Below the pieces are notes generated by a model. That model was not told where the DNA came from. It worked only from the letters and a program-made list of their open reading frames with translations, and searched no databases. Positions 1-64,000 of a stretch of DNA of 64,000 nucleotides are shown one piece after another. The stretch is from positions 1-64,000 of the forward strand of contig VGEP01000024.1 in the NCBI GenBank assembly GCA_016869215.1. The letters are read 5' to 3'. The translations under genes and the position numbers were made by a program. The stretch's first letter is position 1. Every line of letters starts with the position of its first letter. Origin of the DNA: Alphaproteobacteria bacterium. GTDB lineage: Bacteria > Pseudomonadota > Alphaproteobacteria > Rhizobiales > Xanthobacteraceae.

Positions 1-108
1 GCTGATCCCATGCTTGCGGCAGACATCGGCGGTCTTCGCCCCGGCCTCCTGCTCCCGCAAAATCCCGATGATCTGCTCTTCCGTGAAACGGCTCGGCTTA
101 ATGTCCAT
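1..108 (-). CDS. IS3-family transposase OrfA, N-terminal part (cut by window edge)
   Basis: The minus strand encodes an open frame from an ATG at 108 to the window edge, 36 residues beginning MDIKPSRFTEEQIIGIL and continuing with EAGAKTADVCRKHGIS. This is the helix-turn-helix N-terminus shared by OrfA proteins of the IS407 group of IS3 elements, which bind the element ends. The frame is too short for the supplied ORF track, which lists only an unrelated plus-strand shadow (14..211). OrfA in this group is normally followed by orfB through a programmed -1 frameshift; that part lies outside the window. Confidence 0.8.
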   Translation of the reverse strand, partial: MDIKPSRFTEEQIIGILREQEAGAKTADVCRKHGIS

Positions 109-166
109 CCCCTTCCAGGGTGATGGACTCTACCTATTTTTGGAGGAGTTCTTGGGGCTCAGGTCA
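1..166 (-). mobile_element. End of an IS3-family (IS407-like) insertion sequence
   Basis: The first 166 bases look like the transposase-proximal end of an IS3-family element running off the left edge of the window. Read on the minus strand it starts TGACCTGAGCCCC, a terminal-repeat-like sequence with the TG...CA ends of this family, followed by a short leader and then the start of orfA. The other end and orfB are outside the window, so completeness, target duplication and exact family cannot be judged. The boundary at 166 is inferred from the TG end and the fall in coding signal beyond it. Confidence 0.6.
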
Positions 167-346
167 ATGCACGTGTCGGAGAGTGAAAGGCAAAGTACCA
201 AGGAAGATTAGCCAATGAAACCGCAGTTAGGCGGTCATTGGGTCAATTCTGCGAATAAATCCGGCTGGAAAGATCGGCAAATCAAACAAAATTGAGGGGT
301 GTGTCCCCCTGGCACCACCGGGTGGGAAGCCGCCCGTTTCCTGCCC
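167..346. other. Gene-free gap between the IS end and the TctAB gene
   Basis: About 180 bases that are visibly richer in A and T than the rest of the window. No open frame, repeat or promoter is convincing. It lies downstream of the permease gene and next to the IS end, so it may be remnant DNA left by insertion. Confidence 0.4.
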
Positions 347-2425
347 TCACATCGAGGGCAGGAGCTTCAGCGCGGGCACGAACTTGCCGATCAGTGTGGG
401 CGGCCAGGGCACAGCCATGAAGTAGTCGAACACGATGTAGATCGAGAGGGTCAGCACCGACGCATAGGTCAGGACGAGGCTCCAACGCTCCTTGCCCTCG
501 ATCCGCATGAACACGATGACGAAGATGAAGGCGGTCGGGATCAGTCCGATCACCGACATAACCGCCATGAACGCCAGCAGGTAGCCGAAGAATATCCCCG
601 CGCGGGTCACGACCTCGCGCATCGGCAGATGGCCGGTGTCCGAAGTGATGTCCATGTGAATGGCGTCGCCTTTGCCGGATTCGCCATGACCGGCGGCAGC
701 GGCCTTGGGCTCCGGCCTGCGGCACATGTCGTTGAACAGGCTCAGCGTGATCACCGTGAGAGCCAGGGTGCCCACGACGAGCGGAACGAGCTTTGCGCTG
801 AAGTGCCAGGGGAGGGCCGCAATCACCAGCGCGGCGATGACGCAGAAGTAGAAAATCGTGAACAGCTGCGAATACTGGAACCGGGGGGCGCCGAAGCTCG
901 ACGCCAGGTTTCGGACCCCGCCCTGGCGGCGAATGTCCTGCAGGAGCGGTCTGATGACGCCGATAATCGCGATCGCGAGCAGGATCGCCACGACCGGACG
1001 CCACAGCCAGCTGAACCCGTAGCGCTCGATCGAGATGAACATGTAGCGTTCGATCGTGTCGCCGAGCACGAGGCCAAGCACCAGCGGCGGGCGCGGCCAC
1101 TTGTTCTGTTTCATGACCCAGCCGAGCACGCCGAACATCAGCAGCGCGATCAAGTCGCCCCAGTTGCGCGAGGCCTCGAACGCGCCGATGTAGACCACAC
1201 CCAGAACGGCGGGCAGGATCAGCGTGTAGCGCAGCGTCGCGAGCTTCGCGAACTGCGGGCTGAACGCGTAGCACAGCCCCGCGCCGACGATATTCGCCAC
1301 CGCGATCGACCACACCATCGTGTAGGTGATGTCGAGGTGCTTGGTCAGCATGTCCGGGCCCGGCACCAGGCCGTGGATCAGGAACGCGCCGAGCAGGACC
1401 GCCATGCTGGCACTGCCGGGAACGCCGAAGGCGACCGTCGGCACCAGCGCGCCGCCCTCCTTGGCGTTGTTAGAGCTCTCGGACGCGATCACGCCGCGCA
1501 CGTCGCCCTTGCCGAATGTCTGCGAGGCGCCTTTCTCGGTTTTGAGCGCGTGGCCGTAGGCGAGCCAGTCGATCACAGAACCGCCGATGCCCGGGATGGC
1601 GCCGACGCCGCCGCCGATCCAGGAGCAGCGCAAGATCAGCCACCAGTTCTTCAGGCAGTCTTTCACGCCCTGCAACTGGCCCCGGTAGATCGCAGCCTTG
1701 TCGATCTGCTTGGAGATTGCGGTGCGCCCGATCAGCAGGTCGCACAATTCCGGCAGCGCAAAAATTCCGAGCAGCACCGGGATCAACGGCAGGCCGTCCC
1801 ACAGGTAAAGCGTTTCGAACGTCCAGCGCAGCGTGCCGGTCTGTGGATCGGAACCGATCATCGCGATCATGATGCCGAGGCAGGCGGCGGCGACACCGCG
1901 CAGCGGCGCGCTGCCGGACAGCACGGCAACCATGGATATGCCTAGAATCGCGAAGGCAAGCAGCTCCGGCGATCCGAGGTAAAGCATGATCGGTCGCAGA
2001 AACGGGATCGAGATCGCGAGCAGCAGCGCGCCGAATATGCCGCCCATCAGCGACGACATGTAGGACGCACTGAGCGCGCGTCCGGCTTCGCCGTTTTTGG
2101 CCATCGGGAAGCCGTCGAGGACCGTTGCCGCGGACGCGGCGCCTCCAGGCACGCCGAACAGCACCGCGGGTATCGGGTCGCCGGTCGATACGGCGGCGGC
2201 CAGGCCCAAAAGCAGCGCGAAGGCCGAATAGGGATCCATGCCGAAGGTGAATGGCAGCAGCATCGCAATGCCGGTGATGCCGCCGATGCCGGGCACGATC
2301 CCGAGCACCAGCCCCATCAGGCAGCCCGCGGCGAGCAGCAGCAGGCGGTGCGGCTCGATCAGTGCAAAGAACGCTTTGCCCGCGGCCGAGGCCATGAAGA
2401 CGGCTTCGTTGGCGACGACTTCCAT
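347..2425 (-). CDS. Tripartite tricarboxylate transporter permease, TctA-TctB fusion
   Basis: Membrane part of a TTT-type secondary transporter, which takes up carboxylates delivered by a Bug/TctC periplasmic receptor. Residues 1 to about 500 are TctA: many hydrophobic helices and the two duplicated glycine motifs, PGIGGITG near the N-terminus and PGIGGSVID in the second half. Residues about 515 to 692 form a second membrane domain with the layout of TctB (four helices, polar linker in the middle). TctB is normally a separate small protein. The ATG at 2425 is preferred over the upstream frame start at 2551 because GGAGGG precedes it and homology begins there. No receptor gene is directly attached; a TctC lies 1 kb away on the other strand. 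Confidence 0.9.
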   Translation of the reverse strand: MEVVANEAVFMASAAGKAFFALIEPHRLLLLAAGCLMGLVLGIVPGIGGITGIAMLLPFTFGMDPYSAFALLLGLAAAVSTGDPIPAVLFGVPGGAASAATVLDGFPMAKNGEAGRALSASYMSSLMGGIFGALLLAISIPFLRPIMLYLGSPELLAFAILGISMVAVLSGSAPLRGVAAACLGIMIAMIGSDPQTGTLRWTFETLYLWDGLPLIPVLLGIFALPELCDLLIGRTAISKQIDKAAIYRGQLQGVKDCLKNWWLILRCSWIGGGVGAIPGIGGSVIDWLAYGHALKTEKGASQTFGKGDVRGVIASESSNNAKEGGALVPTVAFGVPGSASMAVLLGAFLIHGLVPGPDMLTKHLDITYTMVWSIAVANIVGAGLCYAFSPQFAKLATLRYTLILPAVLGVVYIGAFEASRNWGDLIALLMFGVLGWVMKQNKWPRPPLVLGLVLGDTIERYMFISIERYGFSWLWRPVVAILLAIAIIGVIRPLLQDIRRQGGVRNLASSFGAPRFQYSQLFTIFYFCVIAALVIAALPWHFSAKLVPLVVGTLALTVITLSLFNDMCRRPEPKAAAAGHGESGKGDAIHMDITSDTGHLPMREVVTRAGIFFGYLLAFMAVMSVIGLIPTAFIFVIVFMRIEGKERWSLVLTYASVLTLSIYIVFDYFMAVPWPPTLIGKFVPALKLLPSM

Positions 2426-2795
2426 GGTCACCAACCCTCCGGCCGGAACGCACGCGAGATATCGGCCGCAACGGCGCTGCAAATCGCACCGCCGCGGCCG
2501 GCCATGCTGCGCCGCACGCAAAACTCCAGGGGCATCGGCATCATCCCGCAATCGCCGGCCGGCGTCGGGGATCGTTCATGATCGTCGTCCCCGTTCCCCA
2601 GCCGCCGCCGGGAGGGTTTCAGGCGACATAGCCGCTGTCAACTGCGCCGAAACCACATTGGGCGGTGCGGTTTCGGCCCGTTCGAGGACGCGCTAGGCTT
2701 GCGCAAGCCGCCTGCCAACCCCGCGACACCGGGACGCACATTGGCGGCCGTCGCCTGCCGGGAATGGCGGTGCAGCAACCCTTTCGGTGGAGCCC
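2426..2795. other. Divergent intergenic region, no gene seen
   Basis: This 370-base gap separates the leftward permease from the rightward glutathione transferase and must hold both promoters. An imperfect inverted repeat around 2570-2595 (GGGGATCGTTC facing TCGTCCCC) could be an operator or hairpin. No convincing -35/-10 pair stands out and the ORFs in the track are shadows. Confidence 0.4.
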
Positions 2796-3497
2796 ATGAT
2801 CGATTTCTACGGTTTGACCAGCCCGAACGTGCAGAAGATTTTCATCATGCTCGAAGAGACTGGGCTGCCCTACAAATTCATACCCGTCGATGTGTGGGCG
2901 AGCGAGCAGCACAAGCCCGAATTCGCCAGGCTCAATCCGAACAAAAAGATTCCCGTCATCGTCGACCGCGAGGGCCCGGGCAGCAAGCCGTATACGGTGT
3001 TCGAGTCCGGCGCGATCCTGATGTATCTCGCCGAGAAGACCGGCAAGTTCCTGCCGAAGGACATGGCGAAGAAGTACGACGTCATCCAGTGGCTGATGGT
3101 CCAGGTCTCCGGCGTCGGGCCGGCGTTCGGCAATTTCACGCACTTCAACCTGTTCGCGCCCAAACCCGGCAACGAGTATTCGTTTAGCCGCTACAGGTCC
3201 GAAATGCTGCGGCTTTACGATCTGCTCAACGAGCGGCTCGGCCAGGCGAAGTATCTCGGCGGCGACGAATACTCGATCGCCGACATGGCGACGTTTCCCT
3301 GGACGCGCCAGCACCAGGCGCAGGGCGCCAAGATCGACCAGCTTCCGAACTTCAAGCGCTGGTTCGAGGAGCTGTCGGCGCGGCCTGCGGTCAAGACCAT
3401 GATCGCCAAGCAGGCCGACATCAAGTCGAGCCGCGAGACTGCAACCGACGACAACAAGGACCGTTTCTTCAACCGCGGCAAGTACGCGAGAGCATGA
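2796..3497 (+). CDS. Glutathione S-transferase family protein (Nu-class/YfcG-like)
   Basis: Cytosolic glutathione-dependent transferase or disulfide reductase of about 233 residues. The N-terminal thioredoxin fold holds the SPNVQK motif typical of the Ure2p/YfcG/YghU branch, with the NPNKKIPVI loop (cis-proline) and ESGAI glutathione-binding turn further on; the C-terminal all-helical domain includes SIADMATFPW. I chose the ATG at 2796 (MIDFYGL), with GGTGGAG just upstream; a GTG at 2787 is a slightly longer alternative. It lies 10 bases before a Bug receptor gene on the same strand, so the two are probably co-transcribed. The physiological substrate is unknown. Confidence 0.88.
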   Translation: MIDFYGLTSPNVQKIFIMLEETGLPYKFIPVDVWASEQHKPEFARLNPNKKIPVIVDREGPGSKPYTVFESGAILMYLAEKTGKFLPKDMAKKYDVIQWLMVQVSGVGPAFGNFTHFNLFAPKPGNEYSFSRYRSEMLRLYDLLNERLGQAKYLGGDEYSIADMATFPWTRQHQAQGAKIDQLPNFKRWFEELSARPAVKTMIAKQADIKSSRETATDDNKDRFFNRGKYARA

Positions 3498-3507
3498 CGG
3501 TGATGCG

Positions 3508-4530
3508 ATGAGCGGCGAAGCGGCGCATTCGGGAATTTTTGGCGGATCGAGGCGAAGGTTCCTGTGCGCGCTGCCGGCGCTTCTTGCGGCTACGCTGTCG
3601 CCGCTCGGCGCCTCGGCGCAGGACAGCTATCCCTCGCGCCCCATCACGCTGATCGTACCCTATGCCGCGGGCGGCTCGATCGACCTGATCGCGCGTATTC
3701 TCGCCGAAGGGCTTGCGCCGCGCTTGAAGCAGACCGTGGTGGTCGAGAACAAGCCCGGCGGCAACGGCACCGTCGGCATCCGCGAGGTCGTGCGCGCGAG
3801 CCCCGACGGTTACGTGCTGCAGATGGGTGCGCTCGGCGCCAATGTCACGCCGGCCGCGGTGCAGGCCAACTATCCGTTCGACCCATTGCGCGACTATGTG
3901 CCGGTCTCGGTCGTCGCGGAGTGGTCGGCGGTGCTGACGATCAAGCGCGACCTGCCGCCCAACACGCTTTCGGAGTTCGTGGCCTACGCGCGGGCCCGGC
4001 CGAATGCGCTCAACTTCGGCACCACCGGCTTCGGCAGCTTCGCCCACCTCGTCAGCGAAGTGTTCATGCAGCGCACCGGCTTGCAGATGCAGCATGTTCA
4101 GTACAAGGGCGGCTCTCAGGCGACCACGGACCTGCTCGCCGGCACGATCGACGCCCACATGATGAGTTCGCCGGTGGCCGCCGGGCAGGCGGAGAATCCG
4201 CGCGTGAAGATGCTTGCGGTCGCAAGTCCGCGGCCGTTGCCGTCGCTGCCCAAGGTCCCGACCATGGCCGCGGCAGGCGTCGAGGGCGTCGACCAGACCT
4301 CGTGGCTTGCGTTGTTCGGCCCGGCAGGACTGCCCGATCGGGTGCGCGACCGCCTGGCCCAGGAAGCGGTCGCGGTGGCCCGGGATCCGGAATATCAGGC
4401 GAAGTTTCGCAAGACCGGCATGGAACCGGTCGGGCTCGATGCGGCCGCGACGGCACAGTTCTACCGCAAGGAAGTCGTACACTGGTTCGAACTCGTCCGC
4501 ACCCGCGGCCTGGCTCAGAAGCAAAATTGA
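3508..4530 (+). CDS. Bug/TctC-family periplasmic solute receptor (1 of 6)
   Basis: Extracytoplasmic solute receptor of the Bug family, 340 residues. A twin-arginine-like signal (SRRRFLCALPALL) leads to a cleavage region near ASAQD, then the family hallmark SYPSRPITLIVPYAAGGSID and the second signature ASPDGYVLQMG. Bug proteins usually bind carboxylates or aromatic acids in a two-lobed cleft and hand them to TctAB or signal their presence. It sits behind the glutathione transferase gene and ends 10 bases from a convergent small gene. The SRRRF sequence suggests Tat export, which is uncommon among the other Bug proteins in this window. Confidence 0.93.
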   Translation: MSGEAAHSGIFGGSRRRFLCALPALLAATLSPLGASAQDSYPSRPITLIVPYAAGGSIDLIARILAEGLAPRLKQTVVVENKPGGNGTVGIREVVRASPDGYVLQMGALGANVTPAAVQANYPFDPLRDYVPVSVVAEWSAVLTIKRDLPPNTLSEFVAYARARPNALNFGTTGFGSFAHLVSEVFMQRTGLQMQHVQYKGGSQATTDLLAGTIDAHMMSSPVAAGQAENPRVKMLAVASPRPLPSLPKVPTMAAAGVEGVDQTSWLALFGPAGLPDRVRDRLAQEAVAVARDPEYQAKFRKTGMEPVGLDAAATAQFYRKEVVHWFELVRTRGLAQKQN

Positions 4531-4540
4531 GGCGCAGCCG

Positions 4541-4795
4541 TTATCTTGCGGCGGCCACGCGCAGTTGCGGCTGCGGTTCGGCGTCGCCGGCCTTGAAGTC
4601 GGCGACGCGTGGCTCGCGCAGTTCGACCGGCGGCTGGTTGCGGCCGCCTCCGTCCGGTCCACGCAGCAGGCGCGCGTGCTCTTCGTAGTCACGCGCAATG
4701 GCTTCGAATTTTCGCGCGATGGCAGCCGACGTGCAAATGCGTGCAATGCGGCGGCAGCGCGCGGCCTGTTCCAACAGCGTCCGTTCGTCGGTCAT
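4541..4795 (-). CDS. Small conserved hypothetical protein
   Basis: An 84-residue protein with a helical, arginine-rich N-terminal half (LLEQAARCRRIARICTSA) and a proline-rich tail. Similar short proteins with an EQAARCRRLA-type helix are common in Bradyrhizobiaceae, but I do not know a function. The reading frame is preferred over the antisense shadows because the ATG at 4795 follows AGGGGG and the codon use is normal. It is convergent with the upstream Bug receptor gene, so its promoter should lie in the 270-base gap 4796-5064. Confidence 0.65.
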   Translation of the reverse strand: MTDERTLLEQAARCRRIARICTSAAIARKFEAIARDYEEHARLLRGPDGGGRNQPPVELREPRVADFKAGDAEPQPQLRVAAAR

Positions 4796-5064
4796 GAGGT
4801 CCCCCTTCTCGGCGAACGCATCTTGAACGAAAACGTTGCGCTGGCGCGGCGGCGGCGGATTAATGTGACGGGCGTATTTAACGGGCGGTTAGAGCGAACG
4901 AAGACTTACGGCACCGTTCGCGTAAGCCACTGAATTTTCAACGGCGGCGTCGAAGCGCGGCGTCGCAGATATCCCCGCAGTGCTGTGGACATCTCGCATT
5001 GGGGACGATCCGGGCGCTCGGACGCGCGCGGGAAAATACGCCGCTGACTTGGAGAATAGGTCCG

Positions 5065-6249
5065 CTACGCCGCGGCGATTTCCGTCACCGGCTGCTTGTA
5101 CTCGCGCAGCCGCGGCAGGACTTCCTTCGAGAACATCGTCAGGTTGGAGACGGTGTCCTCGTGCGACAGGAAGCCGGCATGGCCCATCATCAGGAAATTG
5201 CCCATGCCGCCGCAGTATTCGGTGAACTGGACGATCTGATCGTACACCTGGTCGGGCGTGCCGCAGAACATGATGCCGGCGTCGATCAGGTCCTGCACGC
5301 TGCCGTGATGCATGTTGATGCCGCGGCCGTCCTTGGTGTAGCTGCGCGGCGCGGACTCACCGCGCAGCATGCGGGCGTTGTCCTGCACCGAAAGAAAGCC
5401 CGGCGGATTGCGGAACGGGCGGTGCACGATCGCCGAGGTCCGGAGGTAGCCGGCGACGAATTCGGCGCGGCGGCGCGCTTCGGTTTCGTTGTCGGCAACC
5501 GCGACGAGGCCGAGGTAACCGAAACGGTCGGCCGGCGCGGGCCGGCGCCACTTGGCCTGATAGGCCTGCCGGTAGGCATCGTACACTGGGCGCGTCGCGT
5601 AGCCCGAGCCGAGCGTGGCGATGACATAGCCCTTCTCGCCCAGAACGCGCGCTTGCGTGGTGCTGCCGGTGGTCGACCAGATCGGCGGATGCGGCTGCTG
5701 CACCGGCCGCGGCCAGATGTTGACCTGCCGGTAATGGAAATACTCGCCTTCCCAGTTGAACGGCTCGTCGTGGCTCGACATCGCCTTGATGATGAAGTCG
5801 TGCGCCTCCCAGAACCGGTCCATGACGCCGACCGGGTTCTGGTTCGAGGCCGGGAATTCGAACGGAACGCCCTTGATGAATCCCATGTCGAGCCGGCCGC
5901 GCGATATCACGTCGATGGTGGCGAGTTCTTCTGCCTCCCGCAGCGGGTCGGGGCGGTGGCCGATCGGATAGCCGAGCACGAGCAGCCGCGCCTTTTTGGT
6001 TTGCCGCGCCAACACCGAGAGCCCGACTATCACCGTCGACGACATGCAGGTCGCGGTCTGATGATGCTCATTGAGCATAATGTTCAGACCAAGCTCGTCG
6101 CACAGCAGCAACTCGTCGTAGTAGCGGTGGAACAGGTCGCCCGCGATCTTCGGATCGAGCTTGCGGTTCGGCAGGATGACGCGCAGCGATCCGGAGTGGT
6201 CGTTCCAGACCGGGTAATAGGGCTGCTCGGTGAACTGATAGACCTGCAT
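5065..6249 (-). CDS. LLM-class flavin-dependent monooxygenase (luciferase-like)
   Basis: Two-component flavin monooxygenase of the bacterial luciferase superfamily, about 394 residues, expected to use FMNH2 from a separate reductase. The TIM-barrel features visible are NEHHQTATCMSS near residue 60, the GRLDMGFIKG phosphate-binding strand and the conserved W-P-P-I-W segment (HPPIWSTTGS). The ATG at 6249 (MQVYQFTEQPY) has GGAG upstream and fits the family start; the track's longer frame into 6534 is the antisense of the neighbour. It lies 14 bases after an alpha/beta-hydrolase gene on the same strand, a pairing often seen in alphaproteobacterial catabolic loci, where the hydrolase could process the oxygenated product. 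No flavin reductase is nearby. Confidence 0.88.
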   Translation of the reverse strand: MQVYQFTEQPYYPVWNDHSGSLRVILPNRKLDPKIAGDLFHRYYDELLLCDELGLNIMLNEHHQTATCMSSTVIVGLSVLARQTKKARLLVLGYPIGHRPDPLREAEELATIDVISRGRLDMGFIKGVPFEFPASNQNPVGVMDRFWEAHDFIIKAMSSHDEPFNWEGEYFHYRQVNIWPRPVQQPHPPIWSTTGSTTQARVLGEKGYVIATLGSGYATRPVYDAYRQAYQAKWRRPAPADRFGYLGLVAVADNETEARRRAEFVAGYLRTSAIVHRPFRNPPGFLSVQDNARMLRGESAPRSYTKDGRGINMHHGSVQDLIDAGIMFCGTPDQVYDQIVQFTEYCGGMGNFLMMGHAGFLSHEDTVSNLTMFSKEVLPRLREYKQPVTEIAAA

Positions 6250-6263
6250 GGGCGTCAGACTCC

Positions 6264-7085
6264 TCAGGCGCGGACCGCTTGCGGAACGGCGTGCGCCGGC
6301 GCGCCCGCGAAGGCCAGAACGCGGCGGGCGAACTCTTGCGGCTGTTCGAGATGCGGGAAGTGCCCGGCGCGCTCGACGGTTTCGAACTTCGCGCCCGCGA
6401 TCGACGCGCAATAGGCGCGGCCGTAAGCCTCCGTTAGCACGCGGTCGGCGGTGCCCCAGAGAAATAGCGTCGGAAGCTTGACGCGGTGCAGCCGGTTCTT
6501 GAGCTTCGGATTGTGCATGTAGGGCGACCAGCACACGCGCGCGTAGGCTTCCCTGTTTCGCGCGGCGGCCATCGACGCCGCCTCGGGCAGGTTCTTGTAG
6601 TCGCGCTTGCCCGACGCGGAATCGAAGTAGGAGACTTCGTCAAGCTCGTCGGCGGTCAGAGCCCAGATGTCGACGATGTCGCGCGTTTCGCGGTCGCCGA
6701 CCTTGATGCCGATAGCGTTCGCCATCACGACCCGCGACAGCCGCGCGGAATTCTTCACCGCGATCTCAACGGCAATCCACGCGCCAAGTCCGACGCCCAC
6801 GACCAGCACGTCGTTGAGGTCGAGTTGATCGAGCATGTCGAGATAAAAGTACGACAGGTCGTCGACGGTCGACATTCCCTTGGGAAGATCCGAGGTGCCG
6901 AAGCCGGGATGCGACGGCGCGACCACGCGCCCGCCGCGCGCCAGTTCGCCGAGCACGGGCGCGTCGGCTTCGATTCCGATGCCGGGATGCAGGAACAGGA
7001 TCGGGCGGCCCTGGCCGCGCTCGACCGTTTCGATCGTCGCACCGTTGACCACGATGGCCTTGGTTGCGCCTGCGGTCGCAGACAT
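6264..7085 (-). CDS. Alpha/beta-hydrolase-fold protein with Gly in place of the nucleophile Ser
   Basis: A 273-residue alpha/beta-hydrolase. The oxyanion-type FLHPGIG stretch, the general fold, an acid in GTADRVL and the C-terminal histidine in AGHFPHLEQP are all present. The nucleophile elbow, however, reads V-V-G-V-G-L-G-A-W, so the usual Ser/Asp/Cys of G-x-S-x-G is Gly99 (codon GGA, checked on the nucleotide sequence). The protein may therefore be a non-hydrolytic member of the fold or a binding subunit. It is first in a two-gene unit with the luciferase-like monooxygenase and divergent from an esterase gene at 7190. Start chosen at MSATAG with GAGGGG upstream. Confidence 0.85.
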   Translation of the reverse strand: MSATAGATKAIVVNGATIETVERGQGRPILFLHPGIGIEADAPVLGELARGGRVVAPSHPGFGTSDLPKGMSTVDDLSYFYLDMLDQLDLNDVLVVGVGLGAWIAVEIAVKNSARLSRVVMANAIGIKVGDRETRDIVDIWALTADELDEVSYFDSASGKRDYKNLPEAASMAAARNREAYARVCWSPYMHNPKLKNRLHRVKLPTLFLWGTADRVLTEAYGRAYCASIAGAKFETVERAGHFPHLEQPQEFARRVLAFAGAPAHAVPQAVRA

Positions 7086-7189
7086 GCGCGGCCCCTCGGT
7101 TGTTTTCCTGCCCCGCTTCCCATTGCACGACCGCAGCCGCTGTTTCAAGATTGGCGTCAAGGTGCGGGCAATTCGAAAGGAACCTAAGC

Positions 7190-8053
7190 ATGAATCCGGC
7201 CGGAAATCTGCTTGAATTCGAGACGCGGTCCGGGTTGACCTATTGCACGCATGACAGCGTTGCATTGGCTGGCGACCTTTATCTGCCGAAGGGCACGGGC
7301 CCGTTTCCGGTTCTGGTCGGCGTGCACGGCGGCGGCTGGGTGCAGGGCGTGCGCGGGCAATTCCAGCATTGGGGACGTTATGTTGCGGCGCGCGGTTACG
7401 CACTGTTCGCGATCACTTACAGGCTCGCCAAGCCCGGCCAGAAAACCTATCCGCACGCGGTGCAGGACGTGCTGGCGGCAATCCAGTTCGTTCGCGGTAA
7501 TGCCAAGGCGTTCAACCTCGCGCACGATCGCGTCGGCGTGTTCGGCCATTCGGCCGGCGGAAACATCGGCGCGCTTGCGGCATTGGCGGGGCGCAGCCCG
7601 CCGTTCGCGAACGGCTATCCGCAGGACCCGCACGCCAAGGAGAGCACCGAGGTCAAGGTGTTTGCCGGCGTCTACGGCGTCTACGACGTCGCCGAGATGT
7701 GGCTGAAGTACAATATTCAGAGCCCGAAGCAGAATAACATCGAGCTGTTCCTCGGCGCGTCATTGCCGGACAACCGCCAGCTCTACTTCGACGCCTCTCC
7801 GATAAGCCACGCGATTACGGCCAACAACAAGGTCGCGATGCATCTCAGCGTCGGCACCGAGGACGATCTGGTGGACCGCCGCGCCAACACCGACGCCTTC
7901 ACGCTCGCGCTTAAGCAGGCAGGATTCTTCGTGCGCACCACGATCCTGCAGGGCGCGCCGCACTACTGGGGCAGCGATCCGATCGAGGAGCCGGAGAGCT
8001 TCTCCGGCTTCCTCGCGCCGCGGCTGGTGCGGTTCCTGGCGGAGCGGCTGTAA
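7190..8053 (+). CDS. Alpha/beta-hydrolase, acetyl-esterase/HSL-like
   Basis: Serine esterase of the hormone-sensitive-lipase-like group, 287 residues. The oxyanion-hole HGGGW motif lies near residue 50, the nucleophile elbow is GHSAGG, a candidate acid is in TEDDLVDRR, and the C-terminal His is in APHYWGSD. No signal peptide is visible, so it should be cytosolic. The ATG at 7190 has AAAGGA upstream; the longer track frame from 7064 is not needed. It is transcribed away from the alpha/beta-hydrolase/monooxygenase pair across a 104-base divergent promoter region. The natural ester is unknown. Confidence 0.9.
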   Translation: MNPAGNLLEFETRSGLTYCTHDSVALAGDLYLPKGTGPFPVLVGVHGGGWVQGVRGQFQHWGRYVAARGYALFAITYRLAKPGQKTYPHAVQDVLAAIQFVRGNAKAFNLAHDRVGVFGHSAGGNIGALAALAGRSPPFANGYPQDPHAKESTEVKVFAGVYGVYDVAEMWLKYNIQSPKQNNIELFLGASLPDNRQLYFDASPISHAITANNKVAMHLSVGTEDDLVDRRANTDAFTLALKQAGFFVRTTILQGAPHYWGSDPIEEPESFSGFLAPRLVRFLAERL

Positions 8054-8060
8054 TGGAACC

Positions 8061-8091
8061 CCGCCGTCCCGGCATGCGGCCGGAACGGCGG
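8061..8091. terminator. GC-rich hairpin between convergent genes
   Basis: CCGCCGTCCCGGC and GCCGGAACGGCGG form a 13-base stem with one mismatch and a five-base loop. It lies between the ends of the esterase gene and the convergent Bug receptor gene, so it could stop transcription in either direction. There is no strong T-run. Confidence 0.5.
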
Positions 8092-8110
8092 CGGCTATCC
8101 GGACGCCCGG

Positions 8111-9097
8111 TCAGTCGACCTTGAAGCCGATGGACTTCACCAGCTTGCCGAACTGATCGTAGTCGGTGCGGACCAGAGCCTGCAGCTCCTGCTGCGTCGT
8201 GATGTATGGCTCGCCCGAACCGGTGGAAATCAGCCGGTCCCTGACTTCCGGAATCTTCAGCACGGCGTTCAGCTCGGTGCGGAGCTTGTCGACGATCGCC
8301 TGCGGCGTGCCGCGCGGCGCCAGCAACACGTGCCAGAGACCGACGCGATAGCCGGGAAGGACTTCGCCGATCCCCGGCAATTCGGGCATGGTCGGCCAGC
8401 CCTTTTTCTCGGTGACCGCCAGACCCTTGAGCTTGCCGGACTTGATGTGCTGCACCACCGACGCGCCGCCGAACATCACGGCATTGTCGCCCGCGATGAC
8501 CGAGATCGACGCCGGCCCGCCGCCCCTGTACGGGACGTGCGTCATGTCGATCTTGGCCATCTGCTTCAGCATCTCCATCGCCAGGTGATGCTGGCTGCCG
8601 TTGCCGATCGAGGCATAGAACAGCGATCCCTTGGCCTGGCGCGCCTGCTCGATGAATCCGGCAAGGTCGTTGGACGGCACAATCTTCGGATTTGCCGCCA
8701 GCACGAGCTGATTGGTGATCGAGGTGGCGACCGGTACGAGGTCCTTCATCACGTCGACCGTCGACTTCGAATAGATGTGCGGGTTGACCACCAGCAGGCT
8801 GTTGTTGGCGTAGAGCAGGGTGTAGCCGTCGGGCGCAGACTTGGCGACGACCTCGGCCGAAATGTTGCCGTTCGCGCCCGGCCGGTGATCGACGATGATG
8901 TTCTGCCCGAGCCGCTCGCCGAGCGGCGGGCCGATGATGCGCACGATCAGGTCGCTCGCGCCGCCGGGCGGGTTGCTCACGACGAAGCGGATCGGGCGGT
9001 TCGGATAGGTCTGCGCCTGCGCCGCCTCGATCAAAGCGGCCAGCATCGCGCCGATTGCGGCGGCGGCCGTCAGTAGAAGCCTCGCGCTTCGAGCCAT
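8111..9097 (-). CDS. Bug/TctC-family periplasmic solute receptor (2 of 6)
   Basis: A 328-residue Bug receptor with a Sec-type signal ending near EAAQAQ, then TYPNRPIRFVVSNPPGGASD and KSAPDGYTLLYAN, the two family signatures, and HVPYRGGGPA in the ligand-binding lobe. The ATG at 9097 follows GGGG. It is the last gene downstream of the TRAP transporter/VOC series on the minus strand (106 bases after the VOC gene), so it may belong to that catabolic unit. The ligand is unknown; the family mostly takes carboxylates. Confidence 0.93.
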   Translation of the reverse strand: MARSARLLLTAAAAIGAMLAALIEAAQAQTYPNRPIRFVVSNPPGGASDLIVRIIGPPLGERLGQNIIVDHRPGANGNISAEVVAKSAPDGYTLLYANNSLLVVNPHIYSKSTVDVMKDLVPVATSITNQLVLAANPKIVPSNDLAGFIEQARQAKGSLFYASIGNGSQHHLAMEMLKQMAKIDMTHVPYRGGGPASISVIAGDNAVMFGGASVVQHIKSGKLKGLAVTEKKGWPTMPELPGIGEVLPGYRVGLWHVLLAPRGTPQAIVDKLRTELNAVLKIPEVRDRLISTGSGEPYITTQQELQALVRTDYDQFGKLVKSIGFKVD

Positions 9098-9211
9098 GAT
9101 TTGTCCCCTACAATGTTCGAACGAGCCGGGCGTCTTGCCCGTTTCGGCCTGAAGATTACGTCGCCCGCGTCGGCTCGCAAAGTCCGACGCCGCGGCTCTC
9201 GGTCGCGCCGG

Positions 9212-10105
9212 TCATTCCCGCCCGCGGAAGAAGTCCGGCGTCGGCGGCGGACCCCACATGTAGCTGGCCTTGTCAGCCTGCCAGACCTTCGGCCGCTGCG
9301 GCCGGTCCATGTGCCATGGCCGCGGATCGAAGTAGCCGAGGTCCTCATCCTTCATCTGGTCGAGTTCGGCATAGACCTCGATCACCCAGTCGTCGTGGTC
9401 GCGGTGAAAGGCCGCGACGTTGTGGCCGGGTCCGAGCCGCACCGGGCCCCAGATGATCGGAATCTTGCGCTGGCCGAACAGGTCGCAGGCGTTCTGCAGA
9501 TGCGAGAAGTCGCGCAGCTCGAACGCCATGTGGTGCATCTTGATGTTCTTGGCGGCGATGAAGTTCACCGCGTGATGATCGGCGTTGCAGCGCATGAACA
9601 CAAAGAAGTCGCCGATCCAGTCGGAGACGCGGAAGCCCAGGACCTTGCCGTAGAACTCCGCCATCTGTTTGGGGTCCTGGACCGCGAAGGCGAGGTGGCC
9701 GAGCTTGAGCGGGCCGATGCCGACCACCTGCGCGCCGTTGCCGAGATAGCTCCACTCTGTGAACAGCTCGATGTCGGTGCCCTTGGGATCCTGGAACGCC
9801 AGCACCTTGGGCTGTCCGGGCGCGGTGTCACTGCGTATTTCGGCAGCGACGCCGTGGCCTGCCAGATGCTTCTGCATGTCCGAGAAATCGGCCGAGGCCG
9901 GCACTTCGAACGACAGCTTGGCGCATCGCGGCTCAGATGCGCGCCGCAATTCGATCGTCAGCATGCCGATCTTGGTGGCGAGGTACGCACGGTCCTTCTC
10001 GCGCGCCGCCAGCGAAAGCCCGAGCACCTGGGTGTAGTAGTCGACCGCCTTGTCGAGGTCTGGCGTGTCGAATGTTGCATGCCCGATGCGGCAGACTTTG
10101 ATCAT
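9212..10105 (-). CDS. Double-domain VOC protein, extradiol dioxygenase-like (paralogue B)
   Basis: A 297-residue protein with two vicinal-oxygen-chelate domains in the arrangement of type I extradiol (catechol 2,3-) dioxygenases. The first domain starts RIGHATFDTPDLDKAVDYY; the second carries candidate iron ligands: His in LGHLAFAV, His in NADHHAVNF and Glu in WVIEVYAE. It would open a catecholic ring next to a hydroxyl pair. The ATG at 10105 overlaps the stop of the upstream paralogue (ATGA), so translation is coupled. The two paralogues match closely along their whole length, including the C-terminal PPTPDFFRGR, indicating a tandem duplication; they could work as separate enzymes or as a heteromer. 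Confidence 0.87.
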   Translation of the reverse strand: MIKVCRIGHATFDTPDLDKAVDYYTQVLGLSLAAREKDRAYLATKIGMLTIELRRASEPRCAKLSFEVPASADFSDMQKHLAGHGVAAEIRSDTAPGQPKVLAFQDPKGTDIELFTEWSYLGNGAQVVGIGPLKLGHLAFAVQDPKQMAEFYGKVLGFRVSDWIGDFFVFMRCNADHHAVNFIAAKNIKMHHMAFELRDFSHLQNACDLFGQRKIPIIWGPVRLGPGHNVAAFHRDHDDWVIEVYAELDQMKDEDLGYFDPRPWHMDRPQRPKVWQADKASYMWGPPPTPDFFRGRE

Positions 10106-11022
10106 CGATGCGCCTCGACGGAGGGCGGCGCGTCGCGGCCGCGCATGAAGTCCGGCGTCGGCGGCGGGCCCCAGACCAGGCCGGCGGACTTGCGGTTCCA
10201 GACCTTCGGGCGCTGCGGCTGGTCGACATGCCAGGGCTTCGGATCGAAGTAGCCGAGGTCCTCGTCCAGCATCTTGTCCAGTTCGGTGTAGAACTCGATG
10301 ATCTGGTCGTCGGGATTGCGGTGGTAAATAAAGATGTTGTGGCCGGCGCCGTGGCGGCCGGGGCCCCAGATGATGTCGATCTTCTTGCGCCCGAGCCACT
10401 CGCACGCCGCCTGCATGTGCGAGAAGTCCTTCAGCTCGTAGGCGATGTGATGGAACTTCACGCTGTTGCCGCGGATGAAGTTCACCGTGTGGTGGTCCGA
10501 ATTGCAGCGTAGGAACACGAAAAAGTCCTCGATCCAGTCCGAGACGCGGAAGCCGAGCACCTTGCAGTAGAAATCCGACGTTGCCTTGGGATCGGGCACC
10601 GCCATCGCCAGATGGCCGAGCTTGAGCGGACCGATACCATCCACCGGGATGTCGCGGCCGAGGAACTTCCATTCCGCGAACAGGTCGACCGCGGTGCCCT
10701 TGTTGTCCTGGAAGGTCAGCATCTTCGGTGTGCCGGGCGTGGAGTCGCTGCGGACCTCGCCCTTGATGCCGTCTGCGGCCAGCCGCTTTACGATGCTCTC
10801 GAAGTCGTCGGTCTGCGCCACTTCCAAGGCGAGCCTGGCGCAGCGCGGTTCGCCGGCGCGTTCGAGCTGCAGCACGAGCTGGCCGGTCTTGGTCGCGAAG
10901 AAGACGCGATCCTTTTCGCGCGCGGCGACCTTGAAGCCGACGACATGCTCGTAATAGTCGATCTGCCGGTCGAGGTCGGGCGTTTCGAATGTGGCGTGGC
11001 CGATCCGGCGGGCTTTGATCAT
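10102..11022 (-). CDS. Double-domain VOC protein, extradiol dioxygenase-like (paralogue A)
   Basis: A 306-residue protein, first of the tandem pair. It shows RIGHATFETPDLDRQIDYY at the N-terminus and the second-domain candidate ligands in LGHLAMAV, NSDHHTVNF and QIIEFYTE. The ATG at 11022 has AAGGA upstream; the frame beginning at 11091 is too long. It lies 75 bases after dctM and probably belongs to one transcript with the TRAP transporter, which suggests that the transporter imports the substrate or its precursor. The C-terminus ends in a short extension (DAPPSVEAHR) that the paralogue lacks. The exact catechol is not predictable. Confidence 0.87.
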   Translation of the reverse strand: MIKARRIGHATFETPDLDRQIDYYEHVVGFKVAAREKDRVFFATKTGQLVLQLERAGEPRCARLALEVAQTDDFESIVKRLAADGIKGEVRSDSTPGTPKMLTFQDNKGTAVDLFAEWKFLGRDIPVDGIGPLKLGHLAMAVPDPKATSDFYCKVLGFRVSDWIEDFFVFLRCNSDHHTVNFIRGNSVKFHHIAYELKDFSHMQAACEWLGRKKIDIIWGPGRHGAGHNIFIYHRNPDDQIIEFYTELDKMLDEDLGYFDPKPWHVDQPQRPKVWNRKSAGLVWGPPPTPDFMRGRDAPPSVEAHR

Positions 11023-11096
11023 CCGGTTGTCCTTCGTGGCATGCGCCGGAACGCGCGACACGCAGGGCGGCGGGCTTCCGGCTCGGTCCACGAAGG

Positions 11097-12371
11097 TTAC
11101 TTCATCAGCGCCACCGGCAACAGCGTGATCGCCGGAATGTAGGTAATCAGCACCAGCATGACCAGATAGACCGCCAGGAACGGCAGCATCCCCCGGTAGA
11201 GCGTCGGCAGAGGCGTGCCGAACAGGCCGTTGGCCGCGAACAGGTTCAATCCGAACGGCGGCATGAACAGACCGATGGCGAGGTTCACGGTGACGATGAT
11301 GCCGAAGTGCAGCGGATCAACGCCCGCGGCGTAGACGATCGGCGTCAGCAGCGGGGTCAGCAGCAAGATCGCGGCTGGCGGCTCCAGGATCGACCCCACG
11401 AACAGCAGGATGACGTTGATGACGAGGAGCAGCATCCAGGTTTCGAGATGCAGGCCGGCCACGAACGATACGAGCTGCGTGGGATATCCGCTGGTCGTGA
11501 TCAGCCAGCCGAACGCGCCGGCGGCCGAGACGATGATCAGCACCTGCGCGCTGAGCGCCGCCGAGTCGATGCTGATTTCCCAGAGGTCGCGCCAGGAAAT
11601 CTCGCGATAGATGAACATCGAAACCGCGATCGCATAGATGCAGGCGACGCCGGCCGCTTCGGTCGGGGTGAACAGCCCGCCGTAGATGCCGCCGAGGATC
11701 ACGACCGGTGCGAGGATCGCCCAGATCGAACCGCGCGACATCTGGCGGACGGTCTCGGCTTCCGGCTTCTCCGCGATCGGGATGTTCTTCACGCGCGCGT
11801 AGAAATACACGTAGATCGCCAGCGCCCCGCCGATCAGGATGCCGGGCACGAAGCCGGCGAGAAACAGCAGCGGGACGGACTGCTGCGCCGCGATCCCGTA
11901 GATGATCATCGGGATCGACGGCGGGATGATCACGCTGATGACGCCGCTCGCGGTCACCAGACTGACCGGGAATTCGTTGCCGTAGCCGTTCTTCCTCAGC
12001 GAGGGGATGGTGAGCTTGCCGATGGCCGCGACGCAGGCCACCGACGAGCCGGACATCACGCCGAACACTTCGGTCGACGCAATCGTCGCCATGCCGAGCG
12101 AGCCGCGCACGCCGCCGACCACCGCGAGAATGAGCTGGATCAGACGCCGCGCGAGGCCGCCGCGCGCCATCACGTCGCCCGCAAAGATGAACAGCGGAAC
12201 CGCGAGCAGCGGGAAGATGTCCAGGCTGCCGAACATCGCTGAGTGGATCGCCTGGACCGGATTGGGTCCGAGCATGATGCCGCCGAGCGTGGCCACCATC
12301 AGCACGGCAAAGATCGGAACGCCCATCAGCAGCAGCGCCGCGGGCAGCAGGCCGAGGACCAGCAAGGTCAT
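11097..12371 (-). CDS. dctM: TRAP transporter large permease DctM
   Basis: Large membrane subunit of a tripartite ATP-independent periplasmic transporter, 424 residues with about twelve hydrophobic helices. Family features include the GVPIFAVLM start, ARRLIQLI, the IIPPSIPMIIYG segment and FGLNLFAANG near the end. It forms the ion-driven translocation path and works with DctQ and the DctP receptor, whose genes lie immediately upstream. Its ATG overlaps the dctQ stop by four bases (ATGA). Confidence 0.94.
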   Translation of the reverse strand: MTLLVLGLLPAALLLMGVPIFAVLMVATLGGIMLGPNPVQAIHSAMFGSLDIFPLLAVPLFIFAGDVMARGGLARRLIQLILAVVGGVRGSLGMATIASTEVFGVMSGSSVACVAAIGKLTIPSLRKNGYGNEFPVSLVTASGVISVIIPPSIPMIIYGIAAQQSVPLLFLAGFVPGILIGGALAIYVYFYARVKNIPIAEKPEAETVRQMSRGSIWAILAPVVILGGIYGGLFTPTEAAGVACIYAIAVSMFIYREISWRDLWEISIDSAALSAQVLIIVSAAGAFGWLITTSGYPTQLVSFVAGLHLETWMLLLVINVILLFVGSILEPPAAILLLTPLLTPIVYAAGVDPLHFGIIVTVNLAIGLFMPPFGLNLFAANGLFGTPLPTLYRGMLPFLAVYLVMLVLITYIPAITLLPVALMK

Positions 12372-12907
12372 GGCTGGCCTCCCTGCCGCTCCGTCCCGGC
12401 CCGGACGAACGCGAGCACGGTCCGCACCGCCATCAGCAGCGCGACGATCGACAGGCCGATGGTCAGGAACGACTGCGGGATCCAGGACGGCACTTCGAGC
12501 GCATCGCTGCGCTGATCGAGCGTGTGCAGAATCGAAACGATCTTGGCGCTGGCCTGCACGATGACGGCGATTGCGGCGATGGCGACCACGGACCCGACCG
12601 CCATGATCGCACGGCGCAGGCCGGGCCCAGCCATGTCGACGAACGTATCGATGCGGATGTGCATGTTGCGCCAGGTGATCGCGACGGCGCCGGAGAACAC
12701 CGACAGGATCATCAGAAACAGCATAAGCTCTTCGGCCCAGCTGAACGGCGCGATGAAGATGTAGCGCGCGACGATGTTGGAGCCGTTGATGGCGACGATG
12801 CCCAGCAGGGCCGCCGCCGCGATCGCGAGGCAGACACGGGACAGTCCGTCGCCCAGGCGGTCGATCAACGCCGGCCGCCTGCCGCCGCCCTCGGATGGTT
12901 GATTCAT
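12368..12907 (-). CDS. dctQ: TRAP transporter small permease DctQ
   Basis: A 179-residue membrane protein with four predicted helices and the DctQ signatures NIVARYIF, SWAEELMLFLMI and RNMHIRID. It is the small subunit that pairs with DctM in the inner membrane. The gene is between dctP and dctM and overlaps dctM by four bases, so the three form one operon. The N-terminal 15 residues are polar and probably cytoplasmic. Confidence 0.93.
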   Translation of the reverse strand: MNQPSEGGGRRPALIDRLGDGLSRVCLAIAAAALLGIVAINGSNIVARYIFIAPFSWAEELMLFLMILSVFSGAVAITWRNMHIRIDTFVDMAGPGLRRAIMAVGSVVAIAAIAVIVQASAKIVSILHTLDQRSDALEVPSWIPQSFLTIGLSIVALLMAVRTVLAFVRAGTERQGGQP

Positions 12908-12973
12908 GCCCCTTCCGCTGCCGCCTCCGCCTCCTTACGGGAAGCGAAGGCCGCTGCGGTCCTCACTACGAGA

Positions 12974-14005
12974 TCAGTTCACCTTGTCGGCGATGGCCTT
13001 GAGTTTGGTGTAGAGCTCCTTGGACGGAGCGTTCTTGTCGAGCGTGGTCTGCACCGCCGCGCGGACCCGCTTTTCCGCGTCGGCCTGCTCGCCGGCCGAC
13101 AGCTTGACGATCTTGGCGCCGCGGTCGGTCCAGGCTTTGCGGTCGTCCTGGATGCGCTTGACCTGCCACTCGTACATCGGCGCTTCCAGTTTTGCGGCGA
13201 CGTCCCGGATGTGCTTCTGCAGGTCGGGCGCCAGCTTGTCGAACCAGATCTTGCTGACCAGCGCCGTCGTCGTCAGCGCCCACAGGCCGGTGTCGACCGC
13301 GTTCGGCGCCGAGTCGTTGTAGCGGAACGGCACGAACACGCCGATCACCGCGCTGACGCCGTCGATAGTGCCCTGCTGCAGCGCGGGAACCACTTCAGGC
13401 AGCGACATCGGCACGGGCGCCGCGCCCAGCGCCGCGACCGACGCCTGCTCGGTTTCCGACGCCAGCACACGCGTGCGCTTGCCGGCGAATCCCGCAAGGC
13501 TCGTGACCGGTTGCCGGAACACGAACATCTGGTGATCGTAGATTTGATACTGGATCGGGATCATCCCGCGCGTGGTCGAGAAGTCGGTGAAGATTTTCCG
13601 GAACTCGGGATTGTTCAGGACGCGGCGAGAGTGCGCGTTGTCCTTGAACAGGCCGGCCATCGCCAGCACCTGGTAGCGGCGATCGGCGCCGAAGAACAGT
13701 TCGGGCGGCCCCATCGCCGCCTCGATGGTGCCGAGCCGCAGACCTTCGGTCTGGCGCGGTGCGCCGCCGAGTTGGCCGGCCGGATAGACCTCGACCTTGA
13801 TGCGCCCGTTGGTGACTTTTTCCAGCTCGTCCTTGAAGCGCTTGAGCGTCTCGTGCTGGATATCGTTGAGCGTCAGCGTCGCAAACTTCATCGTGATCGG
13901 CTGCTGCGCCTGCGCCGGCGCGAATGCAAGCGCGGCCGCCGCCATGCCGATTGCGGCGAGGGTGCTGCTGCGGAACAGCACCGATCGGATGCTCGAATGT
14001 GTCAT
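12974..14005 (-). CDS. dctP: TRAP transporter solute receptor DctP
   Basis: Periplasmic receptor of the TRAP transporter, 343 residues. A Sec signal (LAAIGMAAAALAFAPAQA) precedes the mature start QQPITMKFATLTLND. The family segments visible are LKRFKDELEKVTNGRIKVEVYPAGQLGG, and GVSAVIGVFVPFRY in the ligand lobe. TRAP receptors of this kind bind organic acids through a conserved arginine. The ATG at 14005 follows GGGAGGG, one of the best ribosome sites in the window, which suits the need for excess receptor. It is first in the dctPQM-VOC-VOC order on the minus strand. Confidence 0.93.
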   Translation of the reverse strand: MTHSSIRSVLFRSSTLAAIGMAAAALAFAPAQAQQPITMKFATLTLNDIQHETLKRFKDELEKVTNGRIKVEVYPAGQLGGAPRQTEGLRLGTIEAAMGPPELFFGADRRYQVLAMAGLFKDNAHSRRVLNNPEFRKIFTDFSTTRGMIPIQYQIYDHQMFVFRQPVTSLAGFAGKRTRVLASETEQASVAALGAAPVPMSLPEVVPALQQGTIDGVSAVIGVFVPFRYNDSAPNAVDTGLWALTTTALVSKIWFDKLAPDLQKHIRDVAAKLEAPMYEWQVKRIQDDRKAWTDRGAKIVKLSAGEQADAEKRVRAAVQTTLDKNAPSKELYTKLKAIADKVN

Positions 14006-14284
14006 GTGTTATCCCTCCCCCTTGATCCAATGATGCTAGACCAGCGGGAAACGTCGTTTCAATCGCCAAATCCGCGCGCCGCAACCACTGCGGGCATGAC
14101 GCCATGCCGCGTCGGTAGAGGAGGCGCCTCAGCGCCACGGTCCTGCCCATGAGATGGGCGGGACGCGGCCGATATGCCCCTCTGCGTTACGGCACTTGTG
14201 TTTCGGTCGATTGTGCCAGATGCGGCTTGCGGCGTCCGATCCCCTGCGAGCAACCGCCGAATTCCGAAGTGTGTCACCTGACGG

Positions 14285-14869
14285 CTAATCCGGACGGCTG
14301 CGCCCGCGCCTGCGGATTTCGTCGACGGCGCGCTCGCCGTTCCGGGCGAATTTGCGCAGGAAGGCGGAGAGTGCCGCGAAATCCTTGCGCGATACACTTT
14401 CGAACAGGATGTCATTGATCTCGCGAACCAACGGCGCCACCTCGCGGATCGCCTCTTCGCCGCGCCGCGAGAGCCTGACCAGCACGCCGCGGCGGTCGCG
14501 CGGATTGATCCGCTTGACCAGAAGGCCTTTGCGGATCAGGCGGCCGACCTCGGTCGTGACATGCGGCGGCGCAAGCTGGACGTAGTCGGCGATCGCGCGG
14601 ATTGAAACACCATCGGTCTGCTGCCGGTAGGCGGTGCCGATCATCACCGCAAACTGCGATCCGGTGAGCCCCATGGCGCGCCCGAAGGCCTCGCGGCAGT
14701 CGGCGAGGTGGCCGAGCGCCAGCACCATCAGATAGAGCGTCTCCCGGAACGCGTCGTCCCCGCCGCGGTCGAGCAGCGCCGGATGCGACACGGTCCGCGG
14801 CGCGGCAAAGGTGGAATTGCGCCAGGGTGGGGCCCTCGGGGCAGGGGCGGATTTGCGGGAATTCGCCAT
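14285..14869 (-). CDS. MarR-family transcriptional regulator
   Basis: A 194-residue winged-helix regulator. The MarR core runs from LTGSQFAVMIGTAY through the recognition region IRAIADYVQLAPPHVTTEVGRLIRKGLL to the wing RINPRDRRGVLVRLS. A basic, proline-rich 35-residue N-terminal extension precedes it. MarR proteins usually repress the adjacent divergent gene and release DNA on binding an aromatic acid. Here the divergent neighbour is an HpaB-type hydroxylase, and a 19-base palindrome lies on that gene's promoter (14944-14962). I chose the ATG at 14869 over the in-frame TTG at 14875; neither has a good ribosome site. Confidence 0.9.
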   Translation of the reverse strand: MANSRKSAPAPRAPPWRNSTFAAPRTVSHPALLDRGGDDAFRETLYLMVLALGHLADCREAFGRAMGLTGSQFAVMIGTAYRQQTDGVSIRAIADYVQLAPPHVTTEVGRLIRKGLLVKRINPRDRRGVLVRLSRRGEEAIREVAPLVREINDILFESVSRKDFAALSAFLRKFARNGERAVDEIRRRGRSRPD

Positions 14870-14928
14870 GCGCAAGCGCGGGTTGAGGCGGGGAGGTCGC
14901 CGATTTGGTGCGGCAGGATGCGCCGGAA

Positions 14929-14962
14929 TTGACCCCGGCGCAATAGCTACATAATGTAGCTA
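14929..14962 (+). promoter_or_regulatory. Promoter of the HpaB-type gene with an overlapping MarR operator
   Basis: TTGACC (14929-14934) and TAATGT (14952-14957) are separated by exactly 17 bases and point toward the hydroxylase gene at 14995. A perfect inverted repeat, TAGCTACAT-A-ATGTAGCTA (14944-14962), covers the -10 element completely. Size, symmetry and position are those expected of a MarR dimer site, so repression by blocking RNA polymerase is likely. The palindrome is an A/T-rich island in GC-rich surroundings. That the adjacent MarR protein binds here is inference. Confidence 0.8.
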
Positions 14963-14994
14963 AATTCCGAACCTATCGAGATGGGGTCCGCGCC

Positions 14995-16479
14995 ATGTCC
15001 ACCGCCCAAGCCACGTCATCGCGTTTGCTGCGCACCGGCGACGAGTACCTGCGCTCGCTGCGCGACGGCCGCCAGGTGTTCATCGACGGCGAGCGCGTCA
15101 AGGACGTCACGGCGCATCCGGCGTTCCGCGAGGCGGCGCGTTCGATTGCTCGGCTTTACGACATCGCGGCCGATCCGGCCAACCGCGAGCTGATGACGTT
15201 TGCCTCGCCCAAGACCGGCGCGCCGGTGCTGCGCGCCTACCAGATTCCGAAGACGCATGCCGATCTCAAGGCGCGGCGGCTGTTTCACGAGAAATGGGCG
15301 GAGGCGACCTTCGGCCTGATGGGCCGCACGCCCGACCACGTCGCGGGCTTCTTCTGCGGCTATGCCGGCGCGCCGGAAATCTTCGCCGGCGGCGGCCAAA
15401 AATTCGCGGACAATGTGGTGAAGTTCTACGAGCGGATGCGCGACGAGCACCTCTACGTCAGCTACGCCATCGTGCCGCCGCAGATCGACCGCTCCAAGCC
15501 CGCGCACAAGCAGAGCGACCCGGCGCTCTACGCCGGCGTGGTGAAGGAGCGCGACGACGGCATCGTGATCTCGGGCGCCCAGCAGCTTGCGACCGGCGGG
15601 CCGTTGTCGGACTGGCTGCAGCTCGCATGCATCCACCCGCTTCAGCCGGGCGACGAGAACTACGCCAACGCGGTCTGTGTTCCGATCGACGCGCCCGGCC
15701 TCAAGCTCTATCCACGCAGGCCGTTCGCGCTCGGCGCGCGCAATTCGTTCGACAACCCGCTGTCGAGCCGGTTCGACGAGTCCGACGCCTATGTGGTGTT
15801 CGACAACGTGTTCGTGCCCTGGGAGAATGTGTTCATCTACCGCAATCCGGAAATCTCCCGCGACCAGTGGTGGAAGACGCCGTCGCATCTGCTTGGCAAC
15901 CACCAGGCGCAGTGCCGCTACGTCACCAAGCTCCGCTTCATGGTGGGGCTGGCGCAGCGCATGAACGAGATGACCGGAAACGTTGCGGCCCCGCCGGTGC
16001 AGGTGATGATGGGCGAGCTTGCTGCGCTGGTGTCGATCTACGAGGCGCTGCTGCATTCGCACGAGGCCACGGCGACGATCGTCAACGGCGTGCTGTGGCC
16101 GCACCGCACCACGCTCTATTCGGCGATGGCGATGCAGTCGGAGCTGAACGGACGGATGCTGGAGATGATCCGCGAGCTTGCGGGCGGCGCCTTCATCACG
16201 CTGCCGTCGTCGCTCGCCGATCTCGAAAGCCCGCAGACCGCGCCCGACATGGAGCGCTACATGCGCTCGGCCTCGACCGACGCCAAGGGCCGAGTCGCGC
16301 TGATGCGGCTGATGTGGGACTTCATCGGCTCGGAGTTCGGCAGCCGCCATCAGCAGTACGAGAAGTTCTACGGCGGCGCGTCGTTCCTGGTGAAGATGAA
16401 CGTCAACCGCTACTTCGACTGGAAGCGGGCGACGGGGCTGGTCGATCAGGCGCTGAAGCTACCGGCGGTCGAAAATTGA
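14995..16479 (+). CDS. 4-Hydroxyphenylacetate 3-hydroxylase-family flavin monooxygenase, HpaB-type
   Basis: Oxygenase component of a two-component FADH2-dependent hydroxylase, 494 residues, the usual HpaB length. It would add an ortho hydroxyl to a phenolic substrate. Visible family features are GDEYLRSLRDGRQVFIDGER at the N-terminus, SPKTGAPVLRAYQIPKT, the acyl-CoA-dehydrogenase-like middle (ISGAQQLATGGPLSDW) and DNVFVPWENVFIYR. No reductase (HpaC) gene is in the window, so reduced flavin must come from elsewhere. It is divergent from the MarR gene and convergent with ubiD. The substrate could be a phenol or hydroxybenzoate; some relatives act on pyrrole or other heterocyclic acids. Confidence 0.9.
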   Translation: MSTAQATSSRLLRTGDEYLRSLRDGRQVFIDGERVKDVTAHPAFREAARSIARLYDIAADPANRELMTFASPKTGAPVLRAYQIPKTHADLKARRLFHEKWAEATFGLMGRTPDHVAGFFCGYAGAPEIFAGGGQKFADNVVKFYERMRDEHLYVSYAIVPPQIDRSKPAHKQSDPALYAGVVKERDDGIVISGAQQLATGGPLSDWLQLACIHPLQPGDENYANAVCVPIDAPGLKLYPRRPFALGARNSFDNPLSSRFDESDAYVVFDNVFVPWENVFIYRNPEISRDQWWKTPSHLLGNHQAQCRYVTKLRFMVGLAQRMNEMTGNVAAPPVQVMMGELAALVSIYEALLHSHEATATIVNGVLWPHRTTLYSAMAMQSELNGRMLEMIRELAGGAFITLPSSLADLESPQTAPDMERYMRSASTDAKGRVALMRLMWDFIGSEFGSRHQQYEKFYGGASFLVKMNVNRYFDWKRATGLVDQALKLPAVEN

Positions 16480-16520
16480 AGCGCACCGCGCGCGGGGTCC
16501 CGGTTATCGGCGATTGGACC

Positions 16521-16578
16521 GGGGTCCCGGGTCAGCATCGCAGCATTCGCTGATGCTCATGCTGCGCTGCGCCCGGGG
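16521..16578. repeat. Palindromic intergenic repeat (family A)
   Basis: Begins GGGGTCCCGGGTCAGC and ends GCTGCGCTGCGCCCGGGG, forming an imperfect hairpin between two convergent genes. The same pattern (CCCGGGTC...GCTGCGCTG.GCCCGGG) occurs at 32951-33000 in the opposite orientation, so it is a dispersed element. It probably also serves as a transcription stop here. Confidence 0.65.
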
Positions 16579-16586
16579 CAAGCGCC

Positions 16587-18107
16587 TTACTTCCCGTCCA
16601 GCCCCAGTTCCTTCCACCGCTTCTGCGCGGCCTGCACGTCGGCCTCGTCCGGCCAGACCTTCGGCGGGAAGCGCGCGCCGCCCAGTTCCGGATCGGGGTC
16701 GTAGTCGAGGTTCATGGTGGCGTCGATCAGAACCCGGTTCCACTTGCCGGTGCCGAACAGCGCCGGATTGCGGTCGCGCTTGCGCGTCGACGGATCGAGC
16801 CCCGCGCCGAACGTATCCGGCATGATGATGACGTCGTTCTCGCCGGCGTTGACGCGGTGCGCGATGGCCCAGTCCACCGCGGCGTAGTCGTGGATGTCGA
16901 TGTCGTCGTCGACCACGGTGATGTGCTTGTAGCGCACGTGCGCCGCCGACGAGCCCCAGATCGCGTTTGCCGCCTGCTTCGCCTGGTTGCGGTAGGACGA
17001 CTTCATGCGGATCAGCAGGTTGATCCCGGTCTGCACCGGCGGGCACCACACGTCGGTGATACCCGGCACGCCGGCGCGGTCGAGCACGTTCCAGGCGGTC
17101 GAAGCGCGCATGATCGAGGAGCAGATGCCGTTTTCCGAAAAGGATCCGGGCAGCGAGCCTTCGATCGCGCCGCGCAGGATCGGATTGTTGCGGTGGGTGA
17201 TGGCGGTGACGCGGATCGTCGGCTTCGGGCTCTTGTCGCCCGCGACATAGCCGGTGAACTCCGCGAACGGGCCTTCCATGTCCCAGTTCTTGGGATCGAG
17301 CTGGAGCATGCCCTCGATCACGATCTCGGCGGTGGCCGGCACGTAAAGGTCGACGGTCTCGCATTTGACGAGGTCGACCGGCTCGCCGCGGATCGAGCCC
17401 ATCACGTCGTATTCGCAGACGCCCTTGGGCACCGGTGAGCCGCCGGTGAAGCCGAGCGACGGCTCCCAGCCGATGGCGACCGCAATCGGCATTTCCGACG
17501 AGCCTCCGTTCTGCCAGGCGGTGACGTGATGGCCGATGTGCTGCGCGCGCCACATCAGGATCGGGATGCGGTCCTTGGCGCTCACCATGCCACGGTAGAT
17601 GCCGACGTTCATGACGCCGGTGGTCGGGTCCTTGGTGACGACGCCGCCGTAGGTCAGCAGATAGCGCCCGCCGTCGACCCGGTTCCATTGCGGAGTCGGG
17701 AAGTCGTAGAGGTCGATGTCCTTGCCGGTGATGACGTTCTCCTTGCAGGGCCCATCCTTCACGATGCGCGGCGGGACCTTGCCTTCGAGAATCGTCCGGC
17801 CGAGCCTGACCAGCTCGCGCGGATGCGTATTGGCCTCAAGCCCCATCATCATCGCGACGCGCTTGTAGCTGCCTAGCCCGCCGGCGAACACCTGGCCGCA
17901 GCGGGTGGTGTTCTTGTTGTAGTCCTTGATGTTCTTGAACAGCAGCGCGGGCCCGGTGCCGGGCCCCTGCGCCACGCGCGTGACGGTGCCGAGCTCGACG
18001 TTCCAGTCCACCTCGGCGTCGATCTCGCGCAACTCGCCCGCGGTCTTCAGGGCCTTCATCCAGTTGCGCATGTCGCCGAAGGCGACCGGTTTGCGCTCGA
18101 CACTCAT
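16587..18107 (-). CDS. ubiD: UbiD-family prenylated-FMN decarboxylase
   Basis: Reversible (de)carboxylase using prenylated FMN, 506 residues. The catalytic Glu pair is in MEGPFAEFTGY (E-x4-E), an Arg is in VGIYRGMV, and a metal/prFMN-binding His is in HIGHHVTAW. UbiD relatives act on hydroxybenzoates, aryl acids, heteroaromatic acids and alpha,beta-unsaturated acids. No ubiX-like prenyltransferase is in the window, so the cofactor must be supplied by a gene elsewhere. The ATG at 18107, behind GGAG, overlaps the stop of the ferredoxin-like gene (ATGA), which in turn overlaps the flavoprotein gene; this strongly suggests that the three products act together. The gene context argues against a ubiquinone role. 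Confidence 0.92.
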   Translation of the reverse strand: MSVERKPVAFGDMRNWMKALKTAGELREIDAEVDWNVELGTVTRVAQGPGTGPALLFKNIKDYNKNTTRCGQVFAGGLGSYKRVAMMMGLEANTHPRELVRLGRTILEGKVPPRIVKDGPCKENVITGKDIDLYDFPTPQWNRVDGGRYLLTYGGVVTKDPTTGVMNVGIYRGMVSAKDRIPILMWRAQHIGHHVTAWQNGGSSEMPIAVAIGWEPSLGFTGGSPVPKGVCEYDVMGSIRGEPVDLVKCETVDLYVPATAEIVIEGMLQLDPKNWDMEGPFAEFTGYVAGDKSPKPTIRVTAITHRNNPILRGAIEGSLPGSFSENGICSSIMRASTAWNVLDRAGVPGITDVWCPPVQTGINLLIRMKSSYRNQAKQAANAIWGSSAAHVRYKHITVVDDDIDIHDYAAVDWAIAHRVNAGENDVIIMPDTFGAGLDPSTRKRDRNPALFGTGKWNRVLIDATMNLDYDPDPELGGARFPPKVWPDEADVQAAQKRWKELGLDGK

Positions 18108-18466
18108 GGCTTCTCCTTTACGGCAATTCGTTCGGCGGCGAATCTTTCAGCAGGCGGCGCAATCTCGGTGACGAGGTCGCGCACCAGCGTCTTGTTGGAC
18201 AACGGCGATAGCGTCATCTCCCGCGGCTCGAGCCGCGCGGTGCACGCATAGACGGTCTCGCCGTCCAGTTCCATCATGCATTCCTTGCAGGCGTTGGCGT
18301 TGATGCAGGAAAAGCGGATCGCCAGCGACGGGTCCTTGTTCACCCTGATCCAGCGCAACCCGTCGAGCACAGACTGGCCGCGCTCGAATGGCACCGCGTG
18401 GGCCTCCCAGCGGCCCGCGGCGGGGTCCTCGCCGCGCCAGATTTTCAAGGTCGCGGTCTCGGTCAT
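18104..18466 (-). CDS. Stand-alone 2Fe-2S protein resembling the N-terminal domain of SdhB/FrdB
   Basis: A 120-residue protein that matches only the plant-ferredoxin-like domain of succinate dehydrogenase/fumarate reductase iron-sulfur subunits. The cluster ligands are intact in FSCINANACKECMMELDG...YAC, spaced C-x5-C-x2-C-x11-C. The second half of a normal SdhB/FrdB, with the 4Fe-4S and 3Fe-4S clusters, is absent: the frame ends in a short charged tail. It overlaps by ATGA both the flavoprotein gene upstream and ubiD downstream. It most likely carries electrons to or from the flavoprotein. The supplied track shows it only as the tail of a 697-residue shadow frame; the ATG at 18466 (MTETATLKIW) is the real start. 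Confidence 0.85.
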   Translation of the reverse strand: MTETATLKIWRGEDPAAGRWEAHAVPFERGQSVLDGLRWIRVNKDPSLAIRFSCINANACKECMMELDGETVYACTARLEPREMTLSPLSNKTLVRDLVTEIAPPAERFAAERIAVKEKP

Positions 18467-20163
18467 TGCGCGGCGACCTCGGTGCGCGGGGCAGGGGGTC
18501 GCGACACCTCCAGCCGCCCGCCGTTCAGGCGGACGGTCTGGTTGAGCCGCCATTCCGGCAGCATGCCGGGGAAATCCTCGCGCTGGTGCGCGCCACGGCT
18601 TTCGGTGCGCGCGAGCGCGGCTTCCGTTACCGAGCGCGCGACGGTGAGCATGTTGCGCAGGTCGAACCAGTCGAGCCGCTGCATGTCGAAACGCCCTCCG
18701 TCGCCGAACGGGCGGTCGCCGAGCGCCGCAGTCATATCGGCGACGACTGCAAGCGCGCGTTTCAAGCCAGCCTCGGTCCGCAGCGGGCCGACGTCGTCTG
18801 CCATGACCGCTTGCAGGCGCTGGAGCATGGCGGCGCTGTTCGGCACCTCTTTGGGACCGTCGCCTGCAATCAGAGCGACGGCTTCGTCCGCCGCGCCGTT
18901 CGGCGCAGGCACGGCCTTCGTCGCCTTGGCGTGGGCGGCCGCGGTCCGTCCGGCTTCGCGTCCGAATACCAGCGCCTCGGTGATGGCGTTGCCCGATAGC
19001 CGGTTGGCGCCGTTCGCACCGCCGACCGCTTCGCCGGCGACGAGCAGGCCTGACACCTCGGTGCGCATCCTGACGTCGGCCGCGACCCCGCCCATGTGGT
19101 AATGCGCGATGGGCGCGACCTCGACCGGCATTTTTGTCAGGTCGATGCCGTTTGCCGCCAGCCGGTCGATCACCGGCCCGAAGGCCTCGCGCAGCTTGGC
19201 CTCCGGCACGTGCTGGAAGCTCAGGTATGCCCCGCCGTGCGGCGAGCCGCGGCCGGCCTCGACCTCCTTCAGGATCGCGTAGGTGCCGAGATCGCGCGTG
19301 ATGACGTATCTGCCGTCCTCCGTCACGCCGTAGCGGTCGGTGAACTCCTGCATGTCCCTGTTCAAGAGCCGCCCGCCGAGCTTGTAGCGGAACGGGTCCC
19401 ACATGATCGGGTCCATGCCGATCAGCCGCGGCGCGAGATGCCCGATCGGGAAGAACTGCACGAACTCCATGTCGATCAGCGGCGCGCCCGCGCGGAGACA
19501 AAGCGCGTAGCCGTCGCCGCCCATGTTGGCGGAGGCGCTGTTGCGGCGGTAGAGCCGCGTGAGCCCGCCGGTTGCGACCGCGGTGGCCTTCGCCGAGATG
19601 ACGACCGGTGCGCCGGAGCCGGCGTGCCAGGCGACCGCGCCGCGCACTTCGCCCTCGGATTTGATCAGGTCGACCACGCACAGGTCGCCTGCGCGCGCGA
19701 CGCTCTTGAGCTTGTAGACCGCGGTGCGCAGTGTCTTCGACACCGCGGGCCCGGTGTTGAGGAAGTCGACATAGACGCAGCGCGGCCGGTCGTGCCCCGG
19801 CGCGAAGGCCGAGGTGATCTTGCCGTCCTTGCGCGCCCAGCCGACGCCCCAGGCCTCCATTTCCCGGATGCATTCGGGGCCCTGCTCGCAGAGCAATTGC
19901 GAGAGCGGCTCGTTGCACAACCCGCGGCCCGCAGTGAGCGTATCTTTGTAATGATGGCTCCAGTGGTCCGGCGCTTCCTCGCCGAGCGCGACCGCGACCG
20001 TCATTTGCGCCATCACGGTCGCACCGCCGCGGCCGATCAGGCTCCTGTCGATCAGCAGCACGCGGCAGCCCGCGCGCGCGGCCTCGATCGCGGCATACAT
20101 GCCGGCCGCGCCGGAGCCGATCACCAGGACGTCGGTTTCGATATGCACGGGCGAGGTGCTCAT
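18463..20163 (-). CDS. FAD flavoprotein of the fumarate reductase/succinate dehydrogenase A family
   Basis: A 566-residue flavoprotein. The N-terminal dinucleotide fold is VLVIGSGAAGMYAAIEAA, and the C-terminal FAD motif is GLLVAGEAVGGANGANRLSG. A His aligned with the FAD-linking residue of FrdA is in WSHHYKDT, and the Arg region is TRDLGTY. The dicarboxylate-binding F-H-P-T-G of SdhA/FrdA reads F-F-P-I-G (QFFPIGHLAP), so the residue that contacts succinate or fumarate is lost and another substrate is likely. No membrane anchor gene is present. It is coupled by ATGA to the small 2Fe-2S protein and then to ubiD. It could reduce or oxidise the unsaturated acid or ring handled by UbiD; this is inference. 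Confidence 0.87.
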   Translation of the reverse strand: MSTSPVHIETDVLVIGSGAAGMYAAIEAARAGCRVLLIDRSLIGRGGATVMAQMTVAVALGEEAPDHWSHHYKDTLTAGRGLCNEPLSQLLCEQGPECIREMEAWGVGWARKDGKITSAFAPGHDRPRCVYVDFLNTGPAVSKTLRTAVYKLKSVARAGDLCVVDLIKSEGEVRGAVAWHAGSGAPVVISAKATAVATGGLTRLYRRNSASANMGGDGYALCLRAGAPLIDMEFVQFFPIGHLAPRLIGMDPIMWDPFRYKLGGRLLNRDMQEFTDRYGVTEDGRYVITRDLGTYAILKEVEAGRGSPHGGAYLSFQHVPEAKLREAFGPVIDRLAANGIDLTKMPVEVAPIAHYHMGGVAADVRMRTEVSGLLVAGEAVGGANGANRLSGNAITEALVFGREAGRTAAAHAKATKAVPAPNGAADEAVALIAGDGPKEVPNSAAMLQRLQAVMADDVGPLRTEAGLKRALAVVADMTAALGDRPFGDGGRFDMQRLDWFDLRNMLTVARSVTEAALARTESRGAHQREDFPGMLPEWRLNQTVRLNGGRLEVSRPPAPRTEVAAQ

Positions 20164-20192
20164 GGGCGCAACTGACGGGACCCTCTCGGTTC

Positions 20193-20298
20193 GTCATTCC
20201 GGGACGGCGCGTAGCGCCGGACCCGGAATCCAGTGCGGCTTACGCCACGTTTTGCTGCTCTGGATTCCGGGTTCGCGCTTCGCGCGACCCGGAATGAC
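20193..20298. repeat. Palindromic intergenic repeat pair (family B)
   Basis: GTCATTCCGGGACGGCGCG at one end faces CGCGCGACCCGGAATGAC at the other, and each half also contains CCGGAATCCAG or CTGGATTCCGG. The whole 106 bases form a large imperfect palindrome of the REP/BIME type well known in Bradyrhizobiaceae. It separates the flavoprotein gene from the molybdenum hydroxylase operon and might act as a terminator or mRNA-stabilising hairpin. Confidence 0.75.
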
Positions 20299-20309
20299 CA
20301 GCAGCTATA

Positions 20310-20798
20310 TCACGCGCTTGCGGCAGCCTTCCGTTTCCTGGCCGCGAGCTTCACCGCGTCCATCACCTCCGGATAGGTCGCGCAGCGGCACAGGTTGCCG
20401 GTCAGGTAGTGCTTGATCTGCTCCTCGTCCGGGTCCGGATGCTCATCGAGCAATTGCGTCACCATCAGGATGAAGCCCGGCGTGCAATAGCCGCACTGGA
20501 ACGCGCTCGCCTCGATAAAAGCCTCCTGCACCGGCGAAAGCTTCCCGGCGCCGTCGAGCGCCTCGACCGTGCGCACGTCCGCGCCGTCGACGAACGATGC
20601 CAGATAGAGGCAGCCCGACACCGAACGACCGTTGACGATGACGGTGCAGCAGCCGCACAGGCCCTGACCGCAGGTCTCGCGCGCGCCGGTGAGCCCGAAG
20701 TGGGTCTGCAGCAGCTCGACCAGGTTGTGATGCGGCTTCACATCGGCGGAAACCGGCGCGCCGTTGAGGGTGAAGGTGATGGTGCGGGTCGCGGTCAT
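20310..20798 (-). CDS. Molybdenum hydroxylase 2Fe-2S subunit
   Basis: Small iron-sulfur subunit of a xanthine-dehydrogenase-family enzyme, 162 residues. The ferredoxin-type cluster is bound by CGQGLCGCC and the following GC, the helical cluster by CGYCTPG and GNLCRCATY. It passes electrons from the molybdenum centre to the FAD subunit. The start at 20798 follows GGAAG located in the end of the large-subunit gene, so the two are translationally close. Order on the transcript is FAD subunit, large subunit, small subunit. Confidence 0.94.
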   Translation of the reverse strand: MTATRTITFTLNGAPVSADVKPHHNLVELLQTHFGLTGARETCGQGLCGCCTVIVNGRSVSGCLYLASFVDGADVRTVEALDGAGKLSPVQEAFIEASAFQCGYCTPGFILMVTQLLDEHPDPDEEQIKHYLTGNLCRCATYPEVMDAVKLAARKRKAAASA

Positions 20799-20799
20799 G

Positions 20800-23106
20800 T
20801 CACGCTTCCTCCAACGGCTTGCCCTGTTTCGCGCGGATCGCGCGATACACCGCCTCGGCGTTGAGCGGCATTTCCATCAGCCGCACGCCGCAGGCGTCGT
20901 CGATGGCATTGGCCAGCGCGGGGCCGACGCAGAATGTCGCGACCTCGCCCACGCCCTTTGCGCCGAACGGGCCGTTCGACTGGTCGTGCTCGACGTAGTG
21001 GCTTTCCAGCACGCTCGGCAGGTCGTGGAAGCCGGGGATCTTGTAATCGGCGAGCGAGGCGTTGGTCACCTGGCCGCCGTCGAGGTGCATCTTCTCAAAC
21101 ATGCTGAAGCCGAGATGCATCAGCGCCGCGCCAGAGATCTGCGTTTCGACGCTCTTGGGATTGATCGCCTTGCCGCAGTCGACCACGTTGACCAGCTTGG
21201 TGATCTTGACGTGGCCGGTCTCGATGTCGACTTCGACTTCTGCGCCGGACCCGGCGACCATCCAGAACGGCGTGACGTTCGGGCTCTGCCCGGTGCCGGG
21301 CGCGGGCGGCGTGTAGTCCGGCTTGTAGATGCCGGAACCGATCACGTTGCCGGCCTGCATGCCATAGCGCTTCTGGAACAGGTCGGCGATCGGGATGTTG
21401 GAGCCCTCAGGCTCGCCGACCTCCTTCGCCAAGGCCTTCAGCTTGTCGCGGGCGTCCTCGGCGGCGCGCCGCACGGCGTGACCCATGTGGAACAGCGAGC
21501 GTGAGCCGAGCGTGCCCATGTCGTAGGGCGTCACGTCGGTGTCGCGCGGCGTGACGCGCACGTCCTCGGCCGGGATGTTGAGGATTTCGGCGACCATCTG
21601 CGCCATCGCGGTGTCGGAGCCCTGGCCCATGTCGACGGTGCCGCAATAGAGCGTGGCCGAGCCGTCGGCGGCGACGTTGACGATGGCGACCGAGGTGGTC
21701 GGAGAAATCACCGCCTTGTTGGCGATGGCAAAGCCGCGGCCGCGCTTGATGTGGCCGCTGCCGCCCTTGTCGAAGGGCTTGGACCACTCCATACGCTCCA
21801 GCACCTTGTCCATGACCTTGTCGACCGGGTGGTCCTTGAGCATCTGGCCGGTGGCGTGCGGCTTTCCTTCGACGGCGAGGTTCTTCCGGCGGAACTCGAC
21901 CGGGTCCATGTTCAGCGCGCGCGCCATCATGTCGGTGTGGTTCTCGTAGGCCCACACCAGCTGCGGCACGCCGAAGCCGCGGAGTGCGCCGGCCGGCGTC
22001 ATGTTGGTGTAGAGCGCGTAGGAATCGATCCAGACGTTGTCGATGTCGTAGGGGCCGGCGGCGGTGAGGCCCGATTTCTGCGTCACGCGCGGACCGATGT
22101 CGGCGTAAGCGCCGCCGTTCCAGAACACCTCGCACTTGCGCGCGACGATCCTGCCGTCCTTGTCGACGCCGGACTTGATGCGGAACGTCGAGGGGTGGCG
22201 GGTGATCTGGTAGAACATCTCCTCGAAAGTGTAGGCGATCTTCACCGGCTTGCGCGCGATCATCGACAGCGCGAGCGCCAGCGCCTCGAGCTTGATGTAG
22301 AGCTTCGAACCGTAGCCCGAGCCGAGATACGGCACCTTGATCCGCACCTTGTTCTCCGGCCAGCCGAGCAGGCGGGCCATCTCGGTGCGCACGAACGACG
22401 GGCCTTGCGTCGAGTCGTAGAAGGTGACGCCCGTCTCCCTGTAATCGCAGATGCAGGCGAACGGCTCGAACGACAGGTGCAGGACCTTCTGGGTCTTGAA
22501 CTCGTGCTCGAACTTGTGGGCGGCCGCGGCATAGGCCTTGTCGAAGTCGCCGCGGCGCAGCCGGTAGTCGAGCGCGAGGTTGGTACCCTTGGCGCCCTTG
22601 AGGTGCTTGAGGTCGGCGAAGGTGCCGGCGGGCTTGAGCTCCTCGTGAACGAAAATATTCGTGTCGAGCGCCTCGACCTCGTCGTAGATCGCCGGCAGCT
22701 CCTCGTATTCGGCGGTGATGAGCTGCACCGCCTCTTCCGCGATATGCGGGTCGGCCGAAATGACCGCCGCGACCGGCTCGCCGACGAAACGCACCTTGCC
22801 GTCGGCCAGGATCGGCTGGTCGTGGAACGCCGGCCCGTAATAGGGGTGCGGCAGAACCTTCCGGACGTCGTCGACGGTGACGACGTGCAACACGCCCGGC
22901 AGCTTCTTTGCCGCGCTGGTGTCAACCGACTTGATGCGGCCGTGCGGCACGGTGCTGCGGAACAGCTTTGCATGCAGCATGCCCGGCAGGCGCATGGTGT
23001 GGGTGTATTCGGCGCGGCCGGTGACCTTGTCGCGGCCTTCCAGGCGCGGCACCGAGCGTCCGACCTGGGCGCCGGCCTTGGCGGCGGGGTTCAGCGTCGT
23101 GGCCAT
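20800..23106 (-). CDS. Molybdenum hydroxylase large (molybdopterin) subunit
   Basis: A 768-residue catalytic subunit of the xanthine dehydrogenase family, which hydroxylates aromatic or heteroaromatic rings with water, or reduces aryl-CoA in the hydroxybenzoyl-CoA reductase branch. The N-terminus (VPRLEGRDKVTGRAEYTHTM) is typical. The active-site loop reads GALRGFG rather than the selenium/copper-binding cysteine loop of CO dehydrogenase, and the base Glu is in AKGVGEVATF near the C-terminus. It starts three bases after the FAD-subunit stop. Relatives include HcrA, nicotinate and quinoline enzymes; the exact substrate is open. Confidence 0.92.
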   Translation of the reverse strand: MATTLNPAAKAGAQVGRSVPRLEGRDKVTGRAEYTHTMRLPGMLHAKLFRSTVPHGRIKSVDTSAAKKLPGVLHVVTVDDVRKVLPHPYYGPAFHDQPILADGKVRFVGEPVAAVISADPHIAEEAVQLITAEYEELPAIYDEVEALDTNIFVHEELKPAGTFADLKHLKGAKGTNLALDYRLRRGDFDKAYAAAAHKFEHEFKTQKVLHLSFEPFACICDYRETGVTFYDSTQGPSFVRTEMARLLGWPENKVRIKVPYLGSGYGSKLYIKLEALALALSMIARKPVKIAYTFEEMFYQITRHPSTFRIKSGVDKDGRIVARKCEVFWNGGAYADIGPRVTQKSGLTAAGPYDIDNVWIDSYALYTNMTPAGALRGFGVPQLVWAYENHTDMMARALNMDPVEFRRKNLAVEGKPHATGQMLKDHPVDKVMDKVLERMEWSKPFDKGGSGHIKRGRGFAIANKAVISPTTSVAIVNVAADGSATLYCGTVDMGQGSDTAMAQMVAEILNIPAEDVRVTPRDTDVTPYDMGTLGSRSLFHMGHAVRRAAEDARDKLKALAKEVGEPEGSNIPIADLFQKRYGMQAGNVIGSGIYKPDYTPPAPGTGQSPNVTPFWMVAGSGAEVEVDIETGHVKITKLVNVVDCGKAINPKSVETQISGAALMHLGFSMFEKMHLDGGQVTNASLADYKIPGFHDLPSVLESHYVEHDQSNGPFGAKGVGEVATFCVGPALANAIDDACGVRLMEMPLNAEAVYRAIRAKQGKPLEEA

Positions 23107-23108
23107 GG

Positions 23109-23972
23109 TTACGCTCCAGTTCCCTGCATCGCCGCACGCACCGCGCGCCCGACATAGACCCGCATCAGCTCGCGCTTGTACGGCATCGAGCCGCGCACGT
23201 CGGCGATGAACTCGGACTCCTCGATGGCGGCATCGCCGGCGGCCTTGAGCAGCTTGTCGTCGACGGTCTTGCCGTTGAGCACGGTCTCGGCGGCCTTTAG
23301 CCGCGTCGCCTTAGTGGTCGCGGCGCTGCCGACCACGCGCGCCGACTTGATCGCGCCGCCGTCCGCGTCCAGCACGACCGCGACGCCGAGCGCCGGCCAG
23401 TCGTCGGCCGAGCCGGTGGTAACCTTCATGTAGGCGCCTTTCTTCGCGCCCTGCGACGGCACGTGGACCTCTGAGATCAACTCGTTCTTGTCCAGCACGG
23501 TCTCGTAGTATCCGGTGAACAGCTCTTCGAGCGGCAGCTTGCGCTCGCCCTTCGGTCCCACGATCGTCAGCGTCGCGCCGAGCGCCATCAGCACCGGCGG
23601 CAGGTCCATGTGCGGATCGCCGTGCGCCAGCGCGCCGCCGACGGTCGCGACGTTACGCACGCGCACGTTGGACAGCGTGCGCATGGTCCGTGTCACGACC
23701 GGCGCGTGCTTCTTCACGTCGGCCGAACGCTCGACCGCGTTGAGCGTGGTCATCGCGCCGATGCGAAGCCCGTCGCCCGACGCCGCGATGCCGGAGTACT
23801 TCGCCTCGATCTTGCGCAGGCTGACGAGCTTCTGCGGACGGAACACGCCGGCCTTCATCATCAGCATCAGCGCGGTGCCGCCCGCGATCGGGCGCACCGT
23901 CTCGTCGTCGGGATCGAGGAGCTTGACCGCCGCCGCAAGCGAGGTGGGTTCGGCGAGTTCGAAGGGGATCAT
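23109..23972 (-). CDS. Molybdenum hydroxylase FAD subunit
   Basis: Medium subunit that binds FAD and passes electrons to the final acceptor, 287 residues. The two FAD motifs are IAGGTALMLMMKAG near residue 30 and ATVGGALAHGDPHMDLPP near residue 110; the CO-dehydrogenase-FAD C-terminal domain follows. The ATG at 23972 has GGAGG upstream and opens the three-gene operon. Its promoter should lie in the 83 bases before it, most of which are taken by a dispersed palindromic repeat. Confidence 0.93.
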   Translation of the reverse strand: MIPFELAEPTSLAAAVKLLDPDDETVRPIAGGTALMLMMKAGVFRPQKLVSLRKIEAKYSGIAASGDGLRIGAMTTLNAVERSADVKKHAPVVTRTMRTLSNVRVRNVATVGGALAHGDPHMDLPPVLMALGATLTIVGPKGERKLPLEELFTGYYETVLDKNELISEVHVPSQGAKKGAYMKVTTGSADDWPALGVAVVLDADGGAIKSARVVGSAATTKATRLKAAETVLNGKTVDDKLLKAAGDAAIEESEFIADVRGSMPYKRELMRVYVGRAVRAAMQGTGA

Positions 23973-24007
23973 CGGACCTCCGGCAGACTCTAGCTTTTCT
24001 TTTGATT

Positions 24008-24056
24008 GGGCATGATCTTATCCGAAAACCGGTTCTCACTCTTCGGGATCATGCCC
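24008..24056. repeat. Hyphomicrobiales palindromic repeat (GGGCATGATC family)
   Basis: GGGCATGATC at 24008 faces GATCATGCCC ending at 24056, with TCCGAAAACCGGTTCTCACT inside. This matches a short dispersed repeat found in very many Hyphomicrobiales genomes. Its right end touches the stop codon of the CoxG-like gene, and it separates that gene from the molybdenum hydroxylase operon. I see only this copy in the window. Confidence 0.75.
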
Positions 24057-24511
24057 TAAGCGACCGCGCCCGGGGCGAAGGCCGCGCTCAGCCGTTTGGC
24101 GAATTCCTTTTCCATCTCCTTGGCCTTGGCGCGCAGCACCGGTTGCCCGATGCTGCCGAGCTTGCCGGCCAGCGTGGATTCGACGGAATAGGTGACCTTG
24201 GTGTTGGCGCCGTCCTCGGCGAGCCTCGTGACCGACTTGGCCGTGAGGCGGCCGACCACGCCGAGCGGCGTGCCCTCGATCTTGGCCTCGATCTCGGACG
24301 GTTCGTCGATGCGGGTGACTTCGACGGTCACCGCGAACCTGAATTTCATGTAGGCGACGCGGGTTTCGAACACGGCTTCGTAGTGCGTCGGGTCGATTTC
24401 CTTGAGGTCCTTCACGCCGTCGACGAAGCGTACGAACGAGTTGGCGTCGCGCAGCGTCTTGAACACCGTTTCGCGCGGTGCGTTGACCGTGAATTCGCCC
24501 GATACCTGCAT
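24056..24511 (-). CDS. CoxG/SRPBCC-family protein
   Basis: A 151-residue protein of the SRPBCC (START-like) fold that includes CoxG of CO dehydrogenase operons. The start MQVSGEFTVNAPRETVFKTL and the PSEIEAKIEGTPLGVVGRL strand match that group. CoxG-like proteins are regularly encoded with molybdenum hydroxylases and are thought to help membrane attachment or assembly. Here it lies just upstream of the FAD subunit gene, which supports that role. It lacks the usual C-terminal membrane helix of true CoxG. Confidence 0.88.
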   Translation of the reverse strand: MQVSGEFTVNAPRETVFKTLRDANSFVRFVDGVKDLKEIDPTHYEAVFETRVAYMKFRFAVTVEVTRIDEPSEIEAKIEGTPLGVVGRLTAKSVTRLAEDGANTKVTYSVESTLAGKLGSIGQPVLRAKAKEMEKEFAKRLSAAFAPGAVA

Positions 24512-24660
24512 GGGGAACGCAAAATCCTACTTTGGAACGAAAGAAAAGCGCATTGGGCGGGCGAGGTCAAACATGACCCCCGGCGCCGGGTGCATGGCGA
24601 CTTGCGCGATCTTGCGCCCGGCGCTGAGCCGAGACACGGTCGCTTGCGCGCGGGAGACGC

Positions 24661-26013
24661 CTAGCCGCGCCCCCGCAGTTCCAGCACCCGGTCCACCATC
24701 TCGCCGGCCTGGCCGAGGTAGTTTGCGGGATCGCAGAGCTTCTCCAGTTCCGCGCGGCCGAGGTGCTTGGCGATCTCCTTGTTCTCGGCGAGCAGGTCCA
24801 CCAAGGGCCGCCCGGTCGCGACGACCTGGCGGCAGATGTCGTAGACGAGATCGTGCGCGTATTGCCGGCCGAGGTGAGGGCCGAGCCCCATCATCACCGC
24901 CTCCGACACGATCAGGCCCTTGGTGATGTCGAGATTGGCGCGCATCCGCTTTTCGTCGACCTGAAGTCCGGAGACCAGGAAGCGCGTCTGGGCGAGGCAG
25001 CCCGCGGTGAGCACGAAAATCTCCGGCAGGACGATCCACTCGATCTCCCACTGGCCGGTTGCACGCTCGTGGTCTTGCTCCATGGCGTTGAGCAGCGCCG
25101 TCGTCTGCGTGCGGATGACGCCGCTCTGTGCGGTGATATAGACGCAGGAAATCGGATTGCGCTTCTGCGGCATGGTGGACGACGAGCCGCGGCCCTCGTG
25201 GAACGGCTCGTAGACCTCCTCGACCTCGGTCTGCATCATCAGCTTCACGTCGAAGGCGATCTTGCCGCAGATGCCGGCGACGAGCGCAAGGAAGCAGCCC
25301 ACCTCCGCGATCCGGTCGTGCACGGTGTGCCAGGCGATTTCCGGCTGCGCCAGATCCAGTTCCTTCGCCAGCTCTACCTGCGTGCGCAGTCCGTCCTTGC
25401 CGAGCGAGGACAACGTGCCCGCAGCCCCGCCGAATTCGAACACCAGCACGCGCTCGCGCAATTGCTTGAGCCGCTGCTTGTGGCGCTCGAAGGCGGCGAG
25501 ATAGGTCGCGCATTTGTAGCCAAAGGTGATCGGCACCGCTTGCTGCAGGTTGCTGCGGCCGGCCATCACGGTATCGCGGTGTTTCTTCGCGAGCGCCGCG
25601 AGCGCGTCGGAGATCGCGTCGATGTCCTTCTCGATCAGCGTAAGGCTGTCGCGGATCTGCATGATCGTCGCGGTGTCGGTGATGTCCTGTGTGGTCGCGC
25701 CCCAGTGGCACCATTCGCCCAAGCCGCCCTTGCAGAGCTTCACGAGCTGCGCAACGACCGGCAGCACCGGATAGCCGATGCGCTCGGTCTCCTTCTTTAG
25801 TTTGTCGATGTCGAAGAACTCGAATTTGCAGTGCTTGACGATCTCGTCGCAGGCCTCCTGCGGAATGATGCCGAGCCGCGCCTGGGCGCGGGCGAGCCCC
25901 GCCTCGAAGTCGAGATACTTCTGGATCCGGCCGCCGTCGGACCAGATCTGCCGCATGGCCTCGTTGCCGAAGATGTCCTTGAAAATGGCGGAGTCGATGG
26001 TGCCTGCGGGCAT
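24661..26013 (-). CDS. Adenylosuccinate lyase/3-carboxymuconate cycloisomerase (PcaB)-family enzyme
   Basis: A 450-residue member of the fumarase/aspartase superfamily, which catalyse beta-elimination or the reverse through a tetramer with three-part active sites. The signature loop GSSSTMPQKRNP is complete, and HWGATTQDITDT supplies the conserved Thr/His region. The PcaB branch converts 3-carboxy-cis,cis-muconate to its lactone in protocatechuate breakdown; adenylosuccinate lyase is the other main branch. The catabolic neighbours favour a PcaB-like job, but other lyase reactions are possible. It follows the nine-gene operon after a hairpin at 26083 and precedes the CoxG-like gene by 149 bases. 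Confidence 0.85.
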   Translation of the reverse strand: MPAGTIDSAIFKDIFGNEAMRQIWSDGGRIQKYLDFEAGLARAQARLGIIPQEACDEIVKHCKFEFFDIDKLKKETERIGYPVLPVVAQLVKLCKGGLGEWCHWGATTQDITDTATIMQIRDSLTLIEKDIDAISDALAALAKKHRDTVMAGRSNLQQAVPITFGYKCATYLAAFERHKQRLKQLRERVLVFEFGGAAGTLSSLGKDGLRTQVELAKELDLAQPEIAWHTVHDRIAEVGCFLALVAGICGKIAFDVKLMMQTEVEEVYEPFHEGRGSSSTMPQKRNPISCVYITAQSGVIRTQTTALLNAMEQDHERATGQWEIEWIVLPEIFVLTAGCLAQTRFLVSGLQVDEKRMRANLDITKGLIVSEAVMMGLGPHLGRQYAHDLVYDICRQVVATGRPLVDLLAENKEIAKHLGRAELEKLCDPANYLGQAGEMVDRVLELRGRG

Positions 26014-26082
26014 GATGGGCCTTTCGTGTTGATACGCGCGCGTCTCTTAGCAAGGAGACCGGCAGGCTGTCATGGCCATACG

Positions 26083-26103
26083 CCGCCGTCCGCGGGACGG
26101 CGG
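26083..26103 (-). terminator. Hairpin at the end of the nine-gene operon
   Basis: CCGCCGTCC, a GCG loop, and GGACGGCGG make a perfect nine-base stem 38 bases beyond the stop of the Bug receptor gene. It lacks a T-run, as do many stops in high-GC genomes. Confidence 0.5.
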
Positions 26104-26140
26104 CGGTCCGGACGCGGCAGGCTTCGGGCAGTGACGGCGG

Positions 26141-27109
26141 CTACTTCGTCTTGATGCCGGTCTTGGCCACCAGCGCCCGCCATTTGGCGGTTTCGCTCTC
26201 GATGCGAGTCATCACCGCCTGCGGCGCGCCGGGCTCGGCTTCGAAGCCCTGCTTGCGCATGGCCTCCTGGGTTTCCGGATCGCTCAGCACGGCGGTCAGC
26301 TCGGCGTTGAGCTTGGCGGCGATCGCGTCGGGCGTAGCCGCCGGCAGCATGAACGCCATCCAAAGCGACACCTCGTAGTCCGGCACGCCGGACTCGATCA
26401 TGGTCGGTATGTCGGAAAGGGCTGCCACGCGCTTGCGCCCGGTGGTCGCAAGCGCCCGCAGCTGGCCGGAGCGGACGTTCTGCAGAACCGGCGCGATGGT
26501 GGCGAACTGCATCTCCAGCCGTCCGGTGACCATGTCGATCAGCGACTGCGACGAGCTCTTGTAGGGCACGTGCGTGATGTTGATGCCCGTCTGCGACGCG
26601 AACTGCGCGGTGCCGAGATGCGCGAGGCTGGCGATGCCGGCCGAGCCGTAGTTCAGCGTGCCGGGCTTCGACTTCGCCAGCGCGACCAGCTCCGGAATGG
26701 TTTTGGCCGGGAGCCCGGGCCAGACGACCAGCACGTAGGGCGCGGCGCCGATCATGCCGATCGGCTTGAAATCCTTGACCGGATTGTAGGGAAGAACGTT
26801 GCCGAGCGCGGGCGAGACCGCATGCGTGCTGCCGGTAACGAGGCCGATGGTGTAGCCGTCGGGCGCGGACTTCGCGGCGATGTCGACGCCGATGGCGCCG
26901 CTTGCGCCGGGGCGGTTTTCGACCACGATCTGCTGGCCGAGCCGCGTGCCGAGCTTCTGCACCAGGATGCGGCTGACCACGTCCGAACTTGCGCCGGCCG
27001 GGAACGGCACAATCAGACGGATCGGACGTTCGGGGTATGTCGCCTGCGCCACTGCCGGTGCGAACGGCAGCGCGACCAGTGCCAACAGGCCCAATGCGAT
27101 ACGCTTCAT
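26141..27109 (-). CDS. Bug/TctC-family periplasmic solute receptor (3 of 6)
   Basis: A 322-residue Bug receptor with a Sec signal ending near PAVAQA, then TYPERPIRLIVPFPAGASSD and KSAPDGYTIGLVTG, and the HVPYKSSSQS ligand loop. It is the last gene of the long minus-strand operon and overlaps the 2-hydroxyacid dehydrogenase gene by ATGA, with GGGAGG ahead of its ATG. An ABC importer is encoded in the same operon, so this receptor is the second ligand-binding protein of the unit and may have a sensory or alternative uptake role. Confidence 0.93.
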   Translation of the reverse strand: MKRIALGLLALVALPFAPAVAQATYPERPIRLIVPFPAGASSDVVSRILVQKLGTRLGQQIVVENRPGASGAIGVDIAAKSAPDGYTIGLVTGSTHAVSPALGNVLPYNPVKDFKPIGMIGAAPYVLVVWPGLPAKTIPELVALAKSKPGTLNYGSAGIASLAHLGTAQFASQTGINITHVPYKSSSQSLIDMVTGRLEMQFATIAPVLQNVRSGQLRALATTGRKRVAALSDIPTMIESGVPDYEVSLWMAFMLPAATPDAIAAKLNAELTAVLSDPETQEAMRKQGFEAEPGAPQAVMTRIESETAKWRALVAKTGIKTK

Positions 27110-28191
27110 GATGTGACCTCCCGTGCCAATCCCGTGATCAATTCTTCCAGATCGTTCAGTCCGTTGGAGCGCGGCGATCCGCCCATGTGCGGGACCAGGA
27201 TCACGTTGTCGATGGCGAGCAGCTCGTCGTCCTCGGCCATCGGCTCCTGATAGAGCGGGTCGAGCGCGAAGCCGCCGACGCGGCCCGAGCGCAACGCCTC
27301 GATCAGCGCGCCGCGGTCGACGATCGCGGCGTCGGACACGTTAACGATACAGGCGCCGGGTTTCACCTGCGCGAGCTCGTCGCGCCCGATCAGACCGCGT
27401 GTCGCGGGCGTCCGCGGCAGTTGCGGCGTTATCCAGTCGCTTTCGGCGAGCAGGGAGGGCAGCGGTGCGTAGCTCGCCTTCAGCGCGCGCTCTTCGGACT
27501 CCGAAAGCCGCGTGCGCTGCCAATAGAGCACGCGCATCTCGAAGGCCGCTGCGCGCAGCGCCAGTTCGCGGCCGATTTCGCCCAGCCCAATGATGCCGAC
27601 GGTCGAGCCGTGCAACGGCCGCAGGCCGCTCACGCGGGCGAAATTGGCGCCCGGAGTGTGGCGGCGGTCGAACGGCTTGAGCGTATACCCTGCCGCCGCG
27701 ATGCGGTCCGCGGTGACGACGCCGATCAGGCAGTCGAGCTTGCGCGCCAGCGCCAGGATCAGCGCGAAGGTCTGCTCGGCGCAGGACACGTTGGCGCGAC
27801 GACGGAGCGGCAGCACCTTGACGCCGCGCGCGGCGCAGGCCGCGGTGTCGATGTTGCGGAGAATCGCGCCGTATTTCTGCACGGCGCGCAGCTTTGGGCC
27901 GGCCGAGAGTTCTTCAGGACCGACGCGGAAGCCCTCCACCACCAGCGCGCAGGCGTCGCCAAGCTGCGCGCGCATCTCGTCCGCGGACGTGACCAGCCGC
28001 ACGTCCGCGGGATAGAGCCCCGGCGATCCGGCCCGGACGCGCTCGCACCAGCCGGCGAAATCGGGCTCGTCGACCGACATGAAATCGGCAAAGGCCGCAT
28101 GGCGCTCCGCGGGTGTGCCCGGGTCGAGCACGATCTGGATCAGCCGCGTGAACGGGTCGTCCTCGACGACGATGATGGGCTTGCCGGGCAT
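27106..28191 (-). CDS. D-isomer 2-hydroxyacid dehydrogenase-family protein, catalytic Arg replaced
   Basis: A 361-residue NAD(P)-dependent dehydrogenase homologue. The nucleotide-binding fold carries GIIGLGEIGRELALRA, the conserved Glu lies in DPLYQEP and the catalytic His in VPHMGGSPR. The loop that normally reads N-x-S/A-R-G and provides the substrate-binding Arg reads NVSDAAIVDRGAL, so Arg is Asp and Gly is Ala; I confirmed this on the nucleotide sequence. It may bind a different substrate or use the Arg six residues later. Start ATG 28191 follows GGAG. It lies 14 bases after the carboxymuconolactone-decarboxylase-like gene. Confidence 0.85.
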   Translation of the reverse strand: MPGKPIIVVEDDPFTRLIQIVLDPGTPAERHAAFADFMSVDEPDFAGWCERVRAGSPGLYPADVRLVTSADEMRAQLGDACALVVEGFRVGPEELSAGPKLRAVQKYGAILRNIDTAACAARGVKVLPLRRRANVSCAEQTFALILALARKLDCLIGVVTADRIAAAGYTLKPFDRRHTPGANFARVSGLRPLHGSTVGIIGLGEIGRELALRAAAFEMRVLYWQRTRLSESEERALKASYAPLPSLLAESDWITPQLPRTPATRGLIGRDELAQVKPGACIVNVSDAAIVDRGALIEALRSGRVGGFALDPLYQEPMAEDDELLAIDNVILVPHMGGSPRSNGLNDLEELITGLAREVTS

Positions 28192-28205
28192 GGGTCGGCT
28201 CCGGC

Positions 28206-28739
28206 TCAGCTCTGGCGCGGCTCGAGGTCGATCCGCAGCGCCGTGGTGACGCGATTGTGCATGATATAGGTGCCTGCGAGCACCGTGAGCTCCACCACCT
28301 CGCGCTCGCTGTAGTGCTTGCGCACGGCGTTGAACACGTCGTCGGGCACCTCCGGCGCGGCGACGATGGCGTCGACGTAGCCGAGTGCGGCCCGCTCGGC
28401 CTCGCTGAAGAACTTCGAACCGCGCCAGTCCTTGAGCGCCTCGCACTCTTCCAGGCTGACGCCGTCCGGCACCGCAATGGACGGCACGTGCTGCTGCAGC
28501 GCGTAGGCGTATTTCACCGTCTGCGCGATCCGCACGATCGCGATCTCGCGCAGCCGCGGCGGCAGCTTGGTCTTCCAGCGGATCGCGCCGATGTGCTCGA
28601 ACCACGCCATGCAGACCGTCGGCGTGTGCAGCAGCAGCTTGTAGACGTTGATCAGCTTGCCGCGCGCGCCCTTGATCTTGGCGATCTCGGCGGCGAGCTC
28701 AGGATGGTCCTTCTCCTCGATGTACGATACGCGGGCCAC
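28206..28739 (-). CDS. Carboxymuconolactone decarboxylase-family protein
   Basis: A 177-residue helical protein of the CMD/AhpD superfamily. The core helix reads LREIAIVRIAQTVKYAYALQQHVP; the redox CxxC of AhpD is absent, so it belongs with the PcaC-like, non-peroxidase members. Such proteins decarboxylate 4-carboxymuconolactone or act in related lactone steps. It starts with GTG directly after the TAA stop of the CoA-transferase gene, with GGGAGG five bases upstream, which supports this start. The neighbouring muconate-cycloisomerase-like gene makes a role in aromatic-acid breakdown likely. Confidence 0.86.
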   Translation of the reverse strand: MARVSYIEEKDHPELAAEIAKIKGARGKLINVYKLLLHTPTVCMAWFEHIGAIRWKTKLPPRLREIAIVRIAQTVKYAYALQQHVPSIAVPDGVSLEECEALKDWRGSKFFSEAERAALGYVDAIVAAPEVPDDVFNAVRKHYSEREVVELTVLAGTYIMHNRVTTALRIDLEPRQS

Positions 28740-29912
28740 TTACGCCTCCCCAATTTCTCTTAAGATTTCCTCGGTGTGCTCGCCGACTTTCGGCGGTGCG
28801 CGGTCGGCCGCGGCTCTGCGGCCGTCGATGGTCATCGGCGAGCGCACGCTCGGGATCGAGCCGCCCTTGGCGTCCTTGTGCGGTAGGTCGAGCCGCATGC
28901 CGCGCGCGATCACCTGCGGATCGGCGAAGGCGTCGGCGATGGTGTTGATCGGGCCCGCTGGCACGCCGGCCTTTTCGAATTCGTCCGCAAGCCCGGCTTT
29001 GGTGAACCGCTGCGTCAGCTCGCTGAGGCGCGGAATGAGAGTCGCGCGGTTCACCACCCGGCCGGCGTTGGTCGCATAGCGTTCGTCTCTGGACATATCG
29101 GGATCGCCGAGGATCGCCATCATCTTCACGAACTGGCTGTCGTTGCCGCAGGCGATCAGCACGTGGCCGTCGGAGCACGGGAACGTCTGATACGGCACCA
29201 CGGCGGGATGGGCATTGCCCATGCGCTTCGGCGGCGTGCCGGAGACGAGATAGAACAGCGCCTGGTTGGCGAGCACGCCGACGAGCGAGTCCATCAGCGC
29301 CATGTCGATGTAGCTGCCCTTGCCGGTGGTCTCGCGCTCCTTGAGCGCAGCAGTCACTGCCAACGCCGAATAGACGCCGGTGAACACGTCGGCGAAGGCG
29401 ACGCCGAGCCGCATCGGCTCGCCGTCGGCGGGGCCGGTGATGTCCATGATCCCGCTCATGCCCTGCACCAGCAGGTCGTAGCCCGCGCGGTGCGCGTAGG
29501 GGCCGTCCTGGCCGAAGCCGGTGATCGAGCAATAGACCAGGCGCGGGTTGTCAGCGGCGAGGTTCTGGTAGTCGAGCCCGTATTTCTTCAAGCCGCCGAA
29601 CTTGAAGTTTTCGATCACGACGTCGGAGCGCGCCGCGAGCTTCCGCACCACGCGCTGGCCGTCCTCGGTCTCGAAATCGACCGCGATCGAGCGCTTGCCG
29701 CGGTTGCAGGCGAGGTAATAGGCGGAGGCCAGCCGGCCGCCGTCCTTGTCCTCCATGAACGGCGGGCCCCAGCCGCGGGTGTCATCGCCCGCGCCCGGGC
29801 GCTCGACCTTGATCACCTCGGCGCCGAGATCGGCCAGCGTCTGGCCGCACCAGGGGCCGGCGAGAATGCGCGCCAGTTCCAGCACGCGGATGCCACTCAA
29901 CGGACCGGGCAT
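28740..29912 (-). CDS. Class III CoA-transferase (CaiB/BaiF family), copy 1
   Basis: A 390-residue transferase that moves CoA between carboxylic acids through an aspartyl-CoA intermediate. Family features are the start LSGIRVLELARILAGPWCGQ, DLGAEVIKVERPG and the catalytic Asp region SYIDMALMDSLVG. It is five bases behind the enolase-superfamily gene and directly abuts the next gene, so it is in the middle of the operon. A closely similar second copy lies at 46391. The acyl donor and acceptor are unknown; formyl-CoA, succinyl-CoA and aryl-CoA relatives exist. Confidence 0.92.
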   Translation of the reverse strand: MPGPLSGIRVLELARILAGPWCGQTLADLGAEVIKVERPGAGDDTRGWGPPFMEDKDGGRLASAYYLACNRGKRSIAVDFETEDGQRVVRKLAARSDVVIENFKFGGLKKYGLDYQNLAADNPRLVYCSITGFGQDGPYAHRAGYDLLVQGMSGIMDITGPADGEPMRLGVAFADVFTGVYSALAVTAALKERETTGKGSYIDMALMDSLVGVLANQALFYLVSGTPPKRMGNAHPAVVPYQTFPCSDGHVLIACGNDSQFVKMMAILGDPDMSRDERYATNAGRVVNRATLIPRLSELTQRFTKAGLADEFEKAGVPAGPINTIADAFADPQVIARGMRLDLPHKDAKGGSIPSVRSPMTIDGRRAAADRAPPKVGEHTEEILREIGEA

Positions 29913-29917
29913 TTCGG

Positions 29918-31066
29918 CTACTTCACCCGGAAGCGCTCGACGGCGCGCTCGTCGACCTCAATCCCAAGGCCGGGGCCTTGCGGCAGCGCGACCAGCCCGT
30001 CCTTCAGCGGCAGCGGACGGCGCACGATGTCCTCGCCGAGATAGAAGTGCGTGAGGCTCACGCCCCAATCGGCCTTGGGCACCGCGCATGCGAGATGCAG
30101 TGCCGCCGCGCTGGAGATGCTCGACTCGGCGATCTTGGCCGCGATGTTCACCGACAGGCCGAGCTTCTGGCACAGCTTCCCGGCTTCGACCGCGGCCGAG
30201 ATGCCGCCCAGCTTGATGAGTTTCAGCGACACGCCGCGTGCGCCGGCCGCCGCGCTGGTCCGGATGTCGGCGAACGAGTGAATGCCTTCGTCGATTCCGA
30301 TCGGGACTTTGGTGGCGCGGGTGAGCTTCTTCAGCCCGTCGATGTCGTCGTAGGCCAGCGGCTGCTCGACGAACATCAGCCGCGCCTTGCGCGTGCCTTC
30401 GGCGTAGGCCTTGGCCTCGGCGAGCATGAGCCCGCAATTGGCGTCGGCGCAGAGCGTCGTCTTCGGCAGCGCCGCGCGCACGGCATGCGCGATGGCGATC
30501 TCCTGCTTGAGCGGCTTGACACCGACCTTGAGCTTGAAGAAGTCGAAGCCTAGCCGGCGCTTTTCGTGCGCCTCGGCGACGTCCTCGTCGGCGGTCTTGT
30601 TGCCCAGCAGCCACATCGGCTTGACCACCTCGCGGCGCGGTCGCGCGACCAGATCGATCAGGCGCGTTCCGGACGCACGCCCGGCGAGATCGAGCAGCGC
30701 CATCTCCAATGCTGAATGCGCGCCGCCGTTGCCGAGCAACGCCTGATGCAGCCGCGGGCGCAGCGAAGGCCATTCGCGGGCGTCCTGGCCGACCAGCATG
30801 GGACCGAGATGGTCGCGCACAGCGGCGACCAGCCCGCCGAGCGTGTCGCCGGTCATGGTCGGCGCCGACGCGGCCTCGCCCCAGCCGACCTGGCCGCCGG
30901 CCGCCTCGACCCGGACCAACAGGTTCTCCGCGGTCGAGACGGTGGCGTTCGCCATTTTCATCGGCGATTTCAGCGGCAGAGCCACCGGGATGGCGTCGAC
31001 GCGGCGGATAATCAACGGCGCCTGTGCGAGCCGCTCGGACTTGTCCGTTCGGGCGAGGACGTTCAC
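29918..31066 (-). CDS. Mandelate racemase/muconate lactonizing enzyme-family protein
   Basis: A 382-residue enolase-superfamily enzyme that forms an enediolate at a divalent metal. The first acid/base Lys pair is in FFKLKVG, the metal ligands are in DANCG, VEQPL and GIDEGIH, and the second Lys is in SLKLIKLGG, the arrangement of the muconate-cycloisomerase subgroup. It might lactonise a muconate or epimerise an acid. I chose the GTG at 31066 (VNVLART), with GGGG upstream and 19 bases after the permease stop; the track frame from 31129 would run into the permease gene. Co-transcribed with an ABC importer. Confidence 0.86.
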   Translation of the reverse strand: MNVLARTDKSERLAQAPLIIRRVDAIPVALPLKSPMKMANATVSTAENLLVRVEAAGGQVGWGEAASAPTMTGDTLGGLVAAVRDHLGPMLVGQDAREWPSLRPRLHQALLGNGGAHSALEMALLDLAGRASGTRLIDLVARPRREVVKPMWLLGNKTADEDVAEAHEKRRLGFDFFKLKVGVKPLKQEIAIAHAVRAALPKTTLCADANCGLMLAEAKAYAEGTRKARLMFVEQPLAYDDIDGLKKLTRATKVPIGIDEGIHSFADIRTSAAAGARGVSLKLIKLGGISAAVEAGKLCQKLGLSVNIAAKIAESSISSAAALHLACAVPKADWGVSLTHFYLGEDIVRRPLPLKDGLVALPQGPGLGIEVDERAVERFRVK

Positions 31067-31085
31067 TTGATACCCCTGTTCGGGA

Positions 31086-31982
31086 TCACACCTTGAAGCG
31101 TGGATCCAGGTAGTCCCGCAGACTATCACCGAACAGGTTGAAGGCGAACACCGCGAGGCTGATCATCGCGCCGGGGAACAGGATCATCCACGGCGCCTCG
31201 CGGTAGAAGTCGGCCGCGTTGCCCGACAGCATCAGGCCCCAGGCTGCGGTCGGCTCGGTGACGCCGAGGCCGAGGAACGACAGCGAGGCTTCGGCCAGGA
31301 TCGCCTGCGCGATGAAGGCCGTCAGCATGATCAAGTATGGCGCCACCACGTTGGGCGCCATGTGGCGGAAGATGATGCGACTGTGCGAGTAGCCGGCCGC
31401 GCGCGCGGCGTCGACATAGGGCATCACGCGCACCGAGAGCGCCGCGGCGCGGACCACACGCGCCACGCGCGGAATGATCGGGACGGCGATGGCGATGATC
31501 AGGTTCACGTCGACGCCGCCGACCACGAACTTTCGCACCGCCGCGACCACGACCAGCGCCAGCACGATCAGCGGGAAGGCCAGCAGGATGTCGACGAACC
31601 GCTGGATCCAGTCGTCGATCTTGCCGCCGAAATAGGCCGAAGCGATACCGAGGATCGCGCCAACGGTGGAGCCGACGAACGACGAGGTGAAGCCGATCAC
31701 CAGCGCCGTGCGCGAGCCGTAGATCAGCCGCGAACAGATATCGCGCCCGAACGCGTCGGTGCCGCACCAGTGCTCCCACGAGGGCGCGGCCAGGATGCCG
31801 GCGAAGTCGATCGCCAGCGGATCGTAGGGCGCAACCCACGGCGAGAAGATGCCGGCGAACATCATCACGACGATGATGAAGAAGCTGATCGCGCCGAGCG
31901 GCTGCTGGCGGCAGAACTCCAGATACGGGTTCGGCGCCTTCGGAATGGCCGTATCGGCGGCCGTAGGGGTGGCGATCGTCAT
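31086..31982 (-). CDS. ABC transporter permease, DppC-like
   Basis: Inner-membrane permease of the peptide/opine/nickel importer class, 298 residues. It has the N-terminal OppC-type segment, GTDAFGRDICSRLIYGSR, and the ATPase-docking loop around YVDAARAAGYSHSRIIFRHMAPN (EAA-type motif). Its ATG overlaps the dppB-like stop by four bases. With the partner permease, fused ATPases and receptor upstream it forms a complete importer. Confidence 0.93.
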   Translation of the reverse strand: MTIATPTAADTAIPKAPNPYLEFCRQQPLGAISFFIIVVMMFAGIFSPWVAPYDPLAIDFAGILAAPSWEHWCGTDAFGRDICSRLIYGSRTALVIGFTSSFVGSTVGAILGIASAYFGGKIDDWIQRFVDILLAFPLIVLALVVVAAVRKFVVGGVDVNLIIAIAVPIIPRVARVVRAAALSVRVMPYVDAARAAGYSHSRIIFRHMAPNVVAPYLIMLTAFIAQAILAEASLSFLGLGVTEPTAAWGLMLSGNAADFYREAPWMILFPGAMISLAVFAFNLFGDSLRDYLDPRFKV

Positions 31983-32935
31983 GTGTCGTACCGGATGCGC
32001 GGATCGAACACGGCGTACAGCAGGTCGATGATGAGATTGACGAAGACGTAGAAGCCCGCGATCAGCATCACCATGCCCTGGATCAGCATGAAGTCGTTGC
32101 GCGACACGCTCTGCACGAACAGCTGGCCGATACCGTTGAGGTTGAACACCTGCTCGGTGACGACGAGGCCGCCGATCAGGAAGGTGAATTCCAGGCCGAT
32201 GACGGTGATCGCGGGCAAGAGTGCATTGCGCAGCGCATGCCGCGAGATGACGAGCTTCTCGTACACGCCCTTGGCGCGCGCGGTGCGGATGTAGTCCTCG
32301 TTCAGGACTTCCAGCAGCGAGGAGCGGATCATGCGCGCCACCACCGAGCAATAGCGGTAGCCGACCGCCATGGCCGGCCAGATCAGCTGCTTGAAGTTCT
32401 CCCAGGGGTCGACGTAGATCGGCGTAAACGTGATCGGCGGCAGCCAGTTGAAGAATGCCAATAGACTCAGCATGAGCAGCATGCCGAACCAGAACGAGGG
32501 GATTGACAGCCCGCCGATGGTCAGAATCCGGACCAGGTAGTCGATCCAGGTATCGCGGAACAGCGCCGCGAGCGTCCCCATAGGCACCGCCAGCAGCACG
32601 GCGATGAATGTCGCCATCAGCGCGACCTGGAGCGACAGCTCCAGCCGCAGCATGATCTCCTCCATCACCGGGCGCTCGGTCCACATCGAGATGCCGAAGT
32701 CGCCCTTGGCCATGTTGACCATCCACTCCCCGAACTGGGTGAGCAGCGGCCGGTCGAGGCCCAGGCGCTTGCGTTCGGAGTCGATCACCTCCTGGGTGAC
32801 GTTGCCGCCGTCGCCGCGCAGCTTCACCTCGACGATGTCGCCTGGAACCACGCGCAACATGAAGAACACGAGCACCGCCACGCCGAGCAGCGTGGGGATC
32901 ATCAGCAGGACGCGGTTGATGGTGTAGCGCAGCAT
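31979..32935 (-). CDS. ABC transporter permease, DppB-like
   Basis: The other permease half, 318 residues with six helices. It begins MLRYTINRVLLMIPTLLGVAVLVFFMLR, the usual DppB start, has the ERKRLGLDRPLLTQFGEWM periplasmic stretch, and the EAA-type loop YIRTARAKGVYEKLVISRHALRN. It follows the receptor gene across a 147-base gap that carries two palindromic repeats, which could tune expression between receptor and membrane parts. Confidence 0.93.
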   Translation of the reverse strand: MLRYTINRVLLMIPTLLGVAVLVFFMLRVVPGDIVEVKLRGDGGNVTQEVIDSERKRLGLDRPLLTQFGEWMVNMAKGDFGISMWTERPVMEEIMLRLELSLQVALMATFIAVLLAVPMGTLAALFRDTWIDYLVRILTIGGLSIPSFWFGMLLMLSLLAFFNWLPPITFTPIYVDPWENFKQLIWPAMAVGYRYCSVVARMIRSSLLEVLNEDYIRTARAKGVYEKLVISRHALRNALLPAITVIGLEFTFLIGGLVVTEQVFNLNGIGQLFVQSVSRNDFMLIQGMVMLIAGFYVFVNLIIDLLYAVFDPRIRYDT

Positions 32936-32950
32936 CGTCTCGGTCTCGTG

Positions 32951-33069
32951 TCCCGGGCCCAGCGCAGCACGACAGTGATGCGCTGCAGACCCGGGATCCA
33001 GCTTTCCTTGTCTTGTTAACCGGGGCCCCGGATCAGCGGCGCACCGCTTGCGCGCTGCGCCGCGTCCGG
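32951..33069. repeat. Two palindromic intergenic repeats (family A)
   Basis: Copy one (32951-33000) runs TCCCGGGCCCAGCGCAGCAC to CCCGGGATCCA; copy two (about 33021-33069) runs CGGGGCCCCGGATCAGCGG to CGCGTCCGGA. Both are imperfect hairpins and the first is the inverse of the repeat at 16521-16578. They sit inside the operon, between the receptor and permease genes, where such elements often protect the upstream mRNA part. Confidence 0.7.
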
Positions 33070-33082
33070 AACACAGGATCGC

Positions 33083-34690
33083 TTACGTATTCAACCACAC
33101 GCCTTCGAGCTGGGCGCCGAGATTATGGCTCGGCGACATCTGCCAGCCCATCACGGTCTTGTGGCTCAGCACGATCCGGTGCCACCACAGCAGCGGCTGC
33201 TGGTAGGCTTGGTCGAACAGCCGCTTCTCCAGCGCCCGGATGTGCACCTTGCGCTTCTCGACGTCGCGCTCGCGAAGCTGCAGCTCGTACAGCTTGTCGA
33301 TTTCCTCATCGTTTGCCCGCGACATATTGAGCGGGTTCTTCGAGTGCGAGAGGAACTTGGTCATCGCGAGTGTCGGATCGTCGTTGAACAGGTTCGAGAA
33401 GTCGATTGCGACCTCGTAATTCCCGCTGCGCATCGCCGCGATATACGGTCCGGTGTCCGACTGCTTGTGATCGACCGTGACGCCGATCTGGCGCCATTGG
33501 TCGACCAGGAACACGCCGGCCGGCGTATAGGGCATCGCGAGGTTGCGGTTCCAGAGCGTGAACTTGAGGTTCTCGTGACCGGCATCCTTGAGGAGCTTGC
33601 GGGCTTCCTCGCGGGCCTTCTTGATGTCTTTCGAGAAGCCGGGGAGCTTGGCGAGTTCGGCCTCCGGCGTCGCCAGCGGCGAACCGGGGCGGACCACGCC
33701 TCCGACCGAGCGCAGCGTCGAGATGCGCGATAGGCCGCGGCTGCCGCCCCAGCGGTCGATCGCCATCAGCAGCGCCTTGCGCACCCGCACGTCGTCGAAC
33801 GGCTTCTTCTCGACGTTGAAGGCGACCAGCAGGTTCAGCGTCCAGCTCGATTCCTCGACCCGTAGCCGGTCGCCCATAGCGGCGACCATGCGGTCGCGCT
33901 CGGCCGGCGATACGCCGCGGAACTCGGCCAGCACCTGGCCGCCCTGCAGCGCGTTGAGCATCGCCGCCGCCTGCAGCGTGAAGATGCCGCGGTAGGTCTC
34001 GAGATAGGGCAGGCCCTTCTTGAAGTAGTTCTCGTTGCGCTTGCCGGAAACGTGGCTGCCCTTGACGTGCTCGACGAAGGTGAACGGTCCGGTGCCGTTG
34101 ATCTTGCTGCGAGGGCCGGCGGCATTCTCCGCCAGGTCCTTGGCGCTGTAGACCGTGTTCCACGGGCTCGCGAAGTGATCGAGCATCGAGGAATTCGCGG
34201 CCTTCATCTTGAACACGACCGTGCTCGCATCCGGCGTCTCGATCGAGGCGATGTCGGAGAAGGTCGCCCGGCGGGTCGAGACCACGCCCTGCGGCGGGTT
34301 GCGCAGCCGATCGTAGGTCGCCTTCACGTCGGCCGAAGTAAGCGTCTGGCCGTCGTGGAACTTGACGTTTGGGTGCAGCTTGAAGGTGTAGGACATCAGG
34401 TCCGGCGCGACCGTCCAGGACGCCGCAAGATCGCCTTCGACCTCGGGGAACTTGGCGAGGTTGTAACGCAGCAGCGTCGAATAGAACGGCGCGGAGAAAT
34501 GGAGCGTCGCATAGGTGTCGCTGCCGTGCGGATCGTATTGCGGCGTCTCGGCGCTGATCGCGAAGTTGAAATGGCCGCCGCGCTTGACGGCCTGAGCGCC
34601 GGCATGGCGCATGTCCCAATGCACGCCGCCGAGGCCCAAGGCAAAGGCTCCCGCTGTCCCTTTCAGGGCTGTGCGTCTGGTGATCTTCAT
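33083..34690 (-). CDS. ABC transporter solute receptor, family 5 (DppA-like)
   Basis: Periplasmic receptor of 535 residues, the usual size of family 5. It starts with a twin-arginine signal (KITRRTALKGTAGAFALGLGG) and shows DPHGSDTYATLHFSAPFYSTLLRY-type and TFKLHPNVKFHDGQTLTSADV segments, which is the signature of the peptide/opine/nickel group. Members bind peptides, opines, sugars or other compounds, so the ligand is open. The ATG at 34690 has GGGAGGAAG, a strong ribosome site. It lies between the fused ATPase gene and the permeases. Confidence 0.93.
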   Translation of the reverse strand: MKITRRTALKGTAGAFALGLGGVHWDMRHAGAQAVKRGGHFNFAISAETPQYDPHGSDTYATLHFSAPFYSTLLRYNLAKFPEVEGDLAASWTVAPDLMSYTFKLHPNVKFHDGQTLTSADVKATYDRLRNPPQGVVSTRRATFSDIASIETPDASTVVFKMKAANSSMLDHFASPWNTVYSAKDLAENAAGPRSKINGTGPFTFVEHVKGSHVSGKRNENYFKKGLPYLETYRGIFTLQAAAMLNALQGGQVLAEFRGVSPAERDRMVAAMGDRLRVEESSWTLNLLVAFNVEKKPFDDVRVRKALLMAIDRWGGSRGLSRISTLRSVGGVVRPGSPLATPEAELAKLPGFSKDIKKAREEARKLLKDAGHENLKFTLWNRNLAMPYTPAGVFLVDQWRQIGVTVDHKQSDTGPYIAAMRSGNYEVAIDFSNLFNDDPTLAMTKFLSHSKNPLNMSRANDEEIDKLYELQLRERDVEKRKVHIRALEKRLFDQAYQQPLLWWHRIVLSHKTVMGWQMSPSHNLGAQLEGVWLNT

Positions 34691-34738
34691 AGACTTCCTC
34701 CCTTGGTGTTACGTCCCGCCGCAGGCCGGCGGCTTTCT

Positions 34739-36781
<2,043 letters not shown>

Positions 36782-36827
36782 CCTGAACCTAAAACACCAG
36801 ACGCGCGTTTCTTCTCATTGGTATTAT

Positions 36828-36867
36828 GTATACGTGACCTATAGCCGATAGCCATCGGCGCTGTCAC
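36828..36867 (-). promoter_or_regulatory. Candidate promoter and operator of the nine-gene operon
   Basis: On the minus strand GTGACA (36867-36862) and TATAGG (36843-36838) are 18 bases apart upstream of the fused ATPase gene. Just after the -10, ATGTATACGT (centred on GTATAC, 36828-36833) is a short A/T-rich palindromic core like those bound by GntR-family repressors. No GntR gene is in the window. Both elements are read by eye and are weak. Confidence 0.35.
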
Positions 36868-36947
36868 GTTCCAAGACCGAGGTGGCCAAAGGTCGCATAC
36901 GCGGGAATCCCGGGAATATTCCACCCGATGCCGGAAAAATTCAGCCT

Positions 36948-38096
36948 TTAGTTGGAGCCGAATGTGAACCGCGTTCCAACCGCGGAATGGACGACCTTGT
37001 CGCCCAGCGCCGCGCGGGCCAGATCGTAGAACCGGTCGCCGCTGCAATGGCCCGGAATCAGGTGGTCCAGGTCGATCTGCCGGAATTCTTCGATGGTCTG
37101 GCGGATGTAATCGTCGCCGAGCGGGGGAACGATATGGAACCCGCCGATCACGGCATGCACCTTTTCGATGCCTGACGCTTTTTGCGCCGCCCGCACGGCA
37201 TTGATCACACCGCGGTGGCTGCACGAGGTCAGAACCACGAGCCCCTTGCCCTTGACCAGGTAAACGGTTGCAATCTCGTGGTCGAAATCGTCCGGGATGT
37301 ATTGCCCGACGGTCTTGGCGGCGGGCATTTTCTCCGGATAGCAGCCGAAGCCGTCGAAAATGCCGACGATCTCCTGCGTCGGCAGCAGCGGTTTTTCGAA
37401 CGACACCTGGCCGATGCGGCCGGTGGTGAAGGCGTGGTCCGCGACGAGAGCCGGGCCTTCCGACATCATCAGCGCGAGGTCGGCGTCGAAGATCGCTTTG
37501 CGGTCGATCGCGCCGAAGTTGCCGCCCGGATTCTTGCGCAGGCAAAACGCGTCCTCACCGCCGACGTAGAACGGCAGCTTCGGCTTGAGTCTGCCTTTGT
37601 TGGCCGCGAGGAATCCGACCATTCCGCCGAAATGGTCGTAGTGGCCGTGGCTCAGCACCATGGCGTCGAACCGCGACGGGTCGACCTTCAGGATCGCCAT
37701 GTTGTTGTTGAGCACTTCCGGCGTGTAGCCGAAGTCGACCAGTACGTGGCGCGTTTCGCCGCCGATCTGCGACTCGGCGTGCATGGCGAGGCCCCATTCG
37801 CCGTTCAGCGCCGTGCGCGGCGGCGCGTCCGGCGTGGTGTTGCCGCCCGTGCGGCGCTCGATTGCGAGGTCGCCGCGCTTTTCGTTCGGCACGAACTGGA
37901 TCACGACGTTGTCGGTGACGATGCGGACCGCGAGCCGGTCGACCTCCGGCGGCTTGCGCCCGAGCGGCGGAGCCTCCGCGGTGCGCGAGGCGGCGGCGAG
38001 CGCGGTCATCATCGCGGTCACGTAGCCCGCGCCGCCGGCGCAGAGCGATCCGAACGACGCTGCGTCCAGGATGCAGTTGCAGCCGCTGAAGATCAT
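36948..38096 (-). CDS. Metallo-beta-lactamase-fold hydrolase
   Basis: A 382-residue MBL-fold protein. The metal-binding motif is SHGHYDHFGG near residue 150, with further ligands in TSCSHRGVINAV and PGHCSGDR. The insertion pattern and the SCSHRG motif place it near the group often named dihydropteridine/MJ0888-like synthases; real substrates are unknown. The N-terminus (FSGCNCILDAASFGSLC) is cysteine-rich with a weakly hydrophobic stretch, not a clear signal peptide. The ATG at 38096 has GGAG upstream. It is divergent from the BNR-repeat gene with an 86-base gap. Confidence 0.87.
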   Translation of the reverse strand: MIFSGCNCILDAASFGSLCAGGAGYVTAMMTALAAASRTAEAPPLGRKPPEVDRLAVRIVTDNVVIQFVPNEKRGDLAIERRTGGNTTPDAPPRTALNGEWGLAMHAESQIGGETRHVLVDFGYTPEVLNNNMAILKVDPSRFDAMVLSHGHYDHFGGMVGFLAANKGRLKPKLPFYVGGEDAFCLRKNPGGNFGAIDRKAIFDADLALMMSEGPALVADHAFTTGRIGQVSFEKPLLPTQEIVGIFDGFGCYPEKMPAAKTVGQYIPDDFDHEIATVYLVKGKGLVVLTSCSHRGVINAVRAAQKASGIEKVHAVIGGFHIVPPLGDDYIRQTIEEFRQIDLDHLIPGHCSGDRFYDLARAALGDKVVHSAVGTRFTFGSN

Positions 38097-38182
38097 GATC
38101 GCTCCTTCAGGCGTGTTGTTCGGTCCGCCGCTACGGGATTATGCTGTCAGGCATCCATGGCTTCAACGAAGAAGAGCGTCTC

Positions 38183-39325
38183 ATGATCCTCCTGTCCAAC
38201 GGCGGCACCAACATCCAGCACGCCGCGGCGCCGTCCGCGACCGCGCTGGTCGGAACGGTCGACGGCGTCGCGCTGCTCGGCCGCACCGAGCGCGGCTGGG
38301 CGGTGAAGCACCGCGCCTTGCAGGGCGTGTTCGTCAGCGGCGTCACCGCGCTCGATGACGGCACGCTGTTCGCCTCGACCCGCGGCGTCGGCATGGCAAA
38401 GAGCGACGACGGCGGCATCAAATGGAACTGGGTCAACGGCGGACTCGCGCATCACGAGTTCTGGTCGTGCCGCGCGGGCAAGCTGCAGGGCCGCGACGTG
38501 GTGTTCGCCGGCGCGCTGCCGGCGCATCTCTACGTCAGCGAGGACAAGGGCGCGTCGTGGCGCGAACTGCCCGCGTTTCGCAAGGCCAAAACCGTCAAGC
38601 ACTGGACGTTTCCGCCGCCGCCGCGCATCGGTCACATCAAGGACATCGTGCTCGACGGCAAGCGGCTGTGGGTCGGCGTCGAGATCGGTTCGCTGCAACA
38701 TTCCGACGACTTCGGCGAGAGCTTCACCGAGCTTCCGGTCGATCCCGAGCCGCGCGAATGCGACATCCACCGCATCCTGGTGCATCCGGAGCGGCCAAAC
38801 CGCATCATCATCGCCAACGGCATCGTCGGCATGATGGCGAGCGACGACGCGGGCAAGAGCTTCTACAAGCTGAAGATGCCGGCGGACGCCAATTATCCCG
38901 ATGCGGTGGTGATCCATCCGGACAAGCCCGACCTGCTATACATGACGGCGGGCGTCGGCTGGCCGGTGCACTGGTACGAGCTCGGGCGCGCGCGCGGCAA
39001 GATTTATCGCAGCCACGACGCCGGCAAGACCTGGGAGCGCCTGCTCGGCGGCCTGCCGAACGGCCAGCGCGCGCTGTTCTCGGCGTTGACCGTGGAGGCG
39101 ACGCCGGCGGGCTTCTCCCTTCACGCCGCCGACACCGACGGTCAGGTGTTCGAGAGCATGGACGGCGGCGACACCTGGACGATCATTGCCGACGTGCCGC
39201 CGGTATCGAAGGCCGACTTCTACAAGGGGCTGATCCGCGACCGCGTCAAGCTCGCCAACGTCGACGACATCGTGGCGAGCCCAACGGCGAACCAGCGCTG
39301 GGCCGCGGTGGGGGAGAAGCTCTGA
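38183..39325 (+). CDS. BNR/sialidase-like beta-propeller protein
   Basis: A 380-residue protein built from repeated SxDxGxxW-type blades: SDDGGIKWNW, SEDKGASWREL, SDDFGESFTEL, SDDAGKSFYKL, SHDAGKTWERL and SMDGGDTWTII. These Asp-box repeats form a beta-propeller, as in exo-sialidases and photosystem assembly factors, but the sialidase Arg triad is not evident and there is no signal peptide. I prefer the ATG at 38183 (MILLSNGGT), with GAAGAG upstream, over the ATG at 38141. It is divergent from the MBL-fold gene, and the pair may act on the same compound. Function unknown. Confidence 0.82.
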   Translation: MILLSNGGTNIQHAAAPSATALVGTVDGVALLGRTERGWAVKHRALQGVFVSGVTALDDGTLFASTRGVGMAKSDDGGIKWNWVNGGLAHHEFWSCRAGKLQGRDVVFAGALPAHLYVSEDKGASWRELPAFRKAKTVKHWTFPPPPRIGHIKDIVLDGKRLWVGVEIGSLQHSDDFGESFTELPVDPEPRECDIHRILVHPERPNRIIIANGIVGMMASDDAGKSFYKLKMPADANYPDAVVIHPDKPDLLYMTAGVGWPVHWYELGRARGKIYRSHDAGKTWERLLGGLPNGQRALFSALTVEATPAGFSLHAADTDGQVFESMDGGDTWTIIADVPPVSKADFYKGLIRDRVKLANVDDIVASPTANQRWAAVGEKL

Positions 39326-39392
39326 TCGGTAGCGCGTCAACACGCCTCGCGTTGCCGGAGATCGTCGTGCTCGCGCGTTTGGGGGAACGCCG

Positions 39393-41195
39393 ATGCGGAT
39401 TTCTGCGGCGGGATTTCTGTCGAAGGGGGCGCGCGCCGCCGCGTGGCTGATCGCCGCTTGGGCATTTGCCGTGCCCGCTGCGGCGCAGCCCATCGAATCG
39501 GCGGGACTTTCTCTGCTCTTCGGCTGGCGGTTTCAGGGCGGCGATAACCGGGCCTGGGCCGATCCGCGCCACGACGACCGCGCCTGGGCGGCGGTTGACG
39601 TTCCCGGACTCTGGTCGGCACAAGGCCTGAGTGCAAGCCGCGGGTACGCGTGGTATCGCGTGCGTTTCCGCGTGCGCGACGAATGGCGCGCCGTGCCGTT
39701 GGCGGTTTCGCTCGGCCGCATCGTCAACGCAGACGAGGTCTATCTCAACGGCGTGCGGATCGGCGGCTACGGAATTGCCGCGGACGGATTCTACGACGCG
39801 CGCAACAAGGCGCGCGCCTATCGCCTGCCCGCCTCGGCACTCGATCCCGCGGGCGAGAACGTGCTCGCCGTAAGGGTCGTGAACTTCTCGTTCAAGGGAG
39901 GGTTTGCCGCCGGCCCGGTCGGCATCGGCCGCGCTGCCGACGTGGAGGTGGGCGCGCGGGCTGTGGACCAGGTGTTTCGCGGCTCGCTCACTGTCCAGGT
40001 CGCGGTGATGGCCGCGGCGGCGCTGATCCTCCTCGGACTGTGGTTGTCCAACCGCGCTGCAACAGAGCTTGCGTATTTCGGCGCATCGATTGGGCTATGG
40101 GGCGTGCTCGCTATGGCCGACTCCGCCGCACTGTTCGGCGTGGGGGAGCCGCTTCTGATGCGCGGGCTCTATGCCGGTTTCAGCGCCATGGTGTGGCTGT
40201 GGCTGCGCTTTGCCGACGCGCTTGCGCCGCCGCCGCAGTGGGAGCGGCATATCGGTAACGCCTATCTCGCGCTGGTGCCGGTCTATCTCGTGTTGCCGGT
40301 CGAGCGCTATCTCGTCTGGGTCGATCCGGTTTCGCAGGCCCTGCTGGCGTTCGCGCTGCTGTTGGTCGCGCGCCGCACCTGGCAGGCGTTCCGTTCGCGC
40401 GCCCGGCACGCCGCGATCCTTGCCGCGACCGTGTTGTTCGTGCTCGGGCAGTTCGCGTTCTCCGAGTTGCCGATCCGCCTGCCGCCTGAGTTCAACCCCG
40501 CCGCGCTGATGATGGTGGTGCTGGTGACGATCATGGCGATGCTGGTGTATCGCCAGTTCACCCGCCGCCTCGCCGAGCAGAACGAGAGGCTCGCCACGCT
40601 CCAGGAGGCGGAACGCCGGCGCATCGGCCGCGAGTTGCACGACGACGTGACGCAGCAGCTCGCTGCTATCAAGCTGCGGCTCGGTACGCTCGACCGCGCC
40701 AACCTCGACGCCGACCTGCGCGACGCCGTCGCCGCCGCCGACGGCGCGATCGCGAGCGTCCGCGCGCTGGCGCGCGAACTGACGCCCACGCTCGGCCCGC
40801 CGCGGCCATTCTCGCAACTGCTCGGCGACTATGTGTTGAGCGCGTCAAGGAACGGCGGTCCGGGCATCGCCATGAGCGTCGCGCCGGACGCCGATGCCGC
40901 GTTGTCAGGCGAGCGCGCCGTGCACCTGTTCCGCATCGCGCAGGAGGCCATCGGCAACGCGCTGCGTCACGCCGGGCCGCGCCGCATCGACGTGACCTTG
41001 GCGAACGGCGCCGGTGGGCTCATGCTGACGGTCGCCGACGACGGCGCGGGCTTCGCGGCCGGCGACGCGGGCAGCGGGCTCGGGGTGTGGACCATGCGCG
41101 AGCGCGCGGCGCTGCTCGGCGGGCGCTGCGACATCGACAGCGCGCCGGGCCGCGGCACCACGGTCCGCGTGCGGGTGCCGGTTCGGGCGGGCTAA
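39393..41195 (+). CDS. 7TMR-DISM sensor histidine kinase (HisKA_3 type)
   Basis: A 600-residue membrane kinase. After a signal peptide (to about residue 32) comes a periplasmic jelly-roll domain, residues about 45-165, with the look of glycoside-hydrolase-2/carbohydrate-binding domains (WSAQGLSASRGYAWYRVRF..., ADEVYLNGVRIGG). Seven hydrophobic helices follow (about 200-390), as in 7TMR-DISM receptors. The kinase core has the phospho-acceptor His416 in RRRIGRELHDDVTQQL, the N box in AQEAIGNALRHA and G boxes DDGAGF and GLGVWTMRERA. This is a NarX/DegS-like kinase. The partner regulator starts 20 bases downstream. Confidence 0.93.
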   Translation: MRISAAGFLSKGARAAAWLIAAWAFAVPAAAQPIESAGLSLLFGWRFQGGDNRAWADPRHDDRAWAAVDVPGLWSAQGLSASRGYAWYRVRFRVRDEWRAVPLAVSLGRIVNADEVYLNGVRIGGYGIAADGFYDARNKARAYRLPASALDPAGENVLAVRVVNFSFKGGFAAGPVGIGRAADVEVGARAVDQVFRGSLTVQVAVMAAAALILLGLWLSNRAATELAYFGASIGLWGVLAMADSAALFGVGEPLLMRGLYAGFSAMVWLWLRFADALAPPPQWERHIGNAYLALVPVYLVLPVERYLVWVDPVSQALLAFALLLVARRTWQAFRSRARHAAILAATVLFVLGQFAFSELPIRLPPEFNPAALMMVVLVTIMAMLVYRQFTRRLAEQNERLATLQEAERRRIGRELHDDVTQQLAAIKLRLGTLDRANLDADLRDAVAAADGAIASVRALARELTPTLGPPRPFSQLLGDYVLSASRNGGPGIAMSVAPDADAALSGERAVHLFRIAQEAIGNALRHAGPRRIDVTLANGAGGLMLTVADDGAGFAAGDAGSGLGVWTMRERAALLGGRCDIDSAPGRGTTVRVRVPVRAG

Positions 41196-41214
41196 GGGAC
41201 ATGATAGGGGGACC

Positions 41215-41841
41215 ATGATCAAGACCGTGGTCATCGACGATCATGCGCTGGTCCGCTCCGGGCTGGTGCGGCTGTTGCGCGGCCTGCCCGACCTCGACAT
41301 CGCCGCCGAAGGCGCGACCTGCGCCGATGCGCTTGCGCTGGCGCGCCAGCACGCGCCCGGCCTGATGCTGATCGACTTCTCGCTCCGCGACGGCGACGGC
41401 GTGGAGGCCGCGGCCGCGATCCGCAGCGCCGGGATCGAGACCCGCGTGATCCTCGTGACCATGTATTCGGAGCCGTTCGTGCTGGCGGCGGCGCGCCGCG
41501 AGCCCTCGATCCTGGCCTATGTGCTCAAGGACGACGCCTTCGAGGACCTGGCGCAGGCGGTGCGCGCGGTGATCGCCGGCCGCAAGTTCCTGAGCCCGAC
41601 GATCGCGGGCGAGGTCGTGCTCGCGACGCAAGACAGCGCCGGCGGCGCGCTGACGCCGCGCGAGATCGAAGTGTTGAGCCTGATCGCGCGCGGCGAGACC
41701 GGTAACGAAATCGCAAAGCGCCTGGGCCTGAGCGCCAAGACCGTGGAGGCGCACCGCGCGCGCATCCGCGACAAGCTCGGCGCGGCCTCGACCGCCGACC
41801 TCGTGCGCTACGCGGTCAGGAAGGGCCTGGTGCCGCCGTGA
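41215..41841 (+). CDS. NarL/FixJ-family response regulator
   Basis: A 208-residue regulator with an N-terminal receiver (VVIDDHALVRSGL, phospho-acceptor Asp54 in LIDFSL, Lys in YVLKDD) and a C-terminal LuxR-type helix-turn-helix (LTPREIEVLSLIARGETGNEIAKRLGLSAKTVEAHR). It starts 20 bases after the kinase gene, behind AGGGGGA, so the two form a two-component pair. The next gene encodes a surface barrel protein, and a perfect palindrome sits between them (41906-41923), a possible target of this regulator. Confidence 0.94.
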   Translation: MIKTVVIDDHALVRSGLVRLLRGLPDLDIAAEGATCADALALARQHAPGLMLIDFSLRDGDGVEAAAAIRSAGIETRVILVTMYSEPFVLAAARREPSILAYVLKDDAFEDLAQAVRAVIAGRKFLSPTIAGEVVLATQDSAGGALTPREIEVLSLIARGETGNEIAKRLGLSAKTVEAHRARIRDKLGAASTADLVRYAVRKGLVPP

Positions 41842-41905
41842 CGCGGCTTGCGGCGGCGCGCTGCGCGGCGCGCGAGAAGCGTATGCACAGGAAATCCGGC
41901 GGCGA

Positions 41906-41923
41906 TTAGGGGAATTCCCCTAA
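41906..41923. promoter_or_regulatory. Perfect 18-base palindrome upstream of the barrel-protein gene
   Basis: TTAGGGGAATTCCCCTAA is a perfect inverted repeat located 65 bases after the response-regulator stop and 82 bases before the outer-membrane protein start. A partial copy, TCGGGGAATCC, follows 7 bases later. NarL-type dimers bind inverted heptamers, so it may be the operator of the adjacent regulator; alternatively it is a transcription stop for the two-component operon. Confidence 0.55.
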
Positions 41924-42004
41924 CGCTTCGGGGAATCCGCCGATTGGCCGCAACGACTTGAGACGGAACACTCCCGACCTTCGTAGCGGGGTTGGGGGTC
42001 GTCC

Positions 42005-43591
42005 GTGCGGCGTGCGCTGTTAGGGTTTGCATCGATTGCGGCCGGCGCCGCCGCATTGGCGGCGGCGTGGCTGGTGCCGGTGTCGCCGGCAAAGGCGCAG
42101 GCGGTGATCGTCTGCATCAACGGCACGCTGCATTCGGTGTTGGCCCCGAACCCACCGTTCAATCTCGGCACGCCGTGCAGCGGCGCGAACGGCGCCGAGA
42201 CTGGGCCGATCATCATCGATCAGGCGCAGAACGAAGGCGCGCAGATCGTCGATGCGATTGGGGAGCAGGTGGGCGGCCGGTTCGATGGGGCGAATGGAGC
42301 CGGCTGTCCCGAGTGCAATCGGCTCCGCGCACTGATCGCGTCAGTCGAAAACCTAATTCAGGAGAATCGTGCTCGAATTTGGGAGCTCGTTGCTCTCGTA
42401 AGTAAGCTCCACCAGGAGATAGATCGGATTGTGTCACAAAGGGCCGAGCTAAGCCGACGGGAGGTGCAACTCCTTGATAGCTATTCCTTCTTCTCCGACA
42501 GGAGCGAACTTGAAGAGGTCAGGAGGCAGGATCGCGCGCTGTCAGCGGAAGAAAATCGTTTGCTCGCGGAGATCGGAGAGCACCAGTCCGAAGTGACATG
42601 GCGTGAGAGTAGGGAGAGCTATCTCATAGGTAGACTTGTTTATTACCAGCGGCAGTTGGCCGAAGCTGAGCGCATGGCCGCCCAGACCAGGCCCTTCCCG
42701 CTTACCCAAAGTGGCCCCTCTGAGCTTCGCTACGCCGACGAACCCGCCGCCGCGCGCGCGCAGTACGGCCCCTTCAACAAAGCGCCTGCCAAGCGCGCCT
42801 ACACCTATCCCGGCGACCGCCGCTGGACGGTCTGGCTGCAGGGCCAGGCGAGCCATCTCGATCATTCGCGCCAGCAGTTGCACGCCACCGCCGGCGGGCT
42901 GATCGGCGGCGTCGATTTCCGCGCCATCGACAACTTTGTGGTCGGCGCGCTGTTCGGCGTGAACACCGGCCGCGTCTCCGGCACCGGCACGCGCCGCGAC
43001 TACGACGGCGTCACCGCCGCGCTCTATTTCGGCTGGCGGCCGATGCCGAACCTCAATCTCACCGTCGACGGCTCGGCAGGCGTCGCGTCCACGAGCTACC
43101 GCACCGACGCTTCCGGCACCACGTCGAGCTTCCGCGTCGACCGGCCGTTCTTCACGCTCGGCGCGACGACGAGCGTGCCGGCCGGCCGCTTCGTGCTGAA
43201 GCCGCGGGTCTCGGTGTTCTACGGCGCCAACCAGCAGCCGGGATATTCCGACTCGGCGGGCGCCTTCACGCCGAGCGCGCTCACCGAAGTGGGGCGCTTC
43301 AGCTTCGGCGCGACGCTGGTCTATCCGGCCGGCTGGTACGTCAACCTGCTCCATATCGTGCCGAGCGTGTACCTGCGCGGCGAATACGACTTCGCCGATC
43401 TCGCGAGCTACACGCTCCTGGACGGGACGATTGCGAGCGACACGCGGCTCGGCGGCAGCGTCGGCGGCGCGCTCGACTTCGCCCGCATCGGCAACGCATG
43501 GTCCGGCCGCCTCGGCTTCGGCTACCACTCCATCGGCCGCACCGGCCAGAACGCCTTCAGCGGCGAGGCACGCCTGAGCCGGGCGTTTTAG
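42005..43591 (+). CDS. Autotransporter-type outer-membrane barrel protein with a coiled-coil passenger
   Basis: A 528-residue surface protein. The Sec signal ends near SPAKAQA. A short N-terminal region has four Cys (VCINGTL, GTPCSG, GCPECN). Residues about 105-225 form a charged, heptad-like coiled coil (VENLIQENRARIWELVALVSKLHQEIDRI onward in similar style). The last 260 residues look like an autotransporter beta-barrel (WTVWLQGQASHLDHS..., ending SRAF with a terminal aromatic). The start is GTG at 42005 with GGGG upstream. The stretch 42340-42680, which encodes the coiled coil, has clearly lower GC and rare codons (CTA, ATA, AGG, TCA), unlike both flanks. It follows the two-component system. 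Confidence 0.83.
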   Translation: MRRALLGFASIAAGAAALAAAWLVPVSPAKAQAVIVCINGTLHSVLAPNPPFNLGTPCSGANGAETGPIIIDQAQNEGAQIVDAIGEQVGGRFDGANGAGCPECNRLRALIASVENLIQENRARIWELVALVSKLHQEIDRIVSQRAELSRREVQLLDSYSFFSDRSELEEVRRQDRALSAEENRLLAEIGEHQSEVTWRESRESYLIGRLVYYQRQLAEAERMAAQTRPFPLTQSGPSELRYADEPAAARAQYGPFNKAPAKRAYTYPGDRRWTVWLQGQASHLDHSRQQLHATAGGLIGGVDFRAIDNFVVGALFGVNTGRVSGTGTRRDYDGVTAALYFGWRPMPNLNLTVDGSAGVASTSYRTDASGTTSSFRVDRPFFTLGATTSVPAGRFVLKPRVSVFYGANQQPGYSDSAGAFTPSALTEVGRFSFGATLVYPAGWYVNLLHIVPSVYLRGEYDFADLASYTLLDGTIASDTRLGGSVGGALDFARIGNAWSGRLGFGYHSIGRTGQNAFSGEARLSRAF

Positions 43592-43611
43592 CGACCGGCT
43601 CAGCCGATTGG

Positions 43612-44586
43612 CTACTTCCCGCCCAGCAGCCCCGGGTTCTTCTTGATGATCTGCCGGTAGAGCGCGAACTGCTCGCGGTTCAGCTTGTCGAGCTCGGCCG
43701 CCGTGGAACCGACCGACTCCGTCCCGATGTCGGAGAGCCGCTTGACGACAGCCGGATCCTTCATCGCCTTCTGCGCCGCGGCGGCGATTTTGTCGATCGC
43801 GGACTTCGGCGTGTTCTTCGGCGCGTAGATCGCAGTCCAGAACGGCACTTCGAAATTGTAGCCAAGCTCCTTCATGGTCGGGATGTCGGGGATCGCCGGC
43901 GAGCGCGTGCTGGTGGTCACGGCGACCGCGGTGACGATGCCGTTCTGAATGTTCTTGGCCTGCGGCGGCACGCCGTCCACCATCATGGCGATGCGGCCGG
44001 ACAGCATGTCGGGCATGGCCGCGACCGTGCCGCGATAGGGCACGTGAACCATCTTCACGCCGGCGAGATCGAGGAAGAACTCCGCCGCGAGATGCACCGC
44101 GGACCCAGCGCCCGACGACGCGAAGCTGTACTTGCCGGGTTCGGCCTTCAGCAGCGCCACGAACTCCTTCATGTTCTTGGCGGGAAGCTTCGGTGAGATC
44201 ACCATCACCGGTGCAAAGCGGGTGATGATCGACACCGGAACGAGATCGTTGAGCCAGTCGTAGCTGAGCTTGTCGGTGATCGCGGAATGCACCGTGCCGG
44301 TGGTCGAGTGATAGAGCAGGTTGTAGCCGTCGGCGTCGGCCTTCACGATCGCGGCGGTAGCGATCGAGCCGCCGGCGCCGCCTTGGTTCTGCACCACGAT
44401 CTGCTGGCCGAGGATTTCACTCATCTTCTCGGTGGCGATGCGCGCGGTGATGTCGATGCCGCCGCCGGCCGCGAACGGCACGGTCACGCGGATCGGACGC
44501 GAGGGATAATCGCCCTGTGCGAATGCGGGGGCCGCGGCGGTGAGCAGTCCGCACGCGAGCGTTACAGCAAGAACACGTGTTCTCAT
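43612..44586 (-). CDS. Bug/TctC-family periplasmic solute receptor (4 of 6)
   Basis: A 324-residue Bug receptor with signal peptide to about APAFAQ, then DYPSRPIRVTVPFAAGGGID and KADADGYNLLYHST (the usual S-P-D-G-Y is A-D-G-Y here) and HVPYRGTVAA in the ligand lobe. The ATG at 44586 overlaps the stop of the NIPSNAP gene by four bases, so the two are a small operon. It is convergent with the barrel-protein gene. Confidence 0.93.
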   Translation of the reverse strand: MRTRVLAVTLACGLLTAAAPAFAQGDYPSRPIRVTVPFAAGGGIDITARIATEKMSEILGQQIVVQNQGGAGGSIATAAIVKADADGYNLLYHSTTGTVHSAITDKLSYDWLNDLVPVSIITRFAPVMVISPKLPAKNMKEFVALLKAEPGKYSFASSGAGSAVHLAAEFFLDLAGVKMVHVPYRGTVAAMPDMLSGRIAMMVDGVPPQAKNIQNGIVTAVAVTTSTRSPAIPDIPTMKELGYNFEVPFWTAIYAPKNTPKSAIDKIAAAAQKAMKDPAVVKRLSDIGTESVGSTAAELDKLNREQFALYRQIIKKNPGLLGGK

Positions 44587-44936
44587 GGGCTTGGTTTCCT
44601 TCCCAGTTCGACGATTGTTTTGAGCCGGTCGCGAAAGTGCTGCGCCGGCGTGAGGATGCGCGTCTCCTGCGCGACCAGCAGCGTTCGCGCCTTTTTCAGA
44701 AACGACGTCCAGCCTGGGTCTTTGAAAAGGCGTTCGCGCCGCTCGACGCGGTCGTTCAGCGTTTCGTAGGCCCACAACGTGGTGACCTGATTGAGCGGGC
44801 CTATTTCGCTGAAGTAGTAACCGACCGGCAGACCGAGATGGCGCTCCTGCGGCTCGCGTCCTTCGGCCTCGTAGAGCCGGACGAACTCGTCCTTGTTGCC
44901 GGGCGCGAATGTGTAGAGTCGCTGTTCGACGAACAT
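44583..44936 (-). CDS. NIPSNAP-family protein
   Basis: A 117-residue protein of the NIPSNAP/dimeric alpha-beta barrel family (MFVEQRLYTFAPGNKDEFVRLY, HLGLPVGYYFSEIGPLNQVTTLWAY). Bacterial members are small cytosolic proteins of unclear function that often accompany catabolic enzymes. It is coupled by ATGA to a Bug receptor and divergent from the MetE-like gene. Confidence 0.87.
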   Translation of the reverse strand: MFVEQRLYTFAPGNKDEFVRLYEAEGREPQERHLGLPVGYYFSEIGPLNQVTTLWAYETLNDRVERRERLFKDPGWTSFLKKARTLLVAQETRILTPAQHFRDRLKTIVELGRKPSP

Positions 44937-45211
44937 CGCGGCGCTCGCGTTCGGCCGCCGTGCGGATGCGGACTCGCTGCGCCGCCGGCAAAAGGCCGAC
45001 GGTCAGTATCGTGACGCCGGCCGAACGGCGCAAGCAACCGGCAGGCGCGCGTTGCACCAGCCGGAATCCCACGATGGGCGCTAACGCCCGGTGTGGGCAG
45101 ATAATTTCGAGAGGCGCGTATTAGGCATGGTCCGCAGGTTTGGCGCGCATGACGGAGCAGCCCAAATTCGGATATGCAATGAGCAAAATCGCCCGGACGG
45201 GAAATGCAGCC

Positions 45212-46375
45212 ATGAAGCTCAGCACCGACCGCATCCTGACCACCCATGTCGGCAGCCTGCCGCGTCCGGACGATCTGTTCGAGACGATGCTGGACCGCAT
45301 GGACGGCAAGCCGGTCGACGAGACGGCCTATGCCGCGCGCGTGCGCAAGGCAGTCGCGGACAGCGTGAAGCAGCAGGCCGAGGCCGGCCTCGACGTGGTC
45401 AGCGACGGCGAGATGGGCAAGCCGAGCTTCATCACCTACGCGGCGTCGCGGCTCGACGGCCTGGAGAAGCGCGAGGGCACGCGGCCGAGCCCGTTCTCCA
45501 ACACGCGCGAGACCCGCGACTTTCCCGAATACTATCAGTCGGCGGTGGCCGAGCAGGTGAGCGCCCGCCGCCGCCGCGCGCTGATGGTCTGCGCCGGGCC
45601 GATCAAGTACAAGGGCCACGCCGCGCTCAAGGCCGATCTCGACACGCTCAAGGCCGCCCTCGGTCAGGTGAAGGCCGCTGAGGCCTTCGTGCCGGCCATC
45701 GCGCCGTCGAACATCGAGACCACGACGCCGAACGAGTACTATCCGAACGCAGAAGCTTACGTATTCGCCATCGCCGAGGCGATGCGCGAGGAATACAAGG
45801 CCATCGTCGACGCCGGCTTCCTGCTGCAGGTCGACGATCCATTCCTCGTCACCTACTACATCATGCGGCCGGAGCTGAGCATCGCCGAGTGCCGCAAGTG
45901 GGCCGAGGTCCGCGTCGAGGCGCTGAACGTTGCGCTCAAGGGCATTCCGGCCGACCGCGTGCGCTTCCACACCTGCTACAGCATCAACATGGGCCCGCGC
46001 GTCCACGACATGCAGCTCAAAGACATCATCGACGTGCTGCTGAAGGTCAACGCCGCGGGCTACTCGTTCGAGGCGGCCAATCCGCGCCACGAGCACGAGT
46101 GGGAAGACTGGAAGCGCGCCAAGGTCCCGGACGACAAGGTGCTGCTGCCTGGCATCATCACGCAGTCGACCGTGCTGGTCGAGCACCCGGAACTGGTCGC
46201 GCAGCGGCTCGTTCGCTTCGCCGACGTGGTCGGCCGCGAGCGCGTGATCGCCAGCGCCGACTGCGGCTTCGCTTCATTCGCGGGCTCGAACGAGGTGCAC
46301 CCGTCGATCGTATGGGCCAAGTTCAAGTCGCTTGTCGACGGTGCGCGGATCGCGAGCGGGAAGCTTTGGAAGTGA
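45212..46375 (+). CDS. MetE C-terminal-like (UROD/MetE superfamily) zinc enzyme
   Basis: A 387-residue protein related to the catalytic half of cobalamin-independent methionine synthase. It starts LSTDRILTTHVGSLPRP, and the zinc ligands are all visible: His and Cys in RFHTCYSIN, Glu in YSFEAANPRHEHEW and Cys in ASADCGFAS. Stand-alone relatives (YxjG/YxjH type and others) transfer methyl groups or split thioethers without the folate-binding N-terminal half, so methionine synthesis from methyltetrahydrofolate is not assured. I chose ATG 45212 (MKLSTDR); an ATG at 45179 would add 11 residues. Its promoter lies in the gap shared with the NIPSNAP gene (44937-45211). Confidence 0.87.
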   Translation: MKLSTDRILTTHVGSLPRPDDLFETMLDRMDGKPVDETAYAARVRKAVADSVKQQAEAGLDVVSDGEMGKPSFITYAASRLDGLEKREGTRPSPFSNTRETRDFPEYYQSAVAEQVSARRRRALMVCAGPIKYKGHAALKADLDTLKAALGQVKAAEAFVPAIAPSNIETTTPNEYYPNAEAYVFAIAEAMREEYKAIVDAGFLLQVDDPFLVTYYIMRPELSIAECRKWAEVRVEALNVALKGIPADRVRFHTCYSINMGPRVHDMQLKDIIDVLLKVNAAGYSFEAANPRHEHEWEDWKRAKVPDDKVLLPGIITQSTVLVEHPELVAQRLVRFADVVGRERVIASADCGFASFAGSNEVHPSIVWAKFKSLVDGARIASGKLWK

Positions 46376-46390
46376 CGGCGGGCGGGGCGC

Positions 46391-47563
46391 TTACGCCTCC
46401 CCAATCTCCTTCAGAATCTCCGACGTGTGCTGGCCAAGCTTCGGCGCCGGATTGGCCGAGGCCATCGGCAGGCCGTCGATGACGATCGGCGTGCGAACGC
46501 CGGGGATCGTTCCGCCCTTGGCGTCCGCGCTCGGCAGGTCGAGCTTCATGCCGCGGTGCCTTACATGCGGGTCGTCGAACACCTGGTCGAGGTTGTTGAT
46601 CGGGCCCGCCGGCACGCCGACCTGCTCCAGCTCGTCGGCGAGATCCTGCATCTTGAACTTCAGCGTCAGCGCGGTGAGCTTACCGATCAGCTCGGCGCGG
46701 TTGGCGAGGCGCGACTTGTTGTCGATGTAGCTCGGGTGCTTGGCGAGCTCCGGCGCGCCGAGCACGCCGCAGAGCTTGGCATACTGGCTGTCGTTGCCGG
46801 TGGCGATGATGATGTAGCCGTCGGCGACCGGGAACACCTGATAGGGCACGATGTTCGGATGCGCGTTGCCGATCCGCCCCGGCACCTTCATCGACGCGAG
46901 ATAGTTCATGCCCTGGTTTGCGAGCAGGCCCACGGTGGTGTCGACCAATGCCGTATCGACGTAGCAGCCCTTGCCGGTGCGCTCGCGCTGCCGCAGCGCC
47001 GAGAGAATTCCGACCACCGAGTAGATGCCGGTGCAGAGGTCGGACACCGGCACGCCCGCGCGGGTCGGCTCGCCGTCCGCGGTGCCGGTGAGCGACATGA
47101 AGCCGCCCATGCCCTGCGCCATCAGGTCGTAGCCGGCGCGGGTGGAATAGGGGCCGTCCTGGCCGAAGCCCGTCACCGAGCAGTAGATCAGCCGCGGGCA
47201 CTCCGGCGCGAGCGACTTGTAGTCGAGTCCGAACTTGGCGAGGCCGCCGACCTTGAAGTTCTCGATCAGCACGTCCGATCGCGCCGCGAGCTTCTTGACG
47301 ATACGCTTGCCGTCCTCGCTCTCGAAGTCGCACTCGATCGAACGTTTGCCGCGGTTGGTCGAATGGAAATAGGCGGCGCCGATATGGCTGCCGTCCTTGC
47401 CCTCGATGAACGGCGGTCCCCAGGCGCGCGTGTCGTCGCCGGTCTTGGAGCGCTCGACCTTGATCACGTCGGCGCCGAGGTCGGCCAGAATCTGCCCGGC
47501 CCAGGGGCCAGCCAGAATTCGGGCTAATTCCAGCACCCGCAAACCGCTCAACGGACCCGCCAT
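46391..47563 (-). CDS. Class III CoA-transferase (CaiB/BaiF family), copy 2
   Basis: A 390-residue class III CoA-transferase, visibly a close relative of the one at 28740 (LSGLRVLELARILAGPWAGQ; RTGKGCYVDTALVDTTVG with the catalytic Asp). It has GGAG ahead of the ATG at 47563, and the upstream frame extension to 47644 is not needed. It is divergent from malonyl-CoA decarboxylase, which suggests that it might activate malonate or another dicarboxylate; that link is inference. It is convergent with the MetE-like gene (15-base gap). Confidence 0.92.
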   Translation of the reverse strand: MAGPLSGLRVLELARILAGPWAGQILADLGADVIKVERSKTGDDTRAWGPPFIEGKDGSHIGAAYFHSTNRGKRSIECDFESEDGKRIVKKLAARSDVLIENFKVGGLAKFGLDYKSLAPECPRLIYCSVTGFGQDGPYSTRAGYDLMAQGMGGFMSLTGTADGEPTRAGVPVSDLCTGIYSVVGILSALRQRERTGKGCYVDTALVDTTVGLLANQGMNYLASMKVPGRIGNAHPNIVPYQVFPVADGYIIIATGNDSQYAKLCGVLGAPELAKHPSYIDNKSRLANRAELIGKLTALTLKFKMQDLADELEQVGVPAGPINNLDQVFDDPHVRHRGMKLDLPSADAKGGTIPGVRTPIVIDGLPMASANPAPKLGQHTSEILKEIGEA

Positions 47564-47721
47564 GATGACTCCTTGGGCAGAGAATATTCCCGCAATTCCC
47601 AGGAACCAGTGGCGTGCTGCCGCTATTTTGTCCAGACCCGGCATGGCGCTTCATGCCGCGTCGTCAGGGCTTCACCTTTTCCGCTATGATCGCCATATCC
47701 GGGCTCGGGGATTCGGTACGT

Positions 47722-49089
47722 ATGAACACGTCCTTTTTCGGCGAGATGCTGAACAGCATTACCGAGCGCGGCCGGGCGCTGCTCGACCGAACGCGCGAAC
47801 GCCGCGGTGCGGCGTCGGCTGCTCGGTCGGAGAGCCTTGCCGAGCTGTGCGAGGAACTCCTGTCCGGCCGCGGCGAAGCGTCGGGCGTGGCCCTCGCAGG
47901 CGAAATCCTGGCCAAGTATTCCGAACTGACCACGGGACCGCGGATCGCGTTCTTCGAGGCGCTGGCGACCCGCTTCGGCCACGACCGCGACAAGCTCGAA
48001 GCGGCCATCGCCGCCTGGAAGGCTGAACCGTCGGACAAGACTGCGTCCGGTGTGCATCGCGCCGCCGAGCCGCGGCGTCAGGAACTGCTGCGCCGGCTCA
48101 ACCTCGCGCCCGGCGGCACCGCCTCGCTGGTGCGCATGCGCGAGCAGGTGCTCGATGCGCTCGACCGCCGCAAGGATCTTGCCGACCTGGACGCCGATTT
48201 CGTGCATCTATTCTCGTCCTGGTTCAACCGCGGCTTTCTGGTGCTGCGCAAGATCGACTGGGCGACGCCTGCGATGATCCTGGAGAAGATCATCCGCTAC
48301 GAGGCGGTGCACGAGATCGCGAGCTGGGAGGATCTGCGCGCGCGCATCGATCCGCCGGACCGGCGCTGCTACGCGTTCTTTCACCCGGCGCTGGTCGACG
48401 AACCGCTGATCTTCGTGGTGGTCGCGCTCACGCGCGGCATTCCCGACGCGGTGGCGCCTATTCTCTCGGTCGAGCGCGGGCCGATTCCGCCCGACACCGC
48501 CGATACGGCGGTATTCTATTCGATCTCCAATTGCCAGCGCGGGCTGAGCGGCGTTTCGTTCGGCAACTTCCTGATCAAGCAGGTGGTCGAGGAAATTTCC
48601 CGCGATATTCCGAAGCTGAAAACCTTCGTGACGTTGTCGCCGGCGCCGAACTTCGCCGCCTGGCTGGACCGCGAGCGCAAGAACGAAAATTCGGTCGCGA
48701 TCTCGCCGGAGGACCGCGCCCTGCTTTCCGGTCTCGACACACCGGGTTGGTGGACGGCGCCCGCGACCAGCGAGCCGCTGCGCGAGCCGATGATGCGCGC
48801 CGCGGCCTGGTATTACGTGCGTGCGCGCAATGCCCGCAACGCGCCGGCCGATTCGGTGGCGCGGTTCCATCTCGGCAACGGCGCACGGCTGGAGCGCATC
48901 GATTTCTTGGCCGACGTGACCGAGAAGGGCATCGCGCAGTCCCACGGGCTCATGGTGAACTACCTCTACGATCTCGAAGACATCGAGAAGAACCACGAGG
49001 CCTATGTCGAGGGCCGCGCGATTGTGGCCTCGAACGCCGTGCGCAAGCTGGTGCGCAAGGCATCGGTCGAGCTGGTGCCGGCGGGCTAG
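47722..49089 (+). CDS. Malonyl-CoA decarboxylase
   Basis: Converts malonyl-CoA to acetyl-CoA and CO2; 455 residues, the normal length. The N-terminal helical domain (LAELCEELLSGRGEASGVALAGEIL, FFEALATRFGHD) and the catalytic acetyltransferase-fold domain (FFHPALVDEPLIFVVVALTRGIP, SISNCQRGLSGVSFGNFLIKQV, and GNGARLERIDFLAD...KGIAQSHGLMVNYLYD with the catalytic His/Ser region) are complete. I chose ATG 47722 (MNTSFFGEML); the upstream extension in the track is low in coding character. It starts 159 bases from a divergent CoA-transferase and is followed by a RutE-like reductase. Confidence 0.93.
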   Translation: MNTSFFGEMLNSITERGRALLDRTRERRGAASAARSESLAELCEELLSGRGEASGVALAGEILAKYSELTTGPRIAFFEALATRFGHDRDKLEAAIAAWKAEPSDKTASGVHRAAEPRRQELLRRLNLAPGGTASLVRMREQVLDALDRRKDLADLDADFVHLFSSWFNRGFLVLRKIDWATPAMILEKIIRYEAVHEIASWEDLRARIDPPDRRCYAFFHPALVDEPLIFVVVALTRGIPDAVAPILSVERGPIPPDTADTAVFYSISNCQRGLSGVSFGNFLIKQVVEEISRDIPKLKTFVTLSPAPNFAAWLDRERKNENSVAISPEDRALLSGLDTPGWWTAPATSEPLREPMMRAAAWYYVRARNARNAPADSVARFHLGNGARLERIDFLADVTEKGIAQSHGLMVNYLYDLEDIEKNHEAYVEGRAIVASNAVRKLVRKASVELVPAG

Positions 49090-49182
49090 CCGTCCCACTT
49101 TGGTCTTTTCACAAGCCTTTCCCGGCTTCATGCTGAGAAGCCCGCCGCAGCAGCGTCGGGCCTTTCGATAGGACTGTCTGCG

Positions 49183-49788
49183 ATGAACGAAGCCGCCGTC
49201 AAACCGCGCCTGTCCGACGCCCAGCTCGACCTGCTGTTCCGCAAGGCGCGGAGCTTCATGGATTTCACGCCGCAGCCGGTGACCGACGGCGAACTGCGCG
49301 CGCTTTACGACCTCGCCAAATGGGGTCCGACCACCGCGAACTGCCAGCCGCAGCGCATCGTGTTTGTGCGCAGCGAGGAGGCCAAAGCGCGGCTCGCACC
49401 GGCGCTGTCGTCGCAGAACAAGAAGAAGGTTGCGGGCGCGCCGGTGACCGCGATCCTCGCCTACGACATGCGCTTCTTCGAGCATCTGCCGCGGCTGTTC
49501 CACAATCCGAACGCCCGCTCCTGGTACGAAACCACGCCGGAAGCGATCCGCACCACGGCCTTGCGAAATGCCTCGCTGCAAGGAGCCTATTTCATCCTGG
49601 CCGCGCGTGCGGTCGGCCTCGACTGCGGGCCGATGTCGGGCTTCAAGAACGACGCGGTCGATGCCGAGTTTTTCCCGGACGGCCGGTTTAAGTCGAACTT
49701 CCTGTGCTGCCTCGGACACGGCGATCCGGCGACGCTGCCGCCGCTGGACTACCGGTTTGCGTTCGACGAAGCGTGCCAGGTCTTGTGA
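49183..49788 (+). CDS. Nitroreductase-family protein, RutE/malonic semialdehyde reductase-like
   Basis: A 201-residue FMN-dependent reductase of the RutE branch. Signs are LFRKARSFMDFTPQPVTD, the KWGPTTANCQPQRIVFV flavin-binding stretch, NASLQGAYFILAARAVGLDCGPMSGF, and the short C-terminus. RutE reduces malonic semialdehyde to 3-hydroxypropionate in pyrimidine breakdown; no other rut gene is here, but the malonyl-CoA decarboxylase next door shares C3-dicarboxylate chemistry. Start ATG with AGGA upstream; 93 bases after the decarboxylase, possibly the same transcript. Confidence 0.88.
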   Translation: MNEAAVKPRLSDAQLDLLFRKARSFMDFTPQPVTDGELRALYDLAKWGPTTANCQPQRIVFVRSEEAKARLAPALSSQNKKKVAGAPVTAILAYDMRFFEHLPRLFHNPNARSWYETTPEAIRTTALRNASLQGAYFILAARAVGLDCGPMSGFKNDAVDAEFFPDGRFKSNFLCCLGHGDPATLPPLDYRFAFDEACQVL

Positions 49789-49887
49789 TGGGCCGGTGGG
49801 CAGCGGGAAACCGGCGATGGCGGAGGGCTTCCGGCCGGCGCTATAATGTCCGCGACGGGCGGCGACGCCATTCCGAATGAGGCCGAT

Positions 49888-50916
49888 ATGCGCAGTGCGC
49901 GCCGCTCGGGTGCCGGGATCGTTTTGTTGCTGAGATTGAGAACTCTCGCAGCCGCGACGCTGATGCTCGCCGCCGCCATTCCTTCCGCGCGTGCCCAGAG
50001 CTTTACCATCGACGATCTCGTCGGCGCGGTGGTCCGGATCAAGACCTTCATCAACCCCGACGGCCGCTCGGTGCAGAACCTCGGCCGCGAGCGCCAGGGC
50101 TCGGGCATCGTGATCGACGAAAACGGCCTGGTGCTGACCATCGGCTACCTGATGCTGGAGGCGCACGCCGCCGAACTGGTCACCGGCACGGGCCGCACGG
50201 TGCCGGCGAATGTCGTCGGCTACGACCACGACACCGGCTTCGGGCTGCTGCGCGCCATCGAGCCGTTGAAGATCAAGCCGCTCGCTTTCGGCAAGGCCGA
50301 CACGCTCAAGCTCGACGATCCGGCGCTGGTGGTGTCGTTCGGCGGCGCCGGCATGATGCTGCCGGTGCATGTCGCGAGCCGCCGCACCTTCACGGGAAGC
50401 TGGGAGTATCTGATCGAAAGCGCGATCTACACCATGCCGCCGCACCCGCAGTGGAGCGGGGCCGCGCTCGTCAGCCGCGAGGGCAAGCTGGTCGGCGTGG
50501 GTTCGCTGATCGTCGGCAACGCCAAGGACGACACGACCGTGTCGCCCGGCAACATGTTCGTGCCGATCGACGGGCTGTTTCCGATCATGGGCGACCTCTT
50601 GCATTCCGGCCGCGTCGCCGGGCCGGGCAAGCCGTGGCTCGGCGTCAACACCCAGGAACTGGGCGGCAAGCTGTTCGTCGCGCGCGTCACGCCGGGGAGT
50701 CCTGCGGAGAAGGCGGGCCTGAAGCGCGGCGATCAGATTTCGGGCGTCAAGGGCGAGCCGGTGAACACCATGGCCGACTTCTACCGCAAGCTCTGGGCGC
50801 TCGGTGCCGCCGGCATCAGCGTCCCGCTCGACGTGCGCCGCAACGGCGAGACGCAGCGGATGGAGATTCCGTCGGCCAACCGGATGGATCATCTGAAGCT
50901 GAAGTCGACGTTCTGA
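49888..50916 (+). CDS. DegP/HtrA-like PDZ protein with lost catalytic His and Asp (pseudoprotease)
   Basis: A 342-residue exported protein with a trypsin-like domain and one PDZ domain. Aligned by eye with DegS, the region of T-N-x-H-V reads L-T-I-G-Y-L (His to Tyr), the T-D-L-A-V-L-K region reads T-G-F-G-L-L-R (Asp to Gly), while the Ser region PQWSGAALVSREGKLVG keeps the Ser but not G-N-S-G-G. It should therefore not be an active protease. The signal peptide ends near PSARAQS, and the PDZ (GKPWLGVNTQEL ... VTPGSPAEKAGLKRGDQI) is normal, so binding is likely its role. I chose ATG 49888 behind GAGG; ATG 49846 is an alternative. Confidence 0.85.
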   Translation: MRSARRSGAGIVLLLRLRTLAAATLMLAAAIPSARAQSFTIDDLVGAVVRIKTFINPDGRSVQNLGRERQGSGIVIDENGLVLTIGYLMLEAHAAELVTGTGRTVPANVVGYDHDTGFGLLRAIEPLKIKPLAFGKADTLKLDDPALVVSFGGAGMMLPVHVASRRTFTGSWEYLIESAIYTMPPHPQWSGAALVSREGKLVGVGSLIVGNAKDDTTVSPGNMFVPIDGLFPIMGDLLHSGRVAGPGKPWLGVNTQELGGKLFVARVTPGSPAEKAGLKRGDQISGVKGEPVNTMADFYRKLWALGAAGISVPLDVRRNGETQRMEIPSANRMDHLKLKSTF

Positions 50917-51544
50917 GCGCGCGCGGGCCATTGCTTTCTCGCCATCCAGTCCTCTTCGATTGTCAAACAGCCAAACGGGATCGTCCGCGGACTTTGAGGG
51001 CACCGCGGAGCCCTGCTCCTTTTTCCGTCCCCTGGACAAAGCCCGAGGGGATGGAGCGCCGAGCGGCGCCCTTTCTTAAGTTCCCCGCTTCGGCCTTCCG
51101 GCTTCGGCGAGGGCGCCCAGGAACGCCCGGACGCGCGCCTCTCGGCGCTCCATCGCGGCGATTTTGGGCCTTGGGACCGTAGCTTCCGGGGCGCGGACGG
51201 AAGACTCTTCGCCTTCCTTATCCAGCGGCTTTCGCCGCCTTCGTCCGGCCCCGTCCAGCCCACCGAAGGGCGGCTCCCCGTAGTGGGAACGGACGGTGAC
51301 CCGAGGCCTCCCGGGTGCCGGTTTGCGAAACCGATCCGCGGGCGCCGCATCCCGCTCCGTCAAAAAGACGCCTCTAGATGACGCCCTCGGATGAGCGGGA
51401 CACGACAAAGATAAGCCCGGTTTGGAGCGCGGGGATAAGTTTTTTATCCGGCTGAGACTGCAAGAGAATCCCGTGCACGTAACGGTGCTGGTCAAAATCG
51501 TTGCGGGGCCGCACAGTCACCGCGCGAACCGAGGAACCCACGCC
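50917..51544. other. Gene-free 0.63 kb region
   Basis: No gene is supported. Several overlapping frames are open (51076..51495 minus, 50889..51350 minus, 50451..51182 plus) but they are rich in R, P, G and S, overlap each other and lack ribosome sites. The stretch contains GC-rich inverted segments and, at 51433-51449, a small hairpin (GGATAA GTTTT TTATCC). Its texture resembles dispersed, non-coding repeats seen between Bradyrhizobiaceae genes; homology is not testable here. Confidence 0.45.
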
Positions 51545-52300
51545 ATGGCCTTCACGCTCTACAACGCGCCGCAATCGACCTGCTCGCAGCGGGTGCGCTT
51601 CGTGCTCAACGCCAAGGGCCTCGCCTTCGAGGAAAAGAAGCTCGACCTGCTCGCGGGCGACCAGCTCACGCCGGAGTATCTCAAGCTCAACCCGAACGGC
51701 GTGGTGCCCACGCTCGACCACGACGGCCAAGTGGTGATCGACTCGTCGGTGATCGTGGAATATCTCGACGAGGTCGTGCCCGAACGCGCGAGCTTCACGC
51801 CGCGCGATCCGGTGCAGCGCGCCAAGATGCGCGCGCTGATGCGCTTCATCGACGAGATGCCGGCGGCGGCCGTGCGCGTGCCGACCTTCAACCTCGCGTT
51901 CCTGCCGCGCTTCGCGGCGATGAGCGAAGAGGAGTTCCTGGCGTTCGCGGAGTCGAAACCGTTGCGCAAGGAGTTCATGCTGGCGATGGGGCGCAAGGGT
52001 TTCCCCGACGCCGAGATGAACAAGGCGATGCAGCGGCTGCGCCGCACCTACGAGCGCATGGACGCCGCGATCGCGGAAAGCGGCGGGCCGTGGCTGCTGG
52101 GTGCGGACATTACGTTGGCGGACGTGTCCGTGATGCCGGCGCTGGTGCGGATGGCGGACCTGGGGAGAGAAGGCGACTGGGCCGACCTGCCGCGGGTGGC
52201 GAAGTGGTACGAGGCGATCCGCGCCGAGGCGGCGTTCAAGCCGACGTATTATCCGGGGAGCTTGCTGACGGAGCGGTTTCCGCATTTGCGGAAGGGGTGA
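51545..52300 (+). CDS. Glutathione S-transferase family protein
   Basis: A 251-residue cytosolic transferase. The N-terminal thioredoxin fold has TLYNAPQSTCSQRVRFVLNAKG (the Cys or Ser being the likely glutathione contact), NPNGVVPTL with the cis-Pro and DSSVIVEYLDE; the C-terminal helical domain ends near WLLGADITLADVSVMPALVRM. Substrate unknown. It is followed by a decayed MarR gene in the opposite direction, which may once have been its regulator. The start at 51545 sits after GAGGAA. Confidence 0.9.
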   Translation: MAFTLYNAPQSTCSQRVRFVLNAKGLAFEEKKLDLLAGDQLTPEYLKLNPNGVVPTLDHDGQVVIDSSVIVEYLDEVVPERASFTPRDPVQRAKMRALMRFIDEMPAAAVRVPTFNLAFLPRFAAMSEEEFLAFAESKPLRKEFMLAMGRKGFPDAEMNKAMQRLRRTYERMDAAIAESGGPWLLGADITLADVSVMPALVRMADLGREGDWADLPRVAKWYEAIRAEAAFKPTYYPGSLLTERFPHLRKG

Positions 52301-52336
52301 TTGACGGAGCGTAGTCCTTCGCGCGTGCCCTGCGAG

Positions 52337-52636
52337 TCATTCGCCTACGGGTCGGCGATCGCTCAGCTTCTTCCGCAGCGCCTTCATGACCCGGTGGACC
52401 GTTTCGATGTCCTTGACCGGCAGCCCCTCGGAGAGCCGGTTGACCCAAGGAGCCTGCAAATTCATGGCGGCGTCAAAGACGCGCCGGCCCTTGTCGGTGA
52501 GGACGACAAGCTGCGCCCGCCGGTGATGCGGGTTCTCGTTGCTCTGCTCGCGCTCCACGTCGGCGCTGCGCTGTATCACCATTTCGTCCGGCGAGACGGT
52601 CTGCTGCGGCGCATGTGGTTCGGGAAGTAGAGCGGA
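52337..52636 (-). pseudogene. Decayed MarR-family regulator (C-terminal remnant)
   Basis: The minus strand preserves the last part of a MarR protein: the wing NPHHRRAQLVVLTDKGRRVF and the C-terminal helices ETVHRVMKALRKKLSD. Upstream, where the recognition helix should be, the frame reads PQQTVSPDEMVIQRSADVER, a garbled version, and a stop at 52637-52639 cuts off the N-terminal half. Nothing further upstream looks like MarR. A dispersed palindromic repeat (52639-52702) lies exactly at the break. Confidence 0.7.
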
Positions 52637-52638
52637 TC

Positions 52639-52702
52639 AGTGAAGCGCAATCCGCCAATTTCCCGCCGACGTGGCGGGTTGCGCCTTCGGTTAACCCGCC
52701 CT
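52639..52702. repeat. Palindromic intergenic repeat (family C)
   Basis: GGCGGGTT (52673-52680) and AACCCGCC (52693-52700) form a stem around GCGCCTTCGGTT, preceded by GCAATCCGCCAATTTCCCGCC. This G/C-rich repeat with CGCCTTCGG in the loop is a familiar dispersed element in Bradyrhizobiaceae. It lies at the break of the decayed MarR gene. Confidence 0.65.
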
Positions 52703-52706
52703 GCCG

Positions 52707-52943
52707 TCAAGCCGTTTCCGGCTCGTAATGCAGCACCAGTAGTTCCGACTCACGGCAGCGCACAACGGCATAGGCGCGGCCTTCGTCGTCGCTGAATTCC
52801 ACCAGCACGGTGCCGTCGCCGGGGGCGTCGACCACGGTTCCGACCTGCCCGCGCGTAAGCCGGTTCTCGGTGCGGTCGCTGAGCAGCGCGACCGCGTCGA
52901 GCGTGGTCGGGTGCAGGGCTGCATTTGGCGATTGGCTTGTCAT
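52707..52943 (-). CDS. DUF4926-like small protein
   Basis: A 78-residue protein with the DUF4926 pattern DAVALLSDRTENRLTRGQVGTVVDAPGDGTVLVEFSDDEGRAYAVV. Its function is not established; small proteins of this type are found beside DUF6883 genes. I chose the ATG at 52943 (MTSQSPNAAL) rather than 52958 because that ATG overlaps, as TGATG, the stop codon of the frameshifted DUF6883 gene upstream. That layout suggests a coupled two-gene unit of the toxin-antitoxin kind, a role that is inference. The gene itself looks intact. Confidence 0.75.
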   Translation of the reverse strand: MTSQSPNAALHPTTLDAVALLSDRTENRLTRGQVGTVVDAPGDGTVLVEFSDDEGRAYAVVRCRESELLVLHYEPETA

Positions 52944-53276
52944 CAGCGTATCCAGCAAGTCACGAACCTGGGAAAATCTCGCCGGCTCGTACGATCCAGA
53001 TCGTTCTTACCACAGCGCGCGGTCATGTCGCGTGACAGCGATATCGGCGCGCCATTGCTGGCCCCTGTCGTCGGTCATGACAACATCCGCCTGCGCGGCG
53101 GCAACTGCGGTTTGCAGGGCGTCCCGCAACCACCGGGCGTCGCCACGCTGCAGTCCGAGCGTGCGGTGAAATACGCGCGCCTTATGACGTCCGCGTGGAT
53201 GCGCCGGATTCAGGCAATAATCTTCGAGCTTTCGCAGGTCGATGGCAGCACGCTCGCAATTGGGCAATGTTGCCAT
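52943..53276 (-). pseudogene. Frameshifted DUF6883-like gene
   Basis: The start (MATLPNCERAAIDLRKLEDY, CLNPAHPRGRHKARVF) and middle fit the DUF6883 domain, but the frame stops early at ...RHDRALW. Reading on in the other two frames restores a typical domain end: VVRTIWIVRAGE and then DFPRFVTCWIR, ending in a TGA that overlaps the next gene's ATG. Two single-base losses, near 53020 and near 52979, would explain this. The protein is thus probably inactive while its small partner downstream is intact. Sequencing error is the alternative. Confidence 0.75.
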
Positions 53277-53582
53277 GACACTCGCCGGCCTGTGTCGCGT
53301 CTCGCAGTCCGTAGCGTGGTGAAGTAATGCACGTTCGGTCGAGATTCGGAACTGGACCCTCCAAGAGCACCCAATTGCTCGCCGCCGCCTGCCGCGCAGG
53401 TTGGCGGTTGGGCCGGTCGAGAACTGCGGGCCCGCTGCCCGCCGCCGGGCAGGCCGGGCCACTTTGCCCTCCCGGGCCGGCTCCGCCGCCCGCCCCACCC
53501 AATTCGTTAACCACTCTTCACCATGATACCGCGGCCCTCGCGGAAGCCGGCTTCGATTGCGCCGGCATGGGCTCAGCGCGGC
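53277..53582. other. Divergent intergenic region, very GC-rich
   Basis: About 300 bases holding the promoters for the leftward DUF6883 unit and the rightward chemoreceptor. It has strong G/C inverted segments around 53430-53475 and GTTAACCA near 53507, a possible CtrA-type half-site. No gene is seen. The chemoreceptor frame is also open from an ATG at 53523, so the region may be 60 bases shorter. Confidence 0.4.
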
Positions 53583-55511
53583 ATGGATACGCTCATCGCA
53601 TTTGTCCGTTCGAAATCGGCGCGAACGCTCGCGCTGTTCCTGATCGTCCTCGCAGGCATCAGCGCGGCCGTTGCGCACTACGGCTACAAGTCCAACCTGA
53701 AGACCTTTCTCGACCAGCGCGCCGCCGAGGAGACCACGGCGCTGCAGCTCGTCGACGCCTTCGTCACCAACTATTCGCGCCTGCGCGCGCAGTTCGGCGG
53801 CGACGCGCCGGTGCCGGCCACCTTCCGCGCACACTCCATCGACGCCTTCAACAAGAAGGCCGGATCGGACGGCGCGCTGGTGCTGCGCTGGGTCGGACGC
53901 CAGGGCCGCCACATCGCGACGCCGCCGGCCGATGCCGGAATGGCGAGGACGATCGAGGAACTGTCCGCCGTCGCCGATCCGAAGCCGAAGTCGGAGATCG
54001 CGGTCGTCAACAATCAACGCGTGGTGCGGACCGTCTATCCGTCGGTCGCCAGCGAGCAGAGCTGCGTGAGCTGCCACAACCAGCTCCAGCCCAGCGGGAC
54101 GCAGTGGCGGCTGAACGACGTGATGGGCGCGTTTGCGATCGATACGCCGGTCGGCCCGTTCATGGATTCCGCCAGGAACCAGGCCTACGGCGTAGCGCTC
54201 GCGCTGTTCGTGCCGCTGGCCGGGATCGGGTTCGCGATCTCGTTCCTGCAATTCCGCCAACTGGCCGAGCGCGAGCGGGTGACGGCGCAGATCGCGACCC
54301 AGAACATTCGTTTCGATACCGCGATGAACAATATGGCCCAAGGCCTGTGCATGTTCGACGGTGAGAAGCGGCTGGTGGTCTGCAACGAGCGCTACGCTAC
54401 CATGTATGCGCTGCCGCCCGAGCTGACCAAGGCCGGGGCGACGCACGAAGCGATCATCGCGCATCGCGTCAAGCATGGCATCCTCGCGGGCGAGAAGACC
54501 GACGCTGCAGCCAACAAGAAGCTCGCGTCCCTGACGGCGCATTCGCCGGACAAGGCGTCCAGCCGGACCGACAAGCTCTCCGACGGGCGCCTGATCAAGG
54601 TCACGCGCGCGCCCATGCCGGGCGGCGGCTGGGTCGCGCTGCACGAGGACATCACCGACCAGACCCGCCGCAGCTCGATCGACTCGACCATCGCGTCGTT
54701 CCGCGAGCGGGTCGAGGGCATGTTCCGGACGGTGAGCGACAGCACGGTTGCGATGAAGACCACGGCTGCCGATCTTCTCCGCCTGTCCGAGAGCACCTCG
54801 GCGCGCGCCAACGGCATCGTGCACGCGTCCCACGAGACCTCGAAGAATGTCGAGAACGCCGCGGCCGCCATCAATCAACTGTCGGCGTCGGTCACCGAGA
54901 TCAGCGGCCAGATGAACCGCACCGCCGACGTGGTGCGCGACACGGTGAGCAAGACCAAGGCGACCAACGACGTATTCGTCGGGTTGGCGCAGGCGACCCA
55001 GAAGATCGGCGACGTCGTCAAGCTGATCCAGCAGATCGCCGGGCAGACGAACCTGCTCGCGCTGAACGCGACGATCGAGGCGGCGCGCGCGGGCGAGGCC
55101 GGGCGTGGCTTCGCGGTCGTGGCCTCCGAGGTCAAGTCGCTCGCGGTGCAGACCGCCAAGGCGACCGAGGTCATTTCCGGCCAGATCGTGGCGGTGCAGG
55201 CCTCGACCAAGGGCGCCGTCGAGGAAGTCCGGAGCATCGAGAGGCACATCGACGAAATCAGCGCCTATGCCAGCGGCGTCAGCGCCGCGGTCGAACAGCA
55301 GAGCGGAACGACGGCGGACATTTCCAACAACGTCGCAAGCGCGGCGCAGGAAACCAACAAGATCGCCGCGATGCTGGGCGAGGTGGCCGGTGCGACGGTG
55401 GCGACCCGCGCCTCGGCGGATATCGTGCTTACGGCCTCGCAGGCGGTCGAAACTGCGGTCGAGAGCATGCGGGGCGAGGTCGAGAACTTCCTGCGCAACG
55501 TCGCCGTTTAA
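53583..55511 (+). CDS. Methyl-accepting chemotaxis protein with a haem-motif sensor and PAS domain
   Basis: A 642-residue transducer. A first membrane helix ([21 protein letters not shown]) is followed by a periplasmic domain of the Tll0287/DUF3365 type with a c-type haem motif, Cys161-x-x-Cys164-His165 (SCVSCHNQ). A second helix ([19 protein letters not shown]) leads to a PAS domain (about 250-350; [22 protein letters not shown]) and the MCP signalling hairpin with [25 protein letters not shown]. It should sense redox state or a gas and steer flagella or another che-type pathway. No che genes are nearby. I chose ATG 53583; ATG 53523 would add 20 residues. Confidence 0.9.
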
Positions 55512-55590
55512 CGATCGCTTCTATTCTTGCGCCGACCGCACACGTCCAATCCAATTGCGGATTGGCAGGCCGGAGCGGTATTGTTTTTCC

Positions 55591-55670
55591 GCTCGTCCCC
55601 GCGAAAGCGGGGACCCGGAATTCGCAGCCAAAGTGCCGGGCTCCCGCTTGCGCGGGAGCGAACGGCATTT
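55591..55670. repeat. Palindromic intergenic repeat pair (family D)
   Basis: GTCCCCGCGAAAGCGGGGAC and CTCCCGCTTGCGCGGGAG are two neat hairpins separated by about 25 bases just before the Rieske oxygenase gene. Their layout, two inverted arms with CCGGAA in between, is that of a REP pair. The pair probably lies in the 5' leader of the oxygenase mRNA. Confidence 0.7.
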
Positions 55671-55686
55671 GCAGACCGGAGCGTCC

Positions 55687-56931
55687 ATGCTCACCGCCGC
55701 CCGCAACGAACTGCTCACCCGCGTCGGCCCCGGCACGCCGATGGGCGAATTGCTGCGCCGCTACTGGCAGCCGGTCGGCGGCGCGAGCGAACTGCTGAAA
55801 GACCCGATCAAGCCGATCCGGATCATGGGCGAGAACCTCGTGCTCTATAGAGACCGCGGCGGGCGCTACGGCCTGGTCGACCGTCACTGCACGCACCGCC
55901 GCGCCGATCTCGCCTACGGCTGGGTCGAGGACCACGGCATCCGCTGCTCGTATCACGGCTGGCGTTTCGACGAGTCGGGCGAATGTGTCGAGCAGCCCTA
56001 CGAGGACACGACCAACCCGAAGCCGTCGAAGGCCAATTGCGGCACGCGCGCCTACCCGGTGCGCGAATGCGCGGGCCTGCTGTTCGCCTACATGGGGCCG
56101 CTGCCGGCGCCGGAGCTGCCGGTGTGGGAGCCGTTTCTCTGGCCGAACGGCTTCCGCGAAGTCGTGCTCGCGGACGTGCCGTGCAACTGGCTGCAGTGCC
56201 AGGAGAACTCCATCGATCCGATTCATTTCGAATGGATGCACGACAACTGGTCGAACCGGATGCGCGGCAGCGACGCCAGCTCGGCAAAGCATCTGAAGCT
56301 GAAGTTCGAGCAGATCGACCACGGCTTCGTCTACAAGCGCGTGCGCGAGGGGCAGAGCGAGCAGGACCGCGCCTGGACCGTCGGGCGCGTCGCGCTGTGG
56401 CCGAACGGCTTCTATCTCGGCCGGCATTTCGAGTGGCGCGTGCCGGTGGACGACGAGAACACGCTCAGCGTGGCGTGGTTCTTCGTGCGCGTGCCGAAGG
56501 GCCGCGAGCCCTACGTGCAGGACACAGTGCCGACGTGGCAGGCGCCGATCAGGGACGAGAACGGCCGCTGGATTACCAGCCACGTCATCAACCAGGACAT
56601 CGCCGCCTGGGCCGGGCAGGGGCGGATTGCCGACCGCACCAGGGAGAACCTGCGCTCGTCGGACGTCGGCATCACCATGATGCGGAATCGCCTCTTCGAG
56701 GAGCTGGAGACGGTGCAGAAGGGTGGCGATCCCTGGGGTGTCATCCGCGATCCCGCGAAGGCGCGCAACATTGCGCTGCCCGACATGGGGCGCGAGGCCA
56801 ACGTCGACGGTATTTCGCTCGCCGAGTTCGACAACGACCCGGTGCTCAAGCAGCGGCTGCGCGAATTCCGCCACCACTACGGCCAGCCGCAGGAGGTGCG
56901 GGACGCGTTCTGCGCGGCGATGGGGATTTAG
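55687..56931 (+). CDS. Rieske-type aromatic ring-hydroxylating oxygenase, alpha subunit
   Basis: A 414-residue Rieske non-haem iron oxygenase. The 2Fe-2S motif is C-T-H ... C-S-Y-H (CTHRRADLAY ... IRCSYHGW), and the mononuclear iron ligands are in ENSIDPIHFEWMH. It would hydroxylate or demethylate an aromatic compound with electrons from a separate ferredoxin or reductase, none of which is in the window. No beta subunit follows, so it belongs to the single-subunit (phthalate/vanillate demethylase-like) branch. The ATG has GGAG upstream. It is convergent with the DUF983 gene. Confidence 0.92.
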   Translation: MLTAARNELLTRVGPGTPMGELLRRYWQPVGGASELLKDPIKPIRIMGENLVLYRDRGGRYGLVDRHCTHRRADLAYGWVEDHGIRCSYHGWRFDESGECVEQPYEDTTNPKPSKANCGTRAYPVRECAGLLFAYMGPLPAPELPVWEPFLWPNGFREVVLADVPCNWLQCQENSIDPIHFEWMHDNWSNRMRGSDASSAKHLKLKFEQIDHGFVYKRVREGQSEQDRAWTVGRVALWPNGFYLGRHFEWRVPVDDENTLSVAWFFVRVPKGREPYVQDTVPTWQAPIRDENGRWITSHVINQDIAAWAGQGRIADRTRENLRSSDVGITMMRNRLFEELETVQKGGDPWGVIRDPAKARNIALPDMGREANVDGISLAEFDNDPVLKQRLREFRHHYGQPQEVRDAFCAAMGI

Positions 56932-56946
56932 GAGAGGCGGCCGCCG

Positions 56947-57387
56947 TCAGCGCGTCCGCGCCACGGCCTCGCGGCGGATTTTCGATTCCTCGAACCCGTG
57001 CATGCCGAGCGCCCATTGCAGGGCGACGATGGCGCCCTTGACCGGCTGCAAGAACGCAAGCCCGAGGCCCAGCGTCAGCGCGGGCCAGACCGTCATGTGG
57101 AAGAAATAGGACGGCGCGAAGTTGGTTTCCGCGATCAGCACCAGCGGCACCACGATGTGGCCGACCAGCACGATCACGACATAGGCCGGGAAGTCGTCGG
57201 CGCGGTGGTGGTGCAGTTCCTCGCCGCAGGCCGGGCAATTGTCGGCGACCTTCAGGAAGGCGCGGAATATGCGGCCCTCGCCGCACGCCGGGCAGCGGCC
57301 GAACAAGCCGCGCCGTGCGGTCGCGAGCGGCGACATGCGCTCGGAGCCGGCCTGAGATGGGGATTGGTGCGCACCGGAGGCGGTCAT
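56947..57387 (-). CDS. DUF983 family membrane protein
   Basis: A 146-residue protein with two zinc-knuckle motifs, RCPACGEGRIF and NCPACGEEL, followed by two or three hydrophobic helices (VVIVLVGHIVVPLVLIAE, PALTLGLGLAFLQP). DUF983 proteins are common in alphaproteobacteria, often near cytochrome oxidase genes; here no such genes are near. Function unknown. It is convergent with the Rieske oxygenase gene. Confidence 0.88.
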   Translation of the reverse strand: MTASGAHQSPSQAGSERMSPLATARRGLFGRCPACGEGRIFRAFLKVADNCPACGEELHHHRADDFPAYVVIVLVGHIVVPLVLIAETNFAPSYFFHMTVWPALTLGLGLAFLQPVKGAIVALQWALGMHGFEESKIRREAVARTR

Positions 57388-57599
57388 GGCGCATCAGATA
57401 GGCCCTCGGATGCACGAAAGCCAATGCAAAATCGGATGGCGGCCATCCGGACGGCGGAAAGCCATTGAACGATCGGATAGCGGTTCAACACCAAATCGAC
57501 CGCGCGGTTCCCGGACTTCCGGCCGATGATTGTCGTGCGGCGGGCGGGATCGTCCTTCCCCTTGCCGCGTTGATTGTCCGGTGGGGGATGGAGGCCGAT

Positions 57600-57995
57600 A
57601 TGAACCTCACGCTTCGCCTCGCGGCCATCGCAGCGCTGGCCTTCGTCACTGCCGTTCCGTCCGCAATAGCGGAAGAGAATCGCATCTCCGTAAAGGTTGG
57701 CTCGGCGCTGATCTGCGACACCCAGCAGCAGGTCGAGCGCTTCGTCACCCTGTTCGAGGGCGACATCGAAACGACACTGGTCGCGGTCAACGGCGAGCAG
57801 CCGGAGCCCAATGCCTGCGACGTCGCGACCATCGCTTATGTGCTGGGGCCGCAGGTCGCGACCGCCAGCGCCAGGACGGGCACCTACCGGATCGTGCGCG
57901 TGCTGGTCGTCGGCGCGCTGACCGAGGACGGCATGACGGCCTCGGAACCGATTTCGCTCTTCTCGGTCATGCGCGACGAGGAACGCGAGGCCTAG
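57600..57995 (+). CDS. Small secreted hypothetical protein
   Basis: A 131-residue protein with a Sec signal (LAAIAALAFVTAVPSAIAEE) and a mature part with two cysteines (SALICDTQQQVERF, PNACDVATIAYVLG), a likely disulfide. Its ATG follows GGAGG closely, so this start is preferred over the 57465 frame. I do not recognise a family. Similar small periplasmic proteins are widespread in Bradyrhizobiaceae. Confidence 0.72.
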   Translation: MNLTLRLAAIAALAFVTAVPSAIAEENRISVKVGSALICDTQQQVERFVTLFEGDIETTLVAVNGEQPEPNACDVATIAYVLGPQVATASARTGTYRIVRVLVVGALTEDGMTASEPISLFSVMRDEEREA

Positions 57996-58054
57996 CGCCC
58001 TGTTCGCTGCAAGACGTTGCAGGCGGGCGAGGATTTCGGGTTGCGGAAGCAAGC

Positions 58055-58075
58055 GGGCGCGCCGTCGGCGCGCCC
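58055..58075. terminator. Perfect GC hairpin between convergent genes
   Basis: GGGCGCGCC, a GTC loop and GGCGCGCCC form a perfect nine-base stem between the ends of two convergent small genes. It has no T-run. Confidence 0.55.
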
Positions 58076-58110
58076 GGTGACATGCGTTCGAAACGTTCGT
58101 CGTCGCGCGC

Positions 58111-58554
58111 TCAGCGCAGACCGATCACGAGCCCGCTGACGTCGAGGTTGAGCTCAAGCCCGACCTCACGGCCGCGCAGTTCGAGGATCGCGCCCTTTTC
58201 GTTGCGCAGCCGCACGACCTTGCCGCCGGTGATGACGGCCCCGCCAGCGGTGATCGCGCCGTAGGTGCCGGCCACGTCAGACGCGCTGCGGATGTTGGAC
58301 ACGCGGCCCACGAGGTTGGCCTTGGACGCGCCGATGCTGGCTCCGAAGCTCAGGCCGCCGACGCTCAGCGGATAGGAGCGCTTGTTGAACCGCAGCGTGC
58401 CGCCGCCGCCGGACGCGCCGACGATGAAAGCCGCCTTGACGACTTCGAGCTGGACGGAGCCGGACGCAGCCTGCGACGCCGTCGGAGCGGCGGCGAATGC
58501 GAGCGCGACCAGCGCGAGAAGCGAATAACGAATTGCAGCACCAAGACGAGTCAT
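58111..58554 (-). CDS. Secreted hypothetical protein, glycine-rich
   Basis: A 147-residue protein with a Sec signal (YSLLALVALAFAAAPTASQA) and a glycine-rich mature part with repeated small-residue strands (AAFIVGASGGGGTLRF, LSVGGLSFGASIGASKANLVG). The pattern suggests a small beta-rich envelope protein. I do not recognise a family. The ATG at 58554 has GGAGG upstream; the frame from 58611 is longer than needed. Confidence 0.75.
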   Translation of the reverse strand: MTRLGAAIRYSLLALVALAFAAAPTASQAASGSVQLEVVKAAFIVGASGGGGTLRFNKRSYPLSVGGLSFGASIGASKANLVGRVSNIRSASDVAGTYGAITAGGAVITGGKVVRLRNEKGAILELRGREVGLELNLDVSGLVIGLR

Positions 58555-58665
58555 GTCGGCCTCCGGATCAATGAAATTTGGACGTGTTCCATCCCTGCAC
58601 AGACACATCATAACGCAAGCGCGCGGCCCTGCACAGGCCGCGCGCCGCCGCGTTTCAGAACGACT

Positions 58666-59649
58666 CTACTTTCCCGTGGCGGCTTTCAGGATCGGCGTCA
58701 GCCGCTCGATCTCGGTGTTGACCAGGGCCGCGAGCGGCGCCGGGCCGCGGCGGGACTTGTCGGGGATCGAGGCGCCGAGCACGGTGAGGCGCTTCTGGGC
58801 GGCCTCGTCGTCGAGGCCCGTCATCAGCGCTGCGGCCAGCCGGTCGACGGTCGGCTTCGGCGTGCCCTTCGGCGCGAACAGGCCGAAGAAGATCGTGATG
58901 TTGAATTGCGGCAGGCCGGCTTCCGCGGAGGTCGGCACGTCGGGCAGGGCGGGGTGCCGCTGCGCCGAGGTGATCGCCAGCGCCTTCATCTTGCCGGCCC
59001 GCACGTGCGGCAGCGGCCCGAGGATCGGATCGCAGACATAGTCGACCTGATCGGCAAGCAGTGCGTTCATCACCGGCGCGGTGCCTGTGAACGGCACCAG
59101 CGTCGGTTTGATGCCGATGGCGTTGTTGAACAGCAGGCAGCCGGTATAGGAGACGGAGCCGACGCCGGCATGCGCCATGTTGAGCTTGCTCTCGTTGGCC
59201 TTGGCGTAGGCGACGAACTCCTTGAGCGTCTTCGGCGGCAGCGACTGGCGCACGACCAGCAATTCCGGCTGCTCGCCGACCATGCCGATGGCCTCGAAGT
59301 CGGTTCGCGGGTTGTAGGCGAGGTTGGGATTGAGCGCGAGCGAGGCGGCCTGGGTGCCGAGATGGCCGAGCAGCAGCGTGTAGCCGTCGGGCGCGGCGCG
59401 TGCGGCGCGCGTCGCGCCGGTCGCGCCGCCGGCGCCGCCGACGTTCTCGACCACGAACTGGCCGCCGGTCTGCTTGGACAGGATGTCGGCCGCGATGCGC
59501 CCGGTGATGTCGGCGGGTCCGCCCGCCGCGAACGGCACAATGACCGTCACCGCGCGGGCCGGGTAGTTCTGCGCCTGTGCGGCGGAGATTGGCGCGCCGG
59601 AGATGCCGGTAAGCGCCGCGAACGCAAGCGCGATGGTAATCCTGTTCAT
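58666..59649 (-). CDS. Bug/TctC-family periplasmic solute receptor (5 of 6)
   Basis: A 327-residue Bug receptor: signal peptide to about SAAQAQ, then NYPARAVTVIVPFAAGGPAD and RAAPDGYTLLLGH. GGAAG precedes the ATG at 59649. It follows the VOC gene by 62 bases on the same strand and closes a run of receptor, FAD hydroxylase, VOC and receptor. The ligand-lobe motif HVPY is replaced by LVPFTGTAPV, so its ligand probably differs from that of the other copies. Confidence 0.92.
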   Translation of the reverse strand: MNRITIALAFAALTGISGAPISAAQAQNYPARAVTVIVPFAAGGPADITGRIAADILSKQTGGQFVVENVGGAGGATGATRAARAAPDGYTLLLGHLGTQAASLALNPNLAYNPRTDFEAIGMVGEQPELLVVRQSLPPKTLKEFVAYAKANESKLNMAHAGVGSVSYTGCLLFNNAIGIKPTLVPFTGTAPVMNALLADQVDYVCDPILGPLPHVRAGKMKALAITSAQRHPALPDVPTSAEAGLPQFNITIFFGLFAPKGTPKPTVDRLAAALMTGLDDEAAQKRLTVLGASIPDKSRRGPAPLAALVNTEIERLTPILKAATGK

Positions 59650-59711
59650 TCCACTTCCTCCCAATTCTCGGTATCGGCTGCGTACCGGACACCGCGCCCG
59701 GGACACGGGCG

Positions 59712-60224
59712 TCACTTCTTCTTTCGCGCGGCTTTCTTTGCGGCCTTCGGCTTGGCGGTTTTCTTGGCGACCTTCTTGCGCGCCGCGGCCTGCCTGGCCG
59801 GACGCAAGCCGCCGACGGCGTTCTTGATCTTGCCGCGCGTGAGCTGCCAGCCCTTCCAGTTGATGTCGAAGATGATGCCGTTCGGATCCCTGAACTTGCG
59901 CTCGAAGCCCTCGTCCTCCGGCTCGCCGAGATCGAAGAAGAACTCGCCGCCGGCCTTTTCGATCTGCTTCTGCTGCGCGGGCATGTCGTCGCACTGGAAG
60001 CCGAAGTGGTGGATGCCGGTCCAGCCCTTGGGCACGCCGGCGCCGACCTCGCTCTTGTATTGCAGCAGCGCGAGATTCACCTCGCCGTCGCTCATGTAGC
60101 AGTTGAAGGCGGTCGCGCCCTCCCGGATCGGCGTTCGCTTGAGGCCGAATGCCTTCTCGTAGAAGTCGGCGGTGGCCTTGATGTCCTTCACGCAGAGCGC
60201 GATGTGGCGGATGCGGGCTGCCAT
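59712..60224 (-). CDS. VOC/glyoxalase-family protein with a lysine-alanine-rich tail
   Basis: A 170-residue protein. Residues 1 to about 128 form a single VOC (glyoxalase-like) domain: RHIALCVKDIKATADFYEKAF, GIHHFGFQCDD and DPNGIIFDINW, with metal-ligand candidates His (RHIAL) and His (GIHHF). The last 30 residues are a repetitive basic tail (ARKKVAKKTAKPKAAKKAAR), like histone H1 or the tails of some bacterial DNA-binding proteins. Single-domain VOC relatives include glyoxalase I and methylmalonyl-CoA epimerase. It lies between a FAD hydroxylase and a Bug receptor. Confidence 0.86.
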   Translation of the reverse strand: MAARIRHIALCVKDIKATADFYEKAFGLKRTPIREGATAFNCYMSDGEVNLALLQYKSEVGAGVPKGWTGIHHFGFQCDDMPAQQKQIEKAGGEFFFDLGEPEDEGFERKFRDPNGIIFDINWKGWQLTRGKIKNAVGGLRPARQAAARKKVAKKTAKPKAAKKAARKKK

Positions 60225-60368
60225 GGCTGCGATTCCTCGGTTGACGTGGCTTAGCTTGCAGTGTGCCAGCTTCGCCAAAGCAGTGCCATAGCGCGGGGCG
60301 CCGCAGGCCCGCCCACTGCGCGCACAACCGTCATGCATGGGCTGCGAGGCAACTTGAAAGACGGGGCT

Positions 60369-61667
60369 TCAGACGGCTTGTGCGACCGCCCGCACCCGCG
60401 CGCCGGGCGGGATCGTCGGCGGCGCCTTGTTGAGCTGCTCGATGGCGAAGCCGGCGGCGGCCTTGTAGCCGGCCATGAACTTGGCGCGCTCGTCGGGCGG
60501 GATCACGTCGTCGATGTTGTCGAACGTGCCGCCGCAGCGCTCGTCGACCATGTTGAGCAGGCCGAACGGGCCCGCGCCGCGGTTGCGCAGCACGACCTGC
60601 GAAATCGGGCCGCAGAGCTTGGCGTCGAACGCCGCGAGTGCGTCTGGCGTGATGCCGTGCTCGACCATGCAGGCGCCGAGAATGCGCGCGTCGACGATGG
60701 CCTGGCTGCCGCCGTTGGAGCCGGTCGGATACATCGGGTGCGCGGCGTCGCCGATCAGCACGGCGGGACCGTCCTGCCAGGTCGGGATCGGGTCGCGGTC
60801 GATCATCGGGTTTTCGAAAGCGCAGTCCGAATCGCGGATCAACGCGGGCACGTCGAGCCAGTCCCAGACCCAGCCGTCGAAGTGGTGCGCGAATTCGGAG
60901 ACCGGGACCTGCCGGAACCAGCCGCTCTGCTTCCAGCCTTCCGAGTTGTCCATCGTGACCTCGGCGATCCAGTTGATGATCGAGAGGCCGGTGTGCGGAT
61001 CGGGTTGCGAGATCGGGTAGAACACCACGCGGTGGCGGTGCGTGCCGAGGCCTATGAACGATGCGCCGCTGCGGATCGGCTTGCCCCAGGTCGTGCCGCG
61101 CCACATCACCGCGCCGCCCCAGTGGATCGGCGGCTGATCGGGATGCATCTGCGCGCGTACGGCGGAATGGATACCGTCGGCGCCGATTAGCAGCGTGCCG
61201 GTGGCTTCGGAGGCCGAGCCGTCGGCGTGATCCACGAACGCCGTGACGCCGCCCGCGTGCTTGCGATAGCCGGTGACGCGGCTGCCGAGGCGCACCGCGT
61301 CCGGACCGCATCGCTCCACCACCTTCCGGTGCAGCAACATGTGGAACTGGCCGCGATGCACCGCGTACTGCGGCCAGTCGTAGCCGGCGAGACGTCCGCG
61401 CGGCTCGGAATAGATGTCGTTGCCGTTGAGCCCGACCAGCGCCCATTCCTTCGCCGGCAGGCCGACGGCGTCGAGTTCGCTTTCCGCAAAGCCGAGATCG
61501 TAAAGCTCGCGCACCGCGTTGGGCTGAAGGTTGATGCCGACGCCGAGCGGGCGCATGTCGCGCACCGCTTCGAACACCGTGCAGGGCACGCCGATCTGGT
61601 GCAGCGTGAGCGCGGTGGCGAGCCCGCCGATGCCGCCGCCGGCAATGATCACGCGACTGTCACGCAT
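60369..61667 (-). CDS. FAD-dependent aromatic hydroxylase (salicylate hydroxylase-like)
   Basis: A 432-residue group A flavin monooxygenase. The N-terminal FAD fold is VIIAGGGIGGLATALTLHQIG, the DG motif is LLIGADGIHSAVR, and the GD motif is VLIGDAAHPMYPTGSNGGSQAI. It hydroxylates a phenolic or hydroxybenzoate ring with NAD(P)H. It is transcribed 36 bases after a Bug receptor gene, which suggests uptake and first attack in one unit. The ring-cleaving partner could be the neighbouring VOC protein, though that has only one domain. Confidence 0.9.
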   Translation of the reverse strand: MRDSRVIIAGGGIGGLATALTLHQIGVPCTVFEAVRDMRPLGVGINLQPNAVRELYDLGFAESELDAVGLPAKEWALVGLNGNDIYSEPRGRLAGYDWPQYAVHRGQFHMLLHRKVVERCGPDAVRLGSRVTGYRKHAGGVTAFVDHADGSASEATGTLLIGADGIHSAVRAQMHPDQPPIHWGGAVMWRGTTWGKPIRSGASFIGLGTHRHRVVFYPISQPDPHTGLSIINWIAEVTMDNSEGWKQSGWFRQVPVSEFAHHFDGWVWDWLDVPALIRDSDCAFENPMIDRDPIPTWQDGPAVLIGDAAHPMYPTGSNGGSQAIVDARILGACMVEHGITPDALAAFDAKLCGPISQVVLRNRGAGPFGLLNMVDERCGGTFDNIDDVIPPDERAKFMAGYKAAAGFAIEQLNKAPPTIPPGARVRAVAQAV

Positions 61668-61703
61668 ACGCTCAGGTCCGCCTTGTCGGTGCTTACATCA
61701 ACC

Positions 61704-62666
61704 CTAATTCGTCGGCGCCGCGATGTTGTTCTCGCGCACCACCTGGCCCCAATGCGCGATCTGCTGCTTGAGGTAGGCCGCAGCGCCTTCGGGCGTGCGC
61801 TGCTCGGGCGGGTAGGGCGCCATGCCGCTGTTGGCCCAGACCTTGAGCAACTCCGCGTCCTTCAACGCGTCCTGGAACGCGCCGTTCAGCGCTGCGACCA
61901 CCGGTTTCGGCGTCGCGGATTGCGTCAGCATGATGTGCCAGAACGAAATGTCGAGCTTCGGCCCGTAGGCCGCGACCAGACTCGGCGCGCCGGGGAATTG
62001 CGGCGAGGTGGACTTCGAGGTGATGCCGAACACCTTCACCGCGCCGGAGGCGAACTGGCCCACCACCTGCTGGGGCGTGGCGAAGAACAATTCGAGATGG
62101 CCGCCGAGCGTGTCCTGCAGCATCGGGGCCGCGCCGCGGTAGGGCACGTGCGTGACTTCGACGCCGAGCGCCTGCGCCAGCAGGAAAGTCGCGAGGTGGC
62201 CGGTGGAGCCGATGCCCGGATGGCCCATGCGCGCCTTGGAGGTTTTCATCCAGGCGACCAGCTCCGGCAGCGTCTTGGCGGCGAGGTCTTTCTTTCCGAC
62301 CAGCACCAGCGGGTTGGAGTTGATCATCGCGATCGGCTGGAAGTCCTTCTCGGTGTCGAACGGCAGCGTCTTGTAGAGCGAGACGTTGGCGGAGACCTGC
62401 AGGTTGTGAATGAACAGCGTGTGACCGTCGGGCGCGGCGCGCGCGACGCGCTGGCCTGCGATATTGGTGCCGCCGCCCGCGACGTTCTCGACGATGAAGT
62501 TCTGCCCGAACTTGGCGGAGAACTTCGGCGCGAGCTGGCGCGCCACCTGGTCGGTCGGTCCGCCGGCCGGGTAGGGCACGACAATGGTGACGGGGCGCGT
62601 CGGGTAGGACTGCGCGTGAGCGGGCAGCACGATGGCCACCAGCGCGATGGCGAGAAAATGCCTCAT
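61704..62666 (-). CDS. Bug/TctC-family periplasmic solute receptor (6 of 6)
   Basis: A 320-residue Bug receptor, signal peptide to about LPAHAQ, then SYPTRPVTIVVPYPAGGPTD, RAAPDGHTLFIHN (Tyr of the second signature is His) and HVPYRGAAPM. GGGAG precedes the ATG. It opens the minus-strand run with the FAD hydroxylase, VOC protein and receptor 5. Confidence 0.93.
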   Translation of the reverse strand: MRHFLAIALVAIVLPAHAQSYPTRPVTIVVPYPAGGPTDQVARQLAPKFSAKFGQNFIVENVAGGGTNIAGQRVARAAPDGHTLFIHNLQVSANVSLYKTLPFDTEKDFQPIAMINSNPLVLVGKKDLAAKTLPELVAWMKTSKARMGHPGIGSTGHLATFLLAQALGVEVTHVPYRGAAPMLQDTLGGHLELFFATPQQVVGQFASGAVKVFGITSKSTSPQFPGAPSLVAAYGPKLDISFWHIMLTQSATPKPVVAALNGAFQDALKDAELLKVWANSGMAPYPPEQRTPEGAAAYLKQQIAHWGQVVRENNIAAPTN

Positions 62667-63000
62667 CGTCTAACTCCCGGAAATCCGAAGCTTGGCGTGC
62701 GGTATGGGAACGATAGCATATGGCCCGGCCCGGGCACCACGACGGCACATCCGGCCCTGGACCCGAAGCGCGGGCCGTTGCCGGAATCGAAACGGCAGTT
62801 ACAGGCGAATTTCAGGGGTTTCCGTTTTGGTCTGACGTGGGCATTCTCCGAAGTCATCGGTGTCCGTCGAGTGCCAACACCGGACCTCGGAAGACGACGC
62901 ATTCGGGTGTCGCCGCCGAAACGAGAAGGGCCGACGCTTGGGTCGGCCCTTGGATGATTTCCATCAGACAGGTTATTGGTTCTTCGCCATCGTTGGCGTC
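62667..63000. other. Intergenic region holding a terminator
   Basis: No gene is supported in these 330 bases: the plus-strand frames 62720..63130 and 62860..63315 are open only because they lie opposite the barrel-protein gene or in GC-rich spacer. The promoter of the receptor/hydroxylase run should be within 62670-62760. The terminator hairpin at 62926-62951 is listed separately. Confidence 0.45.
62926..62951 (-). terminator. Rho-independent-type hairpin after the outer-membrane protein gene
   Basis: AAGGGCCGAC and GTCGGCCCTT are perfectly complementary over ten bases with a six-base loop, 50 bases past the end of the barrel-protein gene. On the minus strand it is followed by CTTCTCGTTT, a weak T-rich tail. 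Confidence 0.75.
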
Positions 63001-63798
63001 CTACATGCCAAACTTTCGGTTCACGCCAACGCGAGCGACGTGGAGTTTCGCATCGGCTTCATGGGTCGCATTTGCCGTCGCGACGCCCGGCACGTTCGAC
63101 CGCGTCGAAAGCTTGCCGAGGTCGGCATAAAGATATTCGCCCTTCAGAGACCAGTTCCCGCCCAGAAGAACTTCCAGTCCTCCGCCTGCGGTCCAACCCA
63201 AGGCAAAGTCAGACTTGTCCGCTACAGCCGGTTGAGCCGCGCCAGCGAACTTCAATGTGTCATTGAATTTGACCTGAGCGCCGGCAAATCCGGCTGTCGC
63301 GTACCAGAGCCATGAGCCGACCGTAACGCCTGCGCGCGCCCTTACAGTTGTCAGCCACCGCACGTCAACGGACTGCGTGAGAAAGTTACCGGCCGCGAGT
63401 CCAACAACCTGGTCGGGGCCGCGCGTCTTTTTGAATCCGAGGTGGTTGATATCGGCCTCGATGCCGACAACAACGTTCTGTATCTGGCGATTATAGCCAA
63501 GCTGTCCGCCAACGATCCAACCGGGAATGTTATTAATCGTCTCGTTGGCCTGGCGCAGAAGTGCAGCAGCTTCAGCTGCCGTGACGGGATAGCCGCTATC
63601 GAGCAGCAAATTTCGACCTGAACTTCCTAAGACTCCTCCGGCGTTCACGCCGACGTAGAAGCCGGTCCAATTCGACGCCCCAACTGCCGCAGGCGCTTTG
63701 TACGCCGGAGCTTTCGCCGGAATATCGGCAGCACTGACACCCTGTGCGGCGCCGACAACCCAAGCCGCGGCAAGCGCGCCTTTCAGACCGTTACGCAT
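63001..63798 (-). CDS. Outer-membrane beta-barrel protein, Omp25/Omp31-like
   Basis: A 265-residue outer-membrane protein. The signal peptide ends at GVSAADIP, and the mature start ADIPAKAPAYKAPAAV is the hallmark of the Omp25/Omp31/RopB group of Hyphomicrobiales. An eight-stranded barrel follows (NWTGFYVGVNAGGVLG, WIVGGQLGYNRQ, VRWLTTVRARAGV, WSLKGEYLYADLG, ending VARVGVNRKFGM with a penultimate Gly-Met instead of the usual terminal Phe). The ATG at 63798 has GGGGG upstream. GC is somewhat lower than in the neighbours. These proteins keep the envelope intact and are major surface antigens. Confidence 0.9.
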   Translation of the reverse strand: MRNGLKGALAAAWVVGAAQGVSAADIPAKAPAYKAPAAVGASNWTGFYVGVNAGGVLGSSGRNLLLDSGYPVTAAEAAALLRQANETINNIPGWIVGGQLGYNRQIQNVVVGIEADINHLGFKKTRGPDQVVGLAAGNFLTQSVDVRWLTTVRARAGVTVGSWLWYATAGFAGAQVKFNDTLKFAGAAQPAVADKSDFALGWTAGGGLEVLLGGNWSLKGEYLYADLGKLSTRSNVPGVATANATHEADAKLHVARVGVNRKFGM

Positions 63799-64000
63799 CC
63801 CGCCCCCTCAGTCATTCTGCTTCTCCCACATTATGAGAAAGTTCAGGTCCTGCCTATCGTCTTGAGGCCTTGTGCGCCGCGAAAATTGTTGGTTGGCCCG
63901 ATGGGCAGGAAGCGGATGCAAAACCGCGCCATTGCGATGTCAGGCTTTGGCGCGGAGCGGACCTTGAGGCAGTCCCATTTAACTAACTCGATTTTTCGGA
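63799..64000. other. Promoter side of the outer-membrane protein gene
   Basis: The last 200 bases hold no open frame of note. The promoter of the barrel-protein gene should be here; CATAAT on the minus strand near 63831 is a possible -10 element, without a clear -35. The region is less GC-rich than most of the window. Confidence 0.35.

Follow-up and report, generated by a model that had tools for sequence, protein, structure and literature searches.

An exported HtrA-type protein with a degenerate active site belongs to a large family of probable pseudoproteases

The HtrA proteins DegP, DegQ and DegS (MEROPS S1C) are exported and carry a trypsin-like domain followed by a PDZ domain. A Gly at position 193 is needed for the oxyanion hole, and HtrA scaffolds use the PDZ domain and the cleft to bind unfolded segments and C-termini; DegP with a mutated Ser keeps its chaperone activity. 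Inactive trypsin-like homologues are already known as a kind, because a 2008 survey of 91 prokaryotic genomes listed 42 serine-protease homologues that are inactive, of which two are trypsin-like (PMC2605481). The nearest studied analogue of the family described here is MamO of magnetotactic Alphaproteobacteria, an HtrA-type pseudoprotease that activates an active HtrA, binds metal via H148 and H263, and has a bulky aromatic in loop L1 and a non-Gly residue at position 193 that was argued structurally to block its oxyanion hole (PMC4794232). MamE-type pseudoprotease duplicates of delta- and gammaproteobacterial magnetotactic bacteria are likewise inactive HtrA paralogues beside active ones (PMC4794232). 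CspC of Clostridioides difficile is also a serine pseudoprotease regulating a process (PMC6636752), but its subtilisin-like fold is unrelated.

In this study, we have explored a gene in a window of 64,000 nucleotides (the whole stretch of DNA analysed, from a Xanthobacteraceae genome) whose product, here called pseudo-HtrA, shares the architecture of DegP, DegQ and DegS and has its best PDB matches among them, by sequence and by fold. Unlike them, it is without the catalytic His, the catalytic Asp and the oxyanion Gly, and it matches the NCBIfam HtrA models far under their curated cut-offs (82.8 vs 416 bits for the Do family); unlike DegP and DegQ, it has one PDZ domain rather than two. Its features are collected in Table 1. 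From the ATG at 49888, the DNA reads as 342 codons with no internal stop, and the frame and ribosome-binding site are intact, as the initial annotation had stated. A second in-frame ATG at 49846 would allow a longer start of the same open reading frame; the start at 49888 is preferred because relatives begin like MRSARR. On the minus strand, a 943-aa open frame (48208-51039) spans the whole gene and its neighbours; we took it as a GC-rich shadow of the plus-strand genes and not as a real gene. The terminator-like hairpins are a weak signal (4 sites vs 1.5 expected in shuffles).

Table 1. Positions of the pseudo-HtrA gene and its features in the window
Feature	Coordinates	Strand	Basis or remark
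Ribosome-binding site GAGG	49879..49882	+	5 nt ahead of ATG 49888, read directly
Pseudo-HtrA gene	49888..50916	+	342 aa plus stop; orthologues found
Putative signal peptide, residues 1-36 (MRSARR...ARA/QS)	49888..49995	+	by eye from n/h/c regions
Trypsin-like (HtrA) fold domain, about residues 47-242, catalytically degenerate	50026..50613	+	Pfam, AlphaFold, Foldseek
Tyr87 (TAC) at catalytic His57 position	50146..50148	+	gapless alignment
Glu91, family-invariant, absent from HtrAs	50158..50160	+	family alignment
Gly117 (GGC) at catalytic Asp102 position	50236..50238	+	gapless alignment
Trp172-Glu173-Tyr174 signature, directly before nucleophile-loop strand	50401..50409	+	177/177 rows
Altered nucleophile/oxyanion loop P-Q-W-S-G-A	50446..50463	+	Gln188 at Gly193, Ser190 at Ser195
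PDZ domain, residues 250-327, PWLG binding-loop start invariant	50635..50868	+	Pfam and family alignment
Terminator-like hairpins with T run	50997..51024	+	3' of pseudo-HtrA gene; weak

Features of the HtrA structural superfamily that the protein shares are a signal-like N-terminus judged by eye, and a trypsin-like fold and C-terminal PDZ domain found with Pfam, AlphaFold and Foldseek. The N-terminus, which forms a hydrophobic helix at residues 11-30 in the predicted model, appears by eye to be a Sec signal peptide ending ARA/QS, in line with the export proposed initially. Pfam places Trypsin_2 at residues 71-204 (5e-17) and PDZ_2 at residues 250-327 (1e-12), so the PDZ domain is retained as first described. 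The protease domain is modelled with a mean pLDDT of 90.5 and, used alone in Foldseek, gives TM 0.76-0.78 to DegP and DegQ; therefore, the fold is predicted to be kept although the chemistry is lost. The whole chain gives TM of only about 0.5 because of PDZ placement.

To describe the active site, we used the chymotrypsin numbering of canonical HtrAs (His57, Asp102, Gly193, Ser195) and reference alignments to PDB DegQ and to five intact HtrAs out of related genomes. HtrA/S1C enzymes require the catalytic His57, the catalytic Asp102 and a GNSGG loop with Gly193. Residues 84-121 of the window protein align without gap to DegQ and to the five HtrAs, and within them LTNNHV of HtrAs becomes LTIGYL, with Tyr87 at the His position, and DPRTDLAVL becomes YDHDTGFGLL, with Gly117 at the Asp position. 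Both replacements, first read by eye, are borne out by this alignment. In the nucleophile loop, PGNSGG of HtrAs becomes PQWSGA (GNSGG to QWSGA), in which Gln188 replaces the oxyanion Gly193 and Ser190 (AGC, 50455-50457) occupies the Ser195 position. The initial annotation had also stressed that the Ser is kept. The residue is indeed there, but the statement misleads, as the loop is altered and only 43/177 family rows have Ser; its retention carries no catalytic meaning because 112/177 rows have Gly at that site. Judged from its sequence, the loop around Ser190 is not a working nucleophile loop.

By search scores and shared motifs, the window protein is a member of a distinct bacterial family that is large and old and has no name. 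Its signature comprises LTIGY, YDxxTGFGL, WEY, an [aromatic][SGQAN]GA loop and PWLG, all of which the window protein carries. When 61 genomes from the same group and its neighbours were searched at the protein level, each gave a match, but the scores formed two separate sets (family members 215-752 bits, ordinary HtrAs <=81 bits), and orthologues across the family are 54-72% identical to the window protein. In profile searches covering 240 genomes from the class and 299 from the phylum, complete members scored at least 319 bits and HtrAs at most 127; many genomes with HtrAs had no family member. Intermediate scores came from three places only, one member reported as two fragments and two truncated at contig ends, and these have Gly at the Asp site in all cases and Tyr at the His site in two, the third (the truncated L210) having Phe (TIGFL) where Tyr is otherwise invariant. 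The scores show no bridge between the family and active HtrAs. A scan of 84,980 named genomes, baited with TIGY and WEY and hence not independent for the Tyr, as the other searches are, found at least 595 relatives, of which the best 80 come from alpha-, beta-, gamma- and deltaproteobacterial and Binatia records, including the Desulfobacterales chromosome CP070694.1. The family occurs in many Alpha- and Betaproteobacteria, and in Gammaproteobacteria, Deltaproteobacteria and Binatia as MAG labels; viral relatives were looked for and none was found. The genome of the window encodes intact His/Asp/Ser HtrAs (G000:C18 and C23) and a second family member (G000:C9:70929-71861; locus L031, 6930-7862) with Tyr, Gly and Gly at the three sites. 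This second copy has lost all three triad residues, as has most of the family.

The literature searched (subscription papers and MEROPS lying outside that scope) contained no account of this family, and no dedicated Pfam or NCBIfam model was found. Public records label its members "S1C family serine protease" or "signal protein PDZ". Protease counts, and the inferences on periplasmic proteolysis drawn for rhizobia, Azospirillum and others, would consequently include proteins predicted to be unable to cut.

In the family alignment of 177 rows, in which the query stands twice, every row has Tyr at the His site and Gly at the Asp site, and this includes all 100 rows obtained by unbaited searches. 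The Ser site is variable (Gly 112, Ser 43, Gln 11, Ala 5, Asn 5, Thr 1), position 193 is non-Gly in 174 rows and Gly in 3, and position 194 is W, F or Y in 176. None of the aligned members, nor the truncated L210, has the full triad. A triad rebuilt from other residues was ruled out, as no His or Cys able to serve in it is conserved anywhere in the alignment. Both findings uphold the initial reading of a pseudoprotease: neither a conserved His or Cys to restore a triad nor an orthologue with His/Asp was found. Inactivity by the classical mechanism is almost certain, as firm a reading as sequence allows. After rows more than 80% identical were dropped, the remaining 129 fell on one side of a branch separating them from the five HtrAs (support 100), which supports, without proving, a single origin of the Tyr/Gly state, the tree being quick and its outgroup small. 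When all states are counted, the same tree implies a minimum of 15 changes at the Ser site. Judged by these columns and this tree, the Tyr/Gly loss is the trait of an ancient family, beyond the window gene alone.

The gene does not look like one in decay, as had been noted from its intact frame: it is free of stops, it has orthologues and many invariant residues, and dN was below dS in each pair tested (0.06 vs 0.30 for L002 and L003, the closest pair; 0.25 vs 0.51 for the window gene and L002). A recent pseudogene or a sequencing error was ruled out because orthologues carry the same change. Nine residues (R69, G86, Y87, E91, G117, W172, E173, Y174 and N222) do not vary in 177/177 rows and set the family apart from the five HtrAs; further invariant positions, most of which HtrAs share, are T84, D113, G191, P226, G241 and G252, and P249, W250 and G252 at the PDZ start are invariant or nearly so. 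The family-specific residues indicate, as far as conservation can, selection for another job. Uniform loss across the family, combined with new invariant residues, offers a clean system for studying what the HtrA scaffold does without catalysis.

Based on these results, we consider it probable that pseudo-HtrA is an exported, catalytically dead HtrA-type protein of a single-origin pseudoprotease family, and that it works as a periplasmic peptide binder that holds and sorts envelope proteins or tunes HtrA. In such a model, the protein would pass by Sec export into the periplasm and probably assemble as an HtrA-like trimer, and its PDZ domain and non-cleaving cleft would capture unfolded or C-terminal peptides. 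This binding would be used to hold and sort envelope proteins, or it would tune a genuine HtrA present in that cell, for example through mixed assembly or competition for the same activating peptides; the intact HtrAs of the window's genome are possible partners. We favour a non-cutting peptide-binding protein, chaperone or HtrA regulator, with no choice among these: a regulator is not preferred to a chaperone because HtrAs can act as chaperones without the triad. A binding or regulatory role in the envelope, as suggested initially, is plausible. Against this explanation, no conserved neighbour or operon ties pseudo-HtrA to any process.

A less likely possibility, which still deserves attention, is that the protein serves chiefly to form an assembly with one specific HtrA protease or to activate it, as MamO does for MamE, and binds no clients itself. 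MamE-dependent proteolysis needs MamO but not the triad of MamO, and within magnetosome gene clusters inactive partners emerged on three occasions (PMC4794232). The window's genome has intact HtrAs that could be partnered, and one deltaproteobacterial contig (L135) carries both a family member and, about 5 kb away, an HtrA that is intact. However, this is the only such pairing seen, and active HtrAs are not generally found in the gene neighbourhood of the family; several HtrAs occur in nearly every genome searched, which makes co-occurrence uninformative, and many HtrA-bearing genomes are without a family member. Unlike the MamE-type duplicates, which are recent and confined to magnetosome islands, the present family has a wide distribution, and the loci examined showed no recognisable magnetosome island. 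It also lets one ask whether dead HtrAs regulate live ones outside magnetosomes.

Compared with the peptide binder that we prefer, a further reading of the cleft is more speculative. The W-E-Y set with R69, E91 and N222 might instead form a site for a non-peptide ligand. That the cleft, through R69, Y87, E91, W172-E173-Y174 and N222, was turned into a new conserved ligand-binding or sensory site, in an ancient family widespread in Pseudomonadota, is a tentative idea to which we give a minority chance; if true, a whole layer of envelope regulation would be mislabelled as proteolysis.

Metal binding in the manner of MamO is improbable. The change is of the same type, with a dead triad, a non-Gly193 and a bulky aromatic in the L1 loop, but MamO keeps His and Asp and has its nucleophile changed to Thr, its Trp is at position 192 and not 194 (PMC4794232), and it carries a C-terminal TauE-like membrane (transporter) domain where pseudo-HtrA ends after the PDZ domain at residue 342. 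The residue before the Asp site, H148 in MamO, is Thr116 here (Thr in 126/177 rows). No counterpart of the di-His site H148/H263 is at hand in a family with no conserved His or Cys, the best being H186 (124/177 rows). The metal role of MamO does not carry over because these histidines are missing.

Even less credible is a new enzyme in which R69, Y87, E91, W172-E173-Y174 and N222 make a different active site in the old cleft. Their conservation in all rows, and their absence from HtrAs, goes beyond simple loss of function, but L210 has Phe for Tyr87, so the hydroxyl is not essential everywhere, and structural reasons would equally explain the conserved aromatics and Gly. A protease still active by a non-classical mechanism, with Ser190 and another base, can be practically discounted: Ser190 is present throughout the query's own clade (the 21-row and 24-row starred sets are all Ser), but the Ser is missing in most of the family, no His is conserved and the oxyanion Gly is lost.

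Across the family loci examined, no partner gene recurs. Beside pseudo-HtrA lie genes named by eye as malonyl-CoA decarboxylase-like, nitroreductase-like and GST-like. An operon partner is not claimed, since conservation of these neighbours does not reach beyond the genus or its near relatives, and the nitroreductase-like gene is often separated from the pseudo-HtrA gene by a divergent gene. At 46391-49089, a CoA-transferase-like gene (-) and the malonyl-CoA decarboxylase-like gene (+), also named by eye, face away from each other; this pair is conserved with pseudo-HtrA in the same genus. In other clades, uvrD/prmA-like genes adjoin the member on the opposite strand (about 15-17 loci), the uvrD-like adjacency being seen in several rhodospirillalean-type MAGs, and on Rhizobiaceae plasmids a gene for a small exported DUF992 protein precedes it. 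We judged both arrangements to be chance or lineage synteny and not a functional link; a DUF992 protein is a possible partner in Rhizobiaceae only. A DUF992-type gene lies just upstream of the member in L208 and L209 (about 4200-4860), and one is also near a member in L199. At another locus (L139), two family members stand in tandem with a uvrD-like gene between them.
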